Assembly (NCBI RefSeq): GCF_009646335.1
Contig: NZ_WJBU01000009.1
Location: 1-64,000, forward strand
Direction of reading: 5' to 3'
DNA: 64,000 nt
Source of the DNA: Caenimonas koreensis DSM 17982
GTDB lineage: Bacteria > Pseudomonadota > Gammaproteobacteria > Burkholderiales > Burkholderiaceae_C
Notes under the pieces: model-generated
What the model saw: the letters and a program-made list of their open reading frames with translations, nothing else
The model's database searches: none
Told to the model about the DNA's origin: nothing
Shown here: positions 1-64,000 of the stretch, piece by piece
Layout of the letters: every line of letters starts with the position of its first letter
How positions within the stretch are numbered: the stretch's first letter is position 1
Made by a program: the position numbers and the translations under genes

Positions 1-65
1 GCAATCTGCCTCAGCGCCTCCAGCTTGAATTCGAGCGTGTACCTCGCCCTCGGCTTCTTACCCAT
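1..65 (-). CDS. IS3-family transposase OrfA, N-terminal 21 residues only
   Basis: Reading the minus strand from ATG at 65-63 gives MGKKPRARYTLEFKLEALRQ before the window ends. The motif (K/R)-rich followed by YTLEFKLEA(V/L)R is the start of the Transposase_8 helix-turn-helix protein (OrfA) of IS3-type elements. An AAGGAGA ribosome site at 80-74 sits 8 bases before the ATG. The rest of OrfA and OrfB is outside the window. OrfA binds the element ends and, through programmed frameshifting with OrfB, makes the DDE transposase; that part is family knowledge. Confidence 0.7.
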   Translation of the reverse strand, partial: MGKKPRARYTLEFKLEALRQI

Positions 66-127
66 TTGTCGTTTCTCCTTGCCAAATTACACCTCAGCAA
101 GGAATCCGTTTTTCGGGGGCAAGGTCA
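1..127 (-). mobile_element. End of an IS3-family insertion sequence, cut by the window edge
   Basis: The first 127 bases look like one end of an IS3-family element read on the minus strand. The tip would be the 5'-TG at position 127, followed by TGACCTTGCCCCCGAAAAAC. An outer 5'-TG and a C-rich, A-rich start are usual for IS3 termini. A transposase start codon with a good ribosome site follows inside. The other end lies outside the window, so the inverted-repeat partner and target duplication cannot be seen. The exact boundary is inferred. Confidence 0.6.
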
Positions 128-474
128 CCTGCCATTGCGGGGCCGTTCGCCTGACGCTTCCGAGCGCGCCTGAGAAGGCGACCAGCTGCAACTGTTCGAT
201 GTGTCGCCGCACGGGTGCCATCTTTGGCTACTACGAATTCGGAACGGTTTCTGTCCAGGGCCACCCGGAGAACACCGAGGAGTACATCTGGGGCGATCGA
301 ACGCTCAAAAACATCCGCTGCAAGACGTGCGGCAATGTCACTCACTGGGAGCCGCTCGATGCTGAGGCGGGTGCGCGGCACGGCGTGAATCTGCGCAACT
401 TCGATCCCAAGCTGCTGGAGTGCGCAGTGGTCAGGCGCTTTGACGGCGCGGATACGTGGACGTTTTTGGATTGA
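25..474 (+). CDS. GFA-domain protein, 5' end interrupted by the IS
   Basis: From residue 36 of this frame the protein is a GFA (glutathione-dependent formaldehyde-activating enzyme/CENP-V) fold. It has the zinc-binding pattern CHCG, then CNCSMC, then RCKTCGN. The product is a small cytosolic zinc protein; substrate unknown, and most family members are not proven formaldehyde enzymes. The first ~34 codons (25-127) lie on DNA that appears to be the IS end and read nothing like a GFA N-terminus, which normally begins 5-10 residues before CHCG. The native start therefore seems to have been replaced. The domain core is intact, so an outward-reading promoter could still express it. Confidence 0.7.
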   Translation: MNSSVYLALGFLPICRFSLPNYTSARNPFFGGKVTCHCGAVRLTLPSAPEKATSCNCSMCRRTGAIFGYYEFGTVSVQGHPENTEEYIWGDRTLKNIRCKTCGNVTHWEPLDAEAGARHGVNLRNFDPKLLECAVVRRFDGADTWTFLD

Positions 475-509
475 GCGCCCGGCATAGTTGCGCAAATGCC
501 CCCTGACAA

Positions 510-821
510 ATGTCACCGACCCGCACCGACGTTGTGAACAAGGCTCACGCGCTGTTTGGCGAAACCCAGGCAGCTGCCGCGCTGGCACTTGTTGACGACT
601 ACGGAACGCAAAGCCGCGAAGGCGAGGTCAATCGCGTCAAGCTTGCGATTCTGGAGGTGAGCGATGGAAAGCTCAGCAGGCTTGCGTATTTTGTGATGTG
701 CGCCAAGATCGACTATCGCGATGTACTGGTCGGTGGCAAGCTGCCTGCGATGACTGATGAAGAAGAGGCGAAGTGGCAAGCTTCAGCCAACCGATTCATG
801 GCGCTGTGGAGCAAGAAGTAG
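510..821 (+). CDS. Conserved hypothetical protein, 103 aa
   Basis: A short soluble protein with no signal peptide or membrane segment. It has an N-terminal helix (TDVVNKAHALFGETQAAAAL), a charged middle and the segment KIDYRDVLV. It resembles small proteins of unknown function scattered in proteobacteria, with a KLAILxxSxGxLxxL core, but I cannot assign a fold. No convincing Shine-Dalgarno precedes the ATG. The gene ends 6 bases before the next one, so the two are probably co-transcribed. Confidence 0.6.
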   Translation: MSPTRTDVVNKAHALFGETQAAAALALVDDYGTQSREGEVNRVKLAILEVSDGKLSRLAYFVMCAKIDYRDVLVGGKLPAMTDEEEAKWQASANRFMALWSKK

Positions 822-827
822 TCAGTT

Positions 828-1364
828 ATGTATGAATCGATCCTTCAATTCTGGTTTCACGAAATCAAACCTGCCCAATGGTGGAAGGTCGATTCGGTGT
901 TTGACCGTTTGATCGCTGAGCGCTTTGGTCAAGTGCACCAGCGCGCCGTTCGCTCAGAGCTCTTCGAATGGCGCGCGAATGCCGGCGGCAGGTTGGCAGA
1001 AGTGATTGTGCTCGACCAGTTTTCAAGGAACATCTTCCGCGGAAGCCGCCGGGCCTTCGAGGCTGATCCCCTGGCATTGGCTCTCGCACAGGAGGCAGTT
1101 GCTGCGGGGGCGGATCTTGCACTCACCCAGGACGAGCGGACGTTCCTGTACATGCCGTACATGCACAGCGAGTCCAGGCAGATCCATGAAGTGGCTGAGC
1201 GGCTTTTTCGCGAGCACGCCGCAAAGAACAACTACGACTTCGAGCTGCGGCACAAAGCCATCATCGACCGCTTCGGGCGCTATCCTCATCGCAACGAGAT
1301 ACTCGGGCGTGAATCAACGGCTGAGGAACTTTCGTTCCTGGCGCAGCCAGGTTCCAGGTTCTAG
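828..1364 (+). CDS. DUF924 family protein
   Basis: A 178-residue protein matching the DUF924 family over its length. It starts with ILQFWFxE, has the conserved VLDQFSRNIFRG near residue 65, then LTQDERTFLYMPYMHSE near residue 105, and ends with HKAIIDRFGRYPHRN. The motif arrangement (all-helical, TPR-like in solved members) and the length are typical. Function is unknown; conserved Asp, Gln, Arg and His residues suggest a binding or catalytic pocket. Start ATG 828 lies just after the preceding stop. Confidence 0.85.
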   Translation: MYESILQFWFHEIKPAQWWKVDSVFDRLIAERFGQVHQRAVRSELFEWRANAGGRLAEVIVLDQFSRNIFRGSRRAFEADPLALALAQEAVAAGADLALTQDERTFLYMPYMHSESRQIHEVAERLFREHAAKNNYDFELRHKAIIDRFGRYPHRNEILGRESTAEELSFLAQPGSRF

Positions 1365-1390
1365 GGCGAAAAACAAATAGGGACTGCCTC

Positions 1391-1816
1391 GTGCGCATCA
1401 TTTTTCTATTGACGCTGTGCGCCCTGCTGCAGTCGTGCGGCGGAGGCGATGGCACCGCTGTATCACCGCAGACGCCGCTGGCCAAGACTGAAGCCGCTGA
1501 AGCGCGCGCGCGAAGCCTTCTGCAAACCTCGGCTTGCACGTCAGATGCGCAGTGCGGCTACGTCACGTTCCAGACGCCTTTTCACAGCTGTTCGCAGGGT
1601 GAGCATGCGGCTTTGCTGCTCGTATCGCGCAATGCGCCTGCCGCGGCTGAAGCAGCGCAGGAGCAGCGATTCTGGGCGGCCGAAGCGAAGAAGCTGCTGC
1701 CTCCTCCCAACTTTGCGTGCGCCGCCTATGTCGAGCCGCTGCCGGTTCCGAGCTGCGTTCAGGCGCAGTGCACGCTCAAGTCGGGATGGGTGGTGTTGGA
1801 GGCTCTGGCGCCGTGA
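1391..1816 (+). CDS. Putative lipoprotein with paired cysteines
   Basis: Begins with GTG and a lipoprotein signal: a hydrophobic stretch followed by the lipobox LLQSC, with the modified Cys near residue 16 and then a Gly-rich linker. The mature part is 125 residues and has at least five cysteines, including CTSDAQCGY and a C-terminal PSCVQAQC. Disulfides in the periplasm are likely. The spacing xxCTxDAQCGxV recurs in small exported proteins of unknown function. No enzymatic motif is visible. Confidence 0.65.
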   Translation: MRIIFLLTLCALLQSCGGGDGTAVSPQTPLAKTEAAEARARSLLQTSACTSDAQCGYVTFQTPFHSCSQGEHAALLLVSRNAPAAAEAAQEQRFWAAEAKKLLPPPNFACAAYVEPLPVPSCVQAQCTLKSGWVVLEALAP

Positions 1817-1886
1817 GTGGGTTTCAACGTATCCAACGTCGCCACGCAGCAGCACAGACAACGCGAGTGACGTTGCAAAGGCCAGT

Positions 1887-2150
1887 GTGATCCAGCCCAT
1901 CCCTATCGCCCTCTTCTTGGCGCTCTCTATGGCGATCGGTTGGCGCGTGTCTGGCCGACGTGCATTCCTGGTCGTGGCGCTGCTCTGGCTTGTTTACAGT
2001 GTGTACGAGTACCTGATGTACGCACGCGTGCTGTGCAGTGGTGATTGCAATATCCGGATTGACCTGTTGCTGATTTATCCGGCCCTTCTTGGCAGCACGC
2101 TCTGGCTGGCGGTGGCGGCTACTGTCCGGGCCATCAAACGCAGGCGGTGA
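1887..2150 (+). CDS. Small membrane protein, 87 aa
   Basis: I place the start at GTG 1887, which follows an AAGG about 9 bases upstream and begins VIQPIPIALFLALSM. The protein is almost entirely hydrophobic, with three predicted membrane helices separated by short basic loops (GRRA, then a CSGDCN loop). It ends with a positively charged tail (AIKRRR), which puts the C-terminus in the cytoplasm. No family recognised. It ends 4 bases before the hydrolase start, so translation is probably coupled. Confidence 0.5.
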   Translation: MIQPIPIALFLALSMAIGWRVSGRRAFLVVALLWLVYSVYEYLMYARVLCSGDCNIRIDLLLIYPALLGSTLWLAVAATVRAIKRRR

Positions 2151-2154
2151 CGAC

Positions 2155-2952
2155 ATGACGATTGCAGAACCTTTCTTTCGCGAAGCTGGCAGCGGGCCAG
2201 CCGTGGTCTGCCTTCACTCGAATGCCAGCAGTTCGGCGCAATGGCGCGGGCTTATCGATTTGCTCGCCACAAACCATCGGGTGTTTGCGCCAGACTTGTA
2301 CGGCTCGGGAAAGAGCCCCGATTGGCATTCAGACCGTGAGATTGCGCTGCAGGATGAAGTGAATTTCATCGAGCCGGTGCTGGCGCGTGCTGGCTCACCG
2401 GTAACGCTGGTGGGTCATTCGCATGGTGCTGCCGTTGCGCTGATGGCTGCACTTGCCAAACCGGCGCGCATTCGGTCGCTCGTGCTCTTTGAGCCCACCC
2501 TGTTTGCTGTTGTGGAAGCACAAGGTGCATCGACCAACGGAGTTGATGGCATCCGCAATGCTGTGACAGCCGCAAGCGCGGCATTGGACATGGGCGATTG
2601 CGATGCAGCTGCCCGGCACTTCATCGACTACTGGATGGGCGACGGCAGCTGGGGCGCCACGCCGCCCCAACGCAAGCCGGCCATCGTTGAGTCCGTGGCC
2701 AATGTTCGCCGATGGGCGCATGCGCTCACGACCGAGCCCACACCGGTGCAAGCCTTTGCCGCATTGGATATGCCGGTTCTGTACATGCTTGGCGCCTCGT
2801 CGCCAGAATCTGCCCATGCGGTCGCGCGCGTCCTTCTTCCGGTCTTGCCCGCTGCGAATGTGGTCGAGTTCCCGGGCCTGGGGCATATGGCGCCTGTGAC
2901 GCATCCAGATGTGGTCAACGCCGAGATAGCCCGGTTCCTGGCCGAGCTCTGA
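2155..2952 (+). CDS. Alpha/beta hydrolase
   Basis: A 265-residue alpha/beta hydrolase. The oxyanion-loop segment CLHSNASSSAQWRG is near residue 20, the nucleophile elbow GHSHGAA near residue 86 (catalytic Ser), and the C-terminal GLGHMAPV supplies the catalytic His. A DLYGSGKSP strand-turn comes before the elbow. The first domain resembles esterases and epoxide hydrolase relatives. Substrate cannot be told. Start ATG 2155 was chosen over upstream in-frame codons, which lie inside the preceding membrane gene. Confidence 0.85.
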   Translation: MTIAEPFFREAGSGPAVVCLHSNASSSAQWRGLIDLLATNHRVFAPDLYGSGKSPDWHSDREIALQDEVNFIEPVLARAGSPVTLVGHSHGAAVALMAALAKPARIRSLVLFEPTLFAVVEAQGASTNGVDGIRNAVTAASAALDMGDCDAAARHFIDYWMGDGSWGATPPQRKPAIVESVANVRRWAHALTTEPTPVQAFAALDMPVLYMLGASSPESAHAVARVLLPVLPAANVVEFPGLGHMAPVTHPDVVNAEIARFLAEL

Positions 2953-2985
2953 TGCCTGCTTTACATCTAACCTTCGCTGCGCCCT

Positions 2986-3906
2986 ATGCAAATTGAAATC
3001 GACGACCTCACCCGGCCCCAGGTTCATGCCCTGCTGGAGGAACACCTTGCCAACATGCATGAGCTGTCGCCGCCCGAGCAGGTGTTTGCATTGGACCTCT
3101 CCAAGTTGCGGGTTTCTGAAATCACTTTCTGGACTGTCTGGGACCAAGGAGCTCTGATGGGCTGTGGTGCGCTCAAAGAGCTCTCGCCAACGCACGGCGA
3201 GATCAAGTCGATGCGCACGCCATCGGCGGCGCGAGGGCGCGGCGCAGGGCGCGCGCTGCTTGAACACATCATCGCCACTGCAAGGCAGCGTGGGTACACC
3301 AGGCTCAGCCTGGAGACCGGCAGTCATCCAGCTTTCGAGCCTGCGCACAACCTGTATCGCAGCAAGGGCTTCAAGGTTTGCGGCGCCTTCGGCAGCTATC
3401 CCGAAAATCCGTTCAGCGTGTTCATGGACCTTGAGCTATCGGTCACACCCCCGGTCACAAGACGATTCCTTGCGGGATGGGCCGACATGGACTGGAACTC
3501 ACATATGGCCAACACGGCCTATCTGAACAAGGCCGTGGATGCGCGCGTTCTGGCTCTTGCCGACAAGGGCTTTCCGACGGACGAATTCCTGCGCCTGCGC
3601 CTGGGCGTGGTCGTCATGAAGGACGAGATCGAATACAAGCGCGAGATCAAGTGGATGGAAGAGTTCGACATCAATTTCTCGCTTGCTGGTCTGGCCCCAG
3701 ATGGCAGCCGATTCAAAGTGCGCAACGAGGTATTTCGCGCGACCGGGGAGCTGGCCGCTTGCATCACCACGACAGGCGGCTTTCTTGATCTTGACGCACG
3801 AAAGCTGGTCGCACCTCCACCCGCTGTGCTTGCCGCTTATCGGTCCCTTCCCCGAACCGAGGACTACGGCGATCTGCCCTCCAGTGTGAAAGCACGCAAT
3901 GATTGA
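2986..3906 (+). CDS. GNAT acetyltransferase - hotdog thioesterase fusion
   Basis: Two domains in one 306-residue chain. Residues 1-150 form a GNAT acetyltransferase, with the acetyl-CoA loop RGRGAGRALLEHII near residue 83 and a late SxPAFEPAHNLYRSKGF segment. Residues 155-306 form a 4HBT/hotdog acyl-CoA thioesterase-like domain: WADMDWNSHMANTAYLN contains the Asp-x-x-x-His-x-x-N pattern around the usual catalytic position, followed by a KREIKWMEEF strand. Such fusions could act on one CoA-linked substrate, but that is inference. It overlaps the next gene by 8 bases, so the two are probably co-translated. Confidence 0.85.
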   Translation: MQIEIDDLTRPQVHALLEEHLANMHELSPPEQVFALDLSKLRVSEITFWTVWDQGALMGCGALKELSPTHGEIKSMRTPSAARGRGAGRALLEHIIATARQRGYTRLSLETGSHPAFEPAHNLYRSKGFKVCGAFGSYPENPFSVFMDLELSVTPPVTRRFLAGWADMDWNSHMANTAYLNKAVDARVLALADKGFPTDEFLRLRLGVVVMKDEIEYKREIKWMEEFDINFSLAGLAPDGSRFKVRNEVFRATGELAACITTTGGFLDLDARKLVAPPPAVLAAYRSLPRTEDYGDLPSSVKARND

Positions 3907-4336
3907 CACCGAAAAGCTCGTGCGCAAAGCGCTCGACACTTACCAATCAGCTGTATTGGCAAAGAACGCCGAAACGTTCATGCACCTGTACGACCCCGAA
4001 GTGCGGGTCTTCGACACGTGGGGCGTGTGGTCTTACGAAGGCGCTGCGGCCTGGCGAATTGCAGTGGAAGGCTGGTTCACTTCGTTAGGTGGCGAGCGCG
4101 TCAGGGTTTCGTTCGACGACGTGAAGATCGTTGCGGAGCCGACCTTTGCGTCGATGAGCGCCGTGGTCACCTACACCGGCTTGTCGGCCTTGGGCGAGGA
4201 GCTTCGGTCCATGCAAAACCGCATCAGCTGGGCCATGCGAATGCGCGGCCACGTGCTGCGCGTGATCCACGAACATACGTCTGCACCTATTGGGTTCGAG
4301 GACATGAAAGGCATCTTCAAGCGCGAAGTGAAGTGA
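3899..4336 (+). CDS. NTF2/SnoaL-like (DUF4440-type) protein
   Basis: A 145-residue single-domain protein with the cone-shaped NTF2 fold pattern: an N-terminal helix (VRKALDTYQSAVLAKNAETF), the MHLYDPEVRVFDTWG strand, then alternating strands ending in LRVIHEHTSAP. This family includes isomerases, dehydratases and ligand-binding proteins, so the activity is unknown. No signal peptide, hence cytosolic. It starts inside the end of the GNAT-thioesterase gene. Confidence 0.75.
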   Translation: MIDTEKLVRKALDTYQSAVLAKNAETFMHLYDPEVRVFDTWGVWSYEGAAAWRIAVEGWFTSLGGERVRVSFDDVKIVAEPTFASMSAVVTYTGLSALGEELRSMQNRISWAMRMRGHVLRVIHEHTSAPIGFEDMKGIFKREVK

Positions 4337-4346
4337 CGACGTTGCG

Positions 4347-4970
4347 ATGATCCCGTCACTTGCTTTTTTCCTCGCAGCGATCATCCTCGCTGTTACGCCA
4401 GGGCCGGGCATTGCCTATGTCGTTGCACGCACGGCTGCAGGTGGTCGAGCGGAAGGCTTGGCCTCTTGCGTGGGCACGGGGGTCGGCGGCATGGTCCACG
4501 TTGGCGCGGCCGCGTTGGGCTTGTCGCTACTGCTCGCGCAATCAGCTGCCGCCTTCGTCGCGCTCAAGTACGTTGGTGCCGCCTACCTGATTTTCCTGGG
4601 TGTGCGGATGCTGATATCAAGCTCCCCGCCTCCCGACAGCGCTCCAGTAGCCTTTGCGAGCGGCAGCCGCCGTGCCCTGGTCGAGGGCATTCTGGTCGAA
4701 GCGCTCAATGTGAAAACGGCGCTGTTCTTCCTGGCCTTCCTGCCGCAGTTCCTGAACAGCGGAAGTCCCGCTGCCATGCAGCTGGTTGTGATGGGGACCA
4801 TCTGCGTCACACTCAATACGCTCGTTGATATCGTTGCCGTGCTGCTCGCAGTTCGGCTTCTCAGGTCAGGTTTCACTGCACGCAGGCGCGCTCGGGTGTT
4901 GAACAAGGTGTCTGGGCTCACGCTGGTTGGCCTGGGGCTGTATGTGGCATCTGCGAAGCGAAGCATCTGA
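4347..4970 (+). CDS. LysE/RhtB family amino-acid exporter
   Basis: A 207-residue inner-membrane protein with about six hydrophobic segments. The family signature is near the N-terminus: AVTPGPGIAYVVART, followed by a Gly-rich helix with a CVGTGVGGMVH stretch. LysE/RhtB proteins export amino acids or derivatives such as lysine, homoserine and threonine; the substrate here cannot be predicted. The length is typical. Its last base is the first base of the following start codon (TGATG), so translation is coupled. Confidence 0.85.
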   Translation: MIPSLAFFLAAIILAVTPGPGIAYVVARTAAGGRAEGLASCVGTGVGGMVHVGAAALGLSLLLAQSAAAFVALKYVGAAYLIFLGVRMLISSSPPPDSAPVAFASGSRRALVEGILVEALNVKTALFFLAFLPQFLNSGSPAAMQLVVMGTICVTLNTLVDIVAVLLAVRLLRSGFTARRRARVLNKVSGLTLVGLGLYVASAKRSI

Positions 4971-5389
4971 TGCGCTTTGTCTTCGCACTGATCGCAGCCG
5001 TTGGCTTTCTTGCTGGCCTGGGCGGATGCGACAGCAAAGCGCTGGGCGAAGATGAGCCGCCCTCAAAGCTCGTCGGCACCTGGCAGCGCGACTTCGAATT
5101 TCGCGGCGCGAAAGCGCATCTGGTGTTATCACTTGGGGCAGACCGCAAGTTCGTCGAGCGCATCGACTATGTCGAGCCTGACGGGCGCACCCAGCAGCAA
5201 GAGTTTGCCGGCGAATGGTCTTTCGACGGCGTCAAGTTCGCGCGCCGCTATCTTCGCGAGAACGGGCGGCAGTACTCGGGCAGCGTGGTCAGGTTTGCCA
5301 CCCTGGACCTGACGTCGGTGACGAGCAGGCAGTTCACAGGCAAGGACAACCTGCGCGGCGAGGAGTTTGTGTTCCAGCGTGCGCCGTAG
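4970..5389 (+). CDS. Putative lipoprotein, lipocalin-like
   Basis: A 139-residue protein with a lipoprotein signal (hydrophobic run, then lipobox GLGGC at about residue 20). The mature region begins KLVGTWQRDFEF and is predicted to be mostly beta strands, with repeated WSFDGVKFARRY and GEWSF-like turns as in small lipocalin-like domains. It probably sits at the periplasmic face of a membrane. Its start overlaps the LysE stop by one base. Function unknown. Confidence 0.65.
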   Translation: MRFVFALIAAVGFLAGLGGCDSKALGEDEPPSKLVGTWQRDFEFRGAKAHLVLSLGADRKFVERIDYVEPDGRTQQQEFAGEWSFDGVKFARRYLRENGRQYSGSVVRFATLDLTSVTSRQFTGKDNLRGEEFVFQRAP

Positions 5390-5401
5390 AAGGCACAATG
5401 C

Positions 5402-6067
5402 GTGTCTTCTTTCCCCAGGACTTCCATCGTGCCGTACATCGTGGAACAACTCAGCGCCAGCGAGCTCGCGCGCCACGCCTTCAATGTCTTCCTGATCACG
5501 GGCCGCCAGCCGGTGGTGGGGCGCCTTGTGTATCGCGCGCTCGAACTCAATCCGCGGCATCCCGCAGCGCTTCGCTACCTGAGCGACTTTCTCAATGCAC
5601 CGGGCACGGAGCCCTTCTCGGCCGTCGTCCTTGAATATGCGCTCAGCCCTGCAGTCGGGCTTGACAAGGCAGCGCACGCGCAGCTGAACAAGCTGCGCTT
5701 TTTCGACATGTGGACCTGGGGCTATGCGCGCCACAAGTCGGGCCGGACGCAGCTGCAGCAGGACGACTTTGCCGACCAGTCCGCATTCGATATCGACGGC
5801 GCGGGCTACTGCGCCCTGTTTGATCGCGTGCTGGTTCCGGCTGGTTCGCTGCATGCCGCATTCACCGCCGCACACACTTTGTGTGGCGCGATGAGCGGCC
5901 TGCTGGCGCATCCGCAGCTTGGCGCCAAAGCGGGCTTGAACGAGGCGCTTCATCCAGAGCAGTTCATCAAGACCAATGCCTACGACGCCTGGCTCAAGAG
6001 TCACACGATGGAGCTCGACGCGCTGGAAGAAGAGCGTGAAAAGCTCGGCGTCTTGCCGACCTTGTAA
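5402..6067 (+). CDS. Hypothetical protein, 221 aa
   Basis: A soluble, mostly helical protein without recognised domain motifs. Features include ELARHAFNVFLITGRQPVVG near residue 21, RALELNPRHPAALRYLSDFL near residue 45 (TPR-like in character) and an acidic C-terminal helix (ELDALEEEREKL). The start is uncertain: GTG 5402 follows a GAAGG about 10 bases upstream, but a GTG further in is possible. The single TPR-like helix pair suggests protein contacts, nothing more. Confidence 0.6.
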   Translation: MSSFPRTSIVPYIVEQLSASELARHAFNVFLITGRQPVVGRLVYRALELNPRHPAALRYLSDFLNAPGTEPFSAVVLEYALSPAVGLDKAAHAQLNKLRFFDMWTWGYARHKSGRTQLQQDDFADQSAFDIDGAGYCALFDRVLVPAGSLHAAFTAAHTLCGAMSGLLAHPQLGAKAGLNEALHPEQFIKTNAYDAWLKSHTMELDALEEEREKLGVLPTL

Positions 6068-6099
6068 GCAGGCCTGAACAGCCCCAACGAAAGATTCGC

Positions 6100-6546
6100 A
6101 TGACAAAAGGAACAGTTCGGTTTCATCGTGTGTTCAAGGCCAAGCCTGAACGCGTTTATCGCGCCTTGCTTGACGCCGATGCCCTGGTGAAGTGGTTACC
6201 GCCCTTTGGTTTCACGGCGAAGATGCATTCGATGGATGCCAGGGTTGGCGGTGGGTACAGGATGTCCTTTACCAACTTCACGAATGGCGCAAGTCATTCG
6301 TTCGCGGCTGCGTACCAGGAGTTGATTGCGAATGAGAAGGTTCGCTACACGAGCAAATTCGACGACGTGAACTTGCCTGGTGAAATGCAGACGACCATCG
6401 ACATCAGGGCGGTGATGGTCGGCACCGAGATCAACATCGTGCAGGAAGGCATTGCGGAAATGATTCCGGTCGAGATGTGCTACCTGGGCTGGCAGGAGTC
6501 GCTCGTGCAGCTGGCCCTGCTTGTCGAACCCGAGATCCAGGGCTAG
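6100..6546 (+). CDS. SRPBCC / AHSA1-type START-fold protein
   Basis: A 148-residue protein of the SRPBCC superfamily, Activator-of-Hsp90-ATPase-like branch. It begins VRFHRVFKAKPERVYRALLD, continues with DALVKWLPPFGF and a GGGYRMSF strand, and ends with MCYLGWQESLVQLALLVEPE, the long C-terminal helix that closes the pocket. Such proteins bind hydrophobic ligands. Many bacterial members are of unknown function and are often encoded beside ArsR-type regulators, which is not the case here. Confidence 0.85.
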   Translation: MTKGTVRFHRVFKAKPERVYRALLDADALVKWLPPFGFTAKMHSMDARVGGGYRMSFTNFTNGASHSFAAAYQELIANEKVRYTSKFDDVNLPGEMQTTIDIRAVMVGTEINIVQEGIAEMIPVEMCYLGWQESLVQLALLVEPEIQG

Positions 6547-6552
6547 CGAGCA

Positions 6553-7221
6553 GTGTCTGATCTGGCGCCGCTTCCTGCCACACCCACGGGCCGCTATCGC
6601 CACTACAAGGGCGGCGAGTACGAGGTTGTTGGTGTCGCGCGCCACAGCGAGACACTGGAGCCGCTGGTGGTGTACAGGCCGCTCTACAACGAGTCGGGGT
6701 TGTGGGCTCGCCCGCACGCCATGTTCTTCGAAAGCATCGAAGTCGATGGCAAATTGCAGCCCCGGTTTGCCCGTACCGGTGGCGCGCGTGCGTCGATAGC
6801 GCTGGTGCCCGCAACGGCGGCTGATGCAGAAGATCTGGTGCAGCTTCGCATCGAGGCGATGCGCGAGAGTCTGGAGCGCATCGGCCGCTTCGACCCCGTG
6901 CGATCGCGTGAGCGATTTCTGTCAGGCTTTGCGCCTGAGTTCACGCGTCACATCGAGGTGGATGGGCAGCGAGCCGGCTTTGTCGTCGTCAAGCCCGAAG
7001 GCGCCACACTGCTGCTCGACCACCTGTATGTGCGGCCTGCGTTCCAGGGGCAGGGCGTTGGCGCTGCCGTGCTGCAGGAAGTGTTTGACCAGGCGCTTCG
7101 TGCCGGCTGCGCCATCAAGGTGGGAGCGCTTCGTGGCAGCCGCTCGAATGACTTCTATCGAAAGCACGGCTTCGTTGAAGTGGCGCAGGGAGAATTCGAT
7201 ATTTACTACATGCGGCCATGA
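6553..7221 (+). CDS. DUF1653 - GNAT acetyltransferase fusion
   Basis: Starts with GTG. Residues 10-75 match DUF1653, a small beta domain: GRYRHYKGGEYEVVGVARHS, then EPLVVYRPLY and a WARPHAMFFE end. Residues ~80-222 form a GNAT domain with DHLYVRPAFQGQGVGAAVLQ as the acetyl-CoA loop and NDFYRKHGFVEV near the end. DUF1653 is usually a free-standing protein of ~70-90 residues, so this is a natural fusion that may add substrate selectivity. Its stop overlaps the next GNAT start by 4 bases (ATGA). Confidence 0.8.
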   Translation: MSDLAPLPATPTGRYRHYKGGEYEVVGVARHSETLEPLVVYRPLYNESGLWARPHAMFFESIEVDGKLQPRFARTGGARASIALVPATAADAEDLVQLRIEAMRESLERIGRFDPVRSRERFLSGFAPEFTRHIEVDGQRAGFVVVKPEGATLLLDHLYVRPAFQGQGVGAAVLQEVFDQALRAGCAIKVGALRGSRSNDFYRKHGFVEVAQGEFDIYYMRP

Positions 7222-7802
7222 CGGACATTGACCCCATCCTCATCGACTTGCCTGCGTCCATCGACACGGCGCGCTTGCACATGCGGCCACCGCAACCCGG
7301 TGATGGCGCTGCGCTTCATGCGGCGCTGGTGGAGTCGCTGGCCGAGCTGCGCCGCTTTCTTGGTTCGCTGCCGTGGGTCGAGCGTGAACAGACGCTGGAG
7401 TCGGCGGAGCTGTGGTGCCGCACCGCGAATGCGAATTTCCTGACGCGAAAGGACTTGCCCTTCCTGCTGATCGAAAAGGCAAGCGGTGACATTGTTGGCG
7501 CGAGTGGCCTGCACCGCACCGTCTGGACAACACCGAAGACCGAGGTGGGCTATTGGGGTCGCACGTCCCGCAACGGGCAGGGCTTCGTTACTGAAGGTGT
7601 GATGGCGCTGTGCCAGTACGCCTTCGAGCACATCCGTGCCGTTCGCATCGAGCTGGTGACGGATGAGGAAAATACGTCGTCGCGCAAGGTCGCGCAGCGT
7701 TGCGGCTTCACGCTCGAAGCCACGCAGCGCTTCGAGCGGCGCGACCCTGCGGGCACGCTGCGCAACACGTGCCGGTATGCGCGCTGGCCCACCACCGGCT
7801 GA
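7218..7802 (+). CDS. GNAT acetyltransferase, RimJ/RimL type
   Basis: A 194-residue GNAT of the ribosomal-protein-acetyltransferase-like class (Acetyltransf_3). It has TARLHMRPPQPGDG at the N-terminus, GYWGRTSRNGQGFVTEGVMA as motif A near residue 112, and VTDEENTSSRKVAQRCGFTLE near residue 150 as the signature of RimJ/RimL-like enzymes. It probably acetylates an N-terminal amino group or a small amine. It overlaps the previous GNAT fusion by 4 bases, so the two should be made together. Confidence 0.85.
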   Translation: MTDIDPILIDLPASIDTARLHMRPPQPGDGAALHAALVESLAELRRFLGSLPWVEREQTLESAELWCRTANANFLTRKDLPFLLIEKASGDIVGASGLHRTVWTTPKTEVGYWGRTSRNGQGFVTEGVMALCQYAFEHIRAVRIELVTDEENTSSRKVAQRCGFTLEATQRFERRDPAGTLRNTCRYARWPTTG

Positions 7803-7848
7803 TGCCGGTTTGCGTCACAATCGCCGACCAACGACTGCCGTGCCATTC

Positions 7849-8505
7849 ATGACTCACAGCCTTTGCTCCAACCGCGAATCCGCGCCAGCTCACCTCGGCT
7901 CGCCTCGCTTGCGCCGACGCGACCTGCTCGCTCTACCTGCGGCAGCCGGTCTCGGGATGTTTGGCATTCAGGCTCGCAGCGCCACGCAGGTGCTCACGCG
8001 TGTCGAAGGTGCCTTCGGAGCCTTTGTCATCGCTGTCGATCCCGCCGTCGCGCCCATCACGGTGGCCAATTTCCTTGCGTATGTCGACGGCAAGCACCTC
8101 GACAACGCGTCGATCTACCGCATCGTCACGCTCGCCAACCAGGCGAGCGAGACCGTTCACAAAATTGAGGTCGTGCAGTGGGGCACGAACCTGCCCGAGG
8201 ACCGCAAGGCGCCCTTCGCGCCGATAGCGCACGAGACCACACAAGCCACTGGCTTGCGCCATCGTGACGGAACCATCTCGATGGCGCGCGCCGAGCCGGG
8301 TAGCGCCAGCGGCGAATTCTTCATTTGTATCGGCGACCAGCCTGCGCTGGATTTCGGCGGCGGCCGCAATCCGGACGGCCAGGGCTTTGCCGCGTTCGGC
8401 CAGGTGGTGCAAGGCATGGATGTCGTGCGTGCCATCCACAGCCAGGGGCAAGCCCGGCAGTTCCTCGCAGAGCCGATTGCGATTCGCACTGTCAAACGAG
8501 TGTGA
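7849..8505 (+). CDS. Cyclophilin-type peptidyl-prolyl isomerase, Tat-exported
   Basis: Start ATG 7849 gives 218 residues. Around residue 22 there is a twin-arginine signal (RRRDLLALPAAAG followed by hydrophobic residues and Ala-Arg-Ser), so folding before export to the periplasm is likely. The rest is a divergent cyclophilin: FVIAVDPAVAPITVANFLAY, a YRIVT strand, HRDGTISMARAEPGSASGEF as the active-site-like region, then FAAFGQVVQGMDVVRAI. It should catalyse cis/trans isomerisation of Xaa-Pro bonds or act as a chaperone. Its stop overlaps the next start (TGATG). Confidence 0.8.
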   Translation: MTHSLCSNRESAPAHLGSPRLRRRDLLALPAAAGLGMFGIQARSATQVLTRVEGAFGAFVIAVDPAVAPITVANFLAYVDGKHLDNASIYRIVTLANQASETVHKIEVVQWGTNLPEDRKAPFAPIAHETTQATGLRHRDGTISMARAEPGSASGEFFICIGDQPALDFGGGRNPDGQGFAAFGQVVQGMDVVRAIHSQGQARQFLAEPIAIRTVKRV

Positions 8506-8780
8506 TGCAGGAGCCGGGCGTGTACGAGATCACTGCCGACCCGTCACGCATCGACGTTGAGGCGGCGCATGCATTCCTGACGACCAGCTACTGGTCACCG
8601 GGCGTGCCGGTCGACATCGTGCGCCGTGCGATCCAGAACTCGATCTGTTTCGCTGCGCTTCATGATGGCGCGCAAGTGGGCTTCGCCCGCGTCGTGACGG
8701 ATCGCGCGACGTTTGCCTATCTGGCAGATGTGTACCGTGTACCTGGCTGGGTGAAGGCGGGCAAGTGGGCGCGAGCGTGA
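8505..8780 (+). pseudogene. Truncated GNAT acetyltransferase (N-terminal half)
   Basis: The 91-residue frame matches the first half of a known GNAT subfamily: FLTTSYWSPGVPVDIVRRAI, then QVGFARVVTDRATFAYLADV, which normally leads straight into the acetyl-CoA loop. Here it degrades to YRVPGWVKAGKWARA and stops where intact relatives have an (R/K)G-x-G-LGKWL loop plus ~60 more residues. The next gene begins in another frame with its own N-terminus, so the missing half is not downstream. Without the CoA loop it should be inactive. A functional short form cannot be excluded. Confidence 0.55.
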
Positions 8781-9268
8781 TCCGTGATGTGTGCGAAGCG
8801 GATTTCGACGCGATCGTTGCGTTGAATCTCGAGTCGGAGAAGTTCCTGAGCGCAATGGATCTGCCGCGCTTTCGGCACCTGCACTCGAATTGTGCGTACT
8901 GCCGGGTGGTGGAGGGCGAGGCGGGCGTCGCTGCTTTCCTGCTGGCGTTCCGGCAAGGCGCGGCCTACGACAGCGAGAACTACCGCTGGTTCGACGAGCG
9001 CTATCCCTCTTTCATGTACGTTGACCGCGTGGTGGTCGCGTCGCAGCAGCAGGGCAAGGGCCTGGGTGCAAAGCTGTATGACGACCTGTTCGCCTTCGCC
9101 AGTGCGGCCGGCGTTGCGTGCGTGACATGCGAGTTTGACGTGGAGCCGCCCAACGAGATCTCGCGGCGCCTGCATGAGCGCTACGGTTTTCGCGAGGTCG
9201 GCATGAAGCGAGTGGCATACGCTGACAAGCGTGTGTCGATGCAGCATGCAGCCCTGGCGCTGTCTTGA
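8777..9268 (+). CDS. GNAT acetyltransferase
   Basis: I choose GTG 8777, which overlaps the preceding stop as GTGA; GTG 8765 is the alternative. The 163-residue product starts VIRDVCEADFDAIVALNLES, typical of single-domain GNATs. VDRVVVASQQQGKGLGAKLY is the acetyl-CoA loop near residue 80, and RRLHERYGFREVG is the last signature. Substrate unknown. It is the last of four acetyltransferase ORFs clustered between 6.5 and 9.3 kb. Confidence 0.8.
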   Translation: MIRDVCEADFDAIVALNLESEKFLSAMDLPRFRHLHSNCAYCRVVEGEAGVAAFLLAFRQGAAYDSENYRWFDERYPSFMYVDRVVVASQQQGKGLGAKLYDDLFAFASAAGVACVTCEFDVEPPNEISRRLHERYGFREVGMKRVAYADKRVSMQHAALALS

Positions 9269-9291
9269 ATCCACAAGGGGCACCAATAAAA

Positions 9292-9612
9292 ATGCAACCG
9301 CGCAATACCAACTGGCTTCGCGAGGAGCTGCTCCAACTGCTATCGCTTGCCGGCACGCTGGCTGGTCTGTGCATCACCGGTGTGACGCTGTTCCACACCA
9401 CGGGCCGCGCAGCCATTGCAACCGTCGCTGACGATGTGCTGGCCGTGTCAGCGCTGCTTTTCCTGCTGTGCACCTACACGATCTTCATCGCACTGCGAAC
9501 GCGCAACGAGAAGATGGCTGTGTTTCTGGAGAAGGTCGCCGACACGCTCTTTTTGCTGGCGCTCACGGGCATGGTGCTGTGCGGGTTTGTCATGGTGTAT
9601 GCAGTCTGGTGA
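9292..9612 (+). CDS. Small membrane protein, 106 aa
   Basis: Start ATG 9292, preceded by AAGGGG about 10 bases upstream, gives an N-terminal amphipathic segment (NWLREELLQLLSLAGTLAGL) and three predicted membrane helices. The second helix is AVSALLFLLCTYTIFIAL, followed by a cytoplasmic basic loop RTRNEK. No recognised motif. An upstream TTG overlapping the previous stop is a less likely start. It lies 9 bases before the next gene and is presumably co-transcribed. Confidence 0.6.
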   Translation: MQPRNTNWLREELLQLLSLAGTLAGLCITGVTLFHTTGRAAIATVADDVLAVSALLFLLCTYTIFIALRTRNEKMAVFLEKVADTLFLLALTGMVLCGFVMVYAVW

Positions 9613-9621
9613 GGGGATGAC

Positions 9622-10068
9622 ATGACCTGGTATTTCAAAGCGCTGTTCGCTGCGTTGCTTATCGCGGCTTCTTCCGTGTCGGTGGCTAAAACGCCGGCAG
9701 CTGTGGTGCGGCAACTCACGCTGCAAGCCGATGCATGGGACAAGGCGATTGTTCGCAAGGACAAGGCGGCCATCGCCAACAACATGGCTGCGGACTTCCG
9801 CCAGATCGACGCTGCGGGCGATATCGAGACCAAGGCGTCGTTTCTTGAAAGTGTGCTCGACGAGAAGTTGCGCATTGATCCCTACACAGTCGAAGATTTC
9901 GAGGTGCGTGTGTACGGCAACGTCGCCTTGCTCAGCGGCCGCACGCGCATGACCGGCGTGTACGACGGAAAACCATTCAAGACCCACTACCGGTATATCG
10001 ACATTTATGTTCGCAAGGCCGGGGTATGGCGCGTGGCGAGCGTGCAGATCACCAAGCTGAAGGATTAG
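9622..10068 (+). CDS. Exported NTF2-like (DUF4440) protein
   Basis: A 148-residue protein with a cleavable signal peptide (LFAALLIAASSVSVAKT, cut about residue 22). The mature domain is NTF2-like: QADAWDKAIVRKDKAAIANN as the first helix, ADFRQIDAAGDIETKASFLE, then a strand set ending YRYIDIYVRKAGVWRVASVQ. This matches DUF4440/SnoaL-like periplasmic proteins. The GAGGGG ribosome site at 9611-9616 supports this start. Function unknown; the fold often binds small ligands. Confidence 0.75.
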   Translation: MTWYFKALFAALLIAASSVSVAKTPAAVVRQLTLQADAWDKAIVRKDKAAIANNMAADFRQIDAAGDIETKASFLESVLDEKLRIDPYTVEDFEVRVYGNVALLSGRTRMTGVYDGKPFKTHYRYIDIYVRKAGVWRVASVQITKLKD

Positions 10069-10138
10069 TCAGGCATTGCCTCGCCTTGCCCATTCATGCA
10101 AAGTCATGCCTGACGCCACTGCGACAAGGAAAATCGGC

Positions 10139-10471
10139 ATGCCGACGCAAGACGAAGAGATCGCGCGCCACCTGCGCGAGGCCGCTGAATCGGGTGAGAT
10201 GCAGCGCATTGCCGGGTACGGCAAGCCATTGCCGGAAGACGCGGGCTGGGACGCGACACCCGACGAATTCCGCATGCCATTCAAGATACTGAAGAACGCT
10301 GGCTACGCGCCGCCAGAGGTGGAAATGTTCCGCCAGCGCGCCGAGCTCGCCGCGCAGATCGAGGCGTCAACAAGCGAATCCGACAAGATCGAGATGCAAC
10401 GCAAGCTGGCAGACCTGCAGCAGAAGATTGCCCTGCGGCTCGAAGCGTTGCGGGTCAACAAGAGCTTATGA
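10139..10471 (+). CDS. DUF1992 (DnaJ-homologue domain) protein
   Basis: I choose ATG 10139 because an AAGGA lies 8-9 bases before it. The 110-residue product has the DUF1992 core: EEIARHLREAAESGEMQRIA, then GYGKPLPEDAG and FRMPFKILKNAGYAPPEVEM near residue 45. A C-terminal helical part, ADLQQKIALRLEALRVNK, follows. The family includes E. coli YhdN and the DnaJ-homologue subfamily C28 domain; no biochemical role is established. It overlaps the following gene by 4 bases. Confidence 0.85.
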   Translation: MPTQDEEIARHLREAAESGEMQRIAGYGKPLPEDAGWDATPDEFRMPFKILKNAGYAPPEVEMFRQRAELAAQIEASTSESDKIEMQRKLADLQQKIALRLEALRVNKSL

Positions 10472-11016
10472 CTTCGTGCCAATCAGTCGCCGCGCGCTGG
10501 GTGCTGGCGATGCTTTTGCAGGCAGTGGTATTTGCTTCTTTGTCGCACGCGGCAGCGCTGGTTGCGCCCAATGTGGTGACGATCTCGCCGGCGCTTGTGA
10601 CCGCAGGGCAGCCCAACGCAGCGTCGCTGAAGGCGTTGGGCAGCGACGGCTTTCGCGCGGTGATTTATCTCGCGCCGATGACGGTGATGGACGCCGTTCG
10701 CGAAGAGGCCGAGATTGTGCGGGCACAGGGCCTGGAGTTCATCAATATCCCCATCGACTTCGGCGAGCCGACTGAAGCAGAATTCGCCAGGTTCACCGAA
10801 ACCATGGAACGCCTGAAGGGGCAGAAGGTCCTCGTGCACTGCCAGGTGAATATGCGCGCTTCAACGTTCACGTTTCTCTACCGCGTGCTCACGCTGCACG
10901 AATCACCCGAGCTGGCTTACGAGGCGGTTGCCAAGGTGTGGTCACCCCGCGGCCCCTGGAGGCAGCTGGTTGGCGCGCAATTGAAGAAGGCGGGCATAGC
11001 CTTCGACTTTTATTGA
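10468..11016 (+). CDS. Periplasmic tyrosine-phosphatase-like protein (DUF442-like loop)
   Basis: A 182-residue protein with a signal peptide (VLAMLLQAVVFASLSHAAA). The rest is a cysteine-phosphatase fold: SPALVTAGQPNAASLKALG, then GFRAVIYLAP, an INIPIDFGEPTEAEF strand and loop, and VLVHCQVNMRASTFTFLYR as the P-loop near residue 125. The loop is Cys-x4-Arg, one residue shorter than the classical Cys-x5-Arg. The short form also occurs in beta-lactamase-hydrolase-like (DUF442) phosphatases. Substrate unknown; the location is periplasmic. Confidence 0.75.
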   Translation: MTSCQSVAARWVLAMLLQAVVFASLSHAAALVAPNVVTISPALVTAGQPNAASLKALGSDGFRAVIYLAPMTVMDAVREEAEIVRAQGLEFINIPIDFGEPTEAEFARFTETMERLKGQKVLVHCQVNMRASTFTFLYRVLTLHESPELAYEAVAKVWSPRGPWRQLVGAQLKKAGIAFDFY

Positions 11017-11026
11017 GGAGCCAGCC

Positions 11027-11524
11027 ATGCATCCCGGTTTTTGTGCCTTACCGCTCATCGCACTTGCCTTGCCAATGGCTGCCGCAGCGCAGGAAGCGAC
11101 CCTCGATCAACTTGGTTGGTTGACTGGCTGCTGGACCACGATTGGCGCCGAAGCAGGATCAGGCGAACAGTGGACGTCGGCAGCAGGTGGCACGCTTTTG
11201 GGTATGAGTCGTACGGTGCGCGGTGGCAAGACGGCCGCCTATGAATTCATGCGCATTACTGTGTCGCCCGATGGCAAGTTCGTGTTCCATGCGCAGCCGT
11301 CCGGCAAGCCGGCCGAAAGTCTTGTTGCGGTCAAGCAAAGCGCAAGCGAAGTTGTGTTCGAGAACTTGCAGCACGACTTTCCCCAGCGTGTCATCTACCG
11401 CAACGTGCCGCCCGATAAGCTCGATGCCAGTATCGAAGGCCTGCGCAATGGCGTGATGCGGTCGATTCCTTTCCCGATGACGCGTGCCAGTTGCGGCGCA
11501 CCATCGAAGGAGTCCGGTAAGTGA
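11027..11524 (+). CDS. DUF6265 family exported protein
   Basis: A 165-residue protein with a signal peptide ending AAAAQE. The mature part shows the DUF6265 pattern: LGWLTGCWTTIG, then EQWTSAAGGTLLGMSRTVRG, a YEFMRITV strand, a FHAQPSGKPAES turn and ENLQHDFPQRVIYR. It is a predicted lipocalin-like beta barrel in the periplasm. A GAGGAG ribosome site precedes the ATG. Its stop overlaps the next gene's GTG start (GTGA). Confidence 0.8.
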   Translation: MHPGFCALPLIALALPMAAAAQEATLDQLGWLTGCWTTIGAEAGSGEQWTSAAGGTLLGMSRTVRGGKTAAYEFMRITVSPDGKFVFHAQPSGKPAESLVAVKQSASEVVFENLQHDFPQRVIYRNVPPDKLDASIEGLRNGVMRSIPFPMTRASCGAPSKESGK

Positions 11525-12402
11525 AGTGGATAACAGGTCTTTTCCCGGCACTGCTATTGAGCCCGACTTTTGCCATGACCGTGGACCTCAACGCCCTTTG
11601 GGACTTTCGCAACCCCGACGTCAGCGAGCAGCGATTTCGCGCTGCGATGGCTAGCGCCACCGGTGATGACGCGCTGATCCTGCAGACACAAATCGCGCGA
11701 ACGTACGGGCTGCGCAAGGACTTCGACCGCGCACGCCAGGTGCTGGACAGCATCGCGCCACAGATTGCCAAGGCCGGGCCCGAAGCCCAGGCGCGCTACC
11801 AGCTTGAACTGGGCCGCTCATGGATATCGGCCGCGCATCCGCCGCAATTGCAAACGACTGAAGCGCGCGACAAAGCTCGAACGGCGTATGAGCGTGTCGT
11901 CGAGATCGCGATGCCCGCGGGCTTGGAGCAGTTCGCCATCGACGCGTATCACATGCTCGCTTTCGTGGACACGGAGCCGCTCCAGCAGATCGCTTGGAAC
12001 AACAAGGGCCTGGCGATTGCGCTTGCGTCAAAGCAGCCGAACGCAAGAGCCTGGGAAGCGAGTTTGCGCAACAACACGGGCAATGAGCTGCATCGGCTGG
12101 GGCGAGATGAAGAAGCGCTGGTCGAATTCCGCAAGGCACTTGCGCTGCGCCAGCAAGGCAACAACGCCTACATGACGCATGTGGCGCACTGGATGGTCGC
12201 CATGACGCTTCGGTCGCTGGGCCGCCTCGATGAAGCATTGGCGATCCAGTTGCGGCTTGAGCAGGAGCGGCAGGCCGCGAACGAGCCGGACGAATACGTC
12301 TTCGAAGAGCTCGAGGCGATCTATCGCGCCAAAGGCGACGAGGCGCGTGCGAAGCATTACGCGCAGTTAAATGCGCAGCTCAAGCAGCCTGCCTCCAAAT
12401 AG
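11521..12402 (+). CDS. TPR-repeat protein, exported
   Basis: A 293-residue protein that begins with GTG and has a short hydrophobic signal (ITGLFPALLLSPTFAMT). After this come helix pairs of TPR type: ILQTQIARTYGLRKDFDRAR, then a NNTGNELHRLGRDEEALVEF repeat near residue 190, a HWMVAMTLRSLGRLDEALAI repeat near residue 226, and a last pair ending in AKHYAQLNAQLKQ. TPRs act as protein-binding scaffolds; the partner is unknown. Starts by GTGA overlap with the DUF6265 gene. Confidence 0.75.
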   Translation: MKWITGLFPALLLSPTFAMTVDLNALWDFRNPDVSEQRFRAAMASATGDDALILQTQIARTYGLRKDFDRARQVLDSIAPQIAKAGPEAQARYQLELGRSWISAAHPPQLQTTEARDKARTAYERVVEIAMPAGLEQFAIDAYHMLAFVDTEPLQQIAWNNKGLAIALASKQPNARAWEASLRNNTGNELHRLGRDEEALVEFRKALALRQQGNNAYMTHVAHWMVAMTLRSLGRLDEALAIQLRLEQERQAANEPDEYVFEELEAIYRAKGDEARAKHYAQLNAQLKQPASK

Positions 12403-12420
12403 TTTTCGAAAGGAACTCCC

Positions 12421-12876
12421 ATGCGCGTCCTGTCTGTTGCCCTGATTGCGGTGTCTGCGCTTCTTGCTGGCTGTGCCAGCCGCCCACTCACCATGCCAGC
12501 TGAACTGGCGAAGCAGCAAGTGGCCGACACTGAGCGCGCTTTTGCCAAGTCGATGGCCGACCGCGACGCAAAGGCATTCGAGAGCTTTCTGTCGGAGGAC
12601 ACCGTGTTCTTCTCCGGCCCTACGCCGCTGCGTGGCAAGAAAGCGGTGATGGAGTTCTGGTCGAAGTTTTTCGTCAAGCCCGTCGCGCCGTTTTCCTGGA
12701 AGCCCGAAGAAGTCGAGGTGCTCGACAGCGGCAACCTGGGCCTGAGCGCCGGGCCGGTTTACGACCCGCAGGGCAAGCTTGTTGCGCGTTACTCGTCGAT
12801 CTGGCGGCTGGAGGCGCCGGGCCAGTGGCGCATCATTTTTGACAAGGGCGGCGAGGTCTGCGACTGCAAGCCGTAA
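12421..12876 (+). CDS. DUF4440/SnoaL-like lipoprotein
   Basis: A 151-residue lipoprotein: hydrophobic start, lipobox LLAGC near residue 19, then an NTF2-like domain. VADTERAFAKSMADRDAKAF is the first helix, FLSEDTVFFSGPTPLRGKKA the pocket strand, and YSSIWRLEAPGQWRIIFDKG the closing strands. The AAAGGA ribosome site lies 8 bases before the ATG. This is the third NTF2-like protein in 9 kb. It is anchored to a membrane; ligand unknown. Confidence 0.8.
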   Translation: MRVLSVALIAVSALLAGCASRPLTMPAELAKQQVADTERAFAKSMADRDAKAFESFLSEDTVFFSGPTPLRGKKAVMEFWSKFFVKPVAPFSWKPEEVEVLDSGNLGLSAGPVYDPQGKLVARYSSIWRLEAPGQWRIIFDKGGEVCDCKP

Positions 12877-12886
12877 TATCCGGGCC

Positions 12887-13819
12887 ATGGAGACGAAATG
12901 GCTCGAGGACTTTGTGAGCCTCGCGGAAACCCGCAGCTTCAGCCGCTCGGCGCAGCTGCGCCATGTCACGCAACCCGCTTTCTCGCGCCGCATCCAGGCC
13001 TTGGAGGCGTGGGCCGGGACTGACCTGGTTGACCGCTCGTCGTACCCCACGCGTCTGACGCCTGCTGGCGAGACGCTGTATTCCCAGTCCATCGAGATGC
13101 TGCAGTCGCTGCAAAGCACGCGCGCGATGTTGCGCGGCCATTCGGCAGCCGGGCAAGACGTGATCGAGTTCGCGGTGCCGCACACGCTGGCGTTTACGTT
13201 CTTTCCGGTGTGGGTGTCGTCGCTGCGCGAGAAGTTCGGGCCGATCAAGAGCCGCCTCATTGCGCTGAATGTGCACGACGCAGTGATGCGCCTCGTCGAA
13301 GGGGGTTGCGACTTGCTCATTGCCTATCACCATGCGTCACAGCCACTGCAGCTCGACGCTGACCGCTATGAGATGGTGACGCTCGGCCAGGAGGTGCTGG
13401 CGCCTTACTGCCGCGCCGATGCCGACGGCGAGCCCATGTTCAAGTTGCCAGGCCGGGCGGGGCAGCCTTTGCCCTATCTGGGCTATGCCCCGGGGGCGTA
13501 TCTCGGCCGCGTGACAGACCTGATTCTCAAGCAATCAGCAACGGCCATTCACCTGGACCGGGTCTATGAAACCGATATGGCTGAGGGCCTGAAGGTGATG
13601 GCGGTCGAAGGGCACGGCGTTGCATTCCTTCCGGGGAGCGCCGTCAAAAAAGAAGTGAAATCGCGCCGCCTTGTGAACGCGGCGCCTGGAATGGACAGCC
13701 TGGCGATGACGATGGAGGTGCGCGCTTATCGGGAGAAACCCGTAGGCAAGGACGCTCCAAAAGGAACGGCGCAGGCGCTCTGGACCTACCTCGCGACCAA
13801 AGCCACCAGTGTGAAGTAG
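12887..13819 (+). CDS. LysR-family transcriptional regulator
   Basis: ATG 12887 gives 310 residues. The first 60 form the LysR winged helix: WLEDFVSLAETRSFSRSAQL, then TQPAFSRRIQALEAWAG and a TPAGE turn. The remainder is a periplasmic-binding-fold effector domain (DVIEFAVPHTLAFTFFPVW onward). The N-terminal ETKWL(E/Y)DF(V/L) and TQPAFSRRI wording resembles HypT/YjiE, the hypochlorite-responsive LysR protein, but effector identity cannot be inferred safely. A TAATAT box ends 7 bases before the ATG and overlaps the previous stop. It is the last gene of the collinear run. Confidence 0.85.
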   Translation: METKWLEDFVSLAETRSFSRSAQLRHVTQPAFSRRIQALEAWAGTDLVDRSSYPTRLTPAGETLYSQSIEMLQSLQSTRAMLRGHSAAGQDVIEFAVPHTLAFTFFPVWVSSLREKFGPIKSRLIALNVHDAVMRLVEGGCDLLIAYHHASQPLQLDADRYEMVTLGQEVLAPYCRADADGEPMFKLPGRAGQPLPYLGYAPGAYLGRVTDLILKQSATAIHLDRVYETDMAEGLKVMAVEGHGVAFLPGSAVKKEVKSRRLVNAAPGMDSLAMTMEVRAYREKPVGKDAPKGTAQALWTYLATKATSVK

Positions 13820-13821
13820 CT

Positions 13822-13857
13822 CGTGCATCAGCTGCACGCCACGGTTATAAGTTTTTT
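13822..13857 (+). terminator. Possible weak terminator after the LysR gene
   Basis: A perfect 6-bp stem (CGTGCA, loop TCAGC, TGCACG) at 13822-13838 is followed 13 bases later by a run of six T at 13852-13857. The distance between hairpin and T-run is longer than in classical intrinsic terminators, so this is tentative. The 284-base gap to gltI otherwise holds a TAGAAT box at about 14056 that could serve the gltI promoter, and nothing else I can name. Confidence 0.3.
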
Positions 13858-14103
13858 GCATGAGTGAGCGCGCAAACGGCATTGGCGCTCGGCAGCAGCA
13901 GTCCCTACAGTTCGCGCCACCTTGAACCATCGGCCGCAACACCAGAAAAACTGACACAGCGCTTGCGGCTTTCGACGCGACATGGCAACGCGGGCATAAA
14001 GCCTGCTTGCGGTTGTCAGAATCGAAGGCAGGGTAATCCCGAGACGCCGATTCCCTAGAATTTCGTTTTCATTTCACCTACAGCTTCACCACAGGAGATA
14101 TCC

Positions 14104-14994
14104 ATGAAAAAGCATTTGTTGACCATCGCCATCGCTGCTCTTGCCGCGGGCGGGGCACAAGCCCAAGCCACCGACACGCTCGCCAAAGTCAAGGCACAGG
14201 GCAAGATCGTGATGGGTGTCCGCGAGTCGTCTGCGCCTCTGTCTTTCACCCTGGGTGATGGCAAGTTCACCGGCTACCACGTCGAGCTGTGCGAGCGCAT
14301 CATCAAGGCCATCGCACCTGCGGCCAAGATCGAATACACGCCGGTCACCTCGGCCAACCGCATCCCCTTGGTGCAGAACGGCACCGTGGACATCGAGTGC
14401 GGCTCCACCACCAACAACGCAGCCCGCCAGAAGGACGTGACCTTCGCCCTGACGACCTACGTCACTGAAGTGCGCACCGCCGTCAAGAAGAGCTCGGGCA
14501 TCTCCTCCATTGCCCAGCTGAACGGCCGCAGCGTCGCAACGACAACGGGCACGACCTCTGTGGCGTTGCTTCGCAAGAACGAGCGCGCCACCGGCGTTGA
14601 CTTCAAGGAGGTCTATGGCAAGGATCACGCCGACAGCTTCCTGCTGCTCGAGTCGGGCCGCGCTGATGCCTTCGTGATGGACGACAACATCCTGGCTGGC
14701 CTGATTGCCGGCTCCAAGACGCCTGGCGACTACGCGATCGTTGGCGAAACACTGAACGTCGAGCCCATCGCCATCATGATCCGTAAGGATGACCCGGCGA
14801 TGAAGAAGGCCGTGGACGACCAAATTCGCGGCATGATGAAGTCTGGCGACCTGGACAAGCTGTACACGAAGTGGTTCATGCAGCCGATCCCGCCGAAGAA
14901 CACCAGCGTGAATCTCGCGATGGGCTCGGTGATGAAGGGCCTGATCGCCAACCCGGCAGACAAGCCGGCTGAAGACTACAACGCCAAGAAGTAA
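14104..14994 (+). CDS. gltI: Glutamate/aspartate ABC transporter, substrate-binding protein
   Basis: A 296-residue periplasmic binding protein (SBP_bac_3) with a signal peptide ending GGAQAQA. KIVMGVRESSAPLSFTLGDG, YHVELCERIIKAIAP and GTVDIECGSTTNNAARQKDV are typical of GltI/AatJ proteins; the CGSTTN pair forms part of the amino-acid site. It captures glutamate or aspartate for the GltJK-GltL importer encoded just downstream. AGGAGA 8 bases before the ATG gives a strong start. A stem-loop separates it from gltJ and may raise its relative expression. Confidence 0.9.
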   Translation: MKKHLLTIAIAALAAGGAQAQATDTLAKVKAQGKIVMGVRESSAPLSFTLGDGKFTGYHVELCERIIKAIAPAAKIEYTPVTSANRIPLVQNGTVDIECGSTTNNAARQKDVTFALTTYVTEVRTAVKKSSGISSIAQLNGRSVATTTGTTSVALLRKNERATGVDFKEVYGKDHADSFLLLESGRADAFVMDDNILAGLIAGSKTPGDYAIVGETLNVEPIAIMIRKDDPAMKKAVDDQIRGMMKSGDLDKLYTKWFMQPIPPKNTSVNLAMGSVMKGLIANPADKPAEDYNAKK

Positions 14995-15057
14995 GCTGAA
15001 GGTGGGCGGTGCAGCCGCCATCAGCGCCAAGTAGTAGGGGCATCCGCCCCAACGATT

Positions 15058-15082
15058 CCGGCCCGCCGACAACGCGGGCCGG
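15058..15082 (+). promoter_or_regulatory. Intercistronic stem-loop between gltI and gltJ
   Basis: A perfect 9-bp stem, CCGGCCCGC (15058-15066), loop CGACAAC, GCGGGCCGG (15074-15082), lies in the 116-base gap between the binding-protein and permease genes. No T-run follows, so it is not a complete terminator. Stem-loops in this position commonly protect the upstream message or partly attenuate transcription, giving more binding protein than permease. That role is inferred. Confidence 0.6.
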
Positions 15083-15110
15083 CTTCGCATAACGAGGAGG
15101 AGTGAAAGCG

Positions 15111-15869
15111 ATGGCTCTCGACTGGCAGGTTTTCTGCCTGGATACCCTGGACAAGGAGCCCGTCAAGGGTTGCTTCGGTTCAGGCAAAGACATCACCTAC
15201 CTGGACTGGTTGCTCCAGGCCTGGGGTCAGACCGTGATCGTCGCGGCTGGCGCACTCATCGTTGCACTGGTGGTCGGCTCGATCATCGGCGTCATGCGAA
15301 CACTGCCCGACAGTCCCATCCTCACGAGGGTGGGCAACTGGTGGGTCGAGCTCTTCAGAAATATTCCGCTGCTGGTCCAGATTTTTCTCTGGTACCACGT
15401 CATGCCCTTCATCATTCCCGCCTTCGCCGGCATGCCCAAGCTGGCCCTGGTGATCATGGGGCTGGGGCTTTTCACTTCGGCCCGTATTGCAGAGCAGGTG
15501 CGTGCCGGCATCCAGGCTTTGCCACGCGGCCAGCGCTATGCCGGCATGGCCATGGGTTTCACCACCGCGCAGTACTACCGTTATGTGCTGCTACCGATGG
15601 CGTACCGCATCATCATCCCGCCGCTGACCAGCGAGAGCATGAACATCTTCAAGAACTCGTCGGTGGCGTTCGCCGTCTCCGTGACTGAGTTGACGTTCTT
15701 CGCGCAACAGGCTGGCGAGGAAACCTCCAAGGGCATCGAGATCTACATGGGCGTTACGGCGCTGTACATCATCTCGGCCTTCACCATCAACCGCATCATG
15801 GCGTTCATCGAAAAGCGTGCCCGCGTGCCAGGCTTCGTCTCGAACACCACCGGCGGCGGAGGACACTGA
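15111..15869 (+). CDS. gltJ: Glutamate/aspartate ABC transporter, permease
   Basis: A 252-residue inner-membrane permease of the His/Glu/Gln/Arg/opine family. It starts MALDWQVFCLDTLDKEPVKG and has about five membrane helices (VIVAAGALIVALVVGSIIGV first). The EAA-type loop is near residue 140: ARIAEQVRAGIQALPRGQRY followed by AGMAMGFTTAQYYRYVLLPM, which contacts the ATPase. I chose ATG 15111 behind GAGGAGG; a GTG nine bases upstream is possible. The 2-base gap to gltK suggests tight coupling. Confidence 0.9.
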   Translation: MALDWQVFCLDTLDKEPVKGCFGSGKDITYLDWLLQAWGQTVIVAAGALIVALVVGSIIGVMRTLPDSPILTRVGNWWVELFRNIPLLVQIFLWYHVMPFIIPAFAGMPKLALVIMGLGLFTSARIAEQVRAGIQALPRGQRYAGMAMGFTTAQYYRYVLLPMAYRIIIPPLTSESMNIFKNSSVAFAVSVTELTFFAQQAGEETSKGIEIYMGVTALYIISAFTINRIMAFIEKRARVPGFVSNTTGGGGH

Positions 15870-15871
15870 CC

Positions 15872-16531
15872 ATGGACTTCTCCTTCTTCACCTGGGAAGT
15901 CTTCCGTGCCTTCGTGTTGCACGGCCTTTACTTCAGCCTGGCGCTGACGGCAGTCGCCACGCTGGGTGGCATCGTGTTCGGCACGCTGCTGGCGCTCATG
16001 CGCCTGTCTGGCATCAAGCTGCTGGTGCTGCCTGCCACCATCTACGTCAACGGCATGCGGTCGATTCCGCTGCTGATGGTGCTGCTGTGGTTCTTCCTGC
16101 TGGTGCCTATCGTGATTGGCAGGCCGATCGGCGCCGAGTGGTCGGCCGTGATCACATTCATCGCGTTCGAAGCCGCGTACTTCAGCGAGATCATGCGTGC
16201 GGGCATCCAGTCAATCGCTCGCGGGCAGGTGTTTGCAGGGCAAGCGCTCGGCATGACCTACGGCCAGAACATGCGCCTGGTGATCCTGCCGCAGGCGTTC
16301 CGCAACATGATCCCGATCTTGCTCACGCAGACGATCATCCTGTTCCAGGACACCTCGCTTGTGTACATCATCACCGCGAATGACTTGCTGCACGGCTTTT
16401 CCACCGCCGGCTCGAACCTGAGCCACCCGCGTGAGGCCTATATCCTCGCGGCTGTCTTTTACTTCGTCATCTGCTTCAGCCTGTCGTGGATCGTCAAGCG
16501 CGTGCAGATGAAGGTCGCCATCATTCGATAG
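15872..16531 (+). CDS. gltK: Glutamate/aspartate ABC transporter, permease
   Basis: A 219-residue second permease, paralogous to GltJ, with about five membrane helices. The ATPase-contact loop is [20 protein letters not shown], then [20 protein letters not shown] near residue 128. It forms a heterodimeric channel with Glt[21 protein letters not shown] is a typical late segment. It precedes gltL by 13 bases with GAAAG upstream of the next ATG. Confidence 0.9.
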
Positions 16532-16544
16532 AAAGAACTGGGTC

Positions 16545-17282
16545 ATGATCGAAATCAACAACATCTCGAAGTGGTACGGCCCCGTGCAAGTGCTGACGGA
16601 CTGTTCCGTCAAGATCAACAAGGGCGATGTGGTGGTGGTCTGCGGCCCGTCGGGCTCCGGCAAGTCCACGCTGATCAAGACGGTGAACGCGCTCGAGCCT
16701 GTGCAAAAGGGCGAGATCATTGTGGACGGCACTGTCGTGACGGACCCCAAGACGGACCTGCCCAAGGTCCGCAGCCGCGTCGGCATGGTGTTCCAGCACT
16801 TCGAGCTGTTCCCGCACCTGTCGGTGACGGAAAACCTCACCATCGCCCAGATCAAGGTGCTCGGCCGCAGCCCCGACGAAGCCAAGACGCGCGGCCTGAA
16901 GATGCTCGACCGCGTGGGCCTCATGGCTCACAAAGACAAGTTCCCGGGCCAGCTGTCCGGCGGCCAGCAGCAGCGCGTGGCGATTGCACGCGCACTGTCG
17001 ATGGACCCCGTCGTGATGCTCTTTGACGAGCCGACTTCCGCGCTTGACCCCGAGATGGTCGGCGAAGTGCTTGATGTGATGGTCACGCTCGCCAAGGAAG
17101 GCATGACGATGATGGTCGTCACGCACGAAATGGGTTTTGCACGCAAGGTGGCCAGCCGCGTGATCTTCATCGACGTGGGCGGCAAGATTCTCGAAGACTG
17201 CTCGAAGGACGAGTTCTTCAGCCATCCGGAAAACCGGCAGGCGCGCACGAAGGACTTCCTCAACAAGATCCTGCAGCACTGA
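16545..17282 (+). CDS. gltL: Glutamate/aspartate ABC transporter, ATPase
   Basis: A 245-residue ABC ATPase. Walker A is GPSGSGKST near residue 35, the Q-loop is in [18 protein letters not shown], the signature LSGGQQQR is near residue 137, Walker B plus catalytic Glu is [15 protein letters not shown], and the switch His lies in [16 protein letters not shown]. It energises import by the GltJK channel with GltI. Length and motif order are normal for polar amino-acid importers. It ends the operon; pyrC follows after 72 bases. Confidence 0.93.
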
Positions 17283-17318
17283 GCGCAGGCGAATCTGGGG
17301 GCGTCGCGCAGGCGAATC
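17283..17318 (+). repeat. 13-bp direct repeat between gltL and pyrC
   Basis: The 13-mer GCGCAGGCGAATC occurs at 17283-17295 and again at 17306-17318, a 23-base period. It lies directly after the gltL stop and before the pyrC start region. It could be a short tandem duplication or paired protein-binding sites. No function is evident from sequence. Confidence 0.5.
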
Positions 17319-17354
17319 CCGGAGGATCGCGCGCGCTCTGGGAGAATCGCTCCC

Positions 17355-18395
17355 ATGACCGACGAAATCACGATCCGCCGTCCTGACGACTGGCACCTCC
17401 ACGTGCGCGATGGCGATGTGCTCGCCACCGTGGTGCCTCACACAGCCGCGCAATTTGCGCGCGCCATCATCATGCCGAACCTGCGGCCGCCCGTGACCAC
17501 GGCGGCCATGGCAACGGCCTACCGCGATCGCATCCTGGCTGCGGTTCCAGCAGGCGTGAAGTTCGAGCCGTTGATGACGCTCTACCTCACCGACAACCTC
17601 GCGCCCGACGAAATCAGGCGTGCGCGCGACGCTGGCGTGGTGGCGTTGAAGCTCTATCCCGCTGGCGCCACCACCAACAGCGATGCGGGCGTGACCGACA
17701 TCCGCAAGACCTACAAGACGCTGGAGGCGATGCAGCGTGAAGGCGTCATCCTGCTCGTGCACGGTGAAGTCACATCGCCGGACATCGACCTGTTCGACCG
17801 TGAAGCCGTCTTCATCGAGCAGCAGCTCATTCCGCTGCGCCGTGACTTCCCCGAACTCAAGATCGTGATGGAGCACATCACGACACGCGACGCGGTGCAG
17901 TACCTGCATTCGAGCGACGGCTTCCTCGCCGCAACGATCACGGCGCATCACCTGCTCTACAACCGCAACGCGATTTTCACGGGCGGCATACGTCCGCACT
18001 ACTACTGCCTGCCGGTGCTCAAGCGTGAAGTGCATCGCGTTGCGCTGGTTGAAGCGGCAACGGGTGGAAGCGCGAAATTCTTTCTCGGCACCGACAGCGC
18101 GCCGCATCCTGCGCATTTGAAGGAGCACGCGGTTGGCTGTGCCGGTTGCTACACCGCTCATGCGGCGATGGAGCTCTACGCCGAAGCATTCGACAACGCT
18201 GGTGCACTGGGCAGCCTTGAAGGCTTTGCAAGCCTGCACGGCCCTGCGTTTTATGGCTTGCCTGTGAATGAGGGCACCATCACGTTGCGTCGCGGATCGT
18301 GGACACCGCCCGAGAGCTATGCATTCGGCCAGGCACAGCTCAAGCCGCTGCGCTCGGGCGAAGCACTGCCGTGGAAGTTGGTGGCCACGTCATGA
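17355..18395 (+). CDS. pyrC: Dihydroorotase
   Basis: A 346-residue class II (PyrC) dihydroorotase, which interconverts N-carbamoyl-aspartate and dihydroorotate in pyrimidine synthesis. Zinc ligands visible: [10 protein letters not shown] (HxH) near residue 14, the carboxylated Lys in [19 protein letters not shown] near residue 97, VHGE near residue 136, EHITTRDAV near residue 175, and [11 protein letters not shown] (Asp) near residue 246. No clear Shine-Dalgarno is present. A GAGAAT box ends 7 bases before the ATG, as expected for a leaderless message. Confidence 0.95.
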
Positions 18396-18412
18396 CAAAG
18401 GAGGCTCCAGCC

Positions 18413-19003
18413 ATGCTTACCCGTTTTGCATTGATTGCGTTCGGCTGCCTCGTGCACGTTGCCAGCTGGGCCCAGGCGGGCTCCACGCTGCTGGATGCGC
18501 CTGATCTCTCGCCGCATATCCGCCAGGGCTTCGTGACCAGTGCCGCCCCGGTGCCCGACAGGGCCAACGCGCCGCGCTACAGCATTCGTGAAGATGTGGC
18601 CGAGACCGGCTCGAATATCCGCCGCAACATCGTGACGGGCTCGATCCCTTTCGACAAGCGCTACGACGAACTCACGCCCGACCAACAGGCGCTTTTCAAG
18701 TCGCAATACCAGCGGCTGGGGCCGCACGACGAGCCGCCGTTTCCTGCCAACGGGCTGGGCAGGGTCTACCGCGCGATTTCCGTGGCTCAGAACGTCCTGC
18801 TGGTACAGGGCACGGTCTCGGTGTTTGTCGAGGTCAATCCCAAGGGCGAACCTGAGTCGGTATCTGTCTTCGAGGCGCCTGATCCCAAGATCGCTCGCGC
18901 CGTTGCGTCGATCCTGATGCTCGAGCAATACAAGCCCGCTTTGTGCGACGGCACGCCGTGCCGGATGGGGTTTCCGGTCCGCGTGGCGCTCGAACTGAGG
19001 TAG
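18413..19003 (+). CDS. Exported protein with TonB-C-like domain
   Basis: AAAGGAGG at 18397-18404 sets the start at ATG 18413; ATG 18392, overlapping the pyrC stop, is the alternative. The 196-residue product has a signal peptide ending SWAQA and a C-terminal domain (about residues 120-196). That domain reads like the TonB-C fold: VQGTVSVFVEVNPKGEPESV, then a SVFEAPDPKIARAVASILML helix and a CRMGFPVRVALELR strand. It lacks a Pro-rich TonB spacer, so it may be a soluble periplasmic relative, not an energy transducer. Confidence 0.65.
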   Translation: MLTRFALIAFGCLVHVASWAQAGSTLLDAPDLSPHIRQGFVTSAAPVPDRANAPRYSIREDVAETGSNIRRNIVTGSIPFDKRYDELTPDQQALFKSQYQRLGPHDEPPFPANGLGRVYRAISVAQNVLLVQGTVSVFVEVNPKGEPESVSVFEAPDPKIARAVASILMLEQYKPALCDGTPCRMGFPVRVALELR

Positions 19004-19006
19004 GCG

Positions 19007-19789
19007 GTGCCCTCGCTGGGCATTGATTGGGCAACGCACTGGTTCACGCCGTGGCGCGGGCCGGGCGAGCGCATCGCGCAGATGCACGGGCAAGGCATTG
19101 CGCTGCATGAAGCGCTGGCGCGCGAGCCATCGGCGCCGCTGCAGTTTGTCGCGCAAGACGAACTGCCCGCTGGCGAGGCGTATGAGGCATTCATCCTGCG
19201 CACCAACCGTTGCCCGACGCGCGACAACCTGCATGACTTCTTCAACGCCCTCGTGTGGCTGAAGTTTCCGCTGGCCAAGCGGCGGCTCAATGCGCTGCAT
19301 GGCGATCAGCTGCGCGCTGTTGGTTGCGGTGGCGAAGGCACCACCCGCGGGCCTGTGCGCGACGCGATGACCGTGTTCGATGAAAACGGCGCACTGTTGC
19401 ATGCGCCGGCGCTGATCTGGCAGGCGCTGGTGGCGCGTGACTGGCAGCGGCTGTTCATCGACTTACGCTCGCTGTGGGCCGAGACCCGTATCGTCTTGTT
19501 CGGTCACGCTTTGCTGGAGAAGATGGCGTCGCCGCGCAAGGAGATCACGGCGCATGTCTGGTGCGCAGATGCGCCCGCGAGCGCCGGTGACGACGACGCG
19601 TGGCTGGCTGCCCAACTGACGCACGCCAGGCTGGCAGAAAAACCCTTCACGCCGCTGCCCCTTTCTGGCGTGCCGGGCTGGCACCCGTGTAACAGCGATA
19701 TTTCCTTTTATGATGACCGCCTGGTCTTTCGGCCAGCGGGGCGGCAGAACCAAATGACAACAGTGCGACCCGAGGCCTTGCGCCCTTGA
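19007..19789 (+). CDS. DUF3025 family protein
   Basis: A 260-residue cytosolic protein, GTG start, that fits DUF3025. The hallmark is TRDNLHDFFNALVWLKFPLA near residue 70, followed by RLNALHGDQL and RGPVRDAMTVFDENGALL. A segment near residue 155 reads RIVLFGHALLEKMASPRKEI, and HPCNSDISFYDDRLVFRPAG closes the protein. The conserved Asp, Asn, His and Glu suggest an enzyme; none has been characterised to my knowledge. Confidence 0.8.
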   Translation: MPSLGIDWATHWFTPWRGPGERIAQMHGQGIALHEALAREPSAPLQFVAQDELPAGEAYEAFILRTNRCPTRDNLHDFFNALVWLKFPLAKRRLNALHGDQLRAVGCGGEGTTRGPVRDAMTVFDENGALLHAPALIWQALVARDWQRLFIDLRSLWAETRIVLFGHALLEKMASPRKEITAHVWCADAPASAGDDDAWLAAQLTHARLAEKPFTPLPLSGVPGWHPCNSDISFYDDRLVFRPAGRQNQMTTVRPEALRP

Positions 19790-19856
19790 ATCGGCCCGAA
19801 CAGGCCCTATCTGAGGCGCGAGGTGGCATTCGCTTACCTCGGAGAAAACTACCGCT

Positions 19857-20729
19857 ATGAAACGCATCTTTCTGTTTGTCGTGACCAACCTGGCTGTCGT
19901 CCTGGTGCTGGGTGTTGTTGCCAGCCTGCTGGGCGTCAATCGCTTCCTCACCGCGAACGGCCTGAACCTCGGCGCGCTGCTGGGCTTCGCTTTCATCATG
20001 GGCTTTGGTGGCGCGTTCATTTCGCTGCTGCTGTCCAAGCCAATCGCCAAGTGGAGCTCGGGCGTGAGGGTGATCGACCAGCCCTCCAATGCCGATGAGG
20101 CATGGATCGTCGACACCGTTCGCAGGTTTGCCGACAAGGCCGGCATCGGCATGCCGGAAGTCGGCATCTTCGAAGGCGAGCCCAATGCATTCGCCACTGG
20201 CGCTTTCAAGAACAGCGCGCTCGTTGCCATCTCCACCGGCCTGCTGCAAGGCATGACGCGTGAAGAGGTCGAAGCAGTGATCGGCCATGAGGTCGCGCAC
20301 ATCGCGAATGGCGACATGGTCACCATGACGCTGATCCAGGGTGTGATGAACACGTTTGTCGTGTTCCTGTCGCGTGTGATCGGTTACGCGGTCGACAGCT
20401 TCCTGTCGAAGGGCGACAACCGTTCAGGCCCTGGCATTGGTTACTACATCACGACCATCGTGCTCGACATCCTGCTGGGCTTCCTGGCCGCGATCATCGT
20501 TGCCTGGTTCTCGCGCCAGCGTGAGTTCCGCGCTGATTCGGGTTCTGCGAAGTTGCTCGGCCAGAAGCAGCCCATGATCAATGCACTGGCCCGCCTGGGC
20601 GGCATGGTGCCCGGCGAATTGCCGAAGAGCCTGCAGGCCATGGGCATCACCTCGGGTGTCGGCAAGTTGTTCTCGACGCATCCGCCGATTGAAGAGCGCA
20701 TTGCTGCGCTGCAGGCAGCGCAGGGCTGA
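19857..20729 (+). CDS. htpX: Membrane zinc protease HtpX
   Basis: A 290-residue M48 metalloprotease that degrades misfolded membrane proteins together with FtsH (family knowledge). Two N-terminal membrane helices ([20 protein letters not shown], then [20 protein letters not shown]) are followed by the zinc motif [13 protein letters not shown] near residue 143. Two more hydrophobic segments come next, and the third ligand lies in [17 protein letters not shown] near residue 220. The [14 protein letters not shown] end is typical. A GGAGA precedes the ATG. No sigma-32-like promoter was recognised. Confidence 0.93.
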
Positions 20730-20740
20730 TTCCAGCGCCT

Positions 20741-21661
20741 TTACTTCTTGGCGTCTTCGACGATCTTGAAGATGACGTCGTCCTTGAGGGCGGGCCGGTA
20801 CTTGATCACCGACTTGTCCATCACGTTCACGCCGGCGAAGACGATCACGTCACCGATCTTCGGGATGAAGGTCACCGTCGATTCGTCTTCCGCCGCCGGA
20901 TAGCCCTTCACGTGCAGTCGCGGCTTGACGAACGGGAAGTGACCTTCGACAACCGAAAACTGGTCTTCAACGCGCGGGAACGGCTTGGCGATGTCGCGGG
21001 CCAATGTGCCCGTAGCCAGTTCAAGGCTGCGCTGAATGGAGGCCTTCAAGGGTGCGGCATCGTTCTCGAGCCAGCTGTCAAGGCCGAGAAGCGGGCGCGC
21101 CGCGCCGCTCGACGCGATGTAGCGCGTATTCCAGACCGGCTTGCCATCGGCCCCGGCCAGGCTGGTGCGGATGACGACGTAAGGACGCAGTTCCTGCGCG
21201 CTGACATACGACAGCACGATGGCGGGCGTGAGCATCACTTTCGCCGAGGCGGGCTCCGCCTTGACCGAGGGGCCGAAGGCGCCTGCGGCGACGAGGCGGT
21301 CAACCTCTGCTTGCAGTGGCTTGTTCAGGTTGATGTTGAGCTGCTTTTCCGCGTCGCGAATCATGGTGGCGCCCGCGCTTGCATTGGCGGAGTGCACGAT
21401 GGCGACACCGATCAGGCCGAACAGGAGTGCGCCGGCCTGGCCCGTCTGGTGACCCGAGATCACGACCTGGCTGTTGGGCACGCGGTACACGCCCAGCGGC
21501 ATGTCGCTCCATGCTGAAAGGTCTTCGCCCGAGACTTTGATCGCCACCGGCTGGGCTTGCACGGGCATGGGCTTGGTGAATTCAAAGCTGGCGCAGCCGG
21601 CGAGCTGCGCGAGGACGAGCGCGCAAACGACGCGCGAAAACTTGCCAAGGGTTGGCGACAT
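20741..21661 (-). CDS. Lipoprotein of unknown function, 306 aa
   Basis: Convergent with htpX, 11 bases apart. It has a lipoprotein signal with lipobox LAGC near residue 23. The mature part includes a hydrophobic Gly-rich segment (GALLFGLIGVAIVHSANASA, near residue 77) that could enter a membrane, and several long beta-rich stretches. I do not recognise a family, although the ending KIGDVIVFAGVNVMDKSVIK is distinctive. An AGGAGGG 7 bases upstream of the ATG gives a strong start. It probably sits in the outer membrane, facing the periplasm. Confidence 0.7.
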   Translation of the reverse strand: MSPTLGKFSRVVCALVLAQLAGCASFEFTKPMPVQAQPVAIKVSGEDLSAWSDMPLGVYRVPNSQVVISGHQTGQAGALLFGLIGVAIVHSANASAGATMIRDAEKQLNINLNKPLQAEVDRLVAAGAFGPSVKAEPASAKVMLTPAIVLSYVSAQELRPYVVIRTSLAGADGKPVWNTRYIASSGAARPLLGLDSWLENDAAPLKASIQRSLELATGTLARDIAKPFPRVEDQFSVVEGHFPFVKPRLHVKGYPAAEDESTVTFIPKIGDVIVFAGVNVMDKSVIKYRPALKDDVIFKIVEDAKK

Positions 21662-21706
21662 GAATTTTCCCTCCTGAGGTCTTTTGACTAAATTCCTGGA
21701 GGGAGT

Positions 21707-23356
21707 TTATCTGCCGGGCTGAGCGATGCTGACGGCCACCGCCTCGCCCACCTTGATCCCGTCGACTCCGGCCGACAAAATCCCGCCCGCGTAGCTCGCG
21801 CCTTCACCGGCCGGGTACAGGCCGCGCACATTCAAACTCTGGAAGTCGTCGCCGCGCGTGATCTTCAGCGGCGACGATGTGCGTGTTTCAACGCCTGTCA
21901 GCACGGCATCGGGCATGTCGAAGCCGCGGATCTTCTTGCCGAACACGGGGAGCGCTTCGCGGATGGCGGTGATGGCGTACTCAGGCAACGCAGCGTGCAA
22001 GTCACCCAGCTTCACACCGGGTTTGTACGACGGCATCACGTCACCGAGCTGCGCTGATTCACGGCCAGCAATGAAGTCGCCAACGAGCTGCCCGGGCGCT
22101 TCATAGGTGCCGCCGCCCAGCGCAAATGCCTGTGATTCAAGCGTGCGTTGCAGCACGACACCCGCGAGCGGCCCGCCCGGATAGTCGAGGGGAGAGATGC
22201 CGACAACGATCCCCGCATTGGCGTTGCGCTCGTTGCGCGAATACTGGCTCATGCCGTTGGTCACCACGCGGCCAGGCTCCGACGTCGCAGCCACCACGGT
22301 GCCGCCAGGGCACATGCAGAAGCTGTACACCGAGCGGCCATTGCTCGCGTGATGCACCAGCTTGTAGTCCGCCGCGCCAAGCAACGGGTGGCCTGCGTGA
22401 CGACCCCACCGCGCCCGGTCGATCACGCCCTGCGGATGCTCGATGCGAAAGCCGATTGAAAACGGCTTGGCTTCGAGGAACACGCCGCGCGCATGAAGCA
22501 TCTCGAACGTGTCGCGCGAGCTGTGACCCAGCGCCATCACGGCATGGTCGCAGCGCAGCTCGCTCGTTTGCCCCGTCACCTGGTCGAGCACGACAAGACC
22601 GCGCAGCTGCTTGCCGTCACGTGTCTCTTGCAGGTCAAGATCGACCACGCGCTGCTGGAAGCGGATCTCGCCGCCCATGGCGATGATCTGCTCGCGCATG
22701 TGTTCCACCACCTTGACCAGCTTGAACGTGCCGATATGCGGATGCGCGACATAAAGAATTTCTTCGGGCGCGCCAGCCTTCACGAATTCTTCCATCACCT
22801 TGCGGCCCAGGTGCCGCGGGTCCTTGATCTGGCTATAGAGCTTGCCGTCGGAGAAGGTGCCTGCGCCGCCTTCGCCAAACTGCACGTTGCTCTCGGGGTT
22901 GAGCACGTTCTTGCGCCACAGGCCCCAGGTGTCTTTCGTGCGTTCGCGCACGGGCTTGCCGCGTTCGAGCACGATGGGTTTGAGGCCCATTTGCGCGAGC
23001 ACGAGCGCTGCAAAGATTCCGCAGGGGCCGAAGCCGATGACGACAGGCCGTGGCGATGGCGCGGCCTGCGTGGTTACGGGTGCGCGCCACACCATGTCGG
23101 GCGTCACTGTCACGTGCGGGTTCTTGTCGAATTTCGCGAGCAGGGCAGCCTGCTTCGACGCATCAGCGAGCGTCACGTCGACGATGTACACGACCATCAA
23201 CTCGGCCTTGCGTGCGTCGAAGCTGCGCTTGAAGACGTCGACCTTGGCAAGGTCGGTGGGCGGCACGTGCAGCACGCCGCAGACGGCAGCGCGCAGGTTG
23301 GGCTCGGGCTGCTCGGCCTGCGCGAGCGTGAGCTTGATTTCAGAAAGGCGGATCAT
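21707..23356 (-). CDS. FAD-dependent dehydrogenase, COG2509 type
   Basis: A 549-residue flavoprotein. An N-terminal domain of ~100 residues is followed by the FAD dinucleotide fold VVIGFGPCGIFAALVLAQMG near residue 107 and LERGK. The family hallmark SNVQFGEGGAGTFSDGKLYS is near residue 157, and the C-terminal FAD contact is GLYPAGEGASYAGGILSAGV. This is the 'uncharacterised FAD-dependent dehydrogenase' group. The reaction is unknown. It is a cytosolic single gene, divergent from 23469 with 112 bases between. Confidence 0.85.
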   Translation of the reverse strand: MIRLSEIKLTLAQAEQPEPNLRAAVCGVLHVPPTDLAKVDVFKRSFDARKAELMVVYIVDVTLADASKQAALLAKFDKNPHVTVTPDMVWRAPVTTQAAPSPRPVVIGFGPCGIFAALVLAQMGLKPIVLERGKPVRERTKDTWGLWRKNVLNPESNVQFGEGGAGTFSDGKLYSQIKDPRHLGRKVMEEFVKAGAPEEILYVAHPHIGTFKLVKVVEHMREQIIAMGGEIRFQQRVVDLDLQETRDGKQLRGLVVLDQVTGQTSELRCDHAVMALGHSSRDTFEMLHARGVFLEAKPFSIGFRIEHPQGVIDRARWGRHAGHPLLGAADYKLVHHASNGRSVYSFCMCPGGTVVAATSEPGRVVTNGMSQYSRNERNANAGIVVGISPLDYPGGPLAGVVLQRTLESQAFALGGGTYEAPGQLVGDFIAGRESAQLGDVMPSYKPGVKLGDLHAALPEYAITAIREALPVFGKKIRGFDMPDAVLTGVETRTSSPLKITRGDDFQSLNVRGLYPAGEGASYAGGILSAGVDGIKVGEAVAVSIAQPGR

Positions 23357-23468
23357 GCTTGTCCTTGCGGCCCATGGTTAACGGGCAAAGGGAAGTGGCA
23401 AGAGGGGTCGCCGATAATACTGCCGTGAAGCCCTGTGGACTGCGGCTTGTTTTCAAAGTTCAACATCC

Positions 23469-24575
23469 ATGGGCAAGCACACGATCCTGGTTCTTGGCGG
23501 CTACGGTTTTTTCGGCAGCCGCATTTGCCAGGAACTTGCCGCCGATTCCGGCATTCGCGTCCTGGTCGCGGGGCGCGATGGCAAGAGGGCGCTCGCATTC
23601 GCCACTGAACTCGGTCTTGCCGCAGATCAGGCCGTCACCCTCGACGCGCAAGCCCCTGATCTCTCAGCGCGTCTGGTTGAACTGGGCGTCAAGACCGTCA
23701 TTCATACCGCGGGGCCCTTTCAAGGGCAGGGCTATGAAGTGGCCCGCGCTGCAATTGCGGCCGGCGCGAACTACATCGACCTGGCAGACGGTCGCGACTT
23801 TGTCGCCGGCATCGGCGCACTGGATCAAGCCGCGCGTGAGGCAGGCGTGTTCGTGACGAGCGGGGCGAGTTCGCTGCCGGCGCTCTCGTCCGCGGTGGTG
23901 GACCAGTACCTGCCCCGCTTCAGGCAGCTCGACACGATCAGGCACGGCATCGGATCGGGCGCTCGCTCGCCGGGCCTTGCCACCATGCGCGGTGTTTTCA
24001 GCTATTGCGGCAAGCCGTTCCGGTGGCTTCAGCGCGGCCGCTGGGTGCCGCAGTGGGGCTGGCTGAACTTGCGGCGCTACCGCTTTCCTGAACCTGTTGG
24101 CCCGCGGTGGCTGAGCAGCATCAACGTGCCCGACCTCCTGTTGTTCCCCGAGCGCTATCCGGGGGTAAAAACCGTGAGGTTCCAGGCGGGCTTTGCCGGC
24201 ACCCTCGGGCACCTGTTCGTGTGGTGCGCTTCATGGCTGGTGCGTTTGCAACTGCTGCCCAGCCTGGTTTCTCTCGCGCAGCCGTTGCATGCCATGAGCG
24301 CGTGGATGGAGCCGTGGATCAGCGACAAGGGAGGGATGTTCGTGTCGCTTGAAGGCACCGGGCATGACGGTGAGAAGCTCAAGCTCGACTGGCATCTGGT
24401 CGCCGCGCAAAACCACGGGCCATGGATACCTTGCGGCGCTTCGATTGCGCTCGCCCGCAAACTCGCGGCCGGCTTGCCGATGCCATCGGGTGCGATGGCC
24501 TGCATGGGCCAGTTGAGCGTCAAGGACTACCTCGCGGCGCTGCAACGCTTCGACATCCAGGAACTGCCCGCTTGA
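23469..24575 (+). CDS. Saccharopine-dehydrogenase-like NAD(P)-binding protein
   Basis: A 368-residue protein with a Rossmann start, ILVLGGYGFFGSRICQELAA, then a VLVAGRDGKRALAFATEL dinucleotide-binding strand and VIHTAGPFQGQGYEVARAAI near residue 80. This is typical of the saccharopine dehydrogenase-like family, many members of which are not lysine enzymes. A hydrophobic stretch near residue 255 (LVRLQLLPSLVSLAQPLHAM) could contact a membrane. Its stop overlaps the start of the next gene (TTGA), a DUF2269 membrane protein, which suggests a functional pair. Confidence 0.8.
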   Translation: MGKHTILVLGGYGFFGSRICQELAADSGIRVLVAGRDGKRALAFATELGLAADQAVTLDAQAPDLSARLVELGVKTVIHTAGPFQGQGYEVARAAIAAGANYIDLADGRDFVAGIGALDQAAREAGVFVTSGASSLPALSSAVVDQYLPRFRQLDTIRHGIGSGARSPGLATMRGVFSYCGKPFRWLQRGRWVPQWGWLNLRRYRFPEPVGPRWLSSINVPDLLLFPERYPGVKTVRFQAGFAGTLGHLFVWCASWLVRLQLLPSLVSLAQPLHAMSAWMEPWISDKGGMFVSLEGTGHDGEKLKLDWHLVAAQNHGPWIPCGASIALARKLAAGLPMPSGAMACMGQLSVKDYLAALQRFDIQELPA

Positions 24576-25042
24576 ATACCTATCTCGTTCTCAAATGGCT
24601 GCATGTCGTCAGCTCCACGGTCCTGTTCGGCACCGGCATCGGCATTGCCTTTTTCAAGTGGATGGCAGATCGAGCGGGTGACGTGCATGTGATTCGCGTC
24701 GTGAACGAGCGGACGGTGCTGGCCGACTGGATGTTCACCCTGCCGGCGGTCGTGCTGCAACCGGTCACTGGCCTTGCGATGGCGTGGGTCGCGGGGTACC
24801 CGCTTGCAAGCGGTTGGCTCTTGGTGTCGCAGGGCCTCTACCTGGTGGCCGGTGGCTGCTGGCTGCCGGTTGTCTGGCTGCAGCTTCGCATGCGCGACTT
24901 GGCGCGGGCAGCCGACGATGGCAATTCGCCATTGCCCGCGCAGTACCGCGCCTATGCGCGTGCATGGTTCTGGCTGGGCGTGCCCGCCTTCTGTTCGTTG
25001 ATCGCCGTTTTTGGGCTGATGGTGTTCAAGCCGACCTGGTAA
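24572..25042 (+). CDS. DUF2269 family membrane protein
   Basis: A 156-residue integral membrane protein with four predicted helices, starting at TTG 24572 by overlap with the preceding stop. NTYLVLKWLHVVSSTVLFGT at the N-terminus, a conserved His, and WMFTLPAVVLQPVTGLAMAW near residue 50 fit DUF2269. RMRDLARAA is a cytoplasmic loop, and the last helix ends in FKPTW. Function unknown. It should be made with the saccharopine-dehydrogenase-like protein. rnpB follows 48 bases downstream. Confidence 0.8.
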   Translation: MNTYLVLKWLHVVSSTVLFGTGIGIAFFKWMADRAGDVHVIRVVNERTVLADWMFTLPAVVLQPVTGLAMAWVAGYPLASGWLLVSQGLYLVAGGCWLPVVWLQLRMRDLARAADDGNSPLPAQYRAYARAWFWLGVPAFCSLIAVFGLMVFKPTW

Positions 25043-25076
25043 GCCACGCGGTTGCCCTTGCGATGCCAAGGTCGCC

Positions 25077-25082
25077 GATAAT
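25077..25082 (+). promoter_or_regulatory. Probable rnpB -10 box
   Basis: GATAAT at 25077-25082 ends 8 bases before the expected 5' end of RNase P RNA at 25091, the right distance for a sigma-70 -10 element. No clear -35 hexamer is seen 16-18 bases upstream. Confidence 0.5.
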
Positions 25083-25090
25083 GCGCTGGT

Positions 25091-25421
25091 GAAGCCCGCC
25101 AGACCGCCGCTGGTGCAATCTGGGAAACCAGGCACTGGAGGAACGTCCGGACTGCATAGGGCAGCGTAGCAGGTAACACCTGTCCACCGTGAGGTGAGGA
25201 TCAGAGCAACAGAGACGAGCCGATTGAGTTCGGGTGAAACGGGCAATCTCTACGCGCAGCAATACCAAGTAGGCCAGTGTTGATGTGGCTCCGCAGAGCT
25301 GGCGGGTAGGTAGCACCGAGCTGATCGGCGACGATCAGCCAAGAGTAATGGCGGTCACGCTTGCACCTTCGAAAGAAGATGCAAGCGACACAAAATCCGG
25401 CTTATCGGCGGACTTCACACT
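25091..25421 (+). ncRNA. rnpB: RNase P RNA, bacterial class A
   Basis: This is the catalytic RNA of RNase P, which cuts tRNA 5' leaders. Conserved blocks in order: GGAGGAACGTCCGGACTGC near 25136 (P4 5' strand region), CGGGTGAAACGGGCAATCTC near 25230, AGAGTAATGGCGGTCACG near 25341, and ACAAAATCCGGCTTATCGG near 25389. The 5' end GAAGCCCGCC pairs with the 3' end GGCGGACTTC to form helix P1 with one mismatch. This fixes the ends to within a few bases. About 331 nt is normal for class A. It sits between a DUF2269 gene and a convergent pseudouridine-synthase-like gene. Confidence 0.95.
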
Positions 25422-25437
25422 TATTGCGCCGGCCGCG

Positions 25438-26178
25438 TCAAAACCGCGCGTCGGCAGGCAGATAGCGCCACTGCCCGAGCGGCAGCCCCGCCAGCGGCAC
25501 GCGGCCCAGGCGCAGGCGCTTCATCGATAGCGGCCGCAGGCCGACTTCCTCGCACATCCACGGCACGAGCGCAGGGTCCATGCCCTTGATCGCAAAGCGC
25601 AGCCGCGTCTCGCTCTGCCAGCTCACCTTGGCGGGCGGCAGGCGCCAGCCTCGATACGCCAGGCCATTCGCGAGCAGCGCCATGCCGCCGTCACGGATCG
25701 TGCCGCTGACTTCCACCACGAGTTCCTGTTCGATCAGCAGCGCGTCTTCAGTCAGCTTGCGAACAATGCGGAAGTCCTGGCTGTACACGGCCAGGCCGCT
25801 GGCCTGCGCGGGCATGTCGAGCATCGGTGCGAGCTTGGCGAAATGCCGTTTGAGAATGCGCGGCGAAGCGCCTCCTGAAGTTCCAGCTTCAGCCGCGTGG
25901 TTGGCGGGCGTGAGCAGCCTCTGCGCTTCGTCGTAGCCCATGCCAACAGGCTTGTGCAGCAGCAGCGTGACGGGCTGCGCGTCTTCAGCCACGGCATGCG
26001 GGTCGATCACCACGTTCTGTTGTTCCGCGACGCGTGATTGCGGCTCCTCAACCACGACGCCATCCACGCGCACCCAGCCGCCTTCGATGAACAGCTCGGC
26101 CTCGCGCCGCGAGCACTGCGCCAGCGCCGCGACGCGCTTGGCCAGGCGTATGGGTTCAGCCATGGGCGGACCGCGCAT
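25438..26178 (-). CDS. S4-domain RNA pseudouridine-synthase-like protein (RsuA/RluF group)
   Basis: A 246-residue protein with an N-terminal S4 RNA-binding domain (LAKRVAALAQCSRREAELFI, then EGGWVRVDGVVV) and a TruB/RsuA-type synthase domain with LLLHKPVGMGYDEA. In RsuA/RluB/E/F enzymes the catalytic Asp is in a (R)LDxxTxGL motif. Here the equivalent region reads MLDMPAQASGLAVYSQD, with the Asp two residues further from GL than usual. It may still modify rRNA, or be a non-catalytic relative. It starts directly after the Nudix-MBL stop; MAEP at 26163 is an alternative start. Confidence 0.75.
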   Translation of the reverse strand: MRGPPMAEPIRLAKRVAALAQCSRREAELFIEGGWVRVDGVVVEEPQSRVAEQQNVVIDPHAVAEDAQPVTLLLHKPVGMGYDEAQRLLTPANHAAEAGTSGGASPRILKRHFAKLAPMLDMPAQASGLAVYSQDFRIVRKLTEDALLIEQELVVEVSGTIRDGGMALLANGLAYRGWRLPPAKVSWQSETRLRFAIKGMDPALVPWMCEEVGLRPLSMKRLRLGRVPLAGLPLGQWRYLPADARF

Positions 26179-27816
26179 TCATAGAGCAGCCAGTCCGAGC
26201 GACTCGATACGTTGCACGTGCGCCAGCAGCGAGCGCATCGCGATGGGCCACATGCGCGGCGGCACGTCGTTGTAGGCGACGCCAACCCAGTCTTGCATGG
26301 AGCCGTGCGGCAGCGCCTGCATCGCCGCGATGACCTTGGCTTCGCGTTGCAGGCGGTGTGCCTTCAGCTGCGCAATGGCTTGCGTCGCGAAGCCCAGAAC
26401 GTGTCCGTGCGCGGGCAGGATGAATTCGATGCCGTACTGCCCGCACGCAGCCGTGAGCTTGTCGAGCGAGTCGAGGTAGTCGCTCATGTTGCCGTCGGGC
26501 GGGTCGACGATGGTTGTGCTGCCGTTGAGCACGTGGTCACCCGAGAACAGCAGCCCATCTTCGACCAGCACGAGGCACAGGTGATTGGCCGCGTGGCCCG
26601 GCGTGTGAATCGCGCGCAGCGTGTGTTTCACGCCGGCGCCTTCGACCGACACGTCGTCGCCATCGGCAAGCGAACGGTCGGGCGTGAATTCGCTTGCTGC
26701 CCTCGCCGTGGGTGCAGAAGGCAACCCGAGGATCAACGGCGGCTTGGCGCACAACGCCTGCAACGGCCGCGCGCCCGGTGAATGGTCGGCATGCGAATGC
26801 GTGCAGATGATCGCGCGAATGTCGCCATTTGCCGCGCGCCAGATGCGCTCGATGTGCTCCGGCTCGTTCGGGCCGGGGTCGATGGCGATGTAGCCCGTGG
26901 CCGGGTCGCCGATGAGGTAGCTGTTGGTGCCCGGCCCCGTCATCACGCCCGGATTTGGCGCGGTGATACGCGTCACGTTCTTGAGCAGCGGCACCGGCTG
27001 GCCCACTCGCCAGTCCAGGTGATGCACGAGCTGCCCGTCGGGGCTGACCAGTGCCAGCTCGCCGAAGGGCATGTCGCTTTCCATGTAGCGCGTATCCGCG
27101 CCGTTCACGAAGCCCGCGCGCGGGCAGCTCGTCCACAACGGTTGCTCGCCTGCGCATGCGTCGAGCACGGCCTGCACGGACTCGAACTTTGCGAGCCGCT
27201 GCAACGTACGGATGGTCGGGAAGATCATGAAGAACGTGCCCGCCTCGTGCCGCTCCAGCGCCTGCGCGGGCCGCACCCATGACGGCTCGAACTGTTCAGT
27301 TTCATCGGCGACGGGCGTCTGGCCCTCGGGCATGCGCGCCACAAGGAACTGCACATCGAAGCGGCGCGGCAAATCGCGATCGGTGATCCAGTGCGCGAGC
27401 AAGTACACGTCGTCGGCGGCGAGCAGGAGCCCGCGCTGCGCGCACTGGGCGGCCAGTGGCTGATGGCGATCAAGCGCAGCAATGTCGCTGGCATCTGCAG
27501 CGCGGCCATCGGCATGGCGCGCGATAAGCACGCCGAGTTCCTCGAAGCTCTCGCGAATCGCGGCGATGGCTTGGGTGAGGCGTTCGTCGCTCTGGGTGGC
27601 GCGACGCGTGGCATAGGCGTGGGCTTGCGAATCCGCCGCGTCGATCGTGCCGCCAGGAAAGACATACGCACCGGGCGCGAAGCTCGCCGTGGCGGAACGG
27701 CGCGTCATCAACACCTCGATGCCATGCGGCGTGTCGCGCAGCAGGAGCACGGTGGCGGCGGGGCGCGGCCGGGCAGGTTCGATCTGGGGGTGGAGGTGCT
27801 GCGTGGTTCGGACCAT
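26179..27816 (-). CDS. Nudix - metallo-beta-lactamase fusion protein
   Basis: A 545-residue two-domain protein. Residues ~18-230 are Nudix-like: [20 protein letters not shown], then [12 protein letters not shown] with a ~20-residue insertion before [15 protein letters not shown], so the Nudix box is stretched. Residues ~275-545 are a LACTB2-like MBL hydrolase: [23 protein letters not shown], and FSGDHVLNG as metal ligands. This arrangement recurs in proteobacteria. It may hydrolyse an acyl-CoA, a nucleotide-linked thioester or RNA; the substrate is unknown. It is divergent from dapF and its start lies at one arm of a 13-bp inverted repeat. Confidence 0.85.
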
Positions 27817-27874
27817 GCGCGATTATCGGTGCGCCGCGGCGCTGTGGCCTTGCGCCGTGGCCCGATAATCGCGC
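27817..27874. promoter_or_regulatory. 13-bp inverted repeat with back-to-back -10 boxes between the Nudix-MBL gene and dapF
   Basis: GCGCGATTATCGG (27817-27829) and its exact complement CCGATAATCGCGC (27862-27874) flank the divergent gap. Each arm contains GATAAT pointing outward, ending 5 bases before the minus-strand ATG and 6 bases before the dapF ATG. This suits two leaderless divergent promoters or one dimeric operator. No Shine-Dalgarno is visible for either gene. Confidence 0.55.
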
Positions 27875-27875
27875 C

Positions 27876-28748
27876 ATGCGGATTCGCTTTACCAAGATGC
27901 AGGGTGCCGGCAACGACTTCGTCGTGCTCGACGAGACACGCGCCCTGCTGCAGCTCACCCCCGCGCAGTACCGCTTCCTGGCCGACAGGCACTTCGGTGT
28001 TGGCGCCGACCAGGTGCTGTCCGTGCGGCTATCGCCCGCGCCGGGCATCGACTTCGAATATGTGATCCATAACGCCGACGGCGGCGAAGTGGAGCAGTGC
28101 GGCAATGGCGCGCGCTGCTTTGTCCGCTATGTGAGCGACAAGCACCTGACCGATCGTGACCGCGTGCGCGTCAAGACGCTCGGCGGCGTGATCGAGCCGC
28201 GGCTCAACCCGGATGGGCGCGTGACCGTGGACATGGGTGCGCCGGTGTTCGAGGCCGGCCAGATCCCTTTTGACCGCGCCGGGCTTTCGCCGCACGAAGC
28301 CGGCACCTGGGAGAAATGGACGCTCGCGCTCGGCGCCGACCCGGCTTCGCCGAAGGTGGCCGTGGCTCTCGTCTCAATGGGCAATCCCCATGCCGTGCAG
28401 GAGGTGCCGAGTGTTGACGACGCGCCCGTCCACACCGTGGGGCCGCAAGTCGAAAACCACCCGCGCTTTCCCAGGCGCGTGAACGCGGGTTTCATGGAAG
28501 TCGTGAATCGCGCGCTCATCAAGCTGCGCGTGTGGGAGCGCGGAGCCGGCGAAACCCTCGCATGCGGCACGGGTGCATGCGCCGCCGTCGTGGCCGGAAT
28601 CCGCCTGGGCCGGCTGGAAAGCCGCGTTGATGTGCAAACGCGCGGCGGCATGCTGACGATCGAATGGAACGGCGTCGGCGAGCCGGTGCTCATGACTGGC
28701 CCGGCCGTGACTGTGTTCGAAGGCGAAATCGAGGTACCCGATCAATGA
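27876..28748 (+). CDS. dapF: Diaminopimelate epimerase
   Basis: A 290-residue DapF, which converts LL- to meso-diaminopimelate for lysine and peptidoglycan synthesis. The start [16 protein letters not shown], the first catalytic Cys in [14 protein letters not shown] near residue 74, the second in [15 protein letters not shown] near residue 229, and the SMGNPHAV and NAGFMEVV segments are all present. It overlaps the DUF484 gene by 4 bases (ATGA). dapF-DUF484-xerC is a widely conserved order. The murE product carries the matching DAP specificity. Confidence 0.95.
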
Positions 28749-29437
28749 CAAGCGAAAACATGAACCCGATCACCGAAGACGACATTGCCAACTACCTGGC
28801 GAACACGCCTGACTTCTTCTCACGCCATGCCGAGTTGCTCGCGACCGTGCAGCTCACCAGCCCGCACGGCAATCGCGCAGTGAGCCTGCAGGAGCGCCAG
28901 GCCGAGATGCTGCGCGAGAAGATCAAGGCGCTGGAGCACCGCCTGATGGACATGGTGCGCAACGGCACCGAGAACGTCATCATCTCCGACCGCCTGCATC
29001 GCTGGGCGCGTGCGATCTTCGCCGTGCAGTCGGGCAGGGCGCTGCCCGCCACCATCGCAGCTGAACTCGCTGCGCAGTTCCAGGTGCCGCAGGTCGCGAT
29101 CAAGATGTGGGATGTCGATGCTCGCTACGGCGGCGACGTGTTCGCCGAGGGCGTGAGCGACGACGCGAAGACGCTCGCTGCGTCGCTCAGCCAGCCGTAT
29201 TGCGGCGTGAACTCCGGCTTCGAGGCCGCGGGCTGGCTCGAGAACCCGTCGATAGCGATGTCGCTTGCGCTGCTGCCGCTGCGCGAAGGCGCGGCAAACA
29301 ACGCTGGCCCTGCTTTCGGCATGCTGGTGCTCGCGTCGCCCGATCCGCAGCGCTACCAGAGTGGCATGGGCACGGATTTCCTCGAACGCATCGCCGAGCT
29401 GGCAAGCGCCGCGCTGCTGCGCTTGCGCCCCAGGTAA
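28745..29437 (+). CDS. DUF484 family protein
   Basis: A 230-residue DUF484 protein, start ATG 28745 overlapping dapF. The N-terminal motif [20 protein letters not shown] is diagnostic, followed by a coiled coil ([20 protein letters not shown]) near residue 45 and a GAF-like C-terminal part ending [19 protein letters not shown]. The family is conserved between dapF and xerC in beta- and gammaproteobacteria; its role is unresolved. Cytosolic. xerC begins 13 bases downstream. Confidence 0.9.
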
Positions 29438-29450
29438 GGAAGCCTGCAGA

Positions 29451-30371
29451 GTGGACGACGCCGCGCTCGTCGAGAAGTACCTCGAGCATGTGCGTGTCGA
29501 AAAGCGGCTCGCGCAGCGCACCGTCGAGCTGTATTCGCTCGACTTGAAGCGACTGTTGGACAACGCATCAGCCGCAGGCGTTGCGCTTGCCCATGTGCAG
29601 AACGCGCACATCCGCCGCTGGGTCGCGCAAATGCACAGCGCAGGGCGCAGCGGCCGCGGCATTGCGCTGATCCTGTCGGGCTGGCGCGGCTTCTATGTGT
29701 GGCTGGGCAAGCAAGGGTTGGTCGCGAGCAACCCGGTGCAGGATGTGCGTGCGCCCAAGGCGCCCAAGCCGCTGCCCAAGGCACTCAGCGTCGATGATTC
29801 GGTGCAGCTCGCCGAGCATCGCAGCGACGACGAAGACCCATGGCTGCAAGCGCGCGACGTGGCAATTGTCGAGCTGCTCTATGGCTGCGGCCTGCGCGTC
29901 GGCGAAATCGTGGGGCTCGATGTGCAGGCCAGTGCAGCAGCACGTGGGTGGATCGACTTGCCGTCTGCCGAAGCGAACGTGCTGGGCAAAGGCAGCAAGC
30001 GGCGCAGCGTGCCGGTAGGCACCAAAGCCCTGGAGGCGCTTCAAGCGTGGCTGGCCGTGCGAAACCAGGTCCCTCAAACGGAAACAGCGCTGTTCATCGG
30101 CAGGCACGGCACACGCCTGACAGCCCAGTCGATCTGGCAGCGGCTGAAGCGGCGAAGCCTGATGGCGGGGCTGGCCACACCCGTGCACCCGCACATGCTG
30201 CGCCATTCATTTGCGAGCCACCTGCTGCAATCCAGCGGTGACTTGCGTGCCGTGCAGGAACTGTTGGGTCACGCGAACATCACGACGACGCAGGTGTATA
30301 CGCGGCTGGATTTCCAGCATCTGGCCAAGGCTTACGACGCGGCGCATCCGCGTGCCAAGCGCGGCAAGTGA
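29451..30371 (+). CDS. xerC: Tyrosine recombinase XerC
   Basis: GTG 29451 gives 306 residues. The N-terminal SAM-like domain (VEKYLEHVRVEKRLAQRTVE) binds one half of dif. The catalytic domain shows the Arg of CGLRVGEIVGL near residue 148, Lys in VLGKGSKRRSVPV, His-x-x-Arg in PHMLRHSFASHLL near residue 249, His in LGHANITTTQVYT near residue 274 and the following Tyr nucleophile. With XerD it resolves chromosome dimers at division. Length and gene context (after dapF-DUF484) support XerC over XerD. Confidence 0.92.
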   Translation: MDDAALVEKYLEHVRVEKRLAQRTVELYSLDLKRLLDNASAAGVALAHVQNAHIRRWVAQMHSAGRSGRGIALILSGWRGFYVWLGKQGLVASNPVQDVRAPKAPKPLPKALSVDDSVQLAEHRSDDEDPWLQARDVAIVELLYGCGLRVGEIVGLDVQASAAARGWIDLPSAEANVLGKGSKRRSVPVGTKALEALQAWLAVRNQVPQTETALFIGRHGTRLTAQSIWQRLKRRSLMAGLATPVHPHMLRHSFASHLLQSSGDLRAVQELLGHANITTTQVYTRLDFQHLAKAYDAAHPRAKRGK

Positions 30372-30392
30372 CGCGCCAGTGCTTGCGCACGT

Positions 30393-32117
30393 TCAGCTGC
30401 GCAGCGTGAACACTGCGCGCTTGCTCTCGGGCGGCACAGCAGCCAGCAATGCTTCCAGCCGCTGGATGACGCCATCAGCGTCGGCGCGCTCGGTGGGCAC
30501 GACGGTCAGGCCGATACGCACCCGAGCCACACATTCGATGGGTTTGTTCTTGAAGGGCATCAGGCAGCGTGCGACCACGCGCGGCCCGGCAGAGGCGGCC
30601 TCTTCTTCATTCATGGGTCCTTCCATCAGCAGGCCGAACCGCAAGTCGCCCAGCCGCGCCACGCTATCGATCTCGCGCGCCGACGAGAGCAGGCGGCCCG
30701 CCACGAGCAGTGGCAGTTCATCAGCCGCACGCTGGCCGAAGTCGCGCCGGATCTGCTCCGAGTTGACGATGTCGATCATCAGGACGGCGCTTTGGTACTT
30801 CAGCCGTTCGCAGCGGTGCATCATGCGAGCCAGCCGCTCCCTGAACACGTAGCTGTTGATCAGGCCCGTTGCGGGATCGATGCGGTCGAGCCCCTGCATG
30901 CGCCGATGGTGCTCGCGCCGTTGCTGGCTACGCAGCATCAGGATCACGAGCAAGACGGGCAGTTCGATGGCGATGCCTACCTGCATGCCATGCATCGTCC
31001 AGAAGCTGATCGGGATCAACCCGAGCAGCCGCGCCATCGGAAAGCACGCGCCGATGATCACCGGCGCCATGCCGCCGAGCAGCCACAGCCCGTAGCGGTC
31101 CCCGCGCCGCGCCGCCCACACCACGACGACGACGGCGACTGTTGTGGTGAACACGATATACGGCACCATGATGCGAAAGCGCAGCGACGGCTCGATAAGC
31201 CCGACGAGCGCAGCAACCGGCAGCGACGAGAGCGCCAGCACCACCAGCATCCTGTGCAGCCGGGGCGAGCGCTCCGTGATCGAGACGACTTCCGAGAAGA
31301 ACCAGATCAGCGAGCCCACGGTGAGCACCGGGAACACCATCGACGACACATCGTTCCAGCCTCGCCAGTGGGGCCAGAGGTGCAAGCCGCCAATGCCTGT
31401 AAGCGCAGCCTGGCTGAATGCCATCAAGGCAACGCTCAATGCGTAGAAAGCGTAGGCCCTGTCGCGCAGCGAGATGGCACTGAGCAACGCCACCGCGACG
31501 GCCAGGCCTGCAAGGCCGAAGTAAATGCCGAGGATGAGCGATGTCTGCTGTTCGTGGCGGCTGAGGTAGCTCTCGCTCACGAATGACAGCGGCGCGCTGA
31601 AGCTGTGCGGGTTTTCCACGCGCAACAGGAACTTGCGCGGCTCTTCGGCCGAAACAACCAGCGGCATCAGCGGGTGGCGGTGCGGCACGGGCCAGTCGGC
31701 CACGGCAATCAGGTCGCCCGCAGTTTGCGGCAGCCACTTGCCGATGCTGTCGGGCGTGTAGAGCGTCACGCGGTTCACGGCCGAGTAAGGAATCTCGAGA
31801 TACCAGCGCTCTGCGTCAGGCGCGGGCGGGATCGTGAAGCGGATCCACAGCGCCTTGCCGGTGGTCAGCGGGTAGATCGCGTGATCGTGCGTTGGCTCCC
31901 ACACGATCTTGTCGCTGCTGGCCACAAAATCGACAAGTGCCGAGCCCGATTCGTCCATCCAGGCATCACCCCAGTCGAGCATTTGTACCGGCTGCCTGGC
32001 GACGTCGAGTTCCAGCACGCTGCGCGCAGACGCGGTCTGCACAGCCAGGACCATGAGTGCGAAGCCCAGCAGCAGCGCGCAGGCTGATCGCCACAGGCTG
32101 GCAGCCTTGTAGTTCAT
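30393..32117 (-). CDS. 7TM-DISM sensor with degenerate GGDEF domain
   Basis: ATG 32117 gives 574 residues. A signal segment is followed by a periplasmic 7TMR-DISMED2 sensor domain (RFTIPPAPDAERWYLEIPYS near residue 90), seven membrane helices (residues ~190-390), and a cytosolic GGDEF-fold domain (DPATGLINSYVFRERLARMM onward). The catalytic GGDEF motif is replaced by RLGDLRFG near residue 489, so cyclic-di-GMP synthesis is unlikely. It may bind GTP or act as a regulatory partner. The ligand of the sensor domain is often a carbohydrate or amine in this class. Divergent from the methyltransferase at 32193. Confidence 0.85.
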   Translation of the reverse strand: MNYKAASLWRSACALLLGFALMVLAVQTASARSVLELDVARQPVQMLDWGDAWMDESGSALVDFVASSDKIVWEPTHDHAIYPLTTGKALWIRFTIPPAPDAERWYLEIPYSAVNRVTLYTPDSIGKWLPQTAGDLIAVADWPVPHRHPLMPLVVSAEEPRKFLLRVENPHSFSAPLSFVSESYLSRHEQQTSLILGIYFGLAGLAVAVALLSAISLRDRAYAFYALSVALMAFSQAALTGIGGLHLWPHWRGWNDVSSMVFPVLTVGSLIWFFSEVVSITERSPRLHRMLVVLALSSLPVAALVGLIEPSLRFRIMVPYIVFTTTVAVVVVVWAARRGDRYGLWLLGGMAPVIIGACFPMARLLGLIPISFWTMHGMQVGIAIELPVLLVILMLRSQQRREHHRRMQGLDRIDPATGLINSYVFRERLARMMHRCERLKYQSAVLMIDIVNSEQIRRDFGQRAADELPLLVAGRLLSSAREIDSVARLGDLRFGLLMEGPMNEEEAASAGPRVVARCLMPFKNKPIECVARVRIGLTVVPTERADADGVIQRLEALLAAVPPESKRAVFTLRS

Positions 32118-32192
32118 TTGTTGTGACTCCGCATGAGCGCGATTGTGCCTGCGCGCAGTTGTGCCCGATCCAGCGGCCCGACAATACAGCCC

Positions 32193-33377
32193 ATGAAATC
32201 CATTCGTCTGAGAGAAGGCAAGGAGCGCTCGCTCGCGCGGCACCACCCCTGGGTTTTTGATTCGGCCATTGCCAAGGGCGGCGCAGACGCAGGTGAAACG
32301 GTGCGTGTCGAATCGAGCCAGGGCCAGTTCCTGGCGTGGGCGGCGTTCAGCCCCACTTCGAAGATACGCGCGCGTGCCTGGAGCTTTGACGAAGCGCAGC
32401 GCATCGACGCGGCGTTCATGGCACAGCGTTGCCGAGAAGCCGTCAAGGCACGCGAGGGATTCGACATTGCCAGCGACGGGCTTCGGATCGTGCATGGCGA
32501 GTCTGACGGCCTGCCGGGCCTGATCGTTGACCGCTATGGCGACACGCTGGTGGCGCAGTTTCTCTCGGCCGGTGTCGAGCGCTGGAAAGCGCCTATCGCC
32601 GATGCATTGCTCGAATGCACGGGCCTTGCCAGGCTCTACGAGCGCTCCGACACGAATTCACGCTCGCTCGAAGGGCTGGCACCGGCCACAGGCTGGCTGC
32701 GAGGCGAAGGCCCGACCGAAGTGACGATCCGCGAGCACGGCTGGCAATTGACACTCGATATCGCAACGGGCCACAAGACGGGCTTCTATCTCGACCAGCG
32801 CGACAGCCGCAAGCGCTTTGCCGACCACGCCCAGCGCCTGAAATTCCAGCGCGTGCTCAACTGCTATAGCTACACCGGCGGATTCACGGTGGCGGCGCTG
32901 GCGGGCGGCGCGGCGCATGTGACCTCGATCGACTCGTCGGCACCTGCGCTCGAGCGCGCGGCGGCCCATGTGCAGCTCAATGGCTTCGATGCGGCCCGCG
33001 TGGATTTTGTCGATGCAGATGTGAATGCGTCGTTGCGCCGCTTCATCGAAGAGGGGCGCACGTTCGACGCGATCGTGCTCGACCCGCCCAAGCTCGCGCC
33101 CACTGCAGCTCACGCGGAAAGGGCCGCCCGTGCCTACAAGGACATCAACCGGCTTGCACTCACGCTGCTGGAGCCTGGTGGCGTGTTGTTCACGTTCTCG
33201 TGCTCGGGCGGCATCAGCGCGGACCTGTTCCACAAGATCGTGGCCTCGGCCGGAATTGACGCAAATGTCGATGGATTCATCACCGAGCGGCTGGGCGCAG
33301 CGCCCGATCACCCCATGACCCTGCTGTTCCCTGAGGGCGAGTACCTCAAGGGCCTGGTCGTGCAGCGCAGGGGCTAA
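32193..33377 (+). CDS. rlmI: Class I SAM-dependent rRNA methyltransferase, RlmI-like
   Basis: ATG 32193 gives 394 residues. A PUA domain (SIRLREGKERSLARHHPWVF) and a linker lead to a Rossmann methyltransferase: TGHKTGFYLDQRDSRKRFAD near residue 188, VLNCYSYTGGFTVAALAGGA as the SAM motif, then AIVLDPPKLAP as motif IV near residue 297. E. coli RlmI methylates C1962 of 23S rRNA (m5C) and has near-identical length. SCSGG near residue 337 may hold the catalytic Cys. A GACAAT box ends 7 bases before the ATG, and no Shine-Dalgarno is visible. Confidence 0.85.
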   Translation: MKSIRLREGKERSLARHHPWVFDSAIAKGGADAGETVRVESSQGQFLAWAAFSPTSKIRARAWSFDEAQRIDAAFMAQRCREAVKAREGFDIASDGLRIVHGESDGLPGLIVDRYGDTLVAQFLSAGVERWKAPIADALLECTGLARLYERSDTNSRSLEGLAPATGWLRGEGPTEVTIREHGWQLTLDIATGHKTGFYLDQRDSRKRFADHAQRLKFQRVLNCYSYTGGFTVAALAGGAAHVTSIDSSAPALERAAAHVQLNGFDAARVDFVDADVNASLRRFIEEGRTFDAIVLDPPKLAPTAAHAERAARAYKDINRLALTLLEPGGVLFTFSCSGGISADLFHKIVASAGIDANVDGFITERLGAAPDHPMTLLFPEGEYLKGLVVQRRG

Positions 33378-33386
33378 GCACGCAGG

Positions 33387-33461
33387 TTGAGCGTTCGGCG
33401 TTGAGCGTTGAGCGTCGCTGCAGTAGGTCTTCTCGCTCAACTCCGAACGCCCAACGCCCAA
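33387..33461. repeat. Heptamer hairpin repeat, copy 1 (upstream of cobW)
   Basis: Left arm of four heptamers (TTGAGCG TTCGGCG, then TTGAGCG twice) at 33387-33414; right arm CGCTCAA CTCCGAA and CGCCCAA twice at 33434-33461. The arms are imperfect reverse complements, 23 of 28 positions, with a 19-base loop. The same layout occurs at 50910-50988. It lies in the gap between the rlmI-like gene and cobW and could form a strong hairpin in DNA or RNA. Confidence 0.7.
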
Positions 33462-33499
33462 CCTCCTTAAACTATGCCGCTCTCAGGAGTACCGCAACA

Positions 33500-34555
33500 A
33501 TGGCCCTCATTCCCGCCACCATCCTCACCGGCTTTCTCGGCTCGGGCAAGACGACGCTGCTCAAGCGCGTGCTCAGCGAGGCGCATGGCCAGAAGATCGC
33601 CGTGATCGAAAACGAGTTCGGCGAGGAAAACATCGACAGCGACATCCTGGTGACGGAGTCGAAAGAGCAGATCATCCAGATGAGCAACGGCTGCATCTGC
33701 TGCACCATCCGCGAAGACCTGCGCGACACGCTGCAGTTGCTGGCCGCCAAGAAGCGCAAGGGCCTGCTCGACTTTGACCGCGTCGTGATCGAGACCACGG
33801 GCCTGGCCGACCCCGGCCCCGTGGCACAGACGTTCTTCATGGACGACGAGATCGCCGAGACCTACCTGCTCGACTCCATCATCACCCTGGTCGATGCGAA
33901 GCATGCCGCCAGCCAGTTGAATGACCGCCAGGAAGCGCGCCGCCAGGTGGGCTTTGCCGACCAGATCTTCATCAGCAAGACCGACCTGGTGGCCCAGGAC
34001 GAGACGGATGCGCTCATTCACCGCCTCAAGCACATGAACCCCCGCGCGCCGCAGCGGCCCGTGCATTTCGGCGAAGTGGCGCTCAAGGAAGTGTTCGACC
34101 TGCGCGGCTTCAACCTGAACGCCAAGCTCGACATCGACCCGGACTTCCTCAAGGAAGAAGACGATCACGATCACGCCCATCATGACCATGAGCACGGTGA
34201 AGCTTGCGATCACCCCTCGCATGCGCATGAAAGCCATGGGCATCACCATCATCATGACGACGACGTGAAAAGCTTCGTGTTCCGCTCCGACCGCGCGTTC
34301 GACGCCGCAAAGCTCGAGGACTTCCTGGGCGCCATCGTGAATATCTATGGCCCGAAGATGCTGCGCTACAAGGGCGTGCTCAATATGCAGGGCACCGAGC
34401 GCAAGGTGATCTTCCAGGGCGTGCACCAGCTCATGGGAAGCGACCTGGGCCCGCCGTGGGGCCCGGATGAAAAAAAGACCAACAAGATGGTCTTCATCGG
34501 AATCGACCTGCCCAAAGATATCTTCCTGCAAGGGCTTGAGCAGTGCCTGATTTGA
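33500..34555 (+). CDS. CobW/P47K GTPase with His-rich metal-binding segment
   Basis: A 351-residue G3E GTPase. P-loop ILTGFLGSGKTTLLKRVL is near residue 8, the conserved metal motif GCICCTIREDL (CxCC) near residue 65, a IETTGLADPGPVAQT switch follows, and the base motif SKTD is near residue 158. Between residues ~222 and 255 lies a stretch extremely rich in His, Asp and Glu, which should bind zinc or another metal. The C-terminal CobW_C domain follows. Such proteins are metallochaperones that hand metal to client enzymes. A CAGGAG ribosome site precedes ATG 33500. dksA follows. Confidence 0.9.
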   Translation: MALIPATILTGFLGSGKTTLLKRVLSEAHGQKIAVIENEFGEENIDSDILVTESKEQIIQMSNGCICCTIREDLRDTLQLLAAKKRKGLLDFDRVVIETTGLADPGPVAQTFFMDDEIAETYLLDSIITLVDAKHAASQLNDRQEARRQVGFADQIFISKTDLVAQDETDALIHRLKHMNPRAPQRPVHFGEVALKEVFDLRGFNLNAKLDIDPDFLKEEDDHDHAHHDHEHGEACDHPSHAHESHGHHHHHDDDVKSFVFRSDRAFDAAKLEDFLGAIVNIYGPKMLRYKGVLNMQGTERKVIFQGVHQLMGSDLGPPWGPDEKKTNKMVFIGIDLPKDIFLQGLEQCLI

Positions 34556-34804
34556 GGTAGGCTTGCGCCTTCCAAAAATTCCGGGGACTGCGCGGCCATG
34601 ATTGTCTCGATTCTGCAACTCATGGCGCTTCCCTTTGGCGGCATGCGAAGCAGTCGCGGCAGTGAAAAACCGGGCAGTGAAGGTCGGGAACCTGACAATC
34701 AGGGTATAACTCGCCTTCATGAAAGCGACCGGGCACCACACAGAGGAACACCTGCGGGCAAGCGGCCCTTTCATGCCGCCGCCGCTGGCGCGAGGAGACA
34801 GGAA

Positions 34805-35896
34805 GTGAAGGCTCAACCCAAGGCTGCCAAGAAGGCGGTCAAGGCTAAAACCGCTGTGAATGCAGCTCCCAAGGCCGCTGTGAAAGCGCCTGCCAAACCG
34901 GCCGCAAAACCAGCGGCCAAACCAGCAGCCAAACCAGCAGCCAAGGTAGCGGCAAAAGCTGCTGCAAAGCCTGCAGCCAAACCAGCAGCCAAGCCGGCCA
35001 AGACCGCTGCGAAAGTGGCAGTGAAGGTCGCCTCGAAAAAGACAACCGCCAAGGCAGCAAAGCCAGCGGCAAAGGCCCCCGTGAATAAACCCAGTGCCCA
35101 TGCCCCCGCCAAGGCTGCGGCAAAACAGACTCCAGCCAAGGCGGCTTCCGCGTTGGCAGCAGCACCCGCTGCCAAGGCAAAGCCTGCTGCGGCAGTGCCT
35201 GTCGTGGCCAAGGCCGCCGTGAAAGCGGCGCCAGCCAACGAATCCCGGGCCATGCCGCCCCGTCCCGATGCCGCCACGGTCAACGCCGAGCCGGCACGGG
35301 CTACCAAACCTTCAGCGCGCCTCGCGCAGATCACGGTCCCGTCCATGTCGCAGACCGTGACTGCTTCGACGGCGGCCAAAGCCAGCTATACCCAAACGAT
35401 GTCCCACCCTGTACTCACGCCCCCGCCTTTGATCGCGCCCAAGAAGGACGCCAAGCTTGCCAACAACTGGAAGACCAAATCAGCCGAGGAGCTGACCGAC
35501 GCCGAAGTCATGGCCATGCCCGACACGGAATACATGAACGACAAGCAGATGGCGTTCTTCCGTGCCAAGCTCATGCAGCTCAAGACGGAGATCCTCAACA
35601 GCGCCGGCGAGACGACGGAGCACCTTCGTGAAGACACCGTGATCGTCCCGGACCCGGCCGACCGGGCCACGATCGAGGAAGAGCACGCGCTTGAATTGCG
35701 CACCCGCGACCGCGAGCGCAAGCTGCTCAAGAAGATCGAACAATCCATCGCACTGATTGACGCCGGTGACTACGGTTACTGCGCCGAGACCGGTGAGCCG
35801 ATCGGGGTGGGGCGCCTGCTGGCCCGGCCCACGGCAACGCTTTCGCTCGAAGCGCAGCAGCGCCGCGAACTGAAGCAGAAGATGTTCGGGGACTAG
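34805..35896 (+). CDS. dksA: RNA polymerase-binding factor DksA with long Lys/Ala/Pro tail
   Basis: I place the start at GTG 34805, 7 bases after GAGGAG; an in-frame ATG at 34598 lacks a good ribosome site. Residues 1 to ~190 are a low-complexity tail of KPAA-type repeats resembling histone H1 or AlgP. Residues ~235-363 are DksA: MAFFRAKLMQLKTEILNSAG starts the coiled coil, DPADRATIEEEHALELRTRD marks its tip, and GYCAETGEPIGVGRLLARPT is the zinc-finger region. Only one of four usual zinc cysteines remains, as in single-Cys DksA proteins that work without zinc. It acts with ppGpp on transcription initiation. Confidence 0.9.
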   Translation: MKAQPKAAKKAVKAKTAVNAAPKAAVKAPAKPAAKPAAKPAAKPAAKVAAKAAAKPAAKPAAKPAKTAAKVAVKVASKKTTAKAAKPAAKAPVNKPSAHAPAKAAAKQTPAKAASALAAAPAAKAKPAAAVPVVAKAAVKAAPANESRAMPPRPDAATVNAEPARATKPSARLAQITVPSMSQTVTASTAAKASYTQTMSHPVLTPPPLIAPKKDAKLANNWKTKSAEELTDAEVMAMPDTEYMNDKQMAFFRAKLMQLKTEILNSAGETTEHLREDTVIVPDPADRATIEEEHALELRTRDRERKLLKKIEQSIALIDAGDYGYCAETGEPIGVGRLLARPTATLSLEAQQRRELKQKMFGD

Positions 35897-35908
35897 CAGA
35901 CCGCCGCC

Positions 35909-37882
35909 ATGTCGACGAAGGACGAGAACGCCGGCCTGCTGTCGAAGGTAGTCAAGTTCGTCAAGAATCCGACGACGAACTGGGCCGACCTCGACCAGCA
36001 GGAAGCCGATCGCGAGAGCAGCTACTCCAAGCAGATGCTCAAGGAGATGATCGAGCGCAAGCGGCGCAACGACTTCGTCCGCAAGCGCGAGTTCGACATG
36101 CTTCGCAAGATGCGCCGCAGCGAGGTGATGGCGGGGCAAGACCCTGCCGCGCGGCCATCGTTCTTCCAGAGCTCCATGCCGTCCAAGCCGGACGATCGCG
36201 CGACAACGCTCAAGAAGATCGACGAGATCGAAGCGCAGATGTCGATGCAGTGGTGGAAAACCAAGCACGGCGATGCTTCCACGCGCACGGGCAGCAGCAC
36301 GAACTTTCCGATGTCCACGCACGGGCCGGCCGACTCAACACGCCCGCCGATGCCGCCACCCCTGCGCTCGACGGCCTACACCAAGACCGCGCCGACTGAA
36401 CTCGACTCCGGCAAGCCTGAAAAGCCGGACGACAAGACGATGCAGGCAGAGCTGCCGATGCTCAACGATGTCCCGTCGTTCGATTCGCAGCCGCCGGAGC
36501 TCTACACCCCGCCCCGGCCCGTGAGTGCATCGGCGCCGGCAGCGCCCACGACGCTGCCACCCGCACAGGCGCTCAACGCCCGTGCAGGCGCGCGGCCCGC
36601 GGCGCCAGGTCCTTCGCCTGCGCAGGCTGCGCCGCAGCCCGCGCCAGCCTCACAACGAACGCCCGTGCCGCGTTCGCCCTCGGCGCCTTCGTTCTCGCCC
36701 GTGAGCACGGGCAATGGTAGTTCGTCGGAGCACAACTCCACGGCATTCTCTGCATCGAAACTCTTCGCCATCGATGTCGATGAGTTCGCCCACGACCCGG
36801 AGCTTGAAGAAGCGTCTATCCGTTTTGCCAATGGCGACGACACCGGTGCGGAGTCGGGCCTGCTCGACGTGCTCGGCCCGAAGGGCGCACGCATCGACCA
36901 CGACGAAACCTGGCTCACGCTGTTTGATCTCTACCGCGCGACCGGCCAGCAGGACCGCTTCGAGACAGCGGCCATCGACTTCGCGGGCCGCTTCGGCCGC
37001 TCGGCGCCGCAGTGGTTTTCGCTGCCCGAGGCCGTCAGCCGCATGAGCGCACCGGCGCCCGCCCCAGCGGCCGGACAGCAGCCGCAGTGGACAAGTCCTT
37101 CCACGATGGGCACCCAGACCATTGCTGCGCTCAATGCAGCACTGGCCAAGGCCTCGACCCCTTATCGCCTGTCGTGGGTCAAGCTCAACTCGATCGATGA
37201 AGCCGCCGTTGAAGGCCTGACCAAAGTCTTCACCAGCTGGGCATCGCAGCCGATCCAGCTGCGCTTCATCGGCGCCGAAAATTTTGAGAAAGTGCTGCGC
37301 AACTCGACGCCATCGGGCGACAAGGGAGTCAACCCTGCCTGGTGGAAGTTGCGCATGGAAGTGCTGCGAGTCATGCACCGTCCTGACGAATTCGAGCTCG
37401 TGGCGCTTGACTACTGCGTGACGTACGAGGTCTCGCCACCGTCGTGGGACAGCGCGCGTTGCGAATACAAGCCCCTCCAGGCAGACGGCAGCTACATGGC
37501 GGGCCACACGATCATCGGTGAAGCCTTCCGTGATTCGATGTCCTCCAGCATGAGTCAGGGCTACAGCGACACGCATGGCGCCTTCTCGTCGCAGATGTCG
37601 AACGTGTCGACGGTTGAACTCGCCGGGCAGATCCTGGGCGATTCGACCGAAGCGCTCGACACCCTGGAGTCAAAACTGCTCGGCGCCGATGTGATGGTCA
37701 TCTCCTGCGCGCGGCTGATCCGCATCGACTTCTCCGCGGCCGGCACCCTGTTGAACTGGGTGACGGCGCGCCAGGCTGAAGGCCGGCAAGTGCAGTTCGT
37801 CGAGGTGCATCGCCTCGTTGCCGCGTTCTTCAACGTCATCGGCATCAGCGAACATGCGCGCGTTCTGGCGCGCACCGACTGA
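35909..37882 (+). CDS. Large STAS-domain protein
   Basis: A 657-residue cytosolic protein. It has a basic, charged N-terminus (EMIERKRRNDFVRKREFDML), a Pro/Ala-rich disordered linker (about residues 130-265), an acidic conserved block (LFAIDVDEFAHDPELEEASI), and two STAS-like regions. The second ends with CARLIRIDFSAAGTLLNWVT and VQFVEVHRLVAAFFNVIGIS. STAS domains bind partner proteins or nucleotides, as in anti-sigma-factor antagonists, but no kinase or sigma partner is encoded here. This architecture recurs in Burkholderiales. It lies 12 bases after dksA, so they may be co-transcribed. Confidence 0.8.
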   Translation: MSTKDENAGLLSKVVKFVKNPTTNWADLDQQEADRESSYSKQMLKEMIERKRRNDFVRKREFDMLRKMRRSEVMAGQDPAARPSFFQSSMPSKPDDRATTLKKIDEIEAQMSMQWWKTKHGDASTRTGSSTNFPMSTHGPADSTRPPMPPPLRSTAYTKTAPTELDSGKPEKPDDKTMQAELPMLNDVPSFDSQPPELYTPPRPVSASAPAAPTTLPPAQALNARAGARPAAPGPSPAQAAPQPAPASQRTPVPRSPSAPSFSPVSTGNGSSSEHNSTAFSASKLFAIDVDEFAHDPELEEASIRFANGDDTGAESGLLDVLGPKGARIDHDETWLTLFDLYRATGQQDRFETAAIDFAGRFGRSAPQWFSLPEAVSRMSAPAPAPAAGQQPQWTSPSTMGTQTIAALNAALAKASTPYRLSWVKLNSIDEAAVEGLTKVFTSWASQPIQLRFIGAENFEKVLRNSTPSGDKGVNPAWWKLRMEVLRVMHRPDEFELVALDYCVTYEVSPPSWDSARCEYKPLQADGSYMAGHTIIGEAFRDSMSSSMSQGYSDTHGAFSSQMSNVSTVELAGQILGDSTEALDTLESKLLGADVMVISCARLIRIDFSAAGTLLNWVTARQAEGRQVQFVEVHRLVAAFFNVIGISEHARVLARTD

Positions 37883-37981
37883 CACGGCGCCACACGCCTG
37901 GCTGCTGAGTGGGTCGAGCGCGTCGCCCGCTACATTCTTTAACGAGTTGCACCTGTGCTGAGGTTTCACTTTCAGTGGCCT

Positions 37982-38010
37982 CGCTAAGTGCTTGATCTAG
38001 CGCGTTTTTT
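37982..38010 (+). terminator. Possible terminator downstream of the STAS gene
   Basis: CGCTA and TAGCG (37982-37986 and 37998-38002) form a 5-bp stem with an 11-base loop, followed by CG and six T at 38005-38010. The stem is short and the loop large, so this is tentative. It lies in the 295-base gap before mraZ, which also holds the mraZ promoter region. Confidence 0.3.
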
Positions 38011-38079
38011 ACCGCGCAATCGCACACAGAAGTCGTCCTAAGTCCTTGATTTCATTCAGAAAACACCGAACAAGATAGC

Positions 38080-38130
38080 TTGCACCGCAGAGTTTTCCTG
38101 ATACAGTGCAAAAAAGTGCAATTAAGTGGT
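38080..38130 (+). promoter_or_regulatory. Candidate mraZ promoter and MraZ operator
   Basis: TTGCAC (38080-38085) and TACAGT (38102-38107) are 16 bases apart and could be -35 and -10 elements. Overlapping and following them are GTGCA (38106), GTGCA (38116) and GTGGT (38126), exactly 10 bp apart. MraZ is known to bind direct G-rich pentamers (TGGG-type) at 10-bp spacing in its own promoter, so this triplet is a good candidate operator for autorepression of the dcw operon. The pentamers deviate from the E. coli consensus. Confidence 0.5.
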
Positions 38131-38177
38131 GAACCGACACCGCCTTTGCGCTTTTTCTGTAGCAAGGGCTCACACAG

Positions 38178-38606
38178 GTGTTCCAAGGCGCGTCATCGCT
38201 CAGTCTCGATGGAAAGGGTCGGCTCTCAGTGCCAACCCGGCATCGTGACGTACTGAGCGCGACGGCTGAGAACCACCTCACGATTACCAAGCACCCGCAT
38301 GGCTGCCTGATGATTTTCCCTCGCCCCGAATGGGAAAAATTCCGTGACCGTATCGCTGCGCTGCCCATGTCTGCGCAATGGTGGAAGAGAATTTTCCTGG
38401 GCAATGCGATGGACGTGGAGCTCGACGGCACAGGCCGCGTGCTGATTTCTCCCGAACTGCGCGCCGCAGCCGGAATCGAACGGGAGACCATGCTGCTGGG
38501 CATGGGCAACCACTTCGAGCTCTGGGACAAGGCGACGTACGAGGCCAAGGAAGCGGAGGCGATGCGCGGCGAGATGCCCGACGTCTTCCGGGAATTTTCC
38601 TTTTGA
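38178..38606 (+). CDS. mraZ: Transcriptional regulator MraZ
   Basis: A 142-residue protein, GTG start, with two AbrB-like MraZ repeats: [19 protein letters not shown] near residue 8 and [20 protein letters not shown] near residue 79. MraZ forms a ring that binds tandem repeats in the dcw promoter and represses the cluster. First gene of the cluster; rsmH follows 9 bases later. The length is slightly under the E. coli protein (152). Confidence 0.93.
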
Positions 38607-38615
38607 GTACAGACG

Positions 38616-39554
38616 GTGGAAACGCAATGGCAACACACCACCGTCTTGTTGAACGAAGCAGTCGAAGCCCTCTTCCACACTGCGGCGCAACAAGCGGACC
38701 ACACACCAGCGAATCGCACTTACGTCGATGCGACGTTTGGTCGCGGCGGTCACTCGCGGCTGATTCTCTCGAGGCTGTCGCCCCAAGGGCGGCTGATCGC
38801 CTTCGACAAAGACACCGAAGCGATTCGCGAAGCACAAACCATCACCGACCCGCGCTTTTCCATTCGCCACGAAGGCTTTGCGCATCTGGGCGAGCTGCCG
38901 CCCGCCAGCGTCGATGGCCTGCTGATGGACCTGGGCGTGAGCTCACCGCAAATCGACAACCCGGCGCGCGGCTTCTCGTTCCGTGGCGACGGTCCCCTGG
39001 ACATGCGCATGGACACGACTCGCGGCGAGAGCGTGGCGCAGTGGCTGGCAACGGCAGAACAATCTCAGATCGCGGAGGTGATTCGTGACTATGGCGAAGA
39101 ACGGTTTGCTGTTCAGATTGCAAAGGCGATTGTTGCTCGCCGACAAGAACGGGGCGCTCTTTCAACCACCGCCGAGCTGGCCCAACTCGTGGCTGGCACG
39201 GTCAAAACCCGCGAGCCGGGCCAGGACCCTGCAACGCGCACATTTCAGGCTCTTCGGATTTTCATCAATGCCGAGCTTGAAGAGCTCCACGAGGCGCTAG
39301 GAGCGAGCTTGAACATCCTCAAGCCCGGCGGCCGACTGGTGGTGATCAGCTTCCATTCGCTGGAAGACCGTATCGTCAAGCAGTTCATCGCGCAGCATTC
39401 GCGCGAAGTGTTTGACCGCCGTGCGCCGTTTGCCGAGCCGAAGGCGATGAAGCTCATCGCGCTGGACCGCGTCAAGCCGTCTGCCGAAGAAGTTGCCCGC
39501 AATCCGCGTTCGCGCAGCGCGATCATGCGCATCGCCGAGAGGACATCGGCGTGA
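38616..39554 (+). CDS. rsmH: 16S rRNA m4C1402 methyltransferase
   Basis: A 312-residue SAM-dependent methyltransferase (formerly MraW) that N4-methylates C1402 in the ribosomal P site. It has the start [16 protein letters not shown]-binding [20 protein letters not shown] near residue 36, [20 protein letters not shown], and [15 protein letters not shown] near residue 245. Start is GTG 38616. It overlaps ftsL by 4 bases (GTGA). Confidence 0.95.
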
Positions 39555-39859
39555 CAAGATTGAACCTCGTATTGCTGGTTGCCGTGCTCGCGAGCGCGCT
39601 GTACCTCGTGCAGTCGCAGTATGAGTCGCGGCGCCTGTTCACCGAGATCGACCGGGCCACGAGCGAGGCGCGCAAGCTCGAGATCGAGCATGAGCGCCTG
39701 CAGGTGGAAAAGCGCGGGCAGGCCACGCCGCTGCGCGTTGAAAAAATCGCCAAGGAGCAACTGCAGATGCGCACGGCGACGCCGGCGATCACGCAGTACG
39801 CAACGCTCAAGCCGCCGGCTTCGGCGCAGTCTTCGCAGACTGGCGGGGCGACACCATGA
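39551..39859 (+). CDS. ftsL: Cell division protein FtsL
   Basis: A 102-residue bitopic protein: one N-terminal membrane helix ([20 protein letters not shown]) then a periplasmic coiled coil ([20 protein letters not shown]). It forms the FtsQLB complex, which activates FtsWI septal synthesis. Sequence identity in this family is low, so the assignment rests on topology, size and position between rsmH and ftsI. GTG start overlaps rsmH; the stop overlaps ftsI (ATGA). Confidence 0.9.
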
Positions 39860-41592
39860 GTAGCCGCAGCGTCGTCTACACCTCCAGCCCGCTGCTCGCG
39901 AGCAAGACGCCCGTGTGGCGCAGCAAGTTCATCGTTGCGGCGATCGCCGTGGGCTTTCTCGCGCTCGCAGGCCGCGCCGCGTGGATCCAGGTGTTCGCCA
40001 ACGACTTCTTCCAGCGGCAAGGCGAAGTGCGCTTTGCTCGCACCCTCGAGCTGCCCGCCACGCGGGGGCGCATTCTTGATCGCAACGGACTGCTGCTGGC
40101 GACCAGCGTGCTGGCACCCAGCATCTGGGCGATTCCCGAGGACATCGAGCGCGACCCTGAAAAATTCGCCAAGCTCGCGAAGCTGCTGGAAATGCCGCTG
40201 GCCGAACTCGACAGGAAGCTCGGCGACGAAGACAAGTCGTTCGTGTGGCTCAAGCGGCAAGTCGAAGAAGACGTCGCCAAGCAAGTTGCGGCGCTCGACA
40301 TCAAGGGCATCTACCAGCGCAAGGAATACCGCCGGCAATACCCCGAGGGCGAAGCAGCTGCGCACATCGTTGGTTTCACCAATGTCGAAGACATCGGCCA
40401 GGAGGGCATGGAGCTCGCGTTCGAGAAGGAGCTTGCAGGTCGCGCGGGCTCGCGCCGCGTCATCAAGGACCGCCTGGGCCGCGTCGTGGAAGATGTGGGC
40501 GAGCAAGTGCCGCCGGTGGCGGGCAAAGACCTGCAACTGTCAGTCGATAGCAAGGTGCAGTTCTTCGCCTACCAGAAGCTGCGCGACGCCGTGATCGAAA
40601 ACCGCGCCAAGGGCGGCAGCGTCGTGGTGCTCGACACCATCACGGGCGAAGTGCTGGCGCTTGCCAACTACCCGAGCTATTCACCGAACAAGCGCCAGAA
40701 CCTGTCGGGCGAACAGCTGCGCAACCGCGCGCTCACCGATGTGTTCGAGCCCGGCTCGACGATGAAGCCTTTCACGATCGGCCTGGGGCTGGAGAGCGGC
40801 CTTGTCACGCCGCAAACGCCAATCCAGACGGCGCCCGGCTTCGTGATGTTCGGCGGCATGAAGATCTCGGACTCGCACGCGCATGGCGTCCTCACCGTGC
40901 AGGAAGTGATCCAGAAGTCGAGCAACATCGGCACGCTCAAGATCGCGCTGCAGATGCCCGCCAAGGACATGTGGGAGCTCTTCTCCGCAGCGGGTTTCGG
41001 CCAGAAGCCGCAGATCACCTTCCCGGGTGCCGTGAGCGGCAAGCTGCGGCCCTACAAGACCTGGAAGCCGGTCGAGCAGGCCACGATGTCGTATGGCTAC
41101 GGCCTGTCGGCATCGCTGTTCCAGATGGCGCGCTCGTACACCGTGTGGGCGCACGACGGCCAGATCATCCCCGCCACACTGCTCAAGACCAGCGAGCCTG
41201 CGCACGGCGTGCAGGTGCTCTCGCCCAAGACCGTTGCTGAAGTCCGCACGATGCTGCAGATGGCCGCCGGCCCCGGCGGCACCGGCCCCAAGGCGCAGAC
41301 GCTCGGCTATTCGGTCGGCGGCAAGTCGGGCACGGCCTACAAGCAGGTTGGCAAGGGCTACGACACGAAGCGCTATCGCTCGTGGTTCGTTGGCATTGCG
41401 CCTATCGAAAAGCCGCGCATCGTCGTCGCCGTGATGGTGGACGAGCCGAGCGCAGGCAAATATTACGGCGGTGATGTGGCGGCGCCTGTGTTCAGCACCA
41501 CAGTGCAGCAGACGCTGCGCATGATGGGCGTGCAGCCCGACATGAGCGTCAAGCCGCAGATCGTCGTGAACGCGGTGGAGGAGTCGTTCTGA
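39856..41592 (+). CDS. ftsI: Septal peptidoglycan transpeptidase FtsI (PBP3)
   Basis: A 578-residue class B penicillin-binding protein. One membrane helix (FIVAAIAVGFLALAGRAAWI) is followed by the pedestal domain, starting at LELPATRGRILDRNGLLLA. The transpeptidase has Ser301 in EPGSTMKPF, the SSN motif at ~355-357 and KSGT at ~490. It cross-links septal peptidoglycan with FtsW. Its last base is the first of the murE ATG. Confidence 0.95.
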   Translation: MSSRSVVYTSSPLLASKTPVWRSKFIVAAIAVGFLALAGRAAWIQVFANDFFQRQGEVRFARTLELPATRGRILDRNGLLLATSVLAPSIWAIPEDIERDPEKFAKLAKLLEMPLAELDRKLGDEDKSFVWLKRQVEEDVAKQVAALDIKGIYQRKEYRRQYPEGEAAAHIVGFTNVEDIGQEGMELAFEKELAGRAGSRRVIKDRLGRVVEDVGEQVPPVAGKDLQLSVDSKVQFFAYQKLRDAVIENRAKGGSVVVLDTITGEVLALANYPSYSPNKRQNLSGEQLRNRALTDVFEPGSTMKPFTIGLGLESGLVTPQTPIQTAPGFVMFGGMKISDSHAHGVLTVQEVIQKSSNIGTLKIALQMPAKDMWELFSAAGFGQKPQITFPGAVSGKLRPYKTWKPVEQATMSYGYGLSASLFQMARSYTVWAHDGQIIPATLLKTSEPAHGVQVLSPKTVAEVRTMLQMAAGPGGTGPKAQTLGYSVGGKSGTAYKQVGKGYDTKRYRSWFVGIAPIEKPRIVVAVMVDEPSAGKYYGGDVAAPVFSTTVQQTLRMMGVQPDMSVKPQIVVNAVEESF

Positions 41593-43079
41593 TGAACGAG
41601 ATGCACTCCCCGCAGGAAGCAGCGCAGTGGCTGCGTTCGCGCGTCACCGGCACGCTGCAATGCGACAGCCGCAAGCTGCGCGCAGGCGACGGCTTCATTG
41701 CATGGCCCGGCGCGGCCGCCGATGGCCGCAACCATGTACCGGCCGCGCTGGCACAGGGCGCAGCAGCATGCCTCGTCGAGAAGACGGGTGTCGAGGCCTA
41801 CACATTCGAAGGCGATGCGATCGCCACGTACGTGCAGCTCAAGCCCGCGTGCGGCCCCATCGCAGCGGCCTACTTCGGCGAGCCGACGAACGAGCTCGAT
41901 GTTCTTGCTGTCACAGGGACCAACGGGAAGACCTCCACGGCGTGGTGGCTGGCTCAGGCGCTGTCGAGTGTGCAGCCTGCGCCAATTCCTTGCGGATTGA
42001 TCGGCACACTCGGAACGGGCCGCCCGCCCAACGTCGAATTCACGGGGCTGACCACGCCCGACCCGGTACTGATGCAGCGGCAGTTCCGCGCGTTTGTCGA
42101 TCAAGGCGTGAAGGCCTGCGCCATCGAAGCGTCGTCGGTAGGCATCGTCGAGCGCCGCATGGACGGCACGAAGGTCCGCGTGGCGATCTTCACCAATTTC
42201 ACGCAGGACCACCTCGACTATCACGGCACGATGCAGGCCTACTGGGAGGCGAAGGCAGAGCTGTTCCGCTGGCCGGGGCTCAAGGCTGCGGTCATCAACA
42301 TCGACGACGAAAAGGGCGGGCAGCTCGCGCGCACCATCGGCAACGCGCTCGACGTGTGGACCGTCTCGTGCGAGCAGCCTGCACGCCTGGTTGCGCGCGA
42401 CATCGGCTACGTCAACGGCAGCTTGACGTTCAAGGTGTGCGAAGGCAGCGAGCAGCACTCGCTTTCCACGCAACTCATCGGCCAGTACAACGTGTCGAAC
42501 CTGCTCGGTGTGATGGGTGCGATGCGCGCAATGGGTGTGTCACTCGAACAGGCCGTGCGGGCCTGCGGCTCGCTCACACCCGTGCCGGGCCGCATGGAGC
42601 GCCTGAGCGAAGCGGGCAAGCCCGTCGTCGCCATCGACTACGCACACACGCCCGACGCCCTCGACAAGGCACTGCTGGCCCTGCAGCCCATGGCCCGCCA
42701 GCGCGGCGGGCAGCTGTGGTGCGTATTCGGCTGCGGCGGCGACCGCGACCCGGTCAAGCGGCCGCTGATGGCCGCCGTCGCCGAGAAGAACGCTGACCGC
42801 GTGGTGGTCACGAGCGACAACCCGCGCAGCGAAGAGCCGCGCAACATCATCAGCCAGATCCTGCTGGGCCTGTCGCACCACGAATGCGTGCGCGTGCAAG
42901 GCGACCGCGCGCTCGCCATCGCCGAGACCATCCGCCAGGCAGCTGCAAGCGACGTCGTGCTGGTCGCAGGCAAGGGCCATGAGGACTACCAGGAGATCGC
43001 CGGCGTGAAGCACCCGTTCTCCGACATGGCGCATGCGCGCGCGGCGCTCGCTGCGTGGACTGCAGGGAGTGCTGCATGA
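41592..43079 (+). CDS. murE: UDP-MurNAc-tripeptide synthetase, meso-DAP adding
   Basis: A 495-residue Mur ligase that adds the third residue to UDP-MurNAc-L-Ala-D-Glu. P-loop [10 protein letters not shown] is near residue 109, a TTPDPVLMQRQ segment and the carbamylated-Lys region follow, and TSDNPRSEEPRNII near residue 410 holds the DNPR motif that selects meso-diaminopimelate over lysine. This agrees with dapF in the window. Overlaps murF by 4 bases (ATGA). Confidence 0.95.
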   Translation: MNEMHSPQEAAQWLRSRVTGTLQCDSRKLRAGDGFIAWPGAAADGRNHVPAALAQGAAACLVEKTGVEAYTFEGDAIATYVQLKPACGPIAAAYFGEPTNELDVLAVTGTNGKTSTAWWLAQALSSVQPAPIPCGLIGTLGTGRPPNVEFTGLTTPDPVLMQRQFRAFVDQGVKACAIEASSVGIVERRMDGTKVRVAIFTNFTQDHLDYHGTMQAYWEAKAELFRWPGLKAAVINIDDEKGGQLARTIGNALDVWTVSCEQPARLVARDIGYVNGSLTFKVCEGSEQHSLSTQLIGQYNVSNLLGVMGAMRAMGVSLEQAVRACGSLTPVPGRMERLSEAGKPVVAIDYAHTPDALDKALLALQPMARQRGGQLWCVFGCGGDRDPVKRPLMAAVAEKNADRVVVTSDNPRSEEPRNIISQILLGLSHHECVRVQGDRALAIAETIRQAAASDVVLVAGKGHEDYQEIAGVKHPFSDMAHARAALAAWTAGSAA

Positions 43080-44464
43080 CAGCCATGATGACCCTCGAAC
43101 AAGCGCTCGCCTGGATTCCCGGCGGCAAGCTCGTCGGCGACGGCAGTATTGCGATCACGCGCGTGCACACCGACAGCCGCACGCTGCAGCACGGCGACCT
43201 GTTCGTCGCGCTCAAAGGCGAGCGCTTCGATGCGAACGACTTCATCGGCCAGGCCGGCGCCAACGGTGCTGTCGCCGCGCTGGCGCATCGCGGCAAGTTG
43301 CCTGAGGGTATGGCCGGCATTGAAGTGGATGACACGAAGCTCGCACTCGGCACACTGGCCGCAGGCTGGCGCTCGCAGTTCACGCTGCCGCTGATCGCCG
43401 TCACGGGCAGCAACGGCAAGACCACGGTGACGCAGATGATCGCGTGCATCCTGCGCGCGTGGCAGGCGGATGCAACGCTCGCGACGCAAGGCAACTTCAA
43501 CAACGACATCGGCCTGCCGCTGACGCTGCTGTGCCTGCGCGCCGCGCACCGCATTGGTGTGATCGAGCTGGGCATGAACCATCCGGGTGAGATTGAATAT
43601 CTCGCCAACATCGCGAAACCGACGGTGGCGCTTGTGAACAACGCGCAGCGCGAGCACCAGGAATTCATGGCCACCGTGGAAGCCGTGGCCCACGAAAATG
43701 GAATGGTTCTTGCGTCGCTTGCAGCAAACGGTGTGGCCGTGTTTCCTGCAGACGAGGAATTCACGCTCGTCTGGAATGAACTGGCAGGAATACGGCCCAC
43801 CCTGGTTTTCGGCACCTCAGGTGGTGCTGACATCAGTTTGGCCGGGACGCAATGGCAAGGTGGGCATTGGCAGGTGGACGTGCAAACGCCCGCAGGTGCT
43901 GTCACTTACCGACTCCATATCGCCGGCCGCCATAACGTGCGCAACTCGCTGGCTGCAGTTGCATGCGCACTCGCAGCCGGCGTGCCGCTCGCTGCCATTG
44001 GGCGCGGGCTCGACACCTTTGAGCCCGTCAAGGGCCGCTCGCGCGCCATGAGCGTCGAGCTCGCGGGCCGCACGATCACACTGGTCGACGACACCTACAA
44101 CTCCAACCCCGACTCCGCGCGCGCCGCCATCGACGTGCTTGCCGAGCTGCCTGCACCGCGCCTGCTGGTGCTCGGCGACATGGGCGAAGTCGGCGACCAG
44201 GGGCCGCAATTCCACGCCGAAGTCGGCGACCACGCACGCGACATGCAGATCGAACACCTCTTCACACTCGGCGAGCAGTCAAAAGCCATGCGCGGCTGGC
44301 ACTTCACGGATATCGAGTCGCTCAAGACTGCTGTGCTGGCCGAGCTGTCGTCAGCAGCAAGCGTGCTCGTCAAGGGCTCGCGCTTCATGAAGATGGAGCG
44401 CGTGGTCGAGGCGATCGTGGCGCATGCCGGCGCTGCAGGCAAGGAGGGTTCGCATGCTGCTTAG
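43076..44464 (+). CDS. murF: UDP-MurNAc-pentapeptide synthetase
   Basis: ATG 43076, overlapping the murE stop, gives 462 residues. MurF adds D-Ala-D-Ala to the UDP-MurNAc tripeptide. [18 protein letters not shown] is the P-loop near residue 109, then [16 protein letters not shown] near residue 160 (Mg/substrate), and [20 protein letters not shown] near residue 338. It extends 11 bases into mraY. Confidence 0.95.
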
Positions 44465-45632
44465 CCTGGCCGCGTGGTTGCAGACGCTCGGGCCGGAGTT
44501 CGGCTTCCTGCGGGTCATCCAGTACCTCACGTTCCGCGCGGTGATGGCCGCGATGACATCGCTGCTGATCGGCCTGATCGCCGGCCCCGCCGTGATTCGC
44601 CGCCTCACCGCCTTGAAGATCGGCCAGCCTGTGCGTGGCTATGGCATGGAGACGCACCTGTCCAAGAGCGGCACGCCGACGATGGGTGGCGTGCTCGTGC
44701 TGCTGTCGATCGTGATCTCCACCGTGCTGTGGTTCGATCTGACGAACCGCTTCGTGTGGATCGTGCTCTTGGTGATGATCGGCTTCGGCGCCATTGGCTG
44801 GGCGGACGACTGGCGCAAGGTCGTCAACAAAGACCCGGAGGGCATGCGCTCGCGCGAGAAGTATTTCTGGCAATCGCTGATCGGCCTGATCGCCGCGCTG
44901 TACCTTGTGTTCAGCATCTCCGAGAGCAACAACTACCTCGTGATCCAGCTGTTCTTCAAATGGGTCGCGTCAGGCTTCGATGTGAACCTGCCGCCCAAGG
45001 CAGGCCTGCTGCTGCCATTTTTCAAGGAAGTGAGCTATCCGCTCGGTGTGTTCGGCTTCGTGATCCTCACGTACCTGGTGATTGTGGGCTCGAGCAATGC
45101 GGTGAACCTGACTGATGGCCTCGATGGCCTGGCGATCATGCCGGTGGTGATGGTCGGCTCGGCGCTCGGCGTGTTCGCGTATGTCACGGGCAGTGCGGTC
45201 TACTCGAAGTACCTGTTCTTCCCGTACATCCCCGGCTCAGGTGAGCTGCTGATTTTCTGCGCCGCGCTCGCTGGTGCGGGCCTGGCATTCCTGTGGTTCA
45301 ACACCCATCCGGCGCAGGTGTTCATGGGCGACGTCGGCGCGCTCGCGCTTGGCGGCGCGCTCGGCACGATCGCGGTGATCGTGCGGCAGGAAATCGTGCT
45401 ATCGATCATGGGCGGCATCTTCGTGGTCGAGGCGCTGTCGGTGATGGCGCAGGTCGTGTACTTCAAGTACACGAAACGCAAATACGGTGAGGGCCGGCGC
45501 ATTCTGAAGATGGCGCCGCTGCACCACCACTTTGAAAAGAGCGGCTGGAAGGAAACGCAGGTCGTGGTCCGGTTCTGGATCATCACGATGCTGCTGTGCC
45601 TGGTCGGCCTGTCCACCCTAAAACTCCGATGA
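44454..45632 (+). CDS. mraY: Phospho-MurNAc-pentapeptide transferase
   Basis: ATG 44454, behind AAGGAGGG, gives a 392-residue inner-membrane enzyme with ten helices. It makes lipid I from UDP-MurNAc-pentapeptide and undecaprenyl phosphate. Catalytic motifs: [11 protein letters not shown] near residue 118, [18 protein letters not shown] near residue 216, and [20 protein letters not shown] near residue 353. The C-terminal half matches other MraY proteins over its length. Its stop overlaps murD (ATGA). Confidence 0.95.
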
Positions 45633-47230
45633 ACGCACACGACCTTCAAGGCAAGCACGTTCTCGTCCTGGGGCTCGGGTTGTCCGGCCTCGCGATGGCG
45701 CGCTGGTGTGCGCGCCACGGTGCACGCATCACAGTGGCTGATACGCGCGGTGAGCCGCCGCAACTCGCCACGCTGCGCGAGGAGTTGCCCGACGCGAAAT
45801 TTGTCGCTGGCGAATTCCAGGCGCACTTGCTGGACGACGGTGTGCAGGCGGTGATGCGCAGCCCGGGCCTGTCACCCGAGCAGATCGCGCATGTCACAGC
45901 ATCGGCAGATGAACTCGGCATTCCGGTCGGCGGCGAGCTGAGCCTGTTTGCGTCGGCACTCGCCGCGCTCAAGGCAGACAAAGCGTATTCGCCCGCGGTG
46001 CTCGCCGTCACCGGCACCAATGGCAAGACGACGGTCACGGCGCTCGCGGGCCAGCTCGTCGAACGCTCGGGGCGCAGTGTTGCGGTGGCGGGCAACATCG
46101 GCCCGACGCTGCTCGACACACTGGCGCAGAAAATCGACGCCGACGCGCTGCCGCAGGTGTGGGTGATCGAGCTGTCGAGCTTCCAGCTCGAGACGCCCGG
46201 TGAGTTCGAGCCCACTGCAGCCACGGTGCTGAACATCACGCAGGACCACCTCGACTGGCATGGCTCCATGAAGGCCTATGCAGCAGCCAAACAGCGTGTG
46301 TTCGGCAAGTCGACGCTGATGATCCTCAACCGCGAAGACGCGATGGTCATGGCGATGCTGCCTGAGCCCGTGCGAGTGAGCGCCGCTCGGCCGCCCGCAG
46401 GCGCGAAGGCCCCCTCGGAGGGCAGTGCAGTCCACGCCGTGGCAAGCGTGGGGGCCAGGAATCGCGGCAAGTTCGAGCAGCGCGAGTACATCACGTTCGG
46501 TGCCGATTCGCCGCAGCGCGCAGGTGACTTCGGCATTGAGGAAACAAGCGGCATGGCCTGGCTCGTGCGCGCGCATGAGGCAGACGAAACGCGGCGCAAG
46601 CGCAGCGAAGAAGCCGAAGAAATCTTTGTCCAGCGCCTGATGCCTTGCGATGCACTGCGCATCCGGGGCCGGCACAACGCGGTGAATGCGCTGGCGGCGC
46701 TTGCGCTGGCCAGCGCTGCCGGTTGCGCGCTCGGCCCGATGTTGTACGGCCTGCGCGAGTATCGCGGCGAGCCACATCGTGTCGAGTCGGTGGGCATCGT
46801 GGGTGAGGTCGAATACTTCGACGACAGCAAGGGCACGAATGTGGGCGCCACCGTGGCAGCGCTGCAAGGGCTGGGCGCGGAGCGCAAGCTGGTCGTGATT
46901 CTGGGCGGCGACGGCAAGGGCCAGGACTTCTCTCCGCTGGCCGCGCCAGTCGTGCGCCATGCGCGTGCAGCGGTGCTCATTGGCCGCGACGCGCCGCTGC
47001 TGCGTGAAGTGCTCGAGCCGCAAGGCGTGCGGCTGATCGATGCAGCGTCGATGGAAGAAGCAGTGACAAAGGCTGCGCAAGTTGCGCACCCCGGTGACGC
47101 CGTGCTGATGTCGCCCGCCTGCGCGAGCTTCGACATGTTCCGCAACTATCCGCACCGCGCTGAAGTGTTTCGCGCTGCCGTGCGCACGCTGGCCGACGCG
47201 GCGGGTGTCGAACTGGAGGGCGCGGCATGA
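45629..47230 (+). CDS. murD: UDP-MurNAc-L-Ala-D-Glu synthetase, with repeat-derived insertion
   Basis: A 533-residue MurD, which adds D-Glu to UDP-MurNAc-L-Ala. [17 protein letters not shown] starts the substrate domain, [13 protein letters not shown] is the P-loop near residue 130, and [20 protein letters not shown] near residue 394 is the C-terminal ligase motif. It is ~95 residues longer than E. coli MurD (438). Part of the excess is residues 254-276, [12 protein letters not shown] and onward, encoded by an interspersed DNA repeat (46389-46456). The rest is a charged stretch ([17 protein letters not shown]). The reading frame is intact and the gene is expected to be essential. Overlaps ftsW by 4 bases. 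Confidence 0.93.
46389..46456 (+). repeat. Interspersed GC-rich repeat, copy 1, inside murD
   Basis: A 68-bp segment beginning GGCCGCCC and ending CAAGCGTGGGGGCC, with an inner GGCCCCCTCGG. It matches, in inverse orientation, the segment at 53994-54056: long identical blocks at both ends and in the middle, a few substitutions and a 5-base length difference. It is translated in frame as MurD residues 254-276. The length here (68 bp) keeps the murD frame. Confidence 0.8.
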
Positions 47231-48429
47231 GCATGGCCGCGGCGCTCTCAGGCTTCTTGCGGCGCGATCGCGTGCTGGCGAAGGCGCCCGTGCGCATCCA
47301 GCCGATCGACCAGGCGCTGATCTGGGTCACGGTCGGCCTGCTCGCTTTCGGCCTGGTGATGGTCTATTCGGCCTCGGTCGCGATGCCGGACAACCCGAAG
47401 TTCGCGCGCTATGCGCACATGCACTTCCTGATCCGCCACGCCGGCTTCATCGCGTTCTCTTTTATCGCCGCGCTGCTGGCATTCCAGGTGCCCGTGGCCA
47501 CGTGGGAAAAGATTGCGCCGTGGCTGTTCATCGCGTCACTGCTGATGCTCATCCTCGTGCTGCTGCCGCACATCGGCAAGGGCGTGAACGGCGCGCGCCG
47601 CTGGATCGGCTTTGGCTTCATGAGCTTCCAGCCATCAGAGCTGGCGAAGTTTGCGACGCTGCTCTACGCCGCCGACTACATGGTGCGCAAGATGGAAGTC
47701 AAGGAGCGGTTCTTCCGCGCCGTGCTGCCGATGGCTGCGGCCGTGGCCATCGTCGGCCTGCTGCTGCTGGCCGAGCCCGACATGGGTGCCTTCATGGTGA
47801 TTTCTGTCATCGCCATGGGCATCCTGTTCCTGGGCGGCGTGAACGCGCGCATGTTCTTCCTGATTGCTGCGGTGATGGTCATTGCGTTCATGCTGATGAT
47901 TGCGATGTCCGAGTGGCGGCGCGAACGCATCTTTGCGTACCTCGACCCGTGGAGCGAGAAGAACGCCGTGGGCAAGGGCTACCAGCTGTCGCACTCGCTG
48001 ATTGCGATTGGTCGCGGTGAAATTTTTGGCGTGGGGCTGGGCGGCAGCGTTGAGAAGCTGCACTGGCTGCCTGAAGCGCACACCGACTTCCTGCTCGCTG
48101 TGATCGGCGAGGAGTTTGGCCTGGTGGGCGTGCTGATCGTGATCGTCGCCTTCTTGTGGATGACGCGCCGCATCATGCACATCGGCCGCCAGGCGATTGC
48201 CCTCGACCGCGTGTTCGCGGGGCTGGTGGCGCAAGGTGTCGGCATCTGGATCGGCTTCCAGGCGTTCATCAACATGGGCGTGAACCTGGGTGCGCTGCCG
48301 ACAAAGGGGCTGACGCTGCCGCTGATGAGTTATGGCGGCTCGGCGATCTTGCTGAACCTCATCGCGATCGCTGTCGTGCTGCGAATCGACTACGAGAACA
48401 AAGTGCTGATGCGCGGAGGCCGGGCATGA
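47227..48429 (+). CDS. ftsW: Septal peptidoglycan glycosyltransferase FtsW
   Basis: A 400-residue SEDS-family inner-membrane protein with ten helices. It polymerises lipid II at the septum with FtsI. Landmarks are [20 protein letters not shown] near residue 38, a [20 protein letters not shown] segment, [20 protein letters not shown] near residue 281, and [20 protein letters not shown] near residue 350. Starts by ATGA overlap with murD and ends the same way into murG. Confidence 0.95.
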
Positions 48430-49511
48430 CGGCACGCCAGCTCGCTCCCAAGTGCGCGCTCGTCATGGCGGGCGGCACGGGCGGCCACATCTTCCCGGGG
48501 CTTGCCGTGGCGCAGGCGCTGCGCGACAAGTCGTGGCGTGTGCATTGGCTGGGCGGGCCAGGCAGCATGGAAAGCCAACTCGTTCCGGCACGCGGTTTCC
48601 CGTTCGAGACGATCGCTTTCTCCGGCGTGCGCGGCAAGGGCTTCAAGACGCTGCTGCTGTTGCCGCTGCGCCTGCTCAAGGCCTTCTGGGATTCGATTGG
48701 CGTCGTGCGCCGCGTGAAGCCCGATGTGGTGATTGGCCTGGGCGGCTACATCACGTTCCCTGCGGGCCTGATGAGTGTGCTGCTCGGCAAGCCGCTTGTG
48801 CTGCACGAACAGAACTCAATCGCGGGCATGGCCAACAAGGTGCTTGCGGCAGTGGCCGATCGTGTGTTCACCGCTTTCCCGAATGTGTTCCGCAAGGGTG
48901 CATGGGTGGGCAATCCGCTGCGCGAATCGTTCCTGAACCAGCCCGGGCCGCAAGAGCGATTCGCCGGGCGCACGGGCAAACTGAAGCTGCTCGTCGTGGG
49001 TGGCAGCCTGGGTGCCAAGGGTTTGAACGATGCGGTGCCGAAGGCGCTGGCGCTCATCGACGCGGCACAGCGGCCGATCGTCGTGCATCAAGGCGGCGCG
49101 AAGCAGCTGGATGAACTGCGTGCGAACTACGCCGCAGCAGGCGTTGAAGCAGAGCTCACGCCGTTCATCGACGACACAGCGCGTGCGTATGCCGACGCGG
49201 ACCTGATCGTCTGCCGCGCGGGCGCCAGCACCGTGACGGAAATCGCTGCCGTGGGTGCGGCTGCGGTCTTCGTGCCGTTCCCGTTTGCGGTGGACGACCA
49301 CCAGACGACCAACGCGAAGTTCCTCGTCGATGCGGGAGGCGGCTGGCTGGTCCAGCAGCGCGACCTCACGCCCGAGTGGCTTGCGCACCTCATCCAAAAC
49401 ACCAGCCGCGACGAGCTCGTCAAAAAAGCGCTCGCGGCCAGGAAGATGCAGAAGACCGACGCCACCCACGAAGTGGTGAAGGCCTGCGAAGAACTGGCGA
49501 ACAAGTCATGA
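48426..49511 (+). CDS. murG: UDP-GlcNAc transferase MurG
   Basis: ATG 48426 gives 361 residues. MurG adds GlcNAc to lipid I to form lipid II at the inner face of the membrane. [20 protein letters not shown] near residue 11 is the first G-loop, [20 protein letters not shown] near residue 125, [20 protein letters not shown] near residue 193, and [20 protein letters not shown] near residue 263 forms the UDP-GlcNAc site. Overlaps both neighbours by 4 bases. Confidence 0.95.
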
Positions 49512-50953
49512 AGCACGCGATCAAGCACATTCATTTCGTCGGGGTAGGCGGCGCCGGCATGTCCGGCATTGCCGAAGTGCTGCGCAACCAGGGCTACGAG
49601 ATTTCCGGCTCTGACCTGTCCGACAGCGCCACGCTGCGCCGCCTGAAGGGCCTGGGCATCAGCACCTTCGTCGGCCATGCGGCTGCGAACGTGGAGGGCG
49701 CTGATGCAGTGGTTACCTCAACGGCCGTGCAAAGCAATAACCCCGAAGTGCTGGCTGCACGCGCACGCAAGATTCCCGTCGTGCCGCGCGCGATGATGCT
49801 GGCTGAATTGATGCGCCTCAAGCAGGGCATTGCCATTGCAGGCACGCACGGCAAGACGACGACGACATCGCTCGTCGCCAGCGTGCTCGCCGAAGGCGGG
49901 CTCGACCCCACGTTCGTGATTGGCGGCCGGCTCAACAGTGCAGGCGCCAATGCCAAGCTCGGCAGTGGCGACTACATCGTGGTGGAAGCCGATGAATCCG
50001 ATGCGTCGTTCCTGAACCTGTTCCCGGTGATGGCCGTCGTGACGAACATCGACGAAGACCACATGGAAACGTACGACCATGACTTCAACAAGCTGAAGTC
50101 GGCGTTCCTCGATTTCCTGCATCGCATGCCGTTCTACGGCACGGCCATTCTTTGCATCGACAGCCCGGCTGTGCGCGAGATCATGCCCAACGTGCAGTGC
50201 CCGGTCACAAGCTACGGCGTGAGCGAAGACGCGCAGGTGCGCGCCGTCAACATCCGCGCGGTGGGCACGCAAATGCATTTCACGGTGCAGCGGCGCAACG
50301 GCATCACGCTGCCCGATCTTGATGTGAAGCTCAACCTGGTGGGGCACCACAACGTGCTGAACGCGTTGTCGGCCATTGCAGTTGCCGTTGAACTGAACGT
50401 GCCGGATGAAGCCGTGCTCAAGTCACTGGCCGAGTTCAAGGGCGTGGGCCGCCGCTTCCAGAGCTACGGCGAGATTGCCTTGAAGCCCGAAAACGGTGGC
50501 GGCACCTTCACGGTGATCGAAGACTATGGCCACCATCCTGTCGAAGTGGCAACCACGCTGGCGGCCGCGCACGGTGCGTTCCCGGGCCGTCGCATCGTGC
50601 TCGCTTTCCAGCCGCATCGCTACACGCGCACGCGCGACTGCTTTGAAGACTTCGTGAAGGTGCTGGGCAAGGCCGATGCGTTGTTGCTCGCCGAGGTGTA
50701 CGCCGCCGGTGAGGCGCCGATCGTCGCGGCAGACGGCCGCTCACTCGTGCGCGCGGTGCGTGTGTCGGGCAAGGTCGAACCGATCTTTGTTGACGACATT
50801 GCCGCAATGCCTGCCGCGATTCTCGAAATGGCACGCGACGGCGACGTCGTCATGTGCATGGGCGCCGGCTCCATCGGCGGCGTGCCTGGCAAGCTCGTGG
50901 AGCTTGCGGTTGAGCGTTCAGCGTTGGGCGTTGAGCGTGGGAGCCAGGCATGA
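49508..50953 (+). CDS. murC: UDP-MurNAc-L-alanine ligase
   Basis: ATG 49508 gives 481 residues. MurC joins L-Ala to UDP-MurNAc, the first peptide step. [18 protein letters not shown] is the N-terminal nucleotide-binding fold, [20 protein letters not shown] the P-loop near residue 111, and [20 protein letters not shown] follows. The last ~12 residues ([13 protein letters not shown]) are encoded by the left arm of the heptamer hairpin at 50910 and do not resemble MurC ends. Overlaps ddl by 4 bases. Confidence 0.95.
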
Positions 50954-50988
50954 CTTCACACGCCCAACGCCCAACGCCCAACGCCCAA
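50910..50988. repeat. Heptamer hairpin repeat, copy 2 (murC/ddl junction)
   Basis: Left arm TTGAGCG TTCAGCG TTGGGCG TTGAGCG at 50910-50937; right arm four perfect copies of CGCCCAA at 50961-50988. The arms complement at 24 of 28 positions around a 23-base loop holding the murC stop and the ddl start. The left arm is the coding end of murC and the right arm encodes the start of Ddl. Same design as 33387-33461, so this is a repeated element. A hairpin here could affect ddl translation. Confidence 0.75.
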
Positions 50989-51954
50989 CCGGGCAGCGAC
51001 TTTGGAAAAGTCGCGGTGCTCATGGGCGGCCATTCCGCCGAGCGCGAGGTCTCGCTCATGTCAGGCAGCGGTGTGCTCAAGGCGCTGCAATCCAAGGGCG
51101 TTGACGCGCATGCGTTCGACCCGGCTGAGCGCGAATTGGTCGAGCTCAAGCAAAAGGGCTTCCAGCGCTGCTTCATTGCGCTGCATGGCCGCTTCGGTGA
51201 AGACGGCACGGTGCAAGGCGCGCTGGAGCTGCTGGGCATTCCGTACACTGGCTCGGGCGTGATGGCATCGAGCATCGCCATCGACAAGGTGATGACCAAG
51301 CGTGTGTGGATGGCAGAAGGCATCCCGACGCCGAAGTTCACGCTGCTGCGCCGCGAGTCGTACACGCGCGAAATCATTCGCACCGTGCCTGACGACCTCG
51401 GCCTGCCAGTGATCGTCAAGCCAGCGCGTGAAGGCTCGTCGATCGGCGTCGCGAAGGTCAAGGGCTATTCAGAGATGCAGAACGCCGTCGAGCAAGCCGC
51501 GGCGCTTGACTCGGATGTGCTGTGCGAGCAGTTCATCAGCGGCGATGAAGTGACATGCCCGGTGCTGGGCACCGGCGACAGCGCTGTTGCGCTGCCTGTC
51601 ATTCGCATCGTTGCGCCCGAGGGCAACTACGACTACCAGAACAAGTACTTCACGGACGACACGAAGTACATCGTGCCCTGCGGCCTGCCGGCAGGCGAGG
51701 AGCAGGCGATCCAGGATCTGGTGTTGCGCGCCTATCGCGTGCTGGGCTGCCGCGGCTGGGGCCGGGTCGACGTGATGATCGACGGTGCCACCCGCAAGCC
51801 CTACCTGCTGGAGATCAATACGTCGCCGGGCATGACGGGCCACTCACTGGTGCCGATGTCCGCGCGCGCGGCCGGCATCAGCTATGAGGACCTGTGCGTG
51901 CAGTTGCTGGCGCTGGCCTCGCTTGACCAGCAGAAAGGAACGGGCAAGAAGTGA
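50950..51954 (+). CDS. ddl: D-alanine-D-alanine ligase
   Basis: A 334-residue ATP-grasp enzyme that makes the D-Ala-D-Ala dipeptide used by MurF. Catalytic and binding landmarks: [20 protein letters not shown] near residue 20, [20 protein letters not shown] near residue 77, [20 protein letters not shown] near residue 153, and [20 protein letters not shown] near residue 287. The first ~17 residues ([16 protein letters not shown]) are extra compared with usual Ddl starts and are encoded by the heptamer hairpin. Starts by ATGA overlap with murC. Confidence 0.95.
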
Positions 51955-52736
51955 ACCCCGGCATGCCACCGCCCTTTGACGTGAAGCTGATGAACATCGC
52001 AGCGTCGCTGCTGTTCATGGGCTTTTTCGTCCTGCTGGTGGCAGCGGCGGCGTGGTGGGCTGTGCGCAACCCGGTGTTCGCCATCGCAGGGATCACTGTG
52101 CAAGGTGACACAGCGCACAACAACGCAGTGACGTTGCGCGCCAATGTGGCACCGCGACTGGCGGGCAACTTCTTCACCATCAACCTGACGAAAGCGCGCG
52201 AGGCCTTCGAGGCCGTGCCATGGGTGCGCAAAGCCGTGGTGCGGCGCGACTTCCCGAACCGCTTGCGCGTGCAGTTGCAGGAACACAAGGCCGTTGCCCT
52301 GTGGGGCACGGATGGCGAATCGAAGTTGATCAACAACTTCGGTGAAGTGTTTGAGGCGAACGTGGGCGATGTGGAGCATGAAGAGCTGCCGCGCCTGGCG
52401 GGGCCCGCCGACCAGGCGCCGCAGGTGCTGGCGATGTACCAAGCTGTCAAGCCGCTGTTCGAGGCGCTTGACCTGTCGGTCGACCACGTCACGCTGTCGG
52501 CGCGTGGCAGCTGGCAAGTGGAACTGGAGACGGGTGCGCTGGTGGAGTTGGGGCGTGGCACCGCTGATGAAGTGATTGCGCGTACACAGCGGTTCACGCA
52601 ATCGCTCACGCAAGTCGTGTCGCGCTACAACCGCCGGCCGGAGGCGCTGCAGTCAGCGGACCTGCGGCACGCGGACGGGTATGCAATTCGGTTGAGGGGC
52701 GTCGCCACCACTGTGGTGGGCGAGGCGAAGAAATAG
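51951..52736 (+). CDS. ftsQ: Cell division protein FtsQ
   Basis: A 261-residue bitopic protein, GTG start overlapping the ddl stop. The membrane helix is [19 protein letters not shown] near residue 22. The POTRA domain begins [20 protein letters not shown], then the beta domain has [20 protein letters not shown] near residue 87 and a [13 protein letters not shown] segment. It recruits FtsLB and FtsWI to the divisome. ftsA follows after 15 bases. Confidence 0.95.
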
Positions 52737-52751
52737 AGGGCGAAAGGCACC

Positions 52752-53981
52752 ATGGCAAAGGAATACAAGGACCTGGTAGTAGGGCTGGACATCGGGACCG
52801 CCAAGGTGATGGTGGTCGTCGCCGAAGTCATGCCCGGCGGCGAGCTCAAGCTGGCGGGGCTGGGCGTGGCGCCGTCGAACGGATTGAAGCGCGGCGTGGT
52901 GGTGAACATCGATGCCACGGTGCAGAGCATCCAGCAGGCCTTGAAAGAAGCCGAGCTGATGGCCGACTGCAAGATCACGCGCGTGTACACCGGCATCACC
53001 GGTGCACACATCCGCGGCATCAACTCCAGCGGCATGGTGGCCGTGAAGGACAAGGAAGTGACGGCGGCTGATGTGGCGCGCGTGGTGGAGACAGCGCGCG
53101 CCATCAACATCTCGACCGACCAGCGCCTGCTGCTCGTGGAGCCACAGGAATTCGTGATCGACGGCCAGGACGTGAAAGAGCCGATCGGCATGAGCGGCAT
53201 CCGCCTGGAGGCGAAGGTGCATATCGTCACGGGCGCGCAAAGCGCGGCAGAAAACATCATCAAGTGCGTGCGCCGCTGCGGCCTGGAAGTTGACCAGCTT
53301 TTGCTGAACCCGCTCGCGTCCAGTCTTGCTGTGTTGACCGAAGACGAGCGCGAACTTGGCGTTGCGGTGGTCGATATCGGTGCGGGCACGACCGACGTGG
53401 CGATTTTCACGAACGGCGCGATTCGCCACACGGCGGTGATTCCGATTGCGGGCGACCTGATCACGAGCGATATCGCGATGGCGCTGCGCACGCCGACGAA
53501 GGACGCAGAGGACATCAAGGTCGAGAGCGGCTATGCCAAGCAGCTGCTGGCTGACCCCGAGCAGCAAGTGGAAGTGCCGGGCCTGGGTGACCGTGGCCCG
53601 CGCATGCTGAGCAAGCAGGCGCTGGCTGGTGTGATCGAGCCGCGCATCGAAGAGATTTATTCGCTCGTGCAGCAGGTGATTCGCGAGTCGGGCTACGAGG
53701 AAGTGCTGTCGTCGGGCATTGTGATCACGGGCGGCAGCTCGATCATGCCCGGCATGGTGGAGCTGGGCGAAGACATCTTCCTCAAGCCCGTGCGGCGCGG
53801 CATCCCGAAATATCGCGGCTCGCTGTCTGACATGGTGGCGCAAGTGCGCGCCGCGACGGTGATGGGCCTGCTCGAAGAAGCGCGGCTCGGCCGCATCCGC
53901 GGGCTGAAGGTCGCGCAGAAAAACGGTTCAGTGAAAACGGCCTTTGGCCGCTTCAAGGACTTCATCGTGGGGAACTTCTAA
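52752..53981 (+). CDS. ftsA: Cell division protein FtsA
   Basis: A 409-residue actin-fold protein that tethers FtsZ to the membrane. KDLVVGLDIGTAKVMVVVAE is the phosphate 1 loop near residue 6, VAVVDIGAGTTDVAIFTNGA the second near residue 205, and GIVITGGSSIMPGMVELGED the adenosine motif near residue 323. The C-terminal amphipathic membrane-targeting helix is seen as GRFKDFIVGNF. A GAAAGG precedes the ATG. A 229-base gap separates it from ftsZ, unusually wide for this cluster. Confidence 0.95.
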   Translation: MAKEYKDLVVGLDIGTAKVMVVVAEVMPGGELKLAGLGVAPSNGLKRGVVVNIDATVQSIQQALKEAELMADCKITRVYTGITGAHIRGINSSGMVAVKDKEVTAADVARVVETARAINISTDQRLLLVEPQEFVIDGQDVKEPIGMSGIRLEAKVHIVTGAQSAAENIIKCVRRCGLEVDQLLLNPLASSLAVLTEDERELGVAVVDIGAGTTDVAIFTNGAIRHTAVIPIAGDLITSDIAMALRTPTKDAEDIKVESGYAKQLLADPEQQVEVPGLGDRGPRMLSKQALAGVIEPRIEEIYSLVQQVIRESGYEEVLSSGIVITGGSSIMPGMVELGEDIFLKPVRRGIPKYRGSLSDMVAQVRAATVMGLLEEARLGRIRGLKVAQKNGSVKTAFGRFKDFIVGNF

Positions 53982-53993
53982 CAATGAGCAATT

Positions 53994-54056
53994 GGCCCCC
54001 ACGCTTGCTAGCGCTGCGCTGCCCCCCGAGGGGGCTCTCGCACCTAGGGGCGGCCC
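53994..54056 (-). repeat. Interspersed GC-rich repeat, copy 2, between ftsA and ftsZ
   Basis: The reverse complement begins GGGCCGCCCCTAGG and ends CAAGCGTGGGGGCC, aligning with 46389-46456 in murD. It contains GCCCCCCGAGGGGGC (54021-54035), a 6-bp stem with a 3-base loop and no T-run. The repeat may continue rightwards to about 54105 (CCAAGCTCTGGCTTG and GGGAGTCCCC). It explains much of the wide ftsA-ftsZ gap and could form a hairpin in the dcw transcript. Confidence 0.75.
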
Positions 54057-54210
54057 GTCGGTGCTCGGCCAAGCTCTGGCTTGCGCGTGGGAGTCCCCAC
54101 CGGAAAAGAAAAGACCGAAGGCGGTGCACCGGGCCGCCATCGGCGCGTTCATGAACAACAACTATCAACAATCGTTAACGGCAACTGCAAAAGCATTCAG
54201 GAGATATGAA

Positions 54211-55452
54211 ATGAGCATCGAAATGATCGAAGTCGAAGAGTTCAACCTCGGCACGCAGATCAAGGTGATCGGCGTCGGTGGCGGTGGCGGCAACGCTGTC
54301 GAACACATGATCGGCCGCGCCGTGCAGGGCGTGGAGTTCATCTGCGCGAATACGGACGCGCAGGCGCTCGCACGCAGCGCCGCCCACAAGACGATCCAGC
54401 TGGGCGTCACGGGCCTGGGCGCAGGCAGCAAGCCTGAGAAGGGCCGCGATGCCGCTGAGACAGCCGTCGAAGAAATTCGCGCGGCCATCGAAGGCGCGCA
54501 CATGCTCTTCATCACCGCTGGCATGGGTGGCGGCACGGGCACCGGTGCAGCGCCGGTGATCGCACGCGTCGCGAAGGAGATGGGCATCCTCACGGTCGGC
54601 GTCGTGACCAAGCCGTTCGACTGGGAAGGTGGCCGCCGCATGACCAACGCCGACAACGGCCTGGCCGAGCTCGAAGCGAATGTTGATTCGCTGATCGTGG
54701 TGCTGAACGAGAAGCTGCTCGAAGTGCTGGGCGATGACATCACGCAAGACGAAGCGTTTGCGCACGCCAACGACGTGCTCAAGAACGCTGTCGGCGGTAT
54801 CGCGGAAATCATCAACGAGTACGGCAACGTGAACGTCGACTTCGAAGACGTGCGCACCGTGATGGGCGAGCCGGGCAAGGCCATGATGGGCACTGCCATC
54901 GCTGCCGGCCCGGACCGCGCGCGCATCGCCGCCGAGCAGGCTGTGGCCTGCCCGCTGCTCGAAGGCATCGACCTCTCGGGCGCCAAGGGCGTGCTGGTGC
55001 TGGTGACAGCAGCCAAGGGCAGCCTGAAGCTGTCGGAGTCGAAGCTGGCGATGAACACGATCCGCGCCTATGCCTCGCCGGATGCGCATGTGATCTACGG
55101 CGCTGCGTACGACGACCAGCTGGGCGACGAAATGCGCGTCACGGTGGTGGCCACGGGCCTGTCGCGTCATGGCCAGCGCCGCACGGCGCCTCCGCTGCAA
55201 GTGCTGCGCACCGGCACCGACAACACGCCGATCAACGTGCCCACGGTGAACAACGCTGTTGCCGGCCCAGGCGCCATCGTCACGCGTGACCAGCAGATGG
55301 GTGTCGCCGGCCAGCAGGACTACGCAGGCATGGCTGTGCCCAGCGTATGGCGCACGAACCGCACGCAGGCAGCTGCGAAGGTTGACGCGCTGTCCAGCGG
55401 CGGCATGGATGACTTTGAGATCCCCGCATTCCTGCGCAAGCAAGCGGACTGA
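54211..55452 (+). CDS. ftsZ: Cell division GTPase FtsZ
   Basis: ATG 54211, behind AGGAG, gives 413 residues. FtsZ is the tubulin-like ring protein. IKVIGVGGGGGNAVEHMIGR is the first nucleotide loop near residue 18, GMGGGTGTGAAPVIARVAKE the tubulin signature near residue 104, and TNADNGLAELEANVDSLIVV follows. The variable linker ends in the conserved C-terminal peptide DDFEIPAFLRKQAD, which binds FtsA and ZipA. The frame is open upstream to 53944, but that part covers the repeat and has no FtsZ similarity. Confidence 0.97.
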   Translation: MSIEMIEVEEFNLGTQIKVIGVGGGGGNAVEHMIGRAVQGVEFICANTDAQALARSAAHKTIQLGVTGLGAGSKPEKGRDAAETAVEEIRAAIEGAHMLFITAGMGGGTGTGAAPVIARVAKEMGILTVGVVTKPFDWEGGRRMTNADNGLAELEANVDSLIVVLNEKLLEVLGDDITQDEAFAHANDVLKNAVGGIAEIINEYGNVNVDFEDVRTVMGEPGKAMMGTAIAAGPDRARIAAEQAVACPLLEGIDLSGAKGVLVLVTAAKGSLKLSESKLAMNTIRAYASPDAHVIYGAAYDDQLGDEMRVTVVATGLSRHGQRRTAPPLQVLRTGTDNTPINVPTVNNAVAGPGAIVTRDQQMGVAGQQDYAGMAVPSVWRTNRTQAAAKVDALSSGGMDDFEIPAFLRKQAD

Positions 55453-55525
55453 TTGAAGAGATTCAAAAGTTTGAGAGAAACGCTGTATTTACAAATTTAA
55501 AGAGTGTTCTCCAAGGGGAGTGTTC

Positions 55526-55567
55526 GGGGCGAATCCGTTGCAAGTGGATTCGCCCCATTTCTTTTTT
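55526..55567 (+). terminator. Rho-independent terminator after ftsZ
   Basis: A perfect 11-bp stem, GGGGCGAATCC (55526-55536), loop of 9, GGATTCGCCCC (55546-55556), followed by ATTTCTTTTTT. This is a textbook intrinsic terminator and should end the main dcw transcript before lpxC. Confidence 0.9.
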
Positions 55568-55633
55568 CACTGCGCTGCGGCCGGGCAGTGTCGCTAGCGG
55601 GTTTGGACCCCGGGTGGTCTTTACGGCTGCTAA

Positions 55634-55662
55634 ATGTCAACTCACTGTTGAACCACTAAAAT
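55634..55662 (+). promoter_or_regulatory. Candidate lpxC promoter
   Basis: ATGTCA (55634-55639) and TAAAAT (55657-55662) are separated by 17 bases. The -10 box ends 6 bases before the lpxC ATG at 55669, implying a leaderless or near-leaderless message. It lies after the ftsZ terminator, so lpxC has its own transcription start. Confidence 0.5.
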
Positions 55663-55668
55663 TCCGCC

Positions 55669-56592
55669 ATGCTCCAGCAACGCACACTCAAGACTCTCAC
55701 CAAGGCTGTGGGCGTGGGGCTGCACAGCGGCCAGCGCGTTGAGCTGACGTTGCGGCCTGCAGCGCCTGATACGGGCATCGTCTTTCGCCGCATTGACCTG
55801 CCGGTGCCTGTTGATATTCCGGTGCGCGCTGATGCGGCGACGGATACGCGGCTCGCTTCCACAATTTCCAACGGCAGCGCCAAGGTGCAGACGGTCGAAC
55901 ACCTGATGTCGGCCTGCGCTGGGCTCGGGCTGGACAACCTTTACGTTGATATCACCGCTGAAGAAGTGCCGATTCTGGATGGCTCATCGGCATCGTTCGT
56001 GTTCCTGCTGCAAAGCGCGGGCGTGCAATTGCAGAACGCGCCCAAGCGCTTCATGCGCGTGATCAAGCCTGTGGAAGTCCGGCTGGGCGAGGGCGATGAC
56101 TTGAAGTGGGCGCGGCTGGATCCGTATCACGGCTTCAAGCTCAGCTTTGAAATTGACTTCGCGCATCGCGTGGTGGACTCGACGGGCCAGCGCGTGACGT
56201 TCGATCTCGGCTCTGGCTCGTATGCGCGCGACATCGCACGCGCCCGCACCTTCGGCTTCACGAAAGACCTGGAGACGATGCGCGCCAACGGCCTGGGCCT
56301 CGGCGGTGGTCTCGACAATGCGGTGGTGATGGACGACTACCGTGTGCTCAATAGCGACGGCCTTCGCTACGACGACGAGTTCGTCAAGCACAAGATCCTC
56401 GACGCGATGGGCGACCTGTACCTCGTGGGCAAGCCGCTGCTGGCGTCGTACACGGCATTCCGCTCCGGCCACGCGATGAACAACAAGTTGCTGCGCGAAT
56501 TGCTTTCGCATCCTGATGCGTACGAGATCGTCACCTTCGAAGACGACAAGCAGGCACCCGCTGGTTTCCTGAAACCCGCACGGGCCTGGTAG
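55669..56592 (+). CDS. lpxC: UDP-3-O-acyl-GlcNAc deacetylase
   Basis: A 307-residue zinc deacetylase, the committed step of lipid A synthesis. It has [20 protein letters not shown] at the start, [20 protein letters not shown] near residue 72 (His ligand), [20 protein letters not shown] near residue 231 (His and Asp ligands), and [14 protein letters not shown] near residue 264. Length matches E. coli (305). Its place just after ftsZ is the usual one in proteobacteria. Confidence 0.97.
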
Positions 56593-56595
56593 GCG

Positions 56596-56775
56596 ATGGC
56601 TGTCTTTCGCTGGGCGGTGCTTGTCCTGCTGGTCGCCTCGGCGATCTGCTTCCTGATCTTCGCCGTGACAGGGCAGCCTCGCTACAAAGCCGTCGGCCTG
56701 AAGCTCCTGTTCACAACGCTCGCGGCTGGGTTCGTCTTTTTCGCGGTGTTGATCGCGGAAAACCTGCTCGAATAA
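56596..56775 (+). CDS. Small two-helix membrane protein, 59 aa
   Basis: A 59-residue frame starting 3 bases after the lpxC stop: MAVFRWAVLVLLVASAICFL, then IFAVTGQPRYKAVGLK and a second hydrophobic helix ending FFAVLIAENLLE. Two membrane helices with a basic loop fit an inner-membrane protein. Small membrane proteins with a (Y/R)K-x-x-G-LK linker next to lpxC are common in Burkholderiales, but function is unknown. It converges on ruvC 28 bases away. Confidence 0.6.
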   Translation: MAVFRWAVLVLLVASAICFLIFAVTGQPRYKAVGLKLLFTTLAAGFVFFAVLIAENLLE

Positions 56776-56803
56776 CGCTGCGTGAACAGACCTGCGCGGG
56801 GGC

Positions 56804-57352
56804 TCAGTGCGTACGGCCAGCGCGGTACATGCCGGTCGTCTTGCGTGTGGCATCCACAGCTGTCGCAATGCGCGCCATCGATGCGCCCGCGTGGGCATGC
56901 GTGATCGCCAACCCAAGCGCATCGGCTGCGTCTTTGCCCGGCAGCCCCGGCAGCTTCAGCAAGCGCTTGACCATCTCTTGCACCTGCGCCTTCGCGGCTT
57001 GACCGTGCCCTGCGACGGCGCGCTTCATTTGCAGCGCGGTGTATTCGGCCACCGGCAAGTCGCATGACACCAGAGCTGTGACGCACGCGCCGCGCGCCTG
57101 GCCGAGCAGGAGCGTGGCCTGCGGATTCACATTCACAAACACGATCTCAACGGCGGCAACATCAGGCTGGTAGCGCGCTTTGACTTCGGCGATGCCGTCG
57201 AACAAAACCTTCAGGCGTGCAGGCAGGTCGCCGCGCGAGAGATGTGTGGTGGTGATGGTGCCGCTAGCGACGTAAGTCAGCGCTGCGCCATTGACATCAA
57301 CGACGCCAAAGCCAGTCGTCTGCAGGCCAGGGTCAATGCCGAGAATTCGCAT
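56804..57352 (-). CDS. ruvC: Holliday junction resolvase RuvC
   Basis: A 182-residue endonuclease that cuts Holliday junctions with RuvAB. Catalytic acidic residues: Asp7 in [19 protein letters not shown], Glu near residue 69 in [20 protein letters not shown], and two Asp near residue 140 in [16 protein letters not shown]. The [18 protein letters not shown] segment is typical. The usual ruvA and ruvB partners are not next to it in this window. It is followed upstream by a 390-base gap with two palindromic repeats. Confidence 0.95.
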
Positions 57353-57379
57353 GGTGCATTGTCTCTCGATTCGGGGTCA

Positions 57380-57504
57380 GGACGCGGCCGCTGTGTGGCC
57401 GTTTCCCTCCGTGTCATTCCGCCGCCCTAATTGCGAAGCACCCTACTGGTGCTGGCGAGCTCCCTTCTTTACCTGCGGGAAACGGCCACACAGCGTCCAC
57501 GTCC
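57380..57504 (+). repeat. Palindromic repeat element A (ruvC upstream gap)
   Basis: Arms of 28 bases at 57380-57407 (GGACGCGGCCGCTGTGTGGC...) and 57477-57504 pair with two mismatches. The inner core (57408-57476) contains TCCGTGTCATTCCGCCG on the left and GCTCCCTTCTTTACCTGC on the right. The core is the reverse complement of element B's core, apart from the middle. It lies in the 390-base gap between ruvC and the CdsA-like gene, in which I see no gene. Confidence 0.8.
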
Positions 57505-57601
57505 TCGCACTGTGCGGTTGGCGATCAACTCTGTGACAACCGCTGTGTCTTGTTTAACGTGCAGCGGTGATCACTGAGTAAATACTGAACCGCTCTGAGC
57601 A

Positions 57602-57705
57602 GGCTGCGAGCGATGGGCGGCCTTTTCCCGCAGGTAAAGAAGGGAGCCCGGCCTCGTGGCCGGCGGAATGACACGGAGGGAAAAGGCCGCCCATCGCTCG
57701 CAGCC
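57602..57705 (-). repeat. Palindromic repeat element B (upstream gap)
   Basis: Perfect 28-base inverted arms at 57602-57629 (GGCTGCGAGCGATGGGCGGC...) and 57678-57705. The inner core carries GCAGGTAAAGAAGGGAGC on the left and CGGCGGAATGACACGGA on the right, with a central CCGGCCTCGTGGCCGG palindrome. The core blocks match element A in inverse orientation. The outer arms differ from A's but are self-complementary. Confidence 0.85.
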
Positions 57706-57742
57706 CACCCCTGAACAGAAGGCGCAAAACAACAAGAGGCAA

Positions 57743-58741
57743 TCACACCCCACCAGCCCCACCAAAATACCACCGCACCGAATGAAAAAAGATCGGCGCC
57801 GCAAAACACAACGCATCGACACGATCCAGCAGACCATTCGCGCCAGTAACCGACATCGTGCGCTTGCCCCATGACGTCACACCGCGATCACGCTTGAGCG
57901 CCTTCATCACCAGGTGCCCCATCGACCCTGCGACACACGCGATGAACGCCATCGCCAGCGCCTGGCCCGGCTTGAAGGGCGTGATGAATGACAGCACACC
58001 ACCGGCAAAACTGCCAACGATCATGCCCAGGCCCCAGCTGAGCCAGTTGAAGCTCTTGCTCACCTCGGGCAGGCTGGGCGCACGCTTGAGGCGACGCGCG
58101 ACCACGTACTGCACGAACATGCAGGTCTGCACGACAAACACCAGGAAGAACACGAGGAACGCGCCTTTGCCCTGGTACTTGCGGAACTCAAGCAGCAGCA
58201 GCGCCGGCACATGACTCATGCCGTAGATGCACACCATGATCCCCCACTGCAGCTTGGCGTTGCGCTCCAGGAAGCGTTGCGTGTCGCCCGCAAGCGCGCT
58301 CGCCAGCGGAATCGCAAGGAACACATAGACCGGGATGAACACAGTGAACAAGTCAAAGTGGCGCGATCCCGCCAGCCAGTACTGCACGGGCAGGACGATG
58401 AAGAACGCGAGCACCAGGCTGTTGTGATCGCCGCGCCGTGTGGGCGACAGCGTGATGAACTCGCGCAACGCAAAGAACGAGATAAAGGCAAACAGCACCG
58501 TCGCGAAGTAGTTGCCGGCCGCCCACGCAAGCCAGAACGCGATCACCATGAACCATGAGGTGCTGAGCACCGCGCGGAAATCGCGCAACTCGCCCAGGCG
58601 CGCTTCGTCCTGCTCGGTGGTGGCACGGCGGAATGTGAGCAGGAAGGCGGTGACGCTCACGACGATGAGCACGCCAAACACGATGAGGAACAGCACGCCG
58701 ACTTGCTGCGTCGAGGTGAGGCCGCGAAGATACTGGTTCAT
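57743..58741 (-). CDS. CdsA-like phosphatidate cytidylyltransferase
   Basis: A 332-residue inner-membrane protein with 8-9 helices. The CdsA family signature lies near the C-terminus: HLVMKALKRDRGVTSWGKRT, then MSVTGANGLLDRVDALCFAA, with the Asp-Arg-x-Asp arrangement. It should make CDP-diacylglycerol from phosphatidate, although this long form lies beside a PlsC-like gene and resembles the E. coli YnbB paralogue rather than the essential CdsA. It lies 3 bases after the acyltransferase gene, so the two form a phospholipid-synthesis pair. Confidence 0.8.
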   Translation of the reverse strand: MNQYLRGLTSTQQVGVLFLIVFGVLIVVSVTAFLLTFRRATTEQDEARLGELRDFRAVLSTSWFMVIAFWLAWAAGNYFATVLFAFISFFALREFITLSPTRRGDHNSLVLAFFIVLPVQYWLAGSRHFDLFTVFIPVYVFLAIPLASALAGDTQRFLERNAKLQWGIMVCIYGMSHVPALLLLEFRKYQGKGAFLVFFLVFVVQTCMFVQYVVARRLKRAPSLPEVSKSFNWLSWGLGMIVGSFAGGVLSFITPFKPGQALAMAFIACVAGSMGHLVMKALKRDRGVTSWGKRTMSVTGANGLLDRVDALCFAAPIFFHSVRWYFGGAGGV

Positions 58742-58744
58742 CGC

Positions 58745-59356
58745 TCAGATCTCCCGCAGCGCAATAACGGCGGCACGAGCGCGGTCGAGGAACGCGCGCC
58801 GGTCTTCACCTTCTTCGAGCTGGATCGGCGCGCCAAATGTCACCGAGCAAAGAATCGGCACCGGCACGACTTCGCCCTTGGGCATCACGCGCTGGATGTT
58901 GTCGATCCACGCAGGCACGAGCACTACGTTGGGGAACTTCTGCGCCAGGTTGTACAGGCCTGCCTTGAACGGCTGCGGCTCATCGGCAAACCCGCGCGTG
59001 CCTTCAGGAAAGATGATGATCGAGTCGCCGCTGCGCAGCGCGTCGATCAGCGGCTCGAGCGGGTCTTGCTCGCCCACGCGCGCGCGGTCCACATAGATGG
59101 CATTGAACACCCGAGTGGTGATCCATTCGCGAAACGGCGTTTTCGTCCAGTAGTCCTTCGCGGCGATAGGCCGCGTGATGCTGCGCAGCTCTTTGGGCAG
59201 TGCCGCCCAGATCATCACGAGATCGGCGTGGCTCTGGTGGTTCGCAAAATAGATTCGCTGTTCTGCCTTGGGCGGGCATCCATACCAACGGGCTTGCGCG
59301 CCGGTCAATACACGGACCAGGCCCAGCAGGAACAGACTCATCAACTTCGCAAGCAT
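58745..59356 (-). CDS. 1-acyl-glycerol-3-phosphate acyltransferase-like (PlsC family)
   Basis: ATG 59356 (MLAKLMSLFLLGLVRVLTGA) gives 203 residues with one N-terminal membrane helix. The acyltransferase motifs are FANHQSHADLVMIWAAL (H-x4-D) near residue 45, IIIFPEGTRGFADEPQPFKA near residue 121 and VVLVPAWIDNIQRVMPKG. It should acylate lysophosphatidate to phosphatidate, the substrate of the CdsA-like neighbour. An in-frame upstream start at 59434 lacks similarity. Confidence 0.85.
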   Translation of the reverse strand: MLAKLMSLFLLGLVRVLTGAQARWYGCPPKAEQRIYFANHQSHADLVMIWAALPKELRSITRPIAAKDYWTKTPFREWITTRVFNAIYVDRARVGEQDPLEPLIDALRSGDSIIIFPEGTRGFADEPQPFKAGLYNLAQKFPNVVLVPAWIDNIQRVMPKGEVVPVPILCSVTFGAPIQLEEGEDRRAFLDRARAAVIALREI

Positions 59357-59387
59357 GGCGCGAATGATAGGCGCAGGCGCGAGCAGC

Positions 59388-60137
59388 TCAGGGCAGCTCG
59401 GCCCCGCGCATGCGCTGCACGATTGTTTGTGCACGACTTGCGAGATAGCCGGAGTTGGCGAGCTTCTCGAAATACTTTGGCCGCGGCAGCATCACGGCAA
59501 GCCGCGCGGCTTCGTAGGCCGACAACTGCGAAGCGCTCTTGCGGAAGTAATGCTGCGACGCTGCTTCCGCGCCGAACACGCCCTCGCCCCATTCGACGTT
59601 GTTCAGGTACACCTCCAGGATGCGCTGTTTGCTCAACATTTTTTCGAGCGCGAACGTCAGCACGATCTCCTGTCCTTTGCGAAACAACGTGCGCTCGCCC
59701 GAGAGCAGCAGGTTTTTCGCAAGCTGCTGTGTGATGGTGGAGCCGCCGACGATCTTGGGCGGCTTGGCGGGCGGCGCTGCATTCGCGGCTTGAGCCTTGC
59801 GGGGAGCCTGCCGCGCGGCACGTTCTTCGGCCTGCTGGTTCTTCTGCCACGCTTTTTCCATCGCCTCCCAATCCACACCATCGTGATTGACGAAGCTGTC
59901 GTCCTCCGATGCGATCACTGCGCGCTTGAGGTTGTCGGAAATGCTGTCGTAGGGCACCCATTGCTCGCGCCACGCGAGGCTGCCTTTGTGCGTGGCAATG
60001 CGCCAGGCTTCAGAGCGCTGGAACGTTGTCGATTGCGGCGCAACCGCCGCGGCCATGGCGATGCGCATGAGAAAGAAGACTTGCAACGCAAGCGCTGCAA
60101 CGATTGCCAGGAACAGCCAGCGTGTGAGCGCTTTCAT
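59388..60137 (-). CDS. mtgA: Monofunctional peptidoglycan glycosyltransferase
   Basis: ATG 60137 gives 249 residues. One membrane helix (LFLAIVAALALQVFFLMRIA) leads to a GT51 domain: DNLKRAVIASEDDSFVNHDG (catalytic Glu) near residue 74, KIVGGSTITQQLAKNLLLSG near residue 130, QRILEVYLNNVEWGEGVFGA, and AARLAVMLPRPKYF. MtgA polymerises lipid II without transpeptidation. A low-complexity Ala/Pro/Lys insertion (EERAARQAPRKAQAANAAPP) separates the first two motifs. It follows aroE by 10 bases. Confidence 0.93.
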   Translation of the reverse strand: MKALTRWLFLAIVAALALQVFFLMRIAMAAAVAPQSTTFQRSEAWRIATHKGSLAWREQWVPYDSISDNLKRAVIASEDDSFVNHDGVDWEAMEKAWQKNQQAEERAARQAPRKAQAANAAPPAKPPKIVGGSTITQQLAKNLLLSGERTLFRKGQEIVLTFALEKMLSKQRILEVYLNNVEWGEGVFGAEAASQHYFRKSASQLSAYEAARLAVMLPRPKYFEKLANSGYLASRAQTIVQRMRGAELP

Positions 60138-60147
60138 GTCGCTCGCA

Positions 60148-60975
60148 TCACGCCAGCGCGGCCCGCAGTTCAGCAAGCACTTGGGCAGAAGGTGGCCGCA
60201 CGCCGCGCCACACCGCAAACGCTTCGGCCGCCTGCTCGACCAGCATGCCCAGGCCGTCGCGCGCGATGGCGCCGTGTTGGCTCGCCCAGTCCATGAAACC
60301 TTGCGCGGCGGGCCCGTACATCAGGTCGCAGGCGAGCGTGCCGCGCATCAGCACTTCGGGCGATACGGGCACCGCTTCGCCGGCCAGGCTGCTGGCGGTG
60401 GCATTGATGACCACTTCAAAGCCGTCGCGCACTTCGTGCAATTCGGGCGCGGCGAGCCGCACGTTGTGCATCGCGGCGAGCTCGGCGTGGCGCTCGATCA
60501 GCACGCCTGCCTTGGCCTGCGTGCGATTGGCGACGACGATGGAGCGCGGCCTCGCTTCGATCAGCGGCCCCAGCACGCCTGCGGCCGCGCCGCCCGCGCC
60601 TATCAGCAGCACATCGACACGCGCGAGCTTGATGCCCGCATTGCGGGTGAGGTCCGCCACGAGGCCGATGCCATCGGTGTTGTCGGCAAACACGTCGTCG
60701 CCGTCAAAGCGCAGCGTGTTGACTGCGCCTGCCAGTTCGGCCCGCGCGGTCAGTGTCGTTGCAAGCGGCGCAGCCTCGAACTTGAACGGCACCGTGATGT
60801 TGCAGCCCTTGCCGCCTTCGGCGCGAAACGCGCGCACGGTGCTGGCAAAGGTGTTGGTGGCCACCAGCCGCTTGCCGTATTCCATGTCCTGCCCGGTCAG
60901 CTGTGCAAACCGCGCGTGGATCCACGGCGATTTGCTGTGCTCGACGGGGTTGCCCATCACGCAGTACTTGTCCAT
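60148..60975 (-). CDS. aroE: Shikimate dehydrogenase
   Basis: A 275-residue AroE that reduces 3-dehydroshikimate with NADPH. The shikimate pocket is YCVMGNPVEHSKSPWIHARF at the start and CNITVPFKFEA near residue 58 (catalytic Lys); DNTDGIGLVADL holds the Asn/Asp pair, and DVLLIGAGGAAAGVLGPLIE is the NADP loop near residue 122. The C-terminal GLGMLVEQAAEAFAVW motif is present. Cytosolic; conserved aroE-mtgA order. Confidence 0.95.
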   Translation of the reverse strand: MDKYCVMGNPVEHSKSPWIHARFAQLTGQDMEYGKRLVATNTFASTVRAFRAEGGKGCNITVPFKFEAAPLATTLTARAELAGAVNTLRFDGDDVFADNTDGIGLVADLTRNAGIKLARVDVLLIGAGGAAAGVLGPLIEARPRSIVVANRTQAKAGVLIERHAELAAMHNVRLAAPELHEVRDGFEVVINATASSLAGEAVPVSPEVLMRGTLACDLMYGPAAQGFMDWASQHGAIARDGLGMLVEQAAEAFAVWRGVRPPSAQVLAELRAALA

Positions 60976-60988
60976 TGTCTGATTCTGT

Positions 60989-61843
60989 TTAGCGTGCAGT
61001 CAGTTGCGTTTCGAGCGTTTCGTCGCGCGTGAACTTGAAGCGCGACACCACGACGATCTGGTCGGCACGGCGGCGCATGGAGTCTGTGAAGTTGCCGAAC
61101 GGGCCCGCCGAGCGCGCGATGGCCTTGGCGCGCCGGTCCAGGATGAGGCTGCCCGATGTCTGGACGACATCGGTGTCGATCACGCGGCCATCGTGGTTCA
61201 CCGTGACGACCATCGTCAGCTCGCCGTACAGCTTCTTGCCGGCAAGCTCCGGAAAGTTCTGTGTGCCCCTGTCCTCGATCTTGCGGCGCAGTGCGTCGTA
61301 ATAGACGGCATACACCTCTTCACGCGTGGCGGGGCTGATGTAGCGCTTCTTGGGCCGCGCGTTCTCTTCATTGATGCGCTTTTCGATTTCGGCCAGCAAC
61401 TTGATCAGCTGGCGGCGCTTGTCTTCGCGCGCAATCGCTTCAGGCTGTGTGTTCGACTCGCGCGGATCGGGCGGCGGCAGCGCGGCCAGCGCGCGCTTGA
61501 GCTGCGTGAGCAGGATGGTCTGCTGCTCCTGCATGGCGTCGATCTTCTTTTGCGCGTCCTCGGCGGAGTCGCCAATTTCCGTGAGCGCAGACGGCGGCAG
61601 GGGCGACGTGGCATGGCCCTTCTCGGCGTCGCCGCCACCGGCGAGCGAGCTCTGCGCGATGGCGCGCGCCTTGTCGGGCTTTTCGTTGGTCTTGGCGTTG
61701 ACCAGGATCACTTCGAGCGGCGTGTCCTGGAAGACGCGGTTGAAGCCTTCAGGGTCGACGAAGCGAACCGTCAGCAGAACGGCGTGGACGGCGAACGAGA
61801 CGCCGAGAGCAATCTGTAGTGTCGAGAACTGCCGGAGGTTCAC
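60989..61843 (-). CDS. TonB-like energy-transducer family protein
   Basis: GTG 61843, overlapping the RNB stop (GTGA), gives 284 residues. One N-terminal membrane helix (LQIALGVSFAVHAVLLTVRF) is followed by DTPLEVILVNAKTNEKPDKA (typical of TonB/TolA-like proteins), a long helical periplasmic stretch (MQEQQTILLTQLKRALAALP) and a C-terminal TonB-C-like domain. That domain includes KLYGELTMVVTVNHDGRVID and a SSGSLILDRRA-like helix. It may couple the proton motive force to an outer-membrane process; no exbBD is in the window. Neighbours: RNB and aroE. Confidence 0.8.
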   Translation of the reverse strand: MNLRQFSTLQIALGVSFAVHAVLLTVRFVDPEGFNRVFQDTPLEVILVNAKTNEKPDKARAIAQSSLAGGGDAEKGHATSPLPPSALTEIGDSAEDAQKKIDAMQEQQTILLTQLKRALAALPPPDPRESNTQPEAIAREDKRRQLIKLLAEIEKRINEENARPKKRYISPATREEVYAVYYDALRRKIEDRGTQNFPELAGKKLYGELTMVVTVNHDGRVIDTDVVQTSGSLILDRRAKAIARSAGPFGNFTDSMRRRADQIVVVSRFKFTRDETLETQLTAR

Positions 61844-63900
61844 GCGGGTGTATTGACGGTGCCAGGGGAAGAAGCAGCCTCGCCAGTGTCGTTCACGTCC
61901 ACCGCAATGGCAATCGGGCCTGCTACCGATTCTTCCTCGCTGTCGTCTTCTTCCGACGGCAATTCTTCTGCCGGCATGTCGAGGCGTTCGACCACCGTGC
62001 CGCGCACGTCGAGCGAGATCAGGTCGATGTCGCCGAGCTTGACGCGAAGGTGCGCGCCGCGTGGTGCATCGCCCGCGCCCATCACGGGCAGCACGAGCGG
62101 CAGGTCGTCCGCGCGCACCATGCCTTCCTTGAACAGCGTGCCCGTGATTTCGGTGATGCCGTTCTGCAGCAGGTACTTCAGCGTCCAGAAGCGCTCCATG
62201 CCGCCCTGGTAGCCGTTGTAGGCGCTGTAGGCTGAATCGAATGCGGAGATCACCGAGAACAGTTCCGCATCTTTCGGCTTGAAGGGCGCGGCCAGCGCCG
62301 CGGTGCGGCCATGGCGCGCCACGGCAATGATCTGCCACTGGTTGACCAGATCGGTGTAGCGGCGCAGGGGGGAGGTGCTCCACGCATAGCTTTTCACACC
62401 GATGCCCGCGTGCGGCAGCGCCTTGGTGCCCATGCGCACCTTCACACCCGGCGCAAGGCTGGCCTGGCTGCGATAGATGCCCGGCACGCCGTGATCGGCC
62501 AGCCAGCTGCCCCAGGTGCTGTTGGCCAGAATCATCGCTTCCGAGACGATCAGGTCCAGCGGCGCGCCGCGGCGGCGCACGCTGATCTGCACTTGCTCGT
62601 CGCCCTGTGGCTCTGTGCCATCGTGATCGGCCAGGCGGAAGTTGTAGTCGGGCCGGTTGAAGTTCTCGGGCTTGCCACGTGCGATCTCGCGCAGCGACTT
62701 CAGGTAGCGCGCGAGCCGGAACAGGAATGACATCGGCCCATGCAAGCCTTCCATCGGCAAGCGTGCGTCGGCGGGCGGGTCGGTGGCGAGCAACCAGTCT
62801 TCGGTGATGACTTCATCGAGCTGGTCGTGGCGCAGGTTGGCTGCAATCGGCACGCGTTCGAGCTTTGTTTCGCTCGACATGAAGCTGAGCGTGGTTTCGT
62901 CGAAGGTGACGTACAGCGAGACGGCGGGGCAGTCGCGCCCTTCCTGCAGCGTGTAGGCCTCGACCACGTCGTTGGGCAGCATCGTGATCTTGTAGCCCGG
63001 CATGTACACGGTGGACAGGCGTTGCCGTGCCACTGCGTCCACGGGTGACGACGGCAGCAGTGCCAGCCCCGGCGCTGCGATGTGGATGCCGACAGTGACG
63101 GTGCCTGTGCCCAGGCCCTGCACGGAGAGGGCGTCGTCTATTTCAGTGGTGCTGGAGTCGTCGATCGAAAAGGCCTTCACCGGGGCCACCGGCAGGTCGT
63201 CCACGATAGGCGGTGCCTGCAGCGGCGGGAAGGCCGTGCCTTTGGGGAAGTTGTCGAACAAAAAGCGCTGCCAGTGGAACTGGTAGGGCGATGAGATGGC
63301 GCCCGAGCGCTGCAGCAAATCGAGCGGCGCGGTTTGCGTGGCACGCGAGGCGTCCACCACGGCCTTGTATTCGGGCGCGTTCTTGTCGGGCTTGAACAGG
63401 ATCTTGAACAGCTGCTCGCGGATAGGTTGCGGGCACTGGCCGGCTGCGAGTTCGCTCGCCCACTGCGCGATCTGTGCCTGGATCTGCTTTTTCTTTTCGA
63501 TGGCGGCCAGTGCCTGCTGCACGATGTCAGCGGCGGCCTTGCGAAAGCGCCCCTTGCCTGCGCGGCGAAAGTAATGCGGCGCCTCGAACAGGCGAAACAG
63601 CATGGCCGTCTGCTGCGTGAGCGTGGCTTTGTCGCTGAAGTAGTCGCGCGCCAGGTCGGCGAAGCCAAACTCTTCATCGGGTGCGAATTCCCAGGCCATT
63701 TCCAGCTCGATCGATTCAGCCAGCGCCTGCGATTCACGGATCAGGTCGGCGGGCGAGGGCTTTTCGAACTTCAACAGGATGTTGGCCGCCTTGACTTTGA
63801 CGCGCTTGCCACTGTCGAGCTCGACCTGTGCGGACGAATCCGCCTCGCTGAGCACACGTCCGGCCTGAAACTTGCCGGCTTCTTCAAACATTGCGAACAT
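61840..63900 (-). CDS. RNB-domain 3'-5' exoribonuclease
   Basis: A 686-residue RNase II/R family enzyme. The N-terminal part is divergent. The RNB domain begins near residue 240 with KAFSIDDSSTTEIDDALSVQ (the Asp cluster that binds Mg), then VGIHIAAPGL, VYMPGYKITMLPND near residue 310, and IVSEAMILANSTWGSWLADH near residue 465. A highly acidic C-terminal region follows. It should degrade RNA from the 3' end. Overlaps the TonB-like gene by 4 bases, so they are translationally coupled. Confidence 0.88.
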   Translation of the reverse strand: MFAMFEEAGKFQAGRVLSEADSSAQVELDSGKRVKVKAANILLKFEKPSPADLIRESQALAESIELEMAWEFAPDEEFGFADLARDYFSDKATLTQQTAMLFRLFEAPHYFRRAGKGRFRKAAADIVQQALAAIEKKKQIQAQIAQWASELAAGQCPQPIREQLFKILFKPDKNAPEYKAVVDASRATQTAPLDLLQRSGAISSPYQFHWQRFLFDNFPKGTAFPPLQAPPIVDDLPVAPVKAFSIDDSSTTEIDDALSVQGLGTGTVTVGIHIAAPGLALLPSSPVDAVARQRLSTVYMPGYKITMLPNDVVEAYTLQEGRDCPAVSLYVTFDETTLSFMSSETKLERVPIAANLRHDQLDEVITEDWLLATDPPADARLPMEGLHGPMSFLFRLARYLKSLREIARGKPENFNRPDYNFRLADHDGTEPQGDEQVQISVRRRGAPLDLIVSEAMILANSTWGSWLADHGVPGIYRSQASLAPGVKVRMGTKALPHAGIGVKSYAWSTSPLRRYTDLVNQWQIIAVARHGRTAALAAPFKPKDAELFSVISAFDSAYSAYNGYQGGMERFWTLKYLLQNGITEITGTLFKEGMVRADDLPLVLPVMGAGDAPRGAHLRVKLGDIDLISLDVRGTVVERLDMPAEELPSEEDDSEEESVAGPIAIAVDVNDTGEAASSPGTVNTPA

Positions 63901-63938
63901 GGGCGCGATTGTCCCATGCGGGGTTTGGGCGGCTTCAG

Positions 63939-64000
63939 CTAGGCAAGACCCAGGAAGCCGAGGGCATCATCCATGTCATCGTCAAACTCACTCAAGGCGT
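63939..64000 (-). CDS. C-terminal end of an unidentified gene
   Basis: On the minus strand the last frame of the window reads ALSEFDDDMDDALGFLGLA and stops at TAG 63941-63939. The acidic, coherent ending followed by a 38-base gap to the RNB start suggests the tail of a real upstream gene in the same direction. The body lies outside the window, so no function can be given. Confidence 0.5.
   Translation of the reverse strand, partial: ALSEFDDDMDDALGFLGLA

Follow-up and report, generated by a model that had tools for sequence, protein, structure and literature searches.

The DNA stretch analysed here, which we refer to as the window, comprises 64,000 nucleotides of Caenimonas koreensis DSM 17982 and carries two palindromic elements, A and B, in the spacer between ruvC and a CdsA-like gene (Table 1). 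An earlier note on this DNA had described two inversely oriented elements between these genes, and indeed the cores are inverted and both neighbours were confirmed by Pfam. The arm complementarity given there was reproduced, as B pairs at 28 of 28 positions and the 26 of 28 reported for A agrees with the 93% that we obtained over 29 nt; the core blocks GCAGGTAAAGAAGGGAGC and CGGCGGAATGACACGGA are likewise shared as quoted. Only the distance between the elements had to be corrected, from 97 to 96 bases, the coordinates and arithmetic otherwise being sound. The folding z-scores of the two strands are -9.9 and -9.1 for B and -8.3 and -8.0 for A, and none of the shuffled sequences folded equally well. 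With a covariance model of the repeat family, which we call E, exactly two matches were obtained in the window at E <= 1, namely A (3e-13) and B (7e-16). The latter value is partly by construction, as three of the 51 rows of the model stem from the C. koreensis genome and include B, not A. The exact limits of the whole unit are unproven; end motifs similar to those of the unit were recognised by eye at other C. koreensis copies.

Table 1. Coordinates of the paired elements, their parts and the neighbouring genes in the window
Feature	Position	Strand	Basis or description
Element A	57379-57505	-	Divergent copy of E
Element B	57602-57705	+	Divergent copy of E
Whole divergent unit, cdsA-ruvC spacer	57370..57715		Imperfect inverted repeats at the two ends, TTCGGGG.. 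/ ..CCCCTGAA
Element A 3' arm	57379..57407	-	Complementarity to 5' arm
Element A 3' core block	57408..57424	-	CGGCGGAATGACACGGA on - strand
Element A variable inner hairpin	57425..57458	-	Sequence and folding; longer than that of B
Element A 5' core block	57459..57476	-	GCAGGTAAAGAAGGGAGC
Element A 5' arm	57477..57505	-	Complementarity to 3' arm
Central spacer A-B	57506..57601		Halves similar to those of other genome copies (by eye)
Element B 5' arm	57602..57629	+	Complementarity to 3' arm
Element B 5' core block	57630..57647	+	GCAGGTAAAGAAGGGAGC
Element B inner hairpin	57648..57663	+	CCGGCC-TCGT-GGCCGG
Element B 3' core block	57664..57677	+	CGGAATGACACGGA
Element B 3' arm	57678..57705	+	Complementarity to 5' arm
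ruvC (neighbour)	56804..57352	-	PF02075, E 5.1e-46
CdsA-like CTP_transf_1 gene (neighbour)	57743..58741	-	PF01148, E 2.2e-28

The genome contains further copies besides A and B. With the A-B pair as query, blastn against the 4.6 Mb of C. koreensis gave 44 rows (both strands counted), the 18-base core was found at 17 places with up to three mismatches, compared with one place for the reversed control, and the covariance model yielded 21 matches (E <= 1e-3). The 16 distinct copies matched by pattern possess 15 different left arms, and their arm cells comprise 350 Watson-Crick, 13 G.T, no A.C and 13 other combinations. The earlier note would have been refuted by a lack of further genomic copies together with an absence of transcription, or by identical arms elsewhere; the first is ruled out by the 21 model matches and the second by arms that differ and nevertheless remain paired. 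None of the 14 C. koreensis copies that could be placed lies in an open reading frame (ORF). Since copies are situated at or beside the ends of the contigs C3, C10, C16 and C35, the repeat seems to interrupt the genome assembly.

Beyond this species, a degenerate-core scan of named genomes returned at least 110 stretches and revealed that E is widespread in Burkholderiales, the hosts among the listed stretches including Rhodoferax, Hydrogenophaga, Curvibacter, Ideonella, Roseateles and many Burkholderiales or metagenome assemblies. Model searches were run with strict filters, by which weak matches are lost, and recovered E in 29 of 59 genomes of the genus (E <= 1e-3), 12 of 300 of the order (1e-4), 12 of 150 of the family designated f21 (1e-4) and 10 of 398 of the phylum (1e-5), four of the last being from another order of the class; C. 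koreensis is counted in the genus, order and phylum figures. At blastn sensitivity, no plasmid record contained the window pair or one canonical E copy, and no phage record contained one canonical copy. Among 14 stretches of a viral collection that carry the core pattern, three (IMG/VR contigs L449, L451 and L458) have model matches, which may lie in host flank or in phage DNA.

The members of E share a common architecture. A long outer stem leads to an asymmetric internal loop that is fixed and rich in purines, and beyond the loop lies a short inner hairpin; both stems are largely free in sequence and are nevertheless kept paired. The loop, with the family consensus (G/A)T(A/C)AAGGAGGA ... 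GGGGGACA, is the most constant part across lineages, and the main subtype of C. koreensis reads AAAGAAGGGA ... GGAATGACA. Nearly all of the 114 elements of the listed named loci carry GCAGGTAAAGGAGGA, an inner hairpin and GGGGGACACGGA, and they vary greatly in the roughly 25 pairs of the outer stem; as these loci were retrieved with the degenerate core pattern, conservation of those letters is partly by construction. In an alignment of 51 diverse copies, 95.5% of the cells are paired (64.5% when shuffled), 29 of 31 pairs show changes on both sides (22.7 when shuffled) and the covariation score is 0.801, compared with 0.189 for the shuffled and at most 0.141 for the slid controls. Covariation extends to the pairs just outside the loop (AGGTA/CGG, AAGTA/TGG, GCGAAATA/TTCGC, GCGACATC/GTCGC and GCGGAATC/TCCGC) and into the loop itself, for which 324 distinct copies gave the combinations GA/GG (284), GG/AG (18), AA/GT (10) and 12 others (five GA/AG, two GG/GG and five singles). 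This count excludes the window subtype (AAGAAGGGAG / GGAATGACA) and is restricted to copies in which no fewer than 17 of the 20 outer positions pair. The exchanges of A.G for G.A and of G.G for A.T would fit a loop that is paired in a non-Watson-Crick manner, an inference from sequence alone. The proposal of the earlier note that conserved core and covarying arms reflect selection for a folded form is thus borne out, with covariation far above both controls and a loop that covaries outside Watson-Crick rules. No Rfam family matched E at the gathering score in what was scanned, which included 18 of the at least 110 named loci, and hits below threshold (mostly eukaryotic microRNA hairpins, isrG and a CRISPR repeat model) were rejected as generic hairpin matches. 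One of the 8-kb loci with an E copy also contains a cobalamin riboswitch (RF00174, L081:2004-2238).

We then asked which strand folds. At stem positions 1-20 of 110 distinct copies, read on the strand GCAGGTAAAG...GACACGGA, we counted 1980 Watson-Crick, 153 G.T, 18 A.C and 49 other combinations, without correction for relatedness. As equal use of both strands would give similar counts of G.T and A.C, a single-stranded fold of E's own strand, either as ssDNA or as RNA copied from E, seems to be selected. The ratio of G.T to A.C is 51:6 in 36 copies in sense orientation within a gene, 26:4 in 19 antisense copies and 76:8 in 54 intergenic copies. Since the antisense copies keep the bias, although the host mRNA would carry C.A there, the constraint is not on the host mRNA, and host-mRNA structure is disfavoured as an explanation. 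An RNA copied from the strand of E itself remains possible.

We compared the cdsA-ruvC region among relatives. ruvC was found in 56 of 58 genomes of the genus and 30 loci were taken, in 20 of which the upstream region was readable by pattern, the other 10 being lost. In eight relatives no more than a few dozen bases separate the end of cdsA (assigned by us from shared C-terminal sequence) from ruvC, an empty site, and in ten another gene is upstream. Since cdsA directly precedes ruvC in these eight, the window unit seems to have entered what was a very short spacer. Only C. koreensis and one other species (G003) harbor an E pair upstream of ruvC, each with arms of its own type; no model match was obtained at the other 28 ruvC loci, two hits with E-values of 0.3 and 0.76 being taken as noise. 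Inspection of the C. koreensis pairs by eye gave no recognisable target-site duplication, and the spacers are too diverged for a base-exact empty site.

In the listed named loci, 106 of the 114 elements could be placed, with at most 56 in ORFs, 33 in tandem, 13 in convergent and 4 in divergent spacers, and eight more are at locus edges. All spacers of these loci amount to 232 tandem, 63 convergent and 72 divergent ones. Divergent-promoter spacers are thus under-represented, accommodating 4 of 50 intergenic copies as opposed to 72 of 367 spacers (2 of 86 in the genus set). Location within ORFs accounts for 8 of 94 copies in other loci of the genus and for 2 of 39 in f21, the habit of the genus being mostly intergenic.

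The placement in ORFs relies on a home-made gene caller based on codon usage, several of the ORFs score low, and 56 is an upper figure because seven copies merely overlap the first codons of an ORF or the cut edge. Both orientations occur, 19 of the 56 copies being antisense to the gene, and a single reading phase prevails (31 copies in sense and 15 in antisense orientation), giving peptides such as SAQVKEEPAQRAGDTEQ or SAPCPPPALRAPPLPAQ; in Mpl or MutL the insert reads ..SAQVKEEPAQRAGDTE.. or ..SAPCPPPALRAPPLPAQ... When 20 E-bearing proteins were scanned with NCBIfam, Mpl, HrpA, MutL and CobB scored above the curated cut-offs with their copies in frame, and AddA-like, XerC-like and Ada/AlkA-like proteins stayed below. 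Three further E-bearing proteins, without an NCBIfam hit at the cut-off used, we take to be ThiG-like.

Mpl was matched in 29 of 31 genomes behind named loci. Among 28 readable mpl genes, 17 carry E between the residues ARLG and FVIEADEYD (9 forward, 8 reverse), one carries another repeat and 10 are empty; L390 was lost to the pattern, its insert being seen as L113, and L418 was dropped as the second locus of the genome of L413. Nine of the 17 inserts add exactly 84 nt to the usual empty site of 93 nt, and the others are longer by different multiples of three. In an mpl tree computed with the insert left out, all inserts fall into one group of 24 rows (100/100), six of which lack an insert. 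The two orientations interleave on this tree, with nine changes over all states where three would be the least possible (midpoint root only). In close relatives of opposite orientation, L392 as against L402/L403, the left arm looks homologous by eye and the core is reversed, which suggests that the core can flip in place, although repeated insertion is not excluded. Agreement at fourfold-degenerate sites is 48% (327/686) and 52% (272/519) in the mpl host sequence and 78% (112/144, forward) and 100% (201/201, reverse) in the core; the core comparison was anchored on core words, which biases it upward in favour of conserved copies. Judged by this higher agreement, the mpl core is probably held at the nucleotide level or renewed by conversion. 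In the mpl genes L401 and L408, a second repeat family, CCCCCTCGGGGGGCAGC...GTGCCGAGCGTGGGGGCC (peptide APSGGS..VPSVGA), occupies the mpl loop that otherwise takes E, either replacing E or standing beside it.

In a set of 360 distinct E matches listed from the genus, order, f21 and phylum searches, in which repeats across searches were entered once and C. koreensis contig C35 was omitted, 65 of 66 neighbours within 350 bp are divergent, a proportion that is 12 of 19 at 350-4000 bp, 3 of 14 at 4-20 kb and 8 of 44 beyond 20 kb. The gaps in 36 close divergent pairs, among 217 matches listed, measure 43 to 198 bp. Non-divergent neighbours were met in the same direction at G470 C51 and at L217, and one convergent case appeared with a relaxed core. 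By eye, the members of a pair often bear different arm types, as left and right ends would. With the relaxed core and 21 edge cases dropped, 41 of the 45 usable in-gene copies are solo and 11 of the 48 intergenic copies have a divergent partner.

Wider pairs were inspected for what they enclose. The interiors of 11 such pairs hold host-like genes and no transposases, apart from one IS30-like fragment seen by eye; an autonomous transposon, or a MITE parent with a transposase between the same ends, was hence not found among these pairs. In C. koreensis (C3:36981-37857), a PF06983 (PhnB/VOC-like) gene (L247:1106-1594) lies between two divergent E copies, and homologues of this gene occur at other places in relatives. 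This would be consistent with translocation without proving it, and carriage of a gene by an E pair remains possible on such comparative grounds. Another divergent pair (L243:1871-2602, G008 C7) encloses an ORF of 243 aa without Pfam match at 1e-5.

A REP-associated transposase (TnpA-REP), the search for which the earlier note had proposed, did not emerge as the mobiliser. A Y1_Tnp match, usually one per genome, is present in 55 of 58 genomes of the genus as opposed to E in 29 of 59, and no significant E was found up to 1.5 kb on each side of 30 Y1_Tnp loci. Y1_Tnp is therefore neither linked to E nor does it track E, and a RAYT as mobiliser is not supported; the Y1_Tnp family is nearly universal in the genus. 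C. koreensis itself encodes a Y1_Tnp (PF01797) protein of 228 aa that we read as RAYT-like (L349:1465-2151, C38).

Three features favour the REP/MITE-like option among those raised by the earlier note, namely the number of copies, the empty sites and the fact that E is placed in both orientations. Our best reading, which we consider probable and by no means settled, is that E is a non-autonomous mobile palindrome whose fold is recognised by a trans-acting factor, the factor being inferred and unidentified. Such a factor would read the E strand in its folded, single-stranded form (ssDNA, or an RNA copied from E), via structure and loop sequence, and would copy or move E. Single copies would enter genes and persist if in frame, divergent pairs would be retained in intergenic spacers, for the most part not those with divergent promoters, and a core that flips in place between its inverted arms would account for the two orientations at one mpl site. 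By the same reasoning and with about the same assurance, we interpret A and B as two E copies of about 95 bases each, which in divergent order make up a single non-autonomous mobile unit of about 345 bp that came to lie between cdsA and ruvC by insertion. It is a more tentative suggestion, and one that we would sooner doubt than assert, that a so far undescribed Burkholderiales system mobilises folded single strands and uses E as its recognition structure, with solo copies moved in frame into housekeeping genes, spacer pairs that sometimes flank one gene, and a core able to flip inside a working gene. The near-identical mpl cores count against the best reading, as they are unexpected of a decaying passive insert, and host function or ongoing homogenisation may therefore be involved. 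The lack of a linked mobilising gene at the loci inspected, of a target-site duplication visible by eye and of an autonomous copy among the 11 wide pairs also counts against it, as do the few neighbours that are not divergent.

A repeat described previously bears on this question. The Beta-proteobacterial repeat element (BRE) of Bordetella and Comamonadaceae is about 90 bp long and of unknown function (Hot et al. 2011, PMC3110155), and E probably corresponds to it, although sequence identity has not been compared. According to the parts of that paper available to us, BRE is chromosomal and suspected to be mobile, has partial matches of 40-60 bp and occurs in Alcaligenaceae and Comamonadaceae including Rhodoferax; it is usually intergenic with some copies in coding sequences, and overlaps transcripts of about 80 and 200 nt, BprJ1 and BprJ2 (PMC3110155). 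On this partial evidence E resembles BRE as a repeat of about 90 bp in Comamonadaceae and relatives that sometimes lies inside genes. BRE was reported in tandem arrays, where 'tandem' may not mean the same orientation (PMC3110155), whereas we met no head-to-tail arrays of E, the close neighbours listed being divergent in 65 of 66 cases, and our sample contained no Bordetella. In the available text of the BRE paper, words beginning with palindrom- or stem- appear solely in the reference list, and there is no account of a hairpin, of covariation or of divergent pairing (PMC3110155). Apart from BRE, our literature search found no paper on E.

Because this probable relative overlaps small transcripts, an RNA function is the main rival to the mobile palindrome. 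E would then be a small structured RNA (an sRNA or the target of an RNA-binding protein), perhaps transcribed outward from the centre of a pair, and the repeats would be functional gene copies. The G.T tolerance on one strand, the RNA-like non-canonical covariation of the loop and the divergence of nearly all close pairs agree with this, as does the BRE overlap with BprJ1/BprJ2, which as support stands or falls with the identity of E and BRE in the absence of a sequence comparison (PMC3110155). Against it, roughly one in two placed copies of the listed named loci lies in an ORF, 19 of 56 of them antisense, 30 of the 59 species of the genus have no model match under the strict filters and no Rfam match exceeded threshold in what was scanned, and we regard this explanation as unlikely, if far from negligible. 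Less credible again is a bidirectional element of mRNA 3' ends, i.e. a terminator or stabiliser with a BIME-like host function: it would suit the under-representation of divergent-promoter spacers among intergenic copies, but in-gene copies occur in both directions, the window unit stands between two same-direction genes, and no T-run follows the stems of A or B in the window sequence, on which ground a terminator was rejected. We give very little weight to the view that the palindromes are passive and owe their perfection to template switching during replication (quasipalindrome correction), with no selection on the fold. It would account for perfect arms and in-place core flips but leaves unexplained why G.T exceeds A.C 8:1 on one strand, why the loop is near-invariant and shows reciprocal exchanges, and why E is present at new sites.

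For the mobile palindrome, parallels exist among known systems. Integron attC sites are recognised as a folded single strand in which the stem sequence is free and unpaired features are fixed. E is like attC in the recognition mechanism that we propose and unlike it in having no link to an integrase, no cassette array that we could see and a different motif. REP, BIME and REPIN sequences are multi-copy intergenic hairpins, arranged in inverted pairs with two arm types and recognised as single strands in the known systems; a REP or REPIN is a short hairpin whose foot carries a fixed tetranucleotide as a tag. E shares the multi-copy hairpins, the inverted pairs with two arm types and the intergenic location, and differs from REP/REPIN in its length of about 95 bases, its conserved internal loop with feet that are not conserved, and the lack of RAYT linkage in the 30 Y1_Tnp loci. 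Bordetellae are named among the hosts of REP-like repeats without terminal tags in the part of a further source available to us (PMC3733652). Rickettsia palindromic elements resemble E, as found in the named loci and not in the window copies, in being palindromes placed in frame in unrelated genes (PMC10969869). They differ in their length of about 150 bp and in belonging to another bacterial class, and they are not known to combine an internal loop of fixed sequence with stems that covary in a strand-biased manner. On our best reading, which here rests on analogy, E would behave as REP/BIME do where it lies between genes and as Rickettsia palindromic elements do where it lies within them.

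E in this way joins two behaviours that are usually described apart, namely REP-like intergenic pairs and Rickettsia-like in-frame protein inserts. Small palindromic repeats are common and the folded strand can rarely be identified, whereas the G.T excess of E indicates it directly. The loop sequence together with the free stems provides a search image toward the unknown partner protein, and the mpl alleles, some bearing an insert of at least 28 residues and others none, constitute a natural set for studying how proteins absorb foreign sequence.
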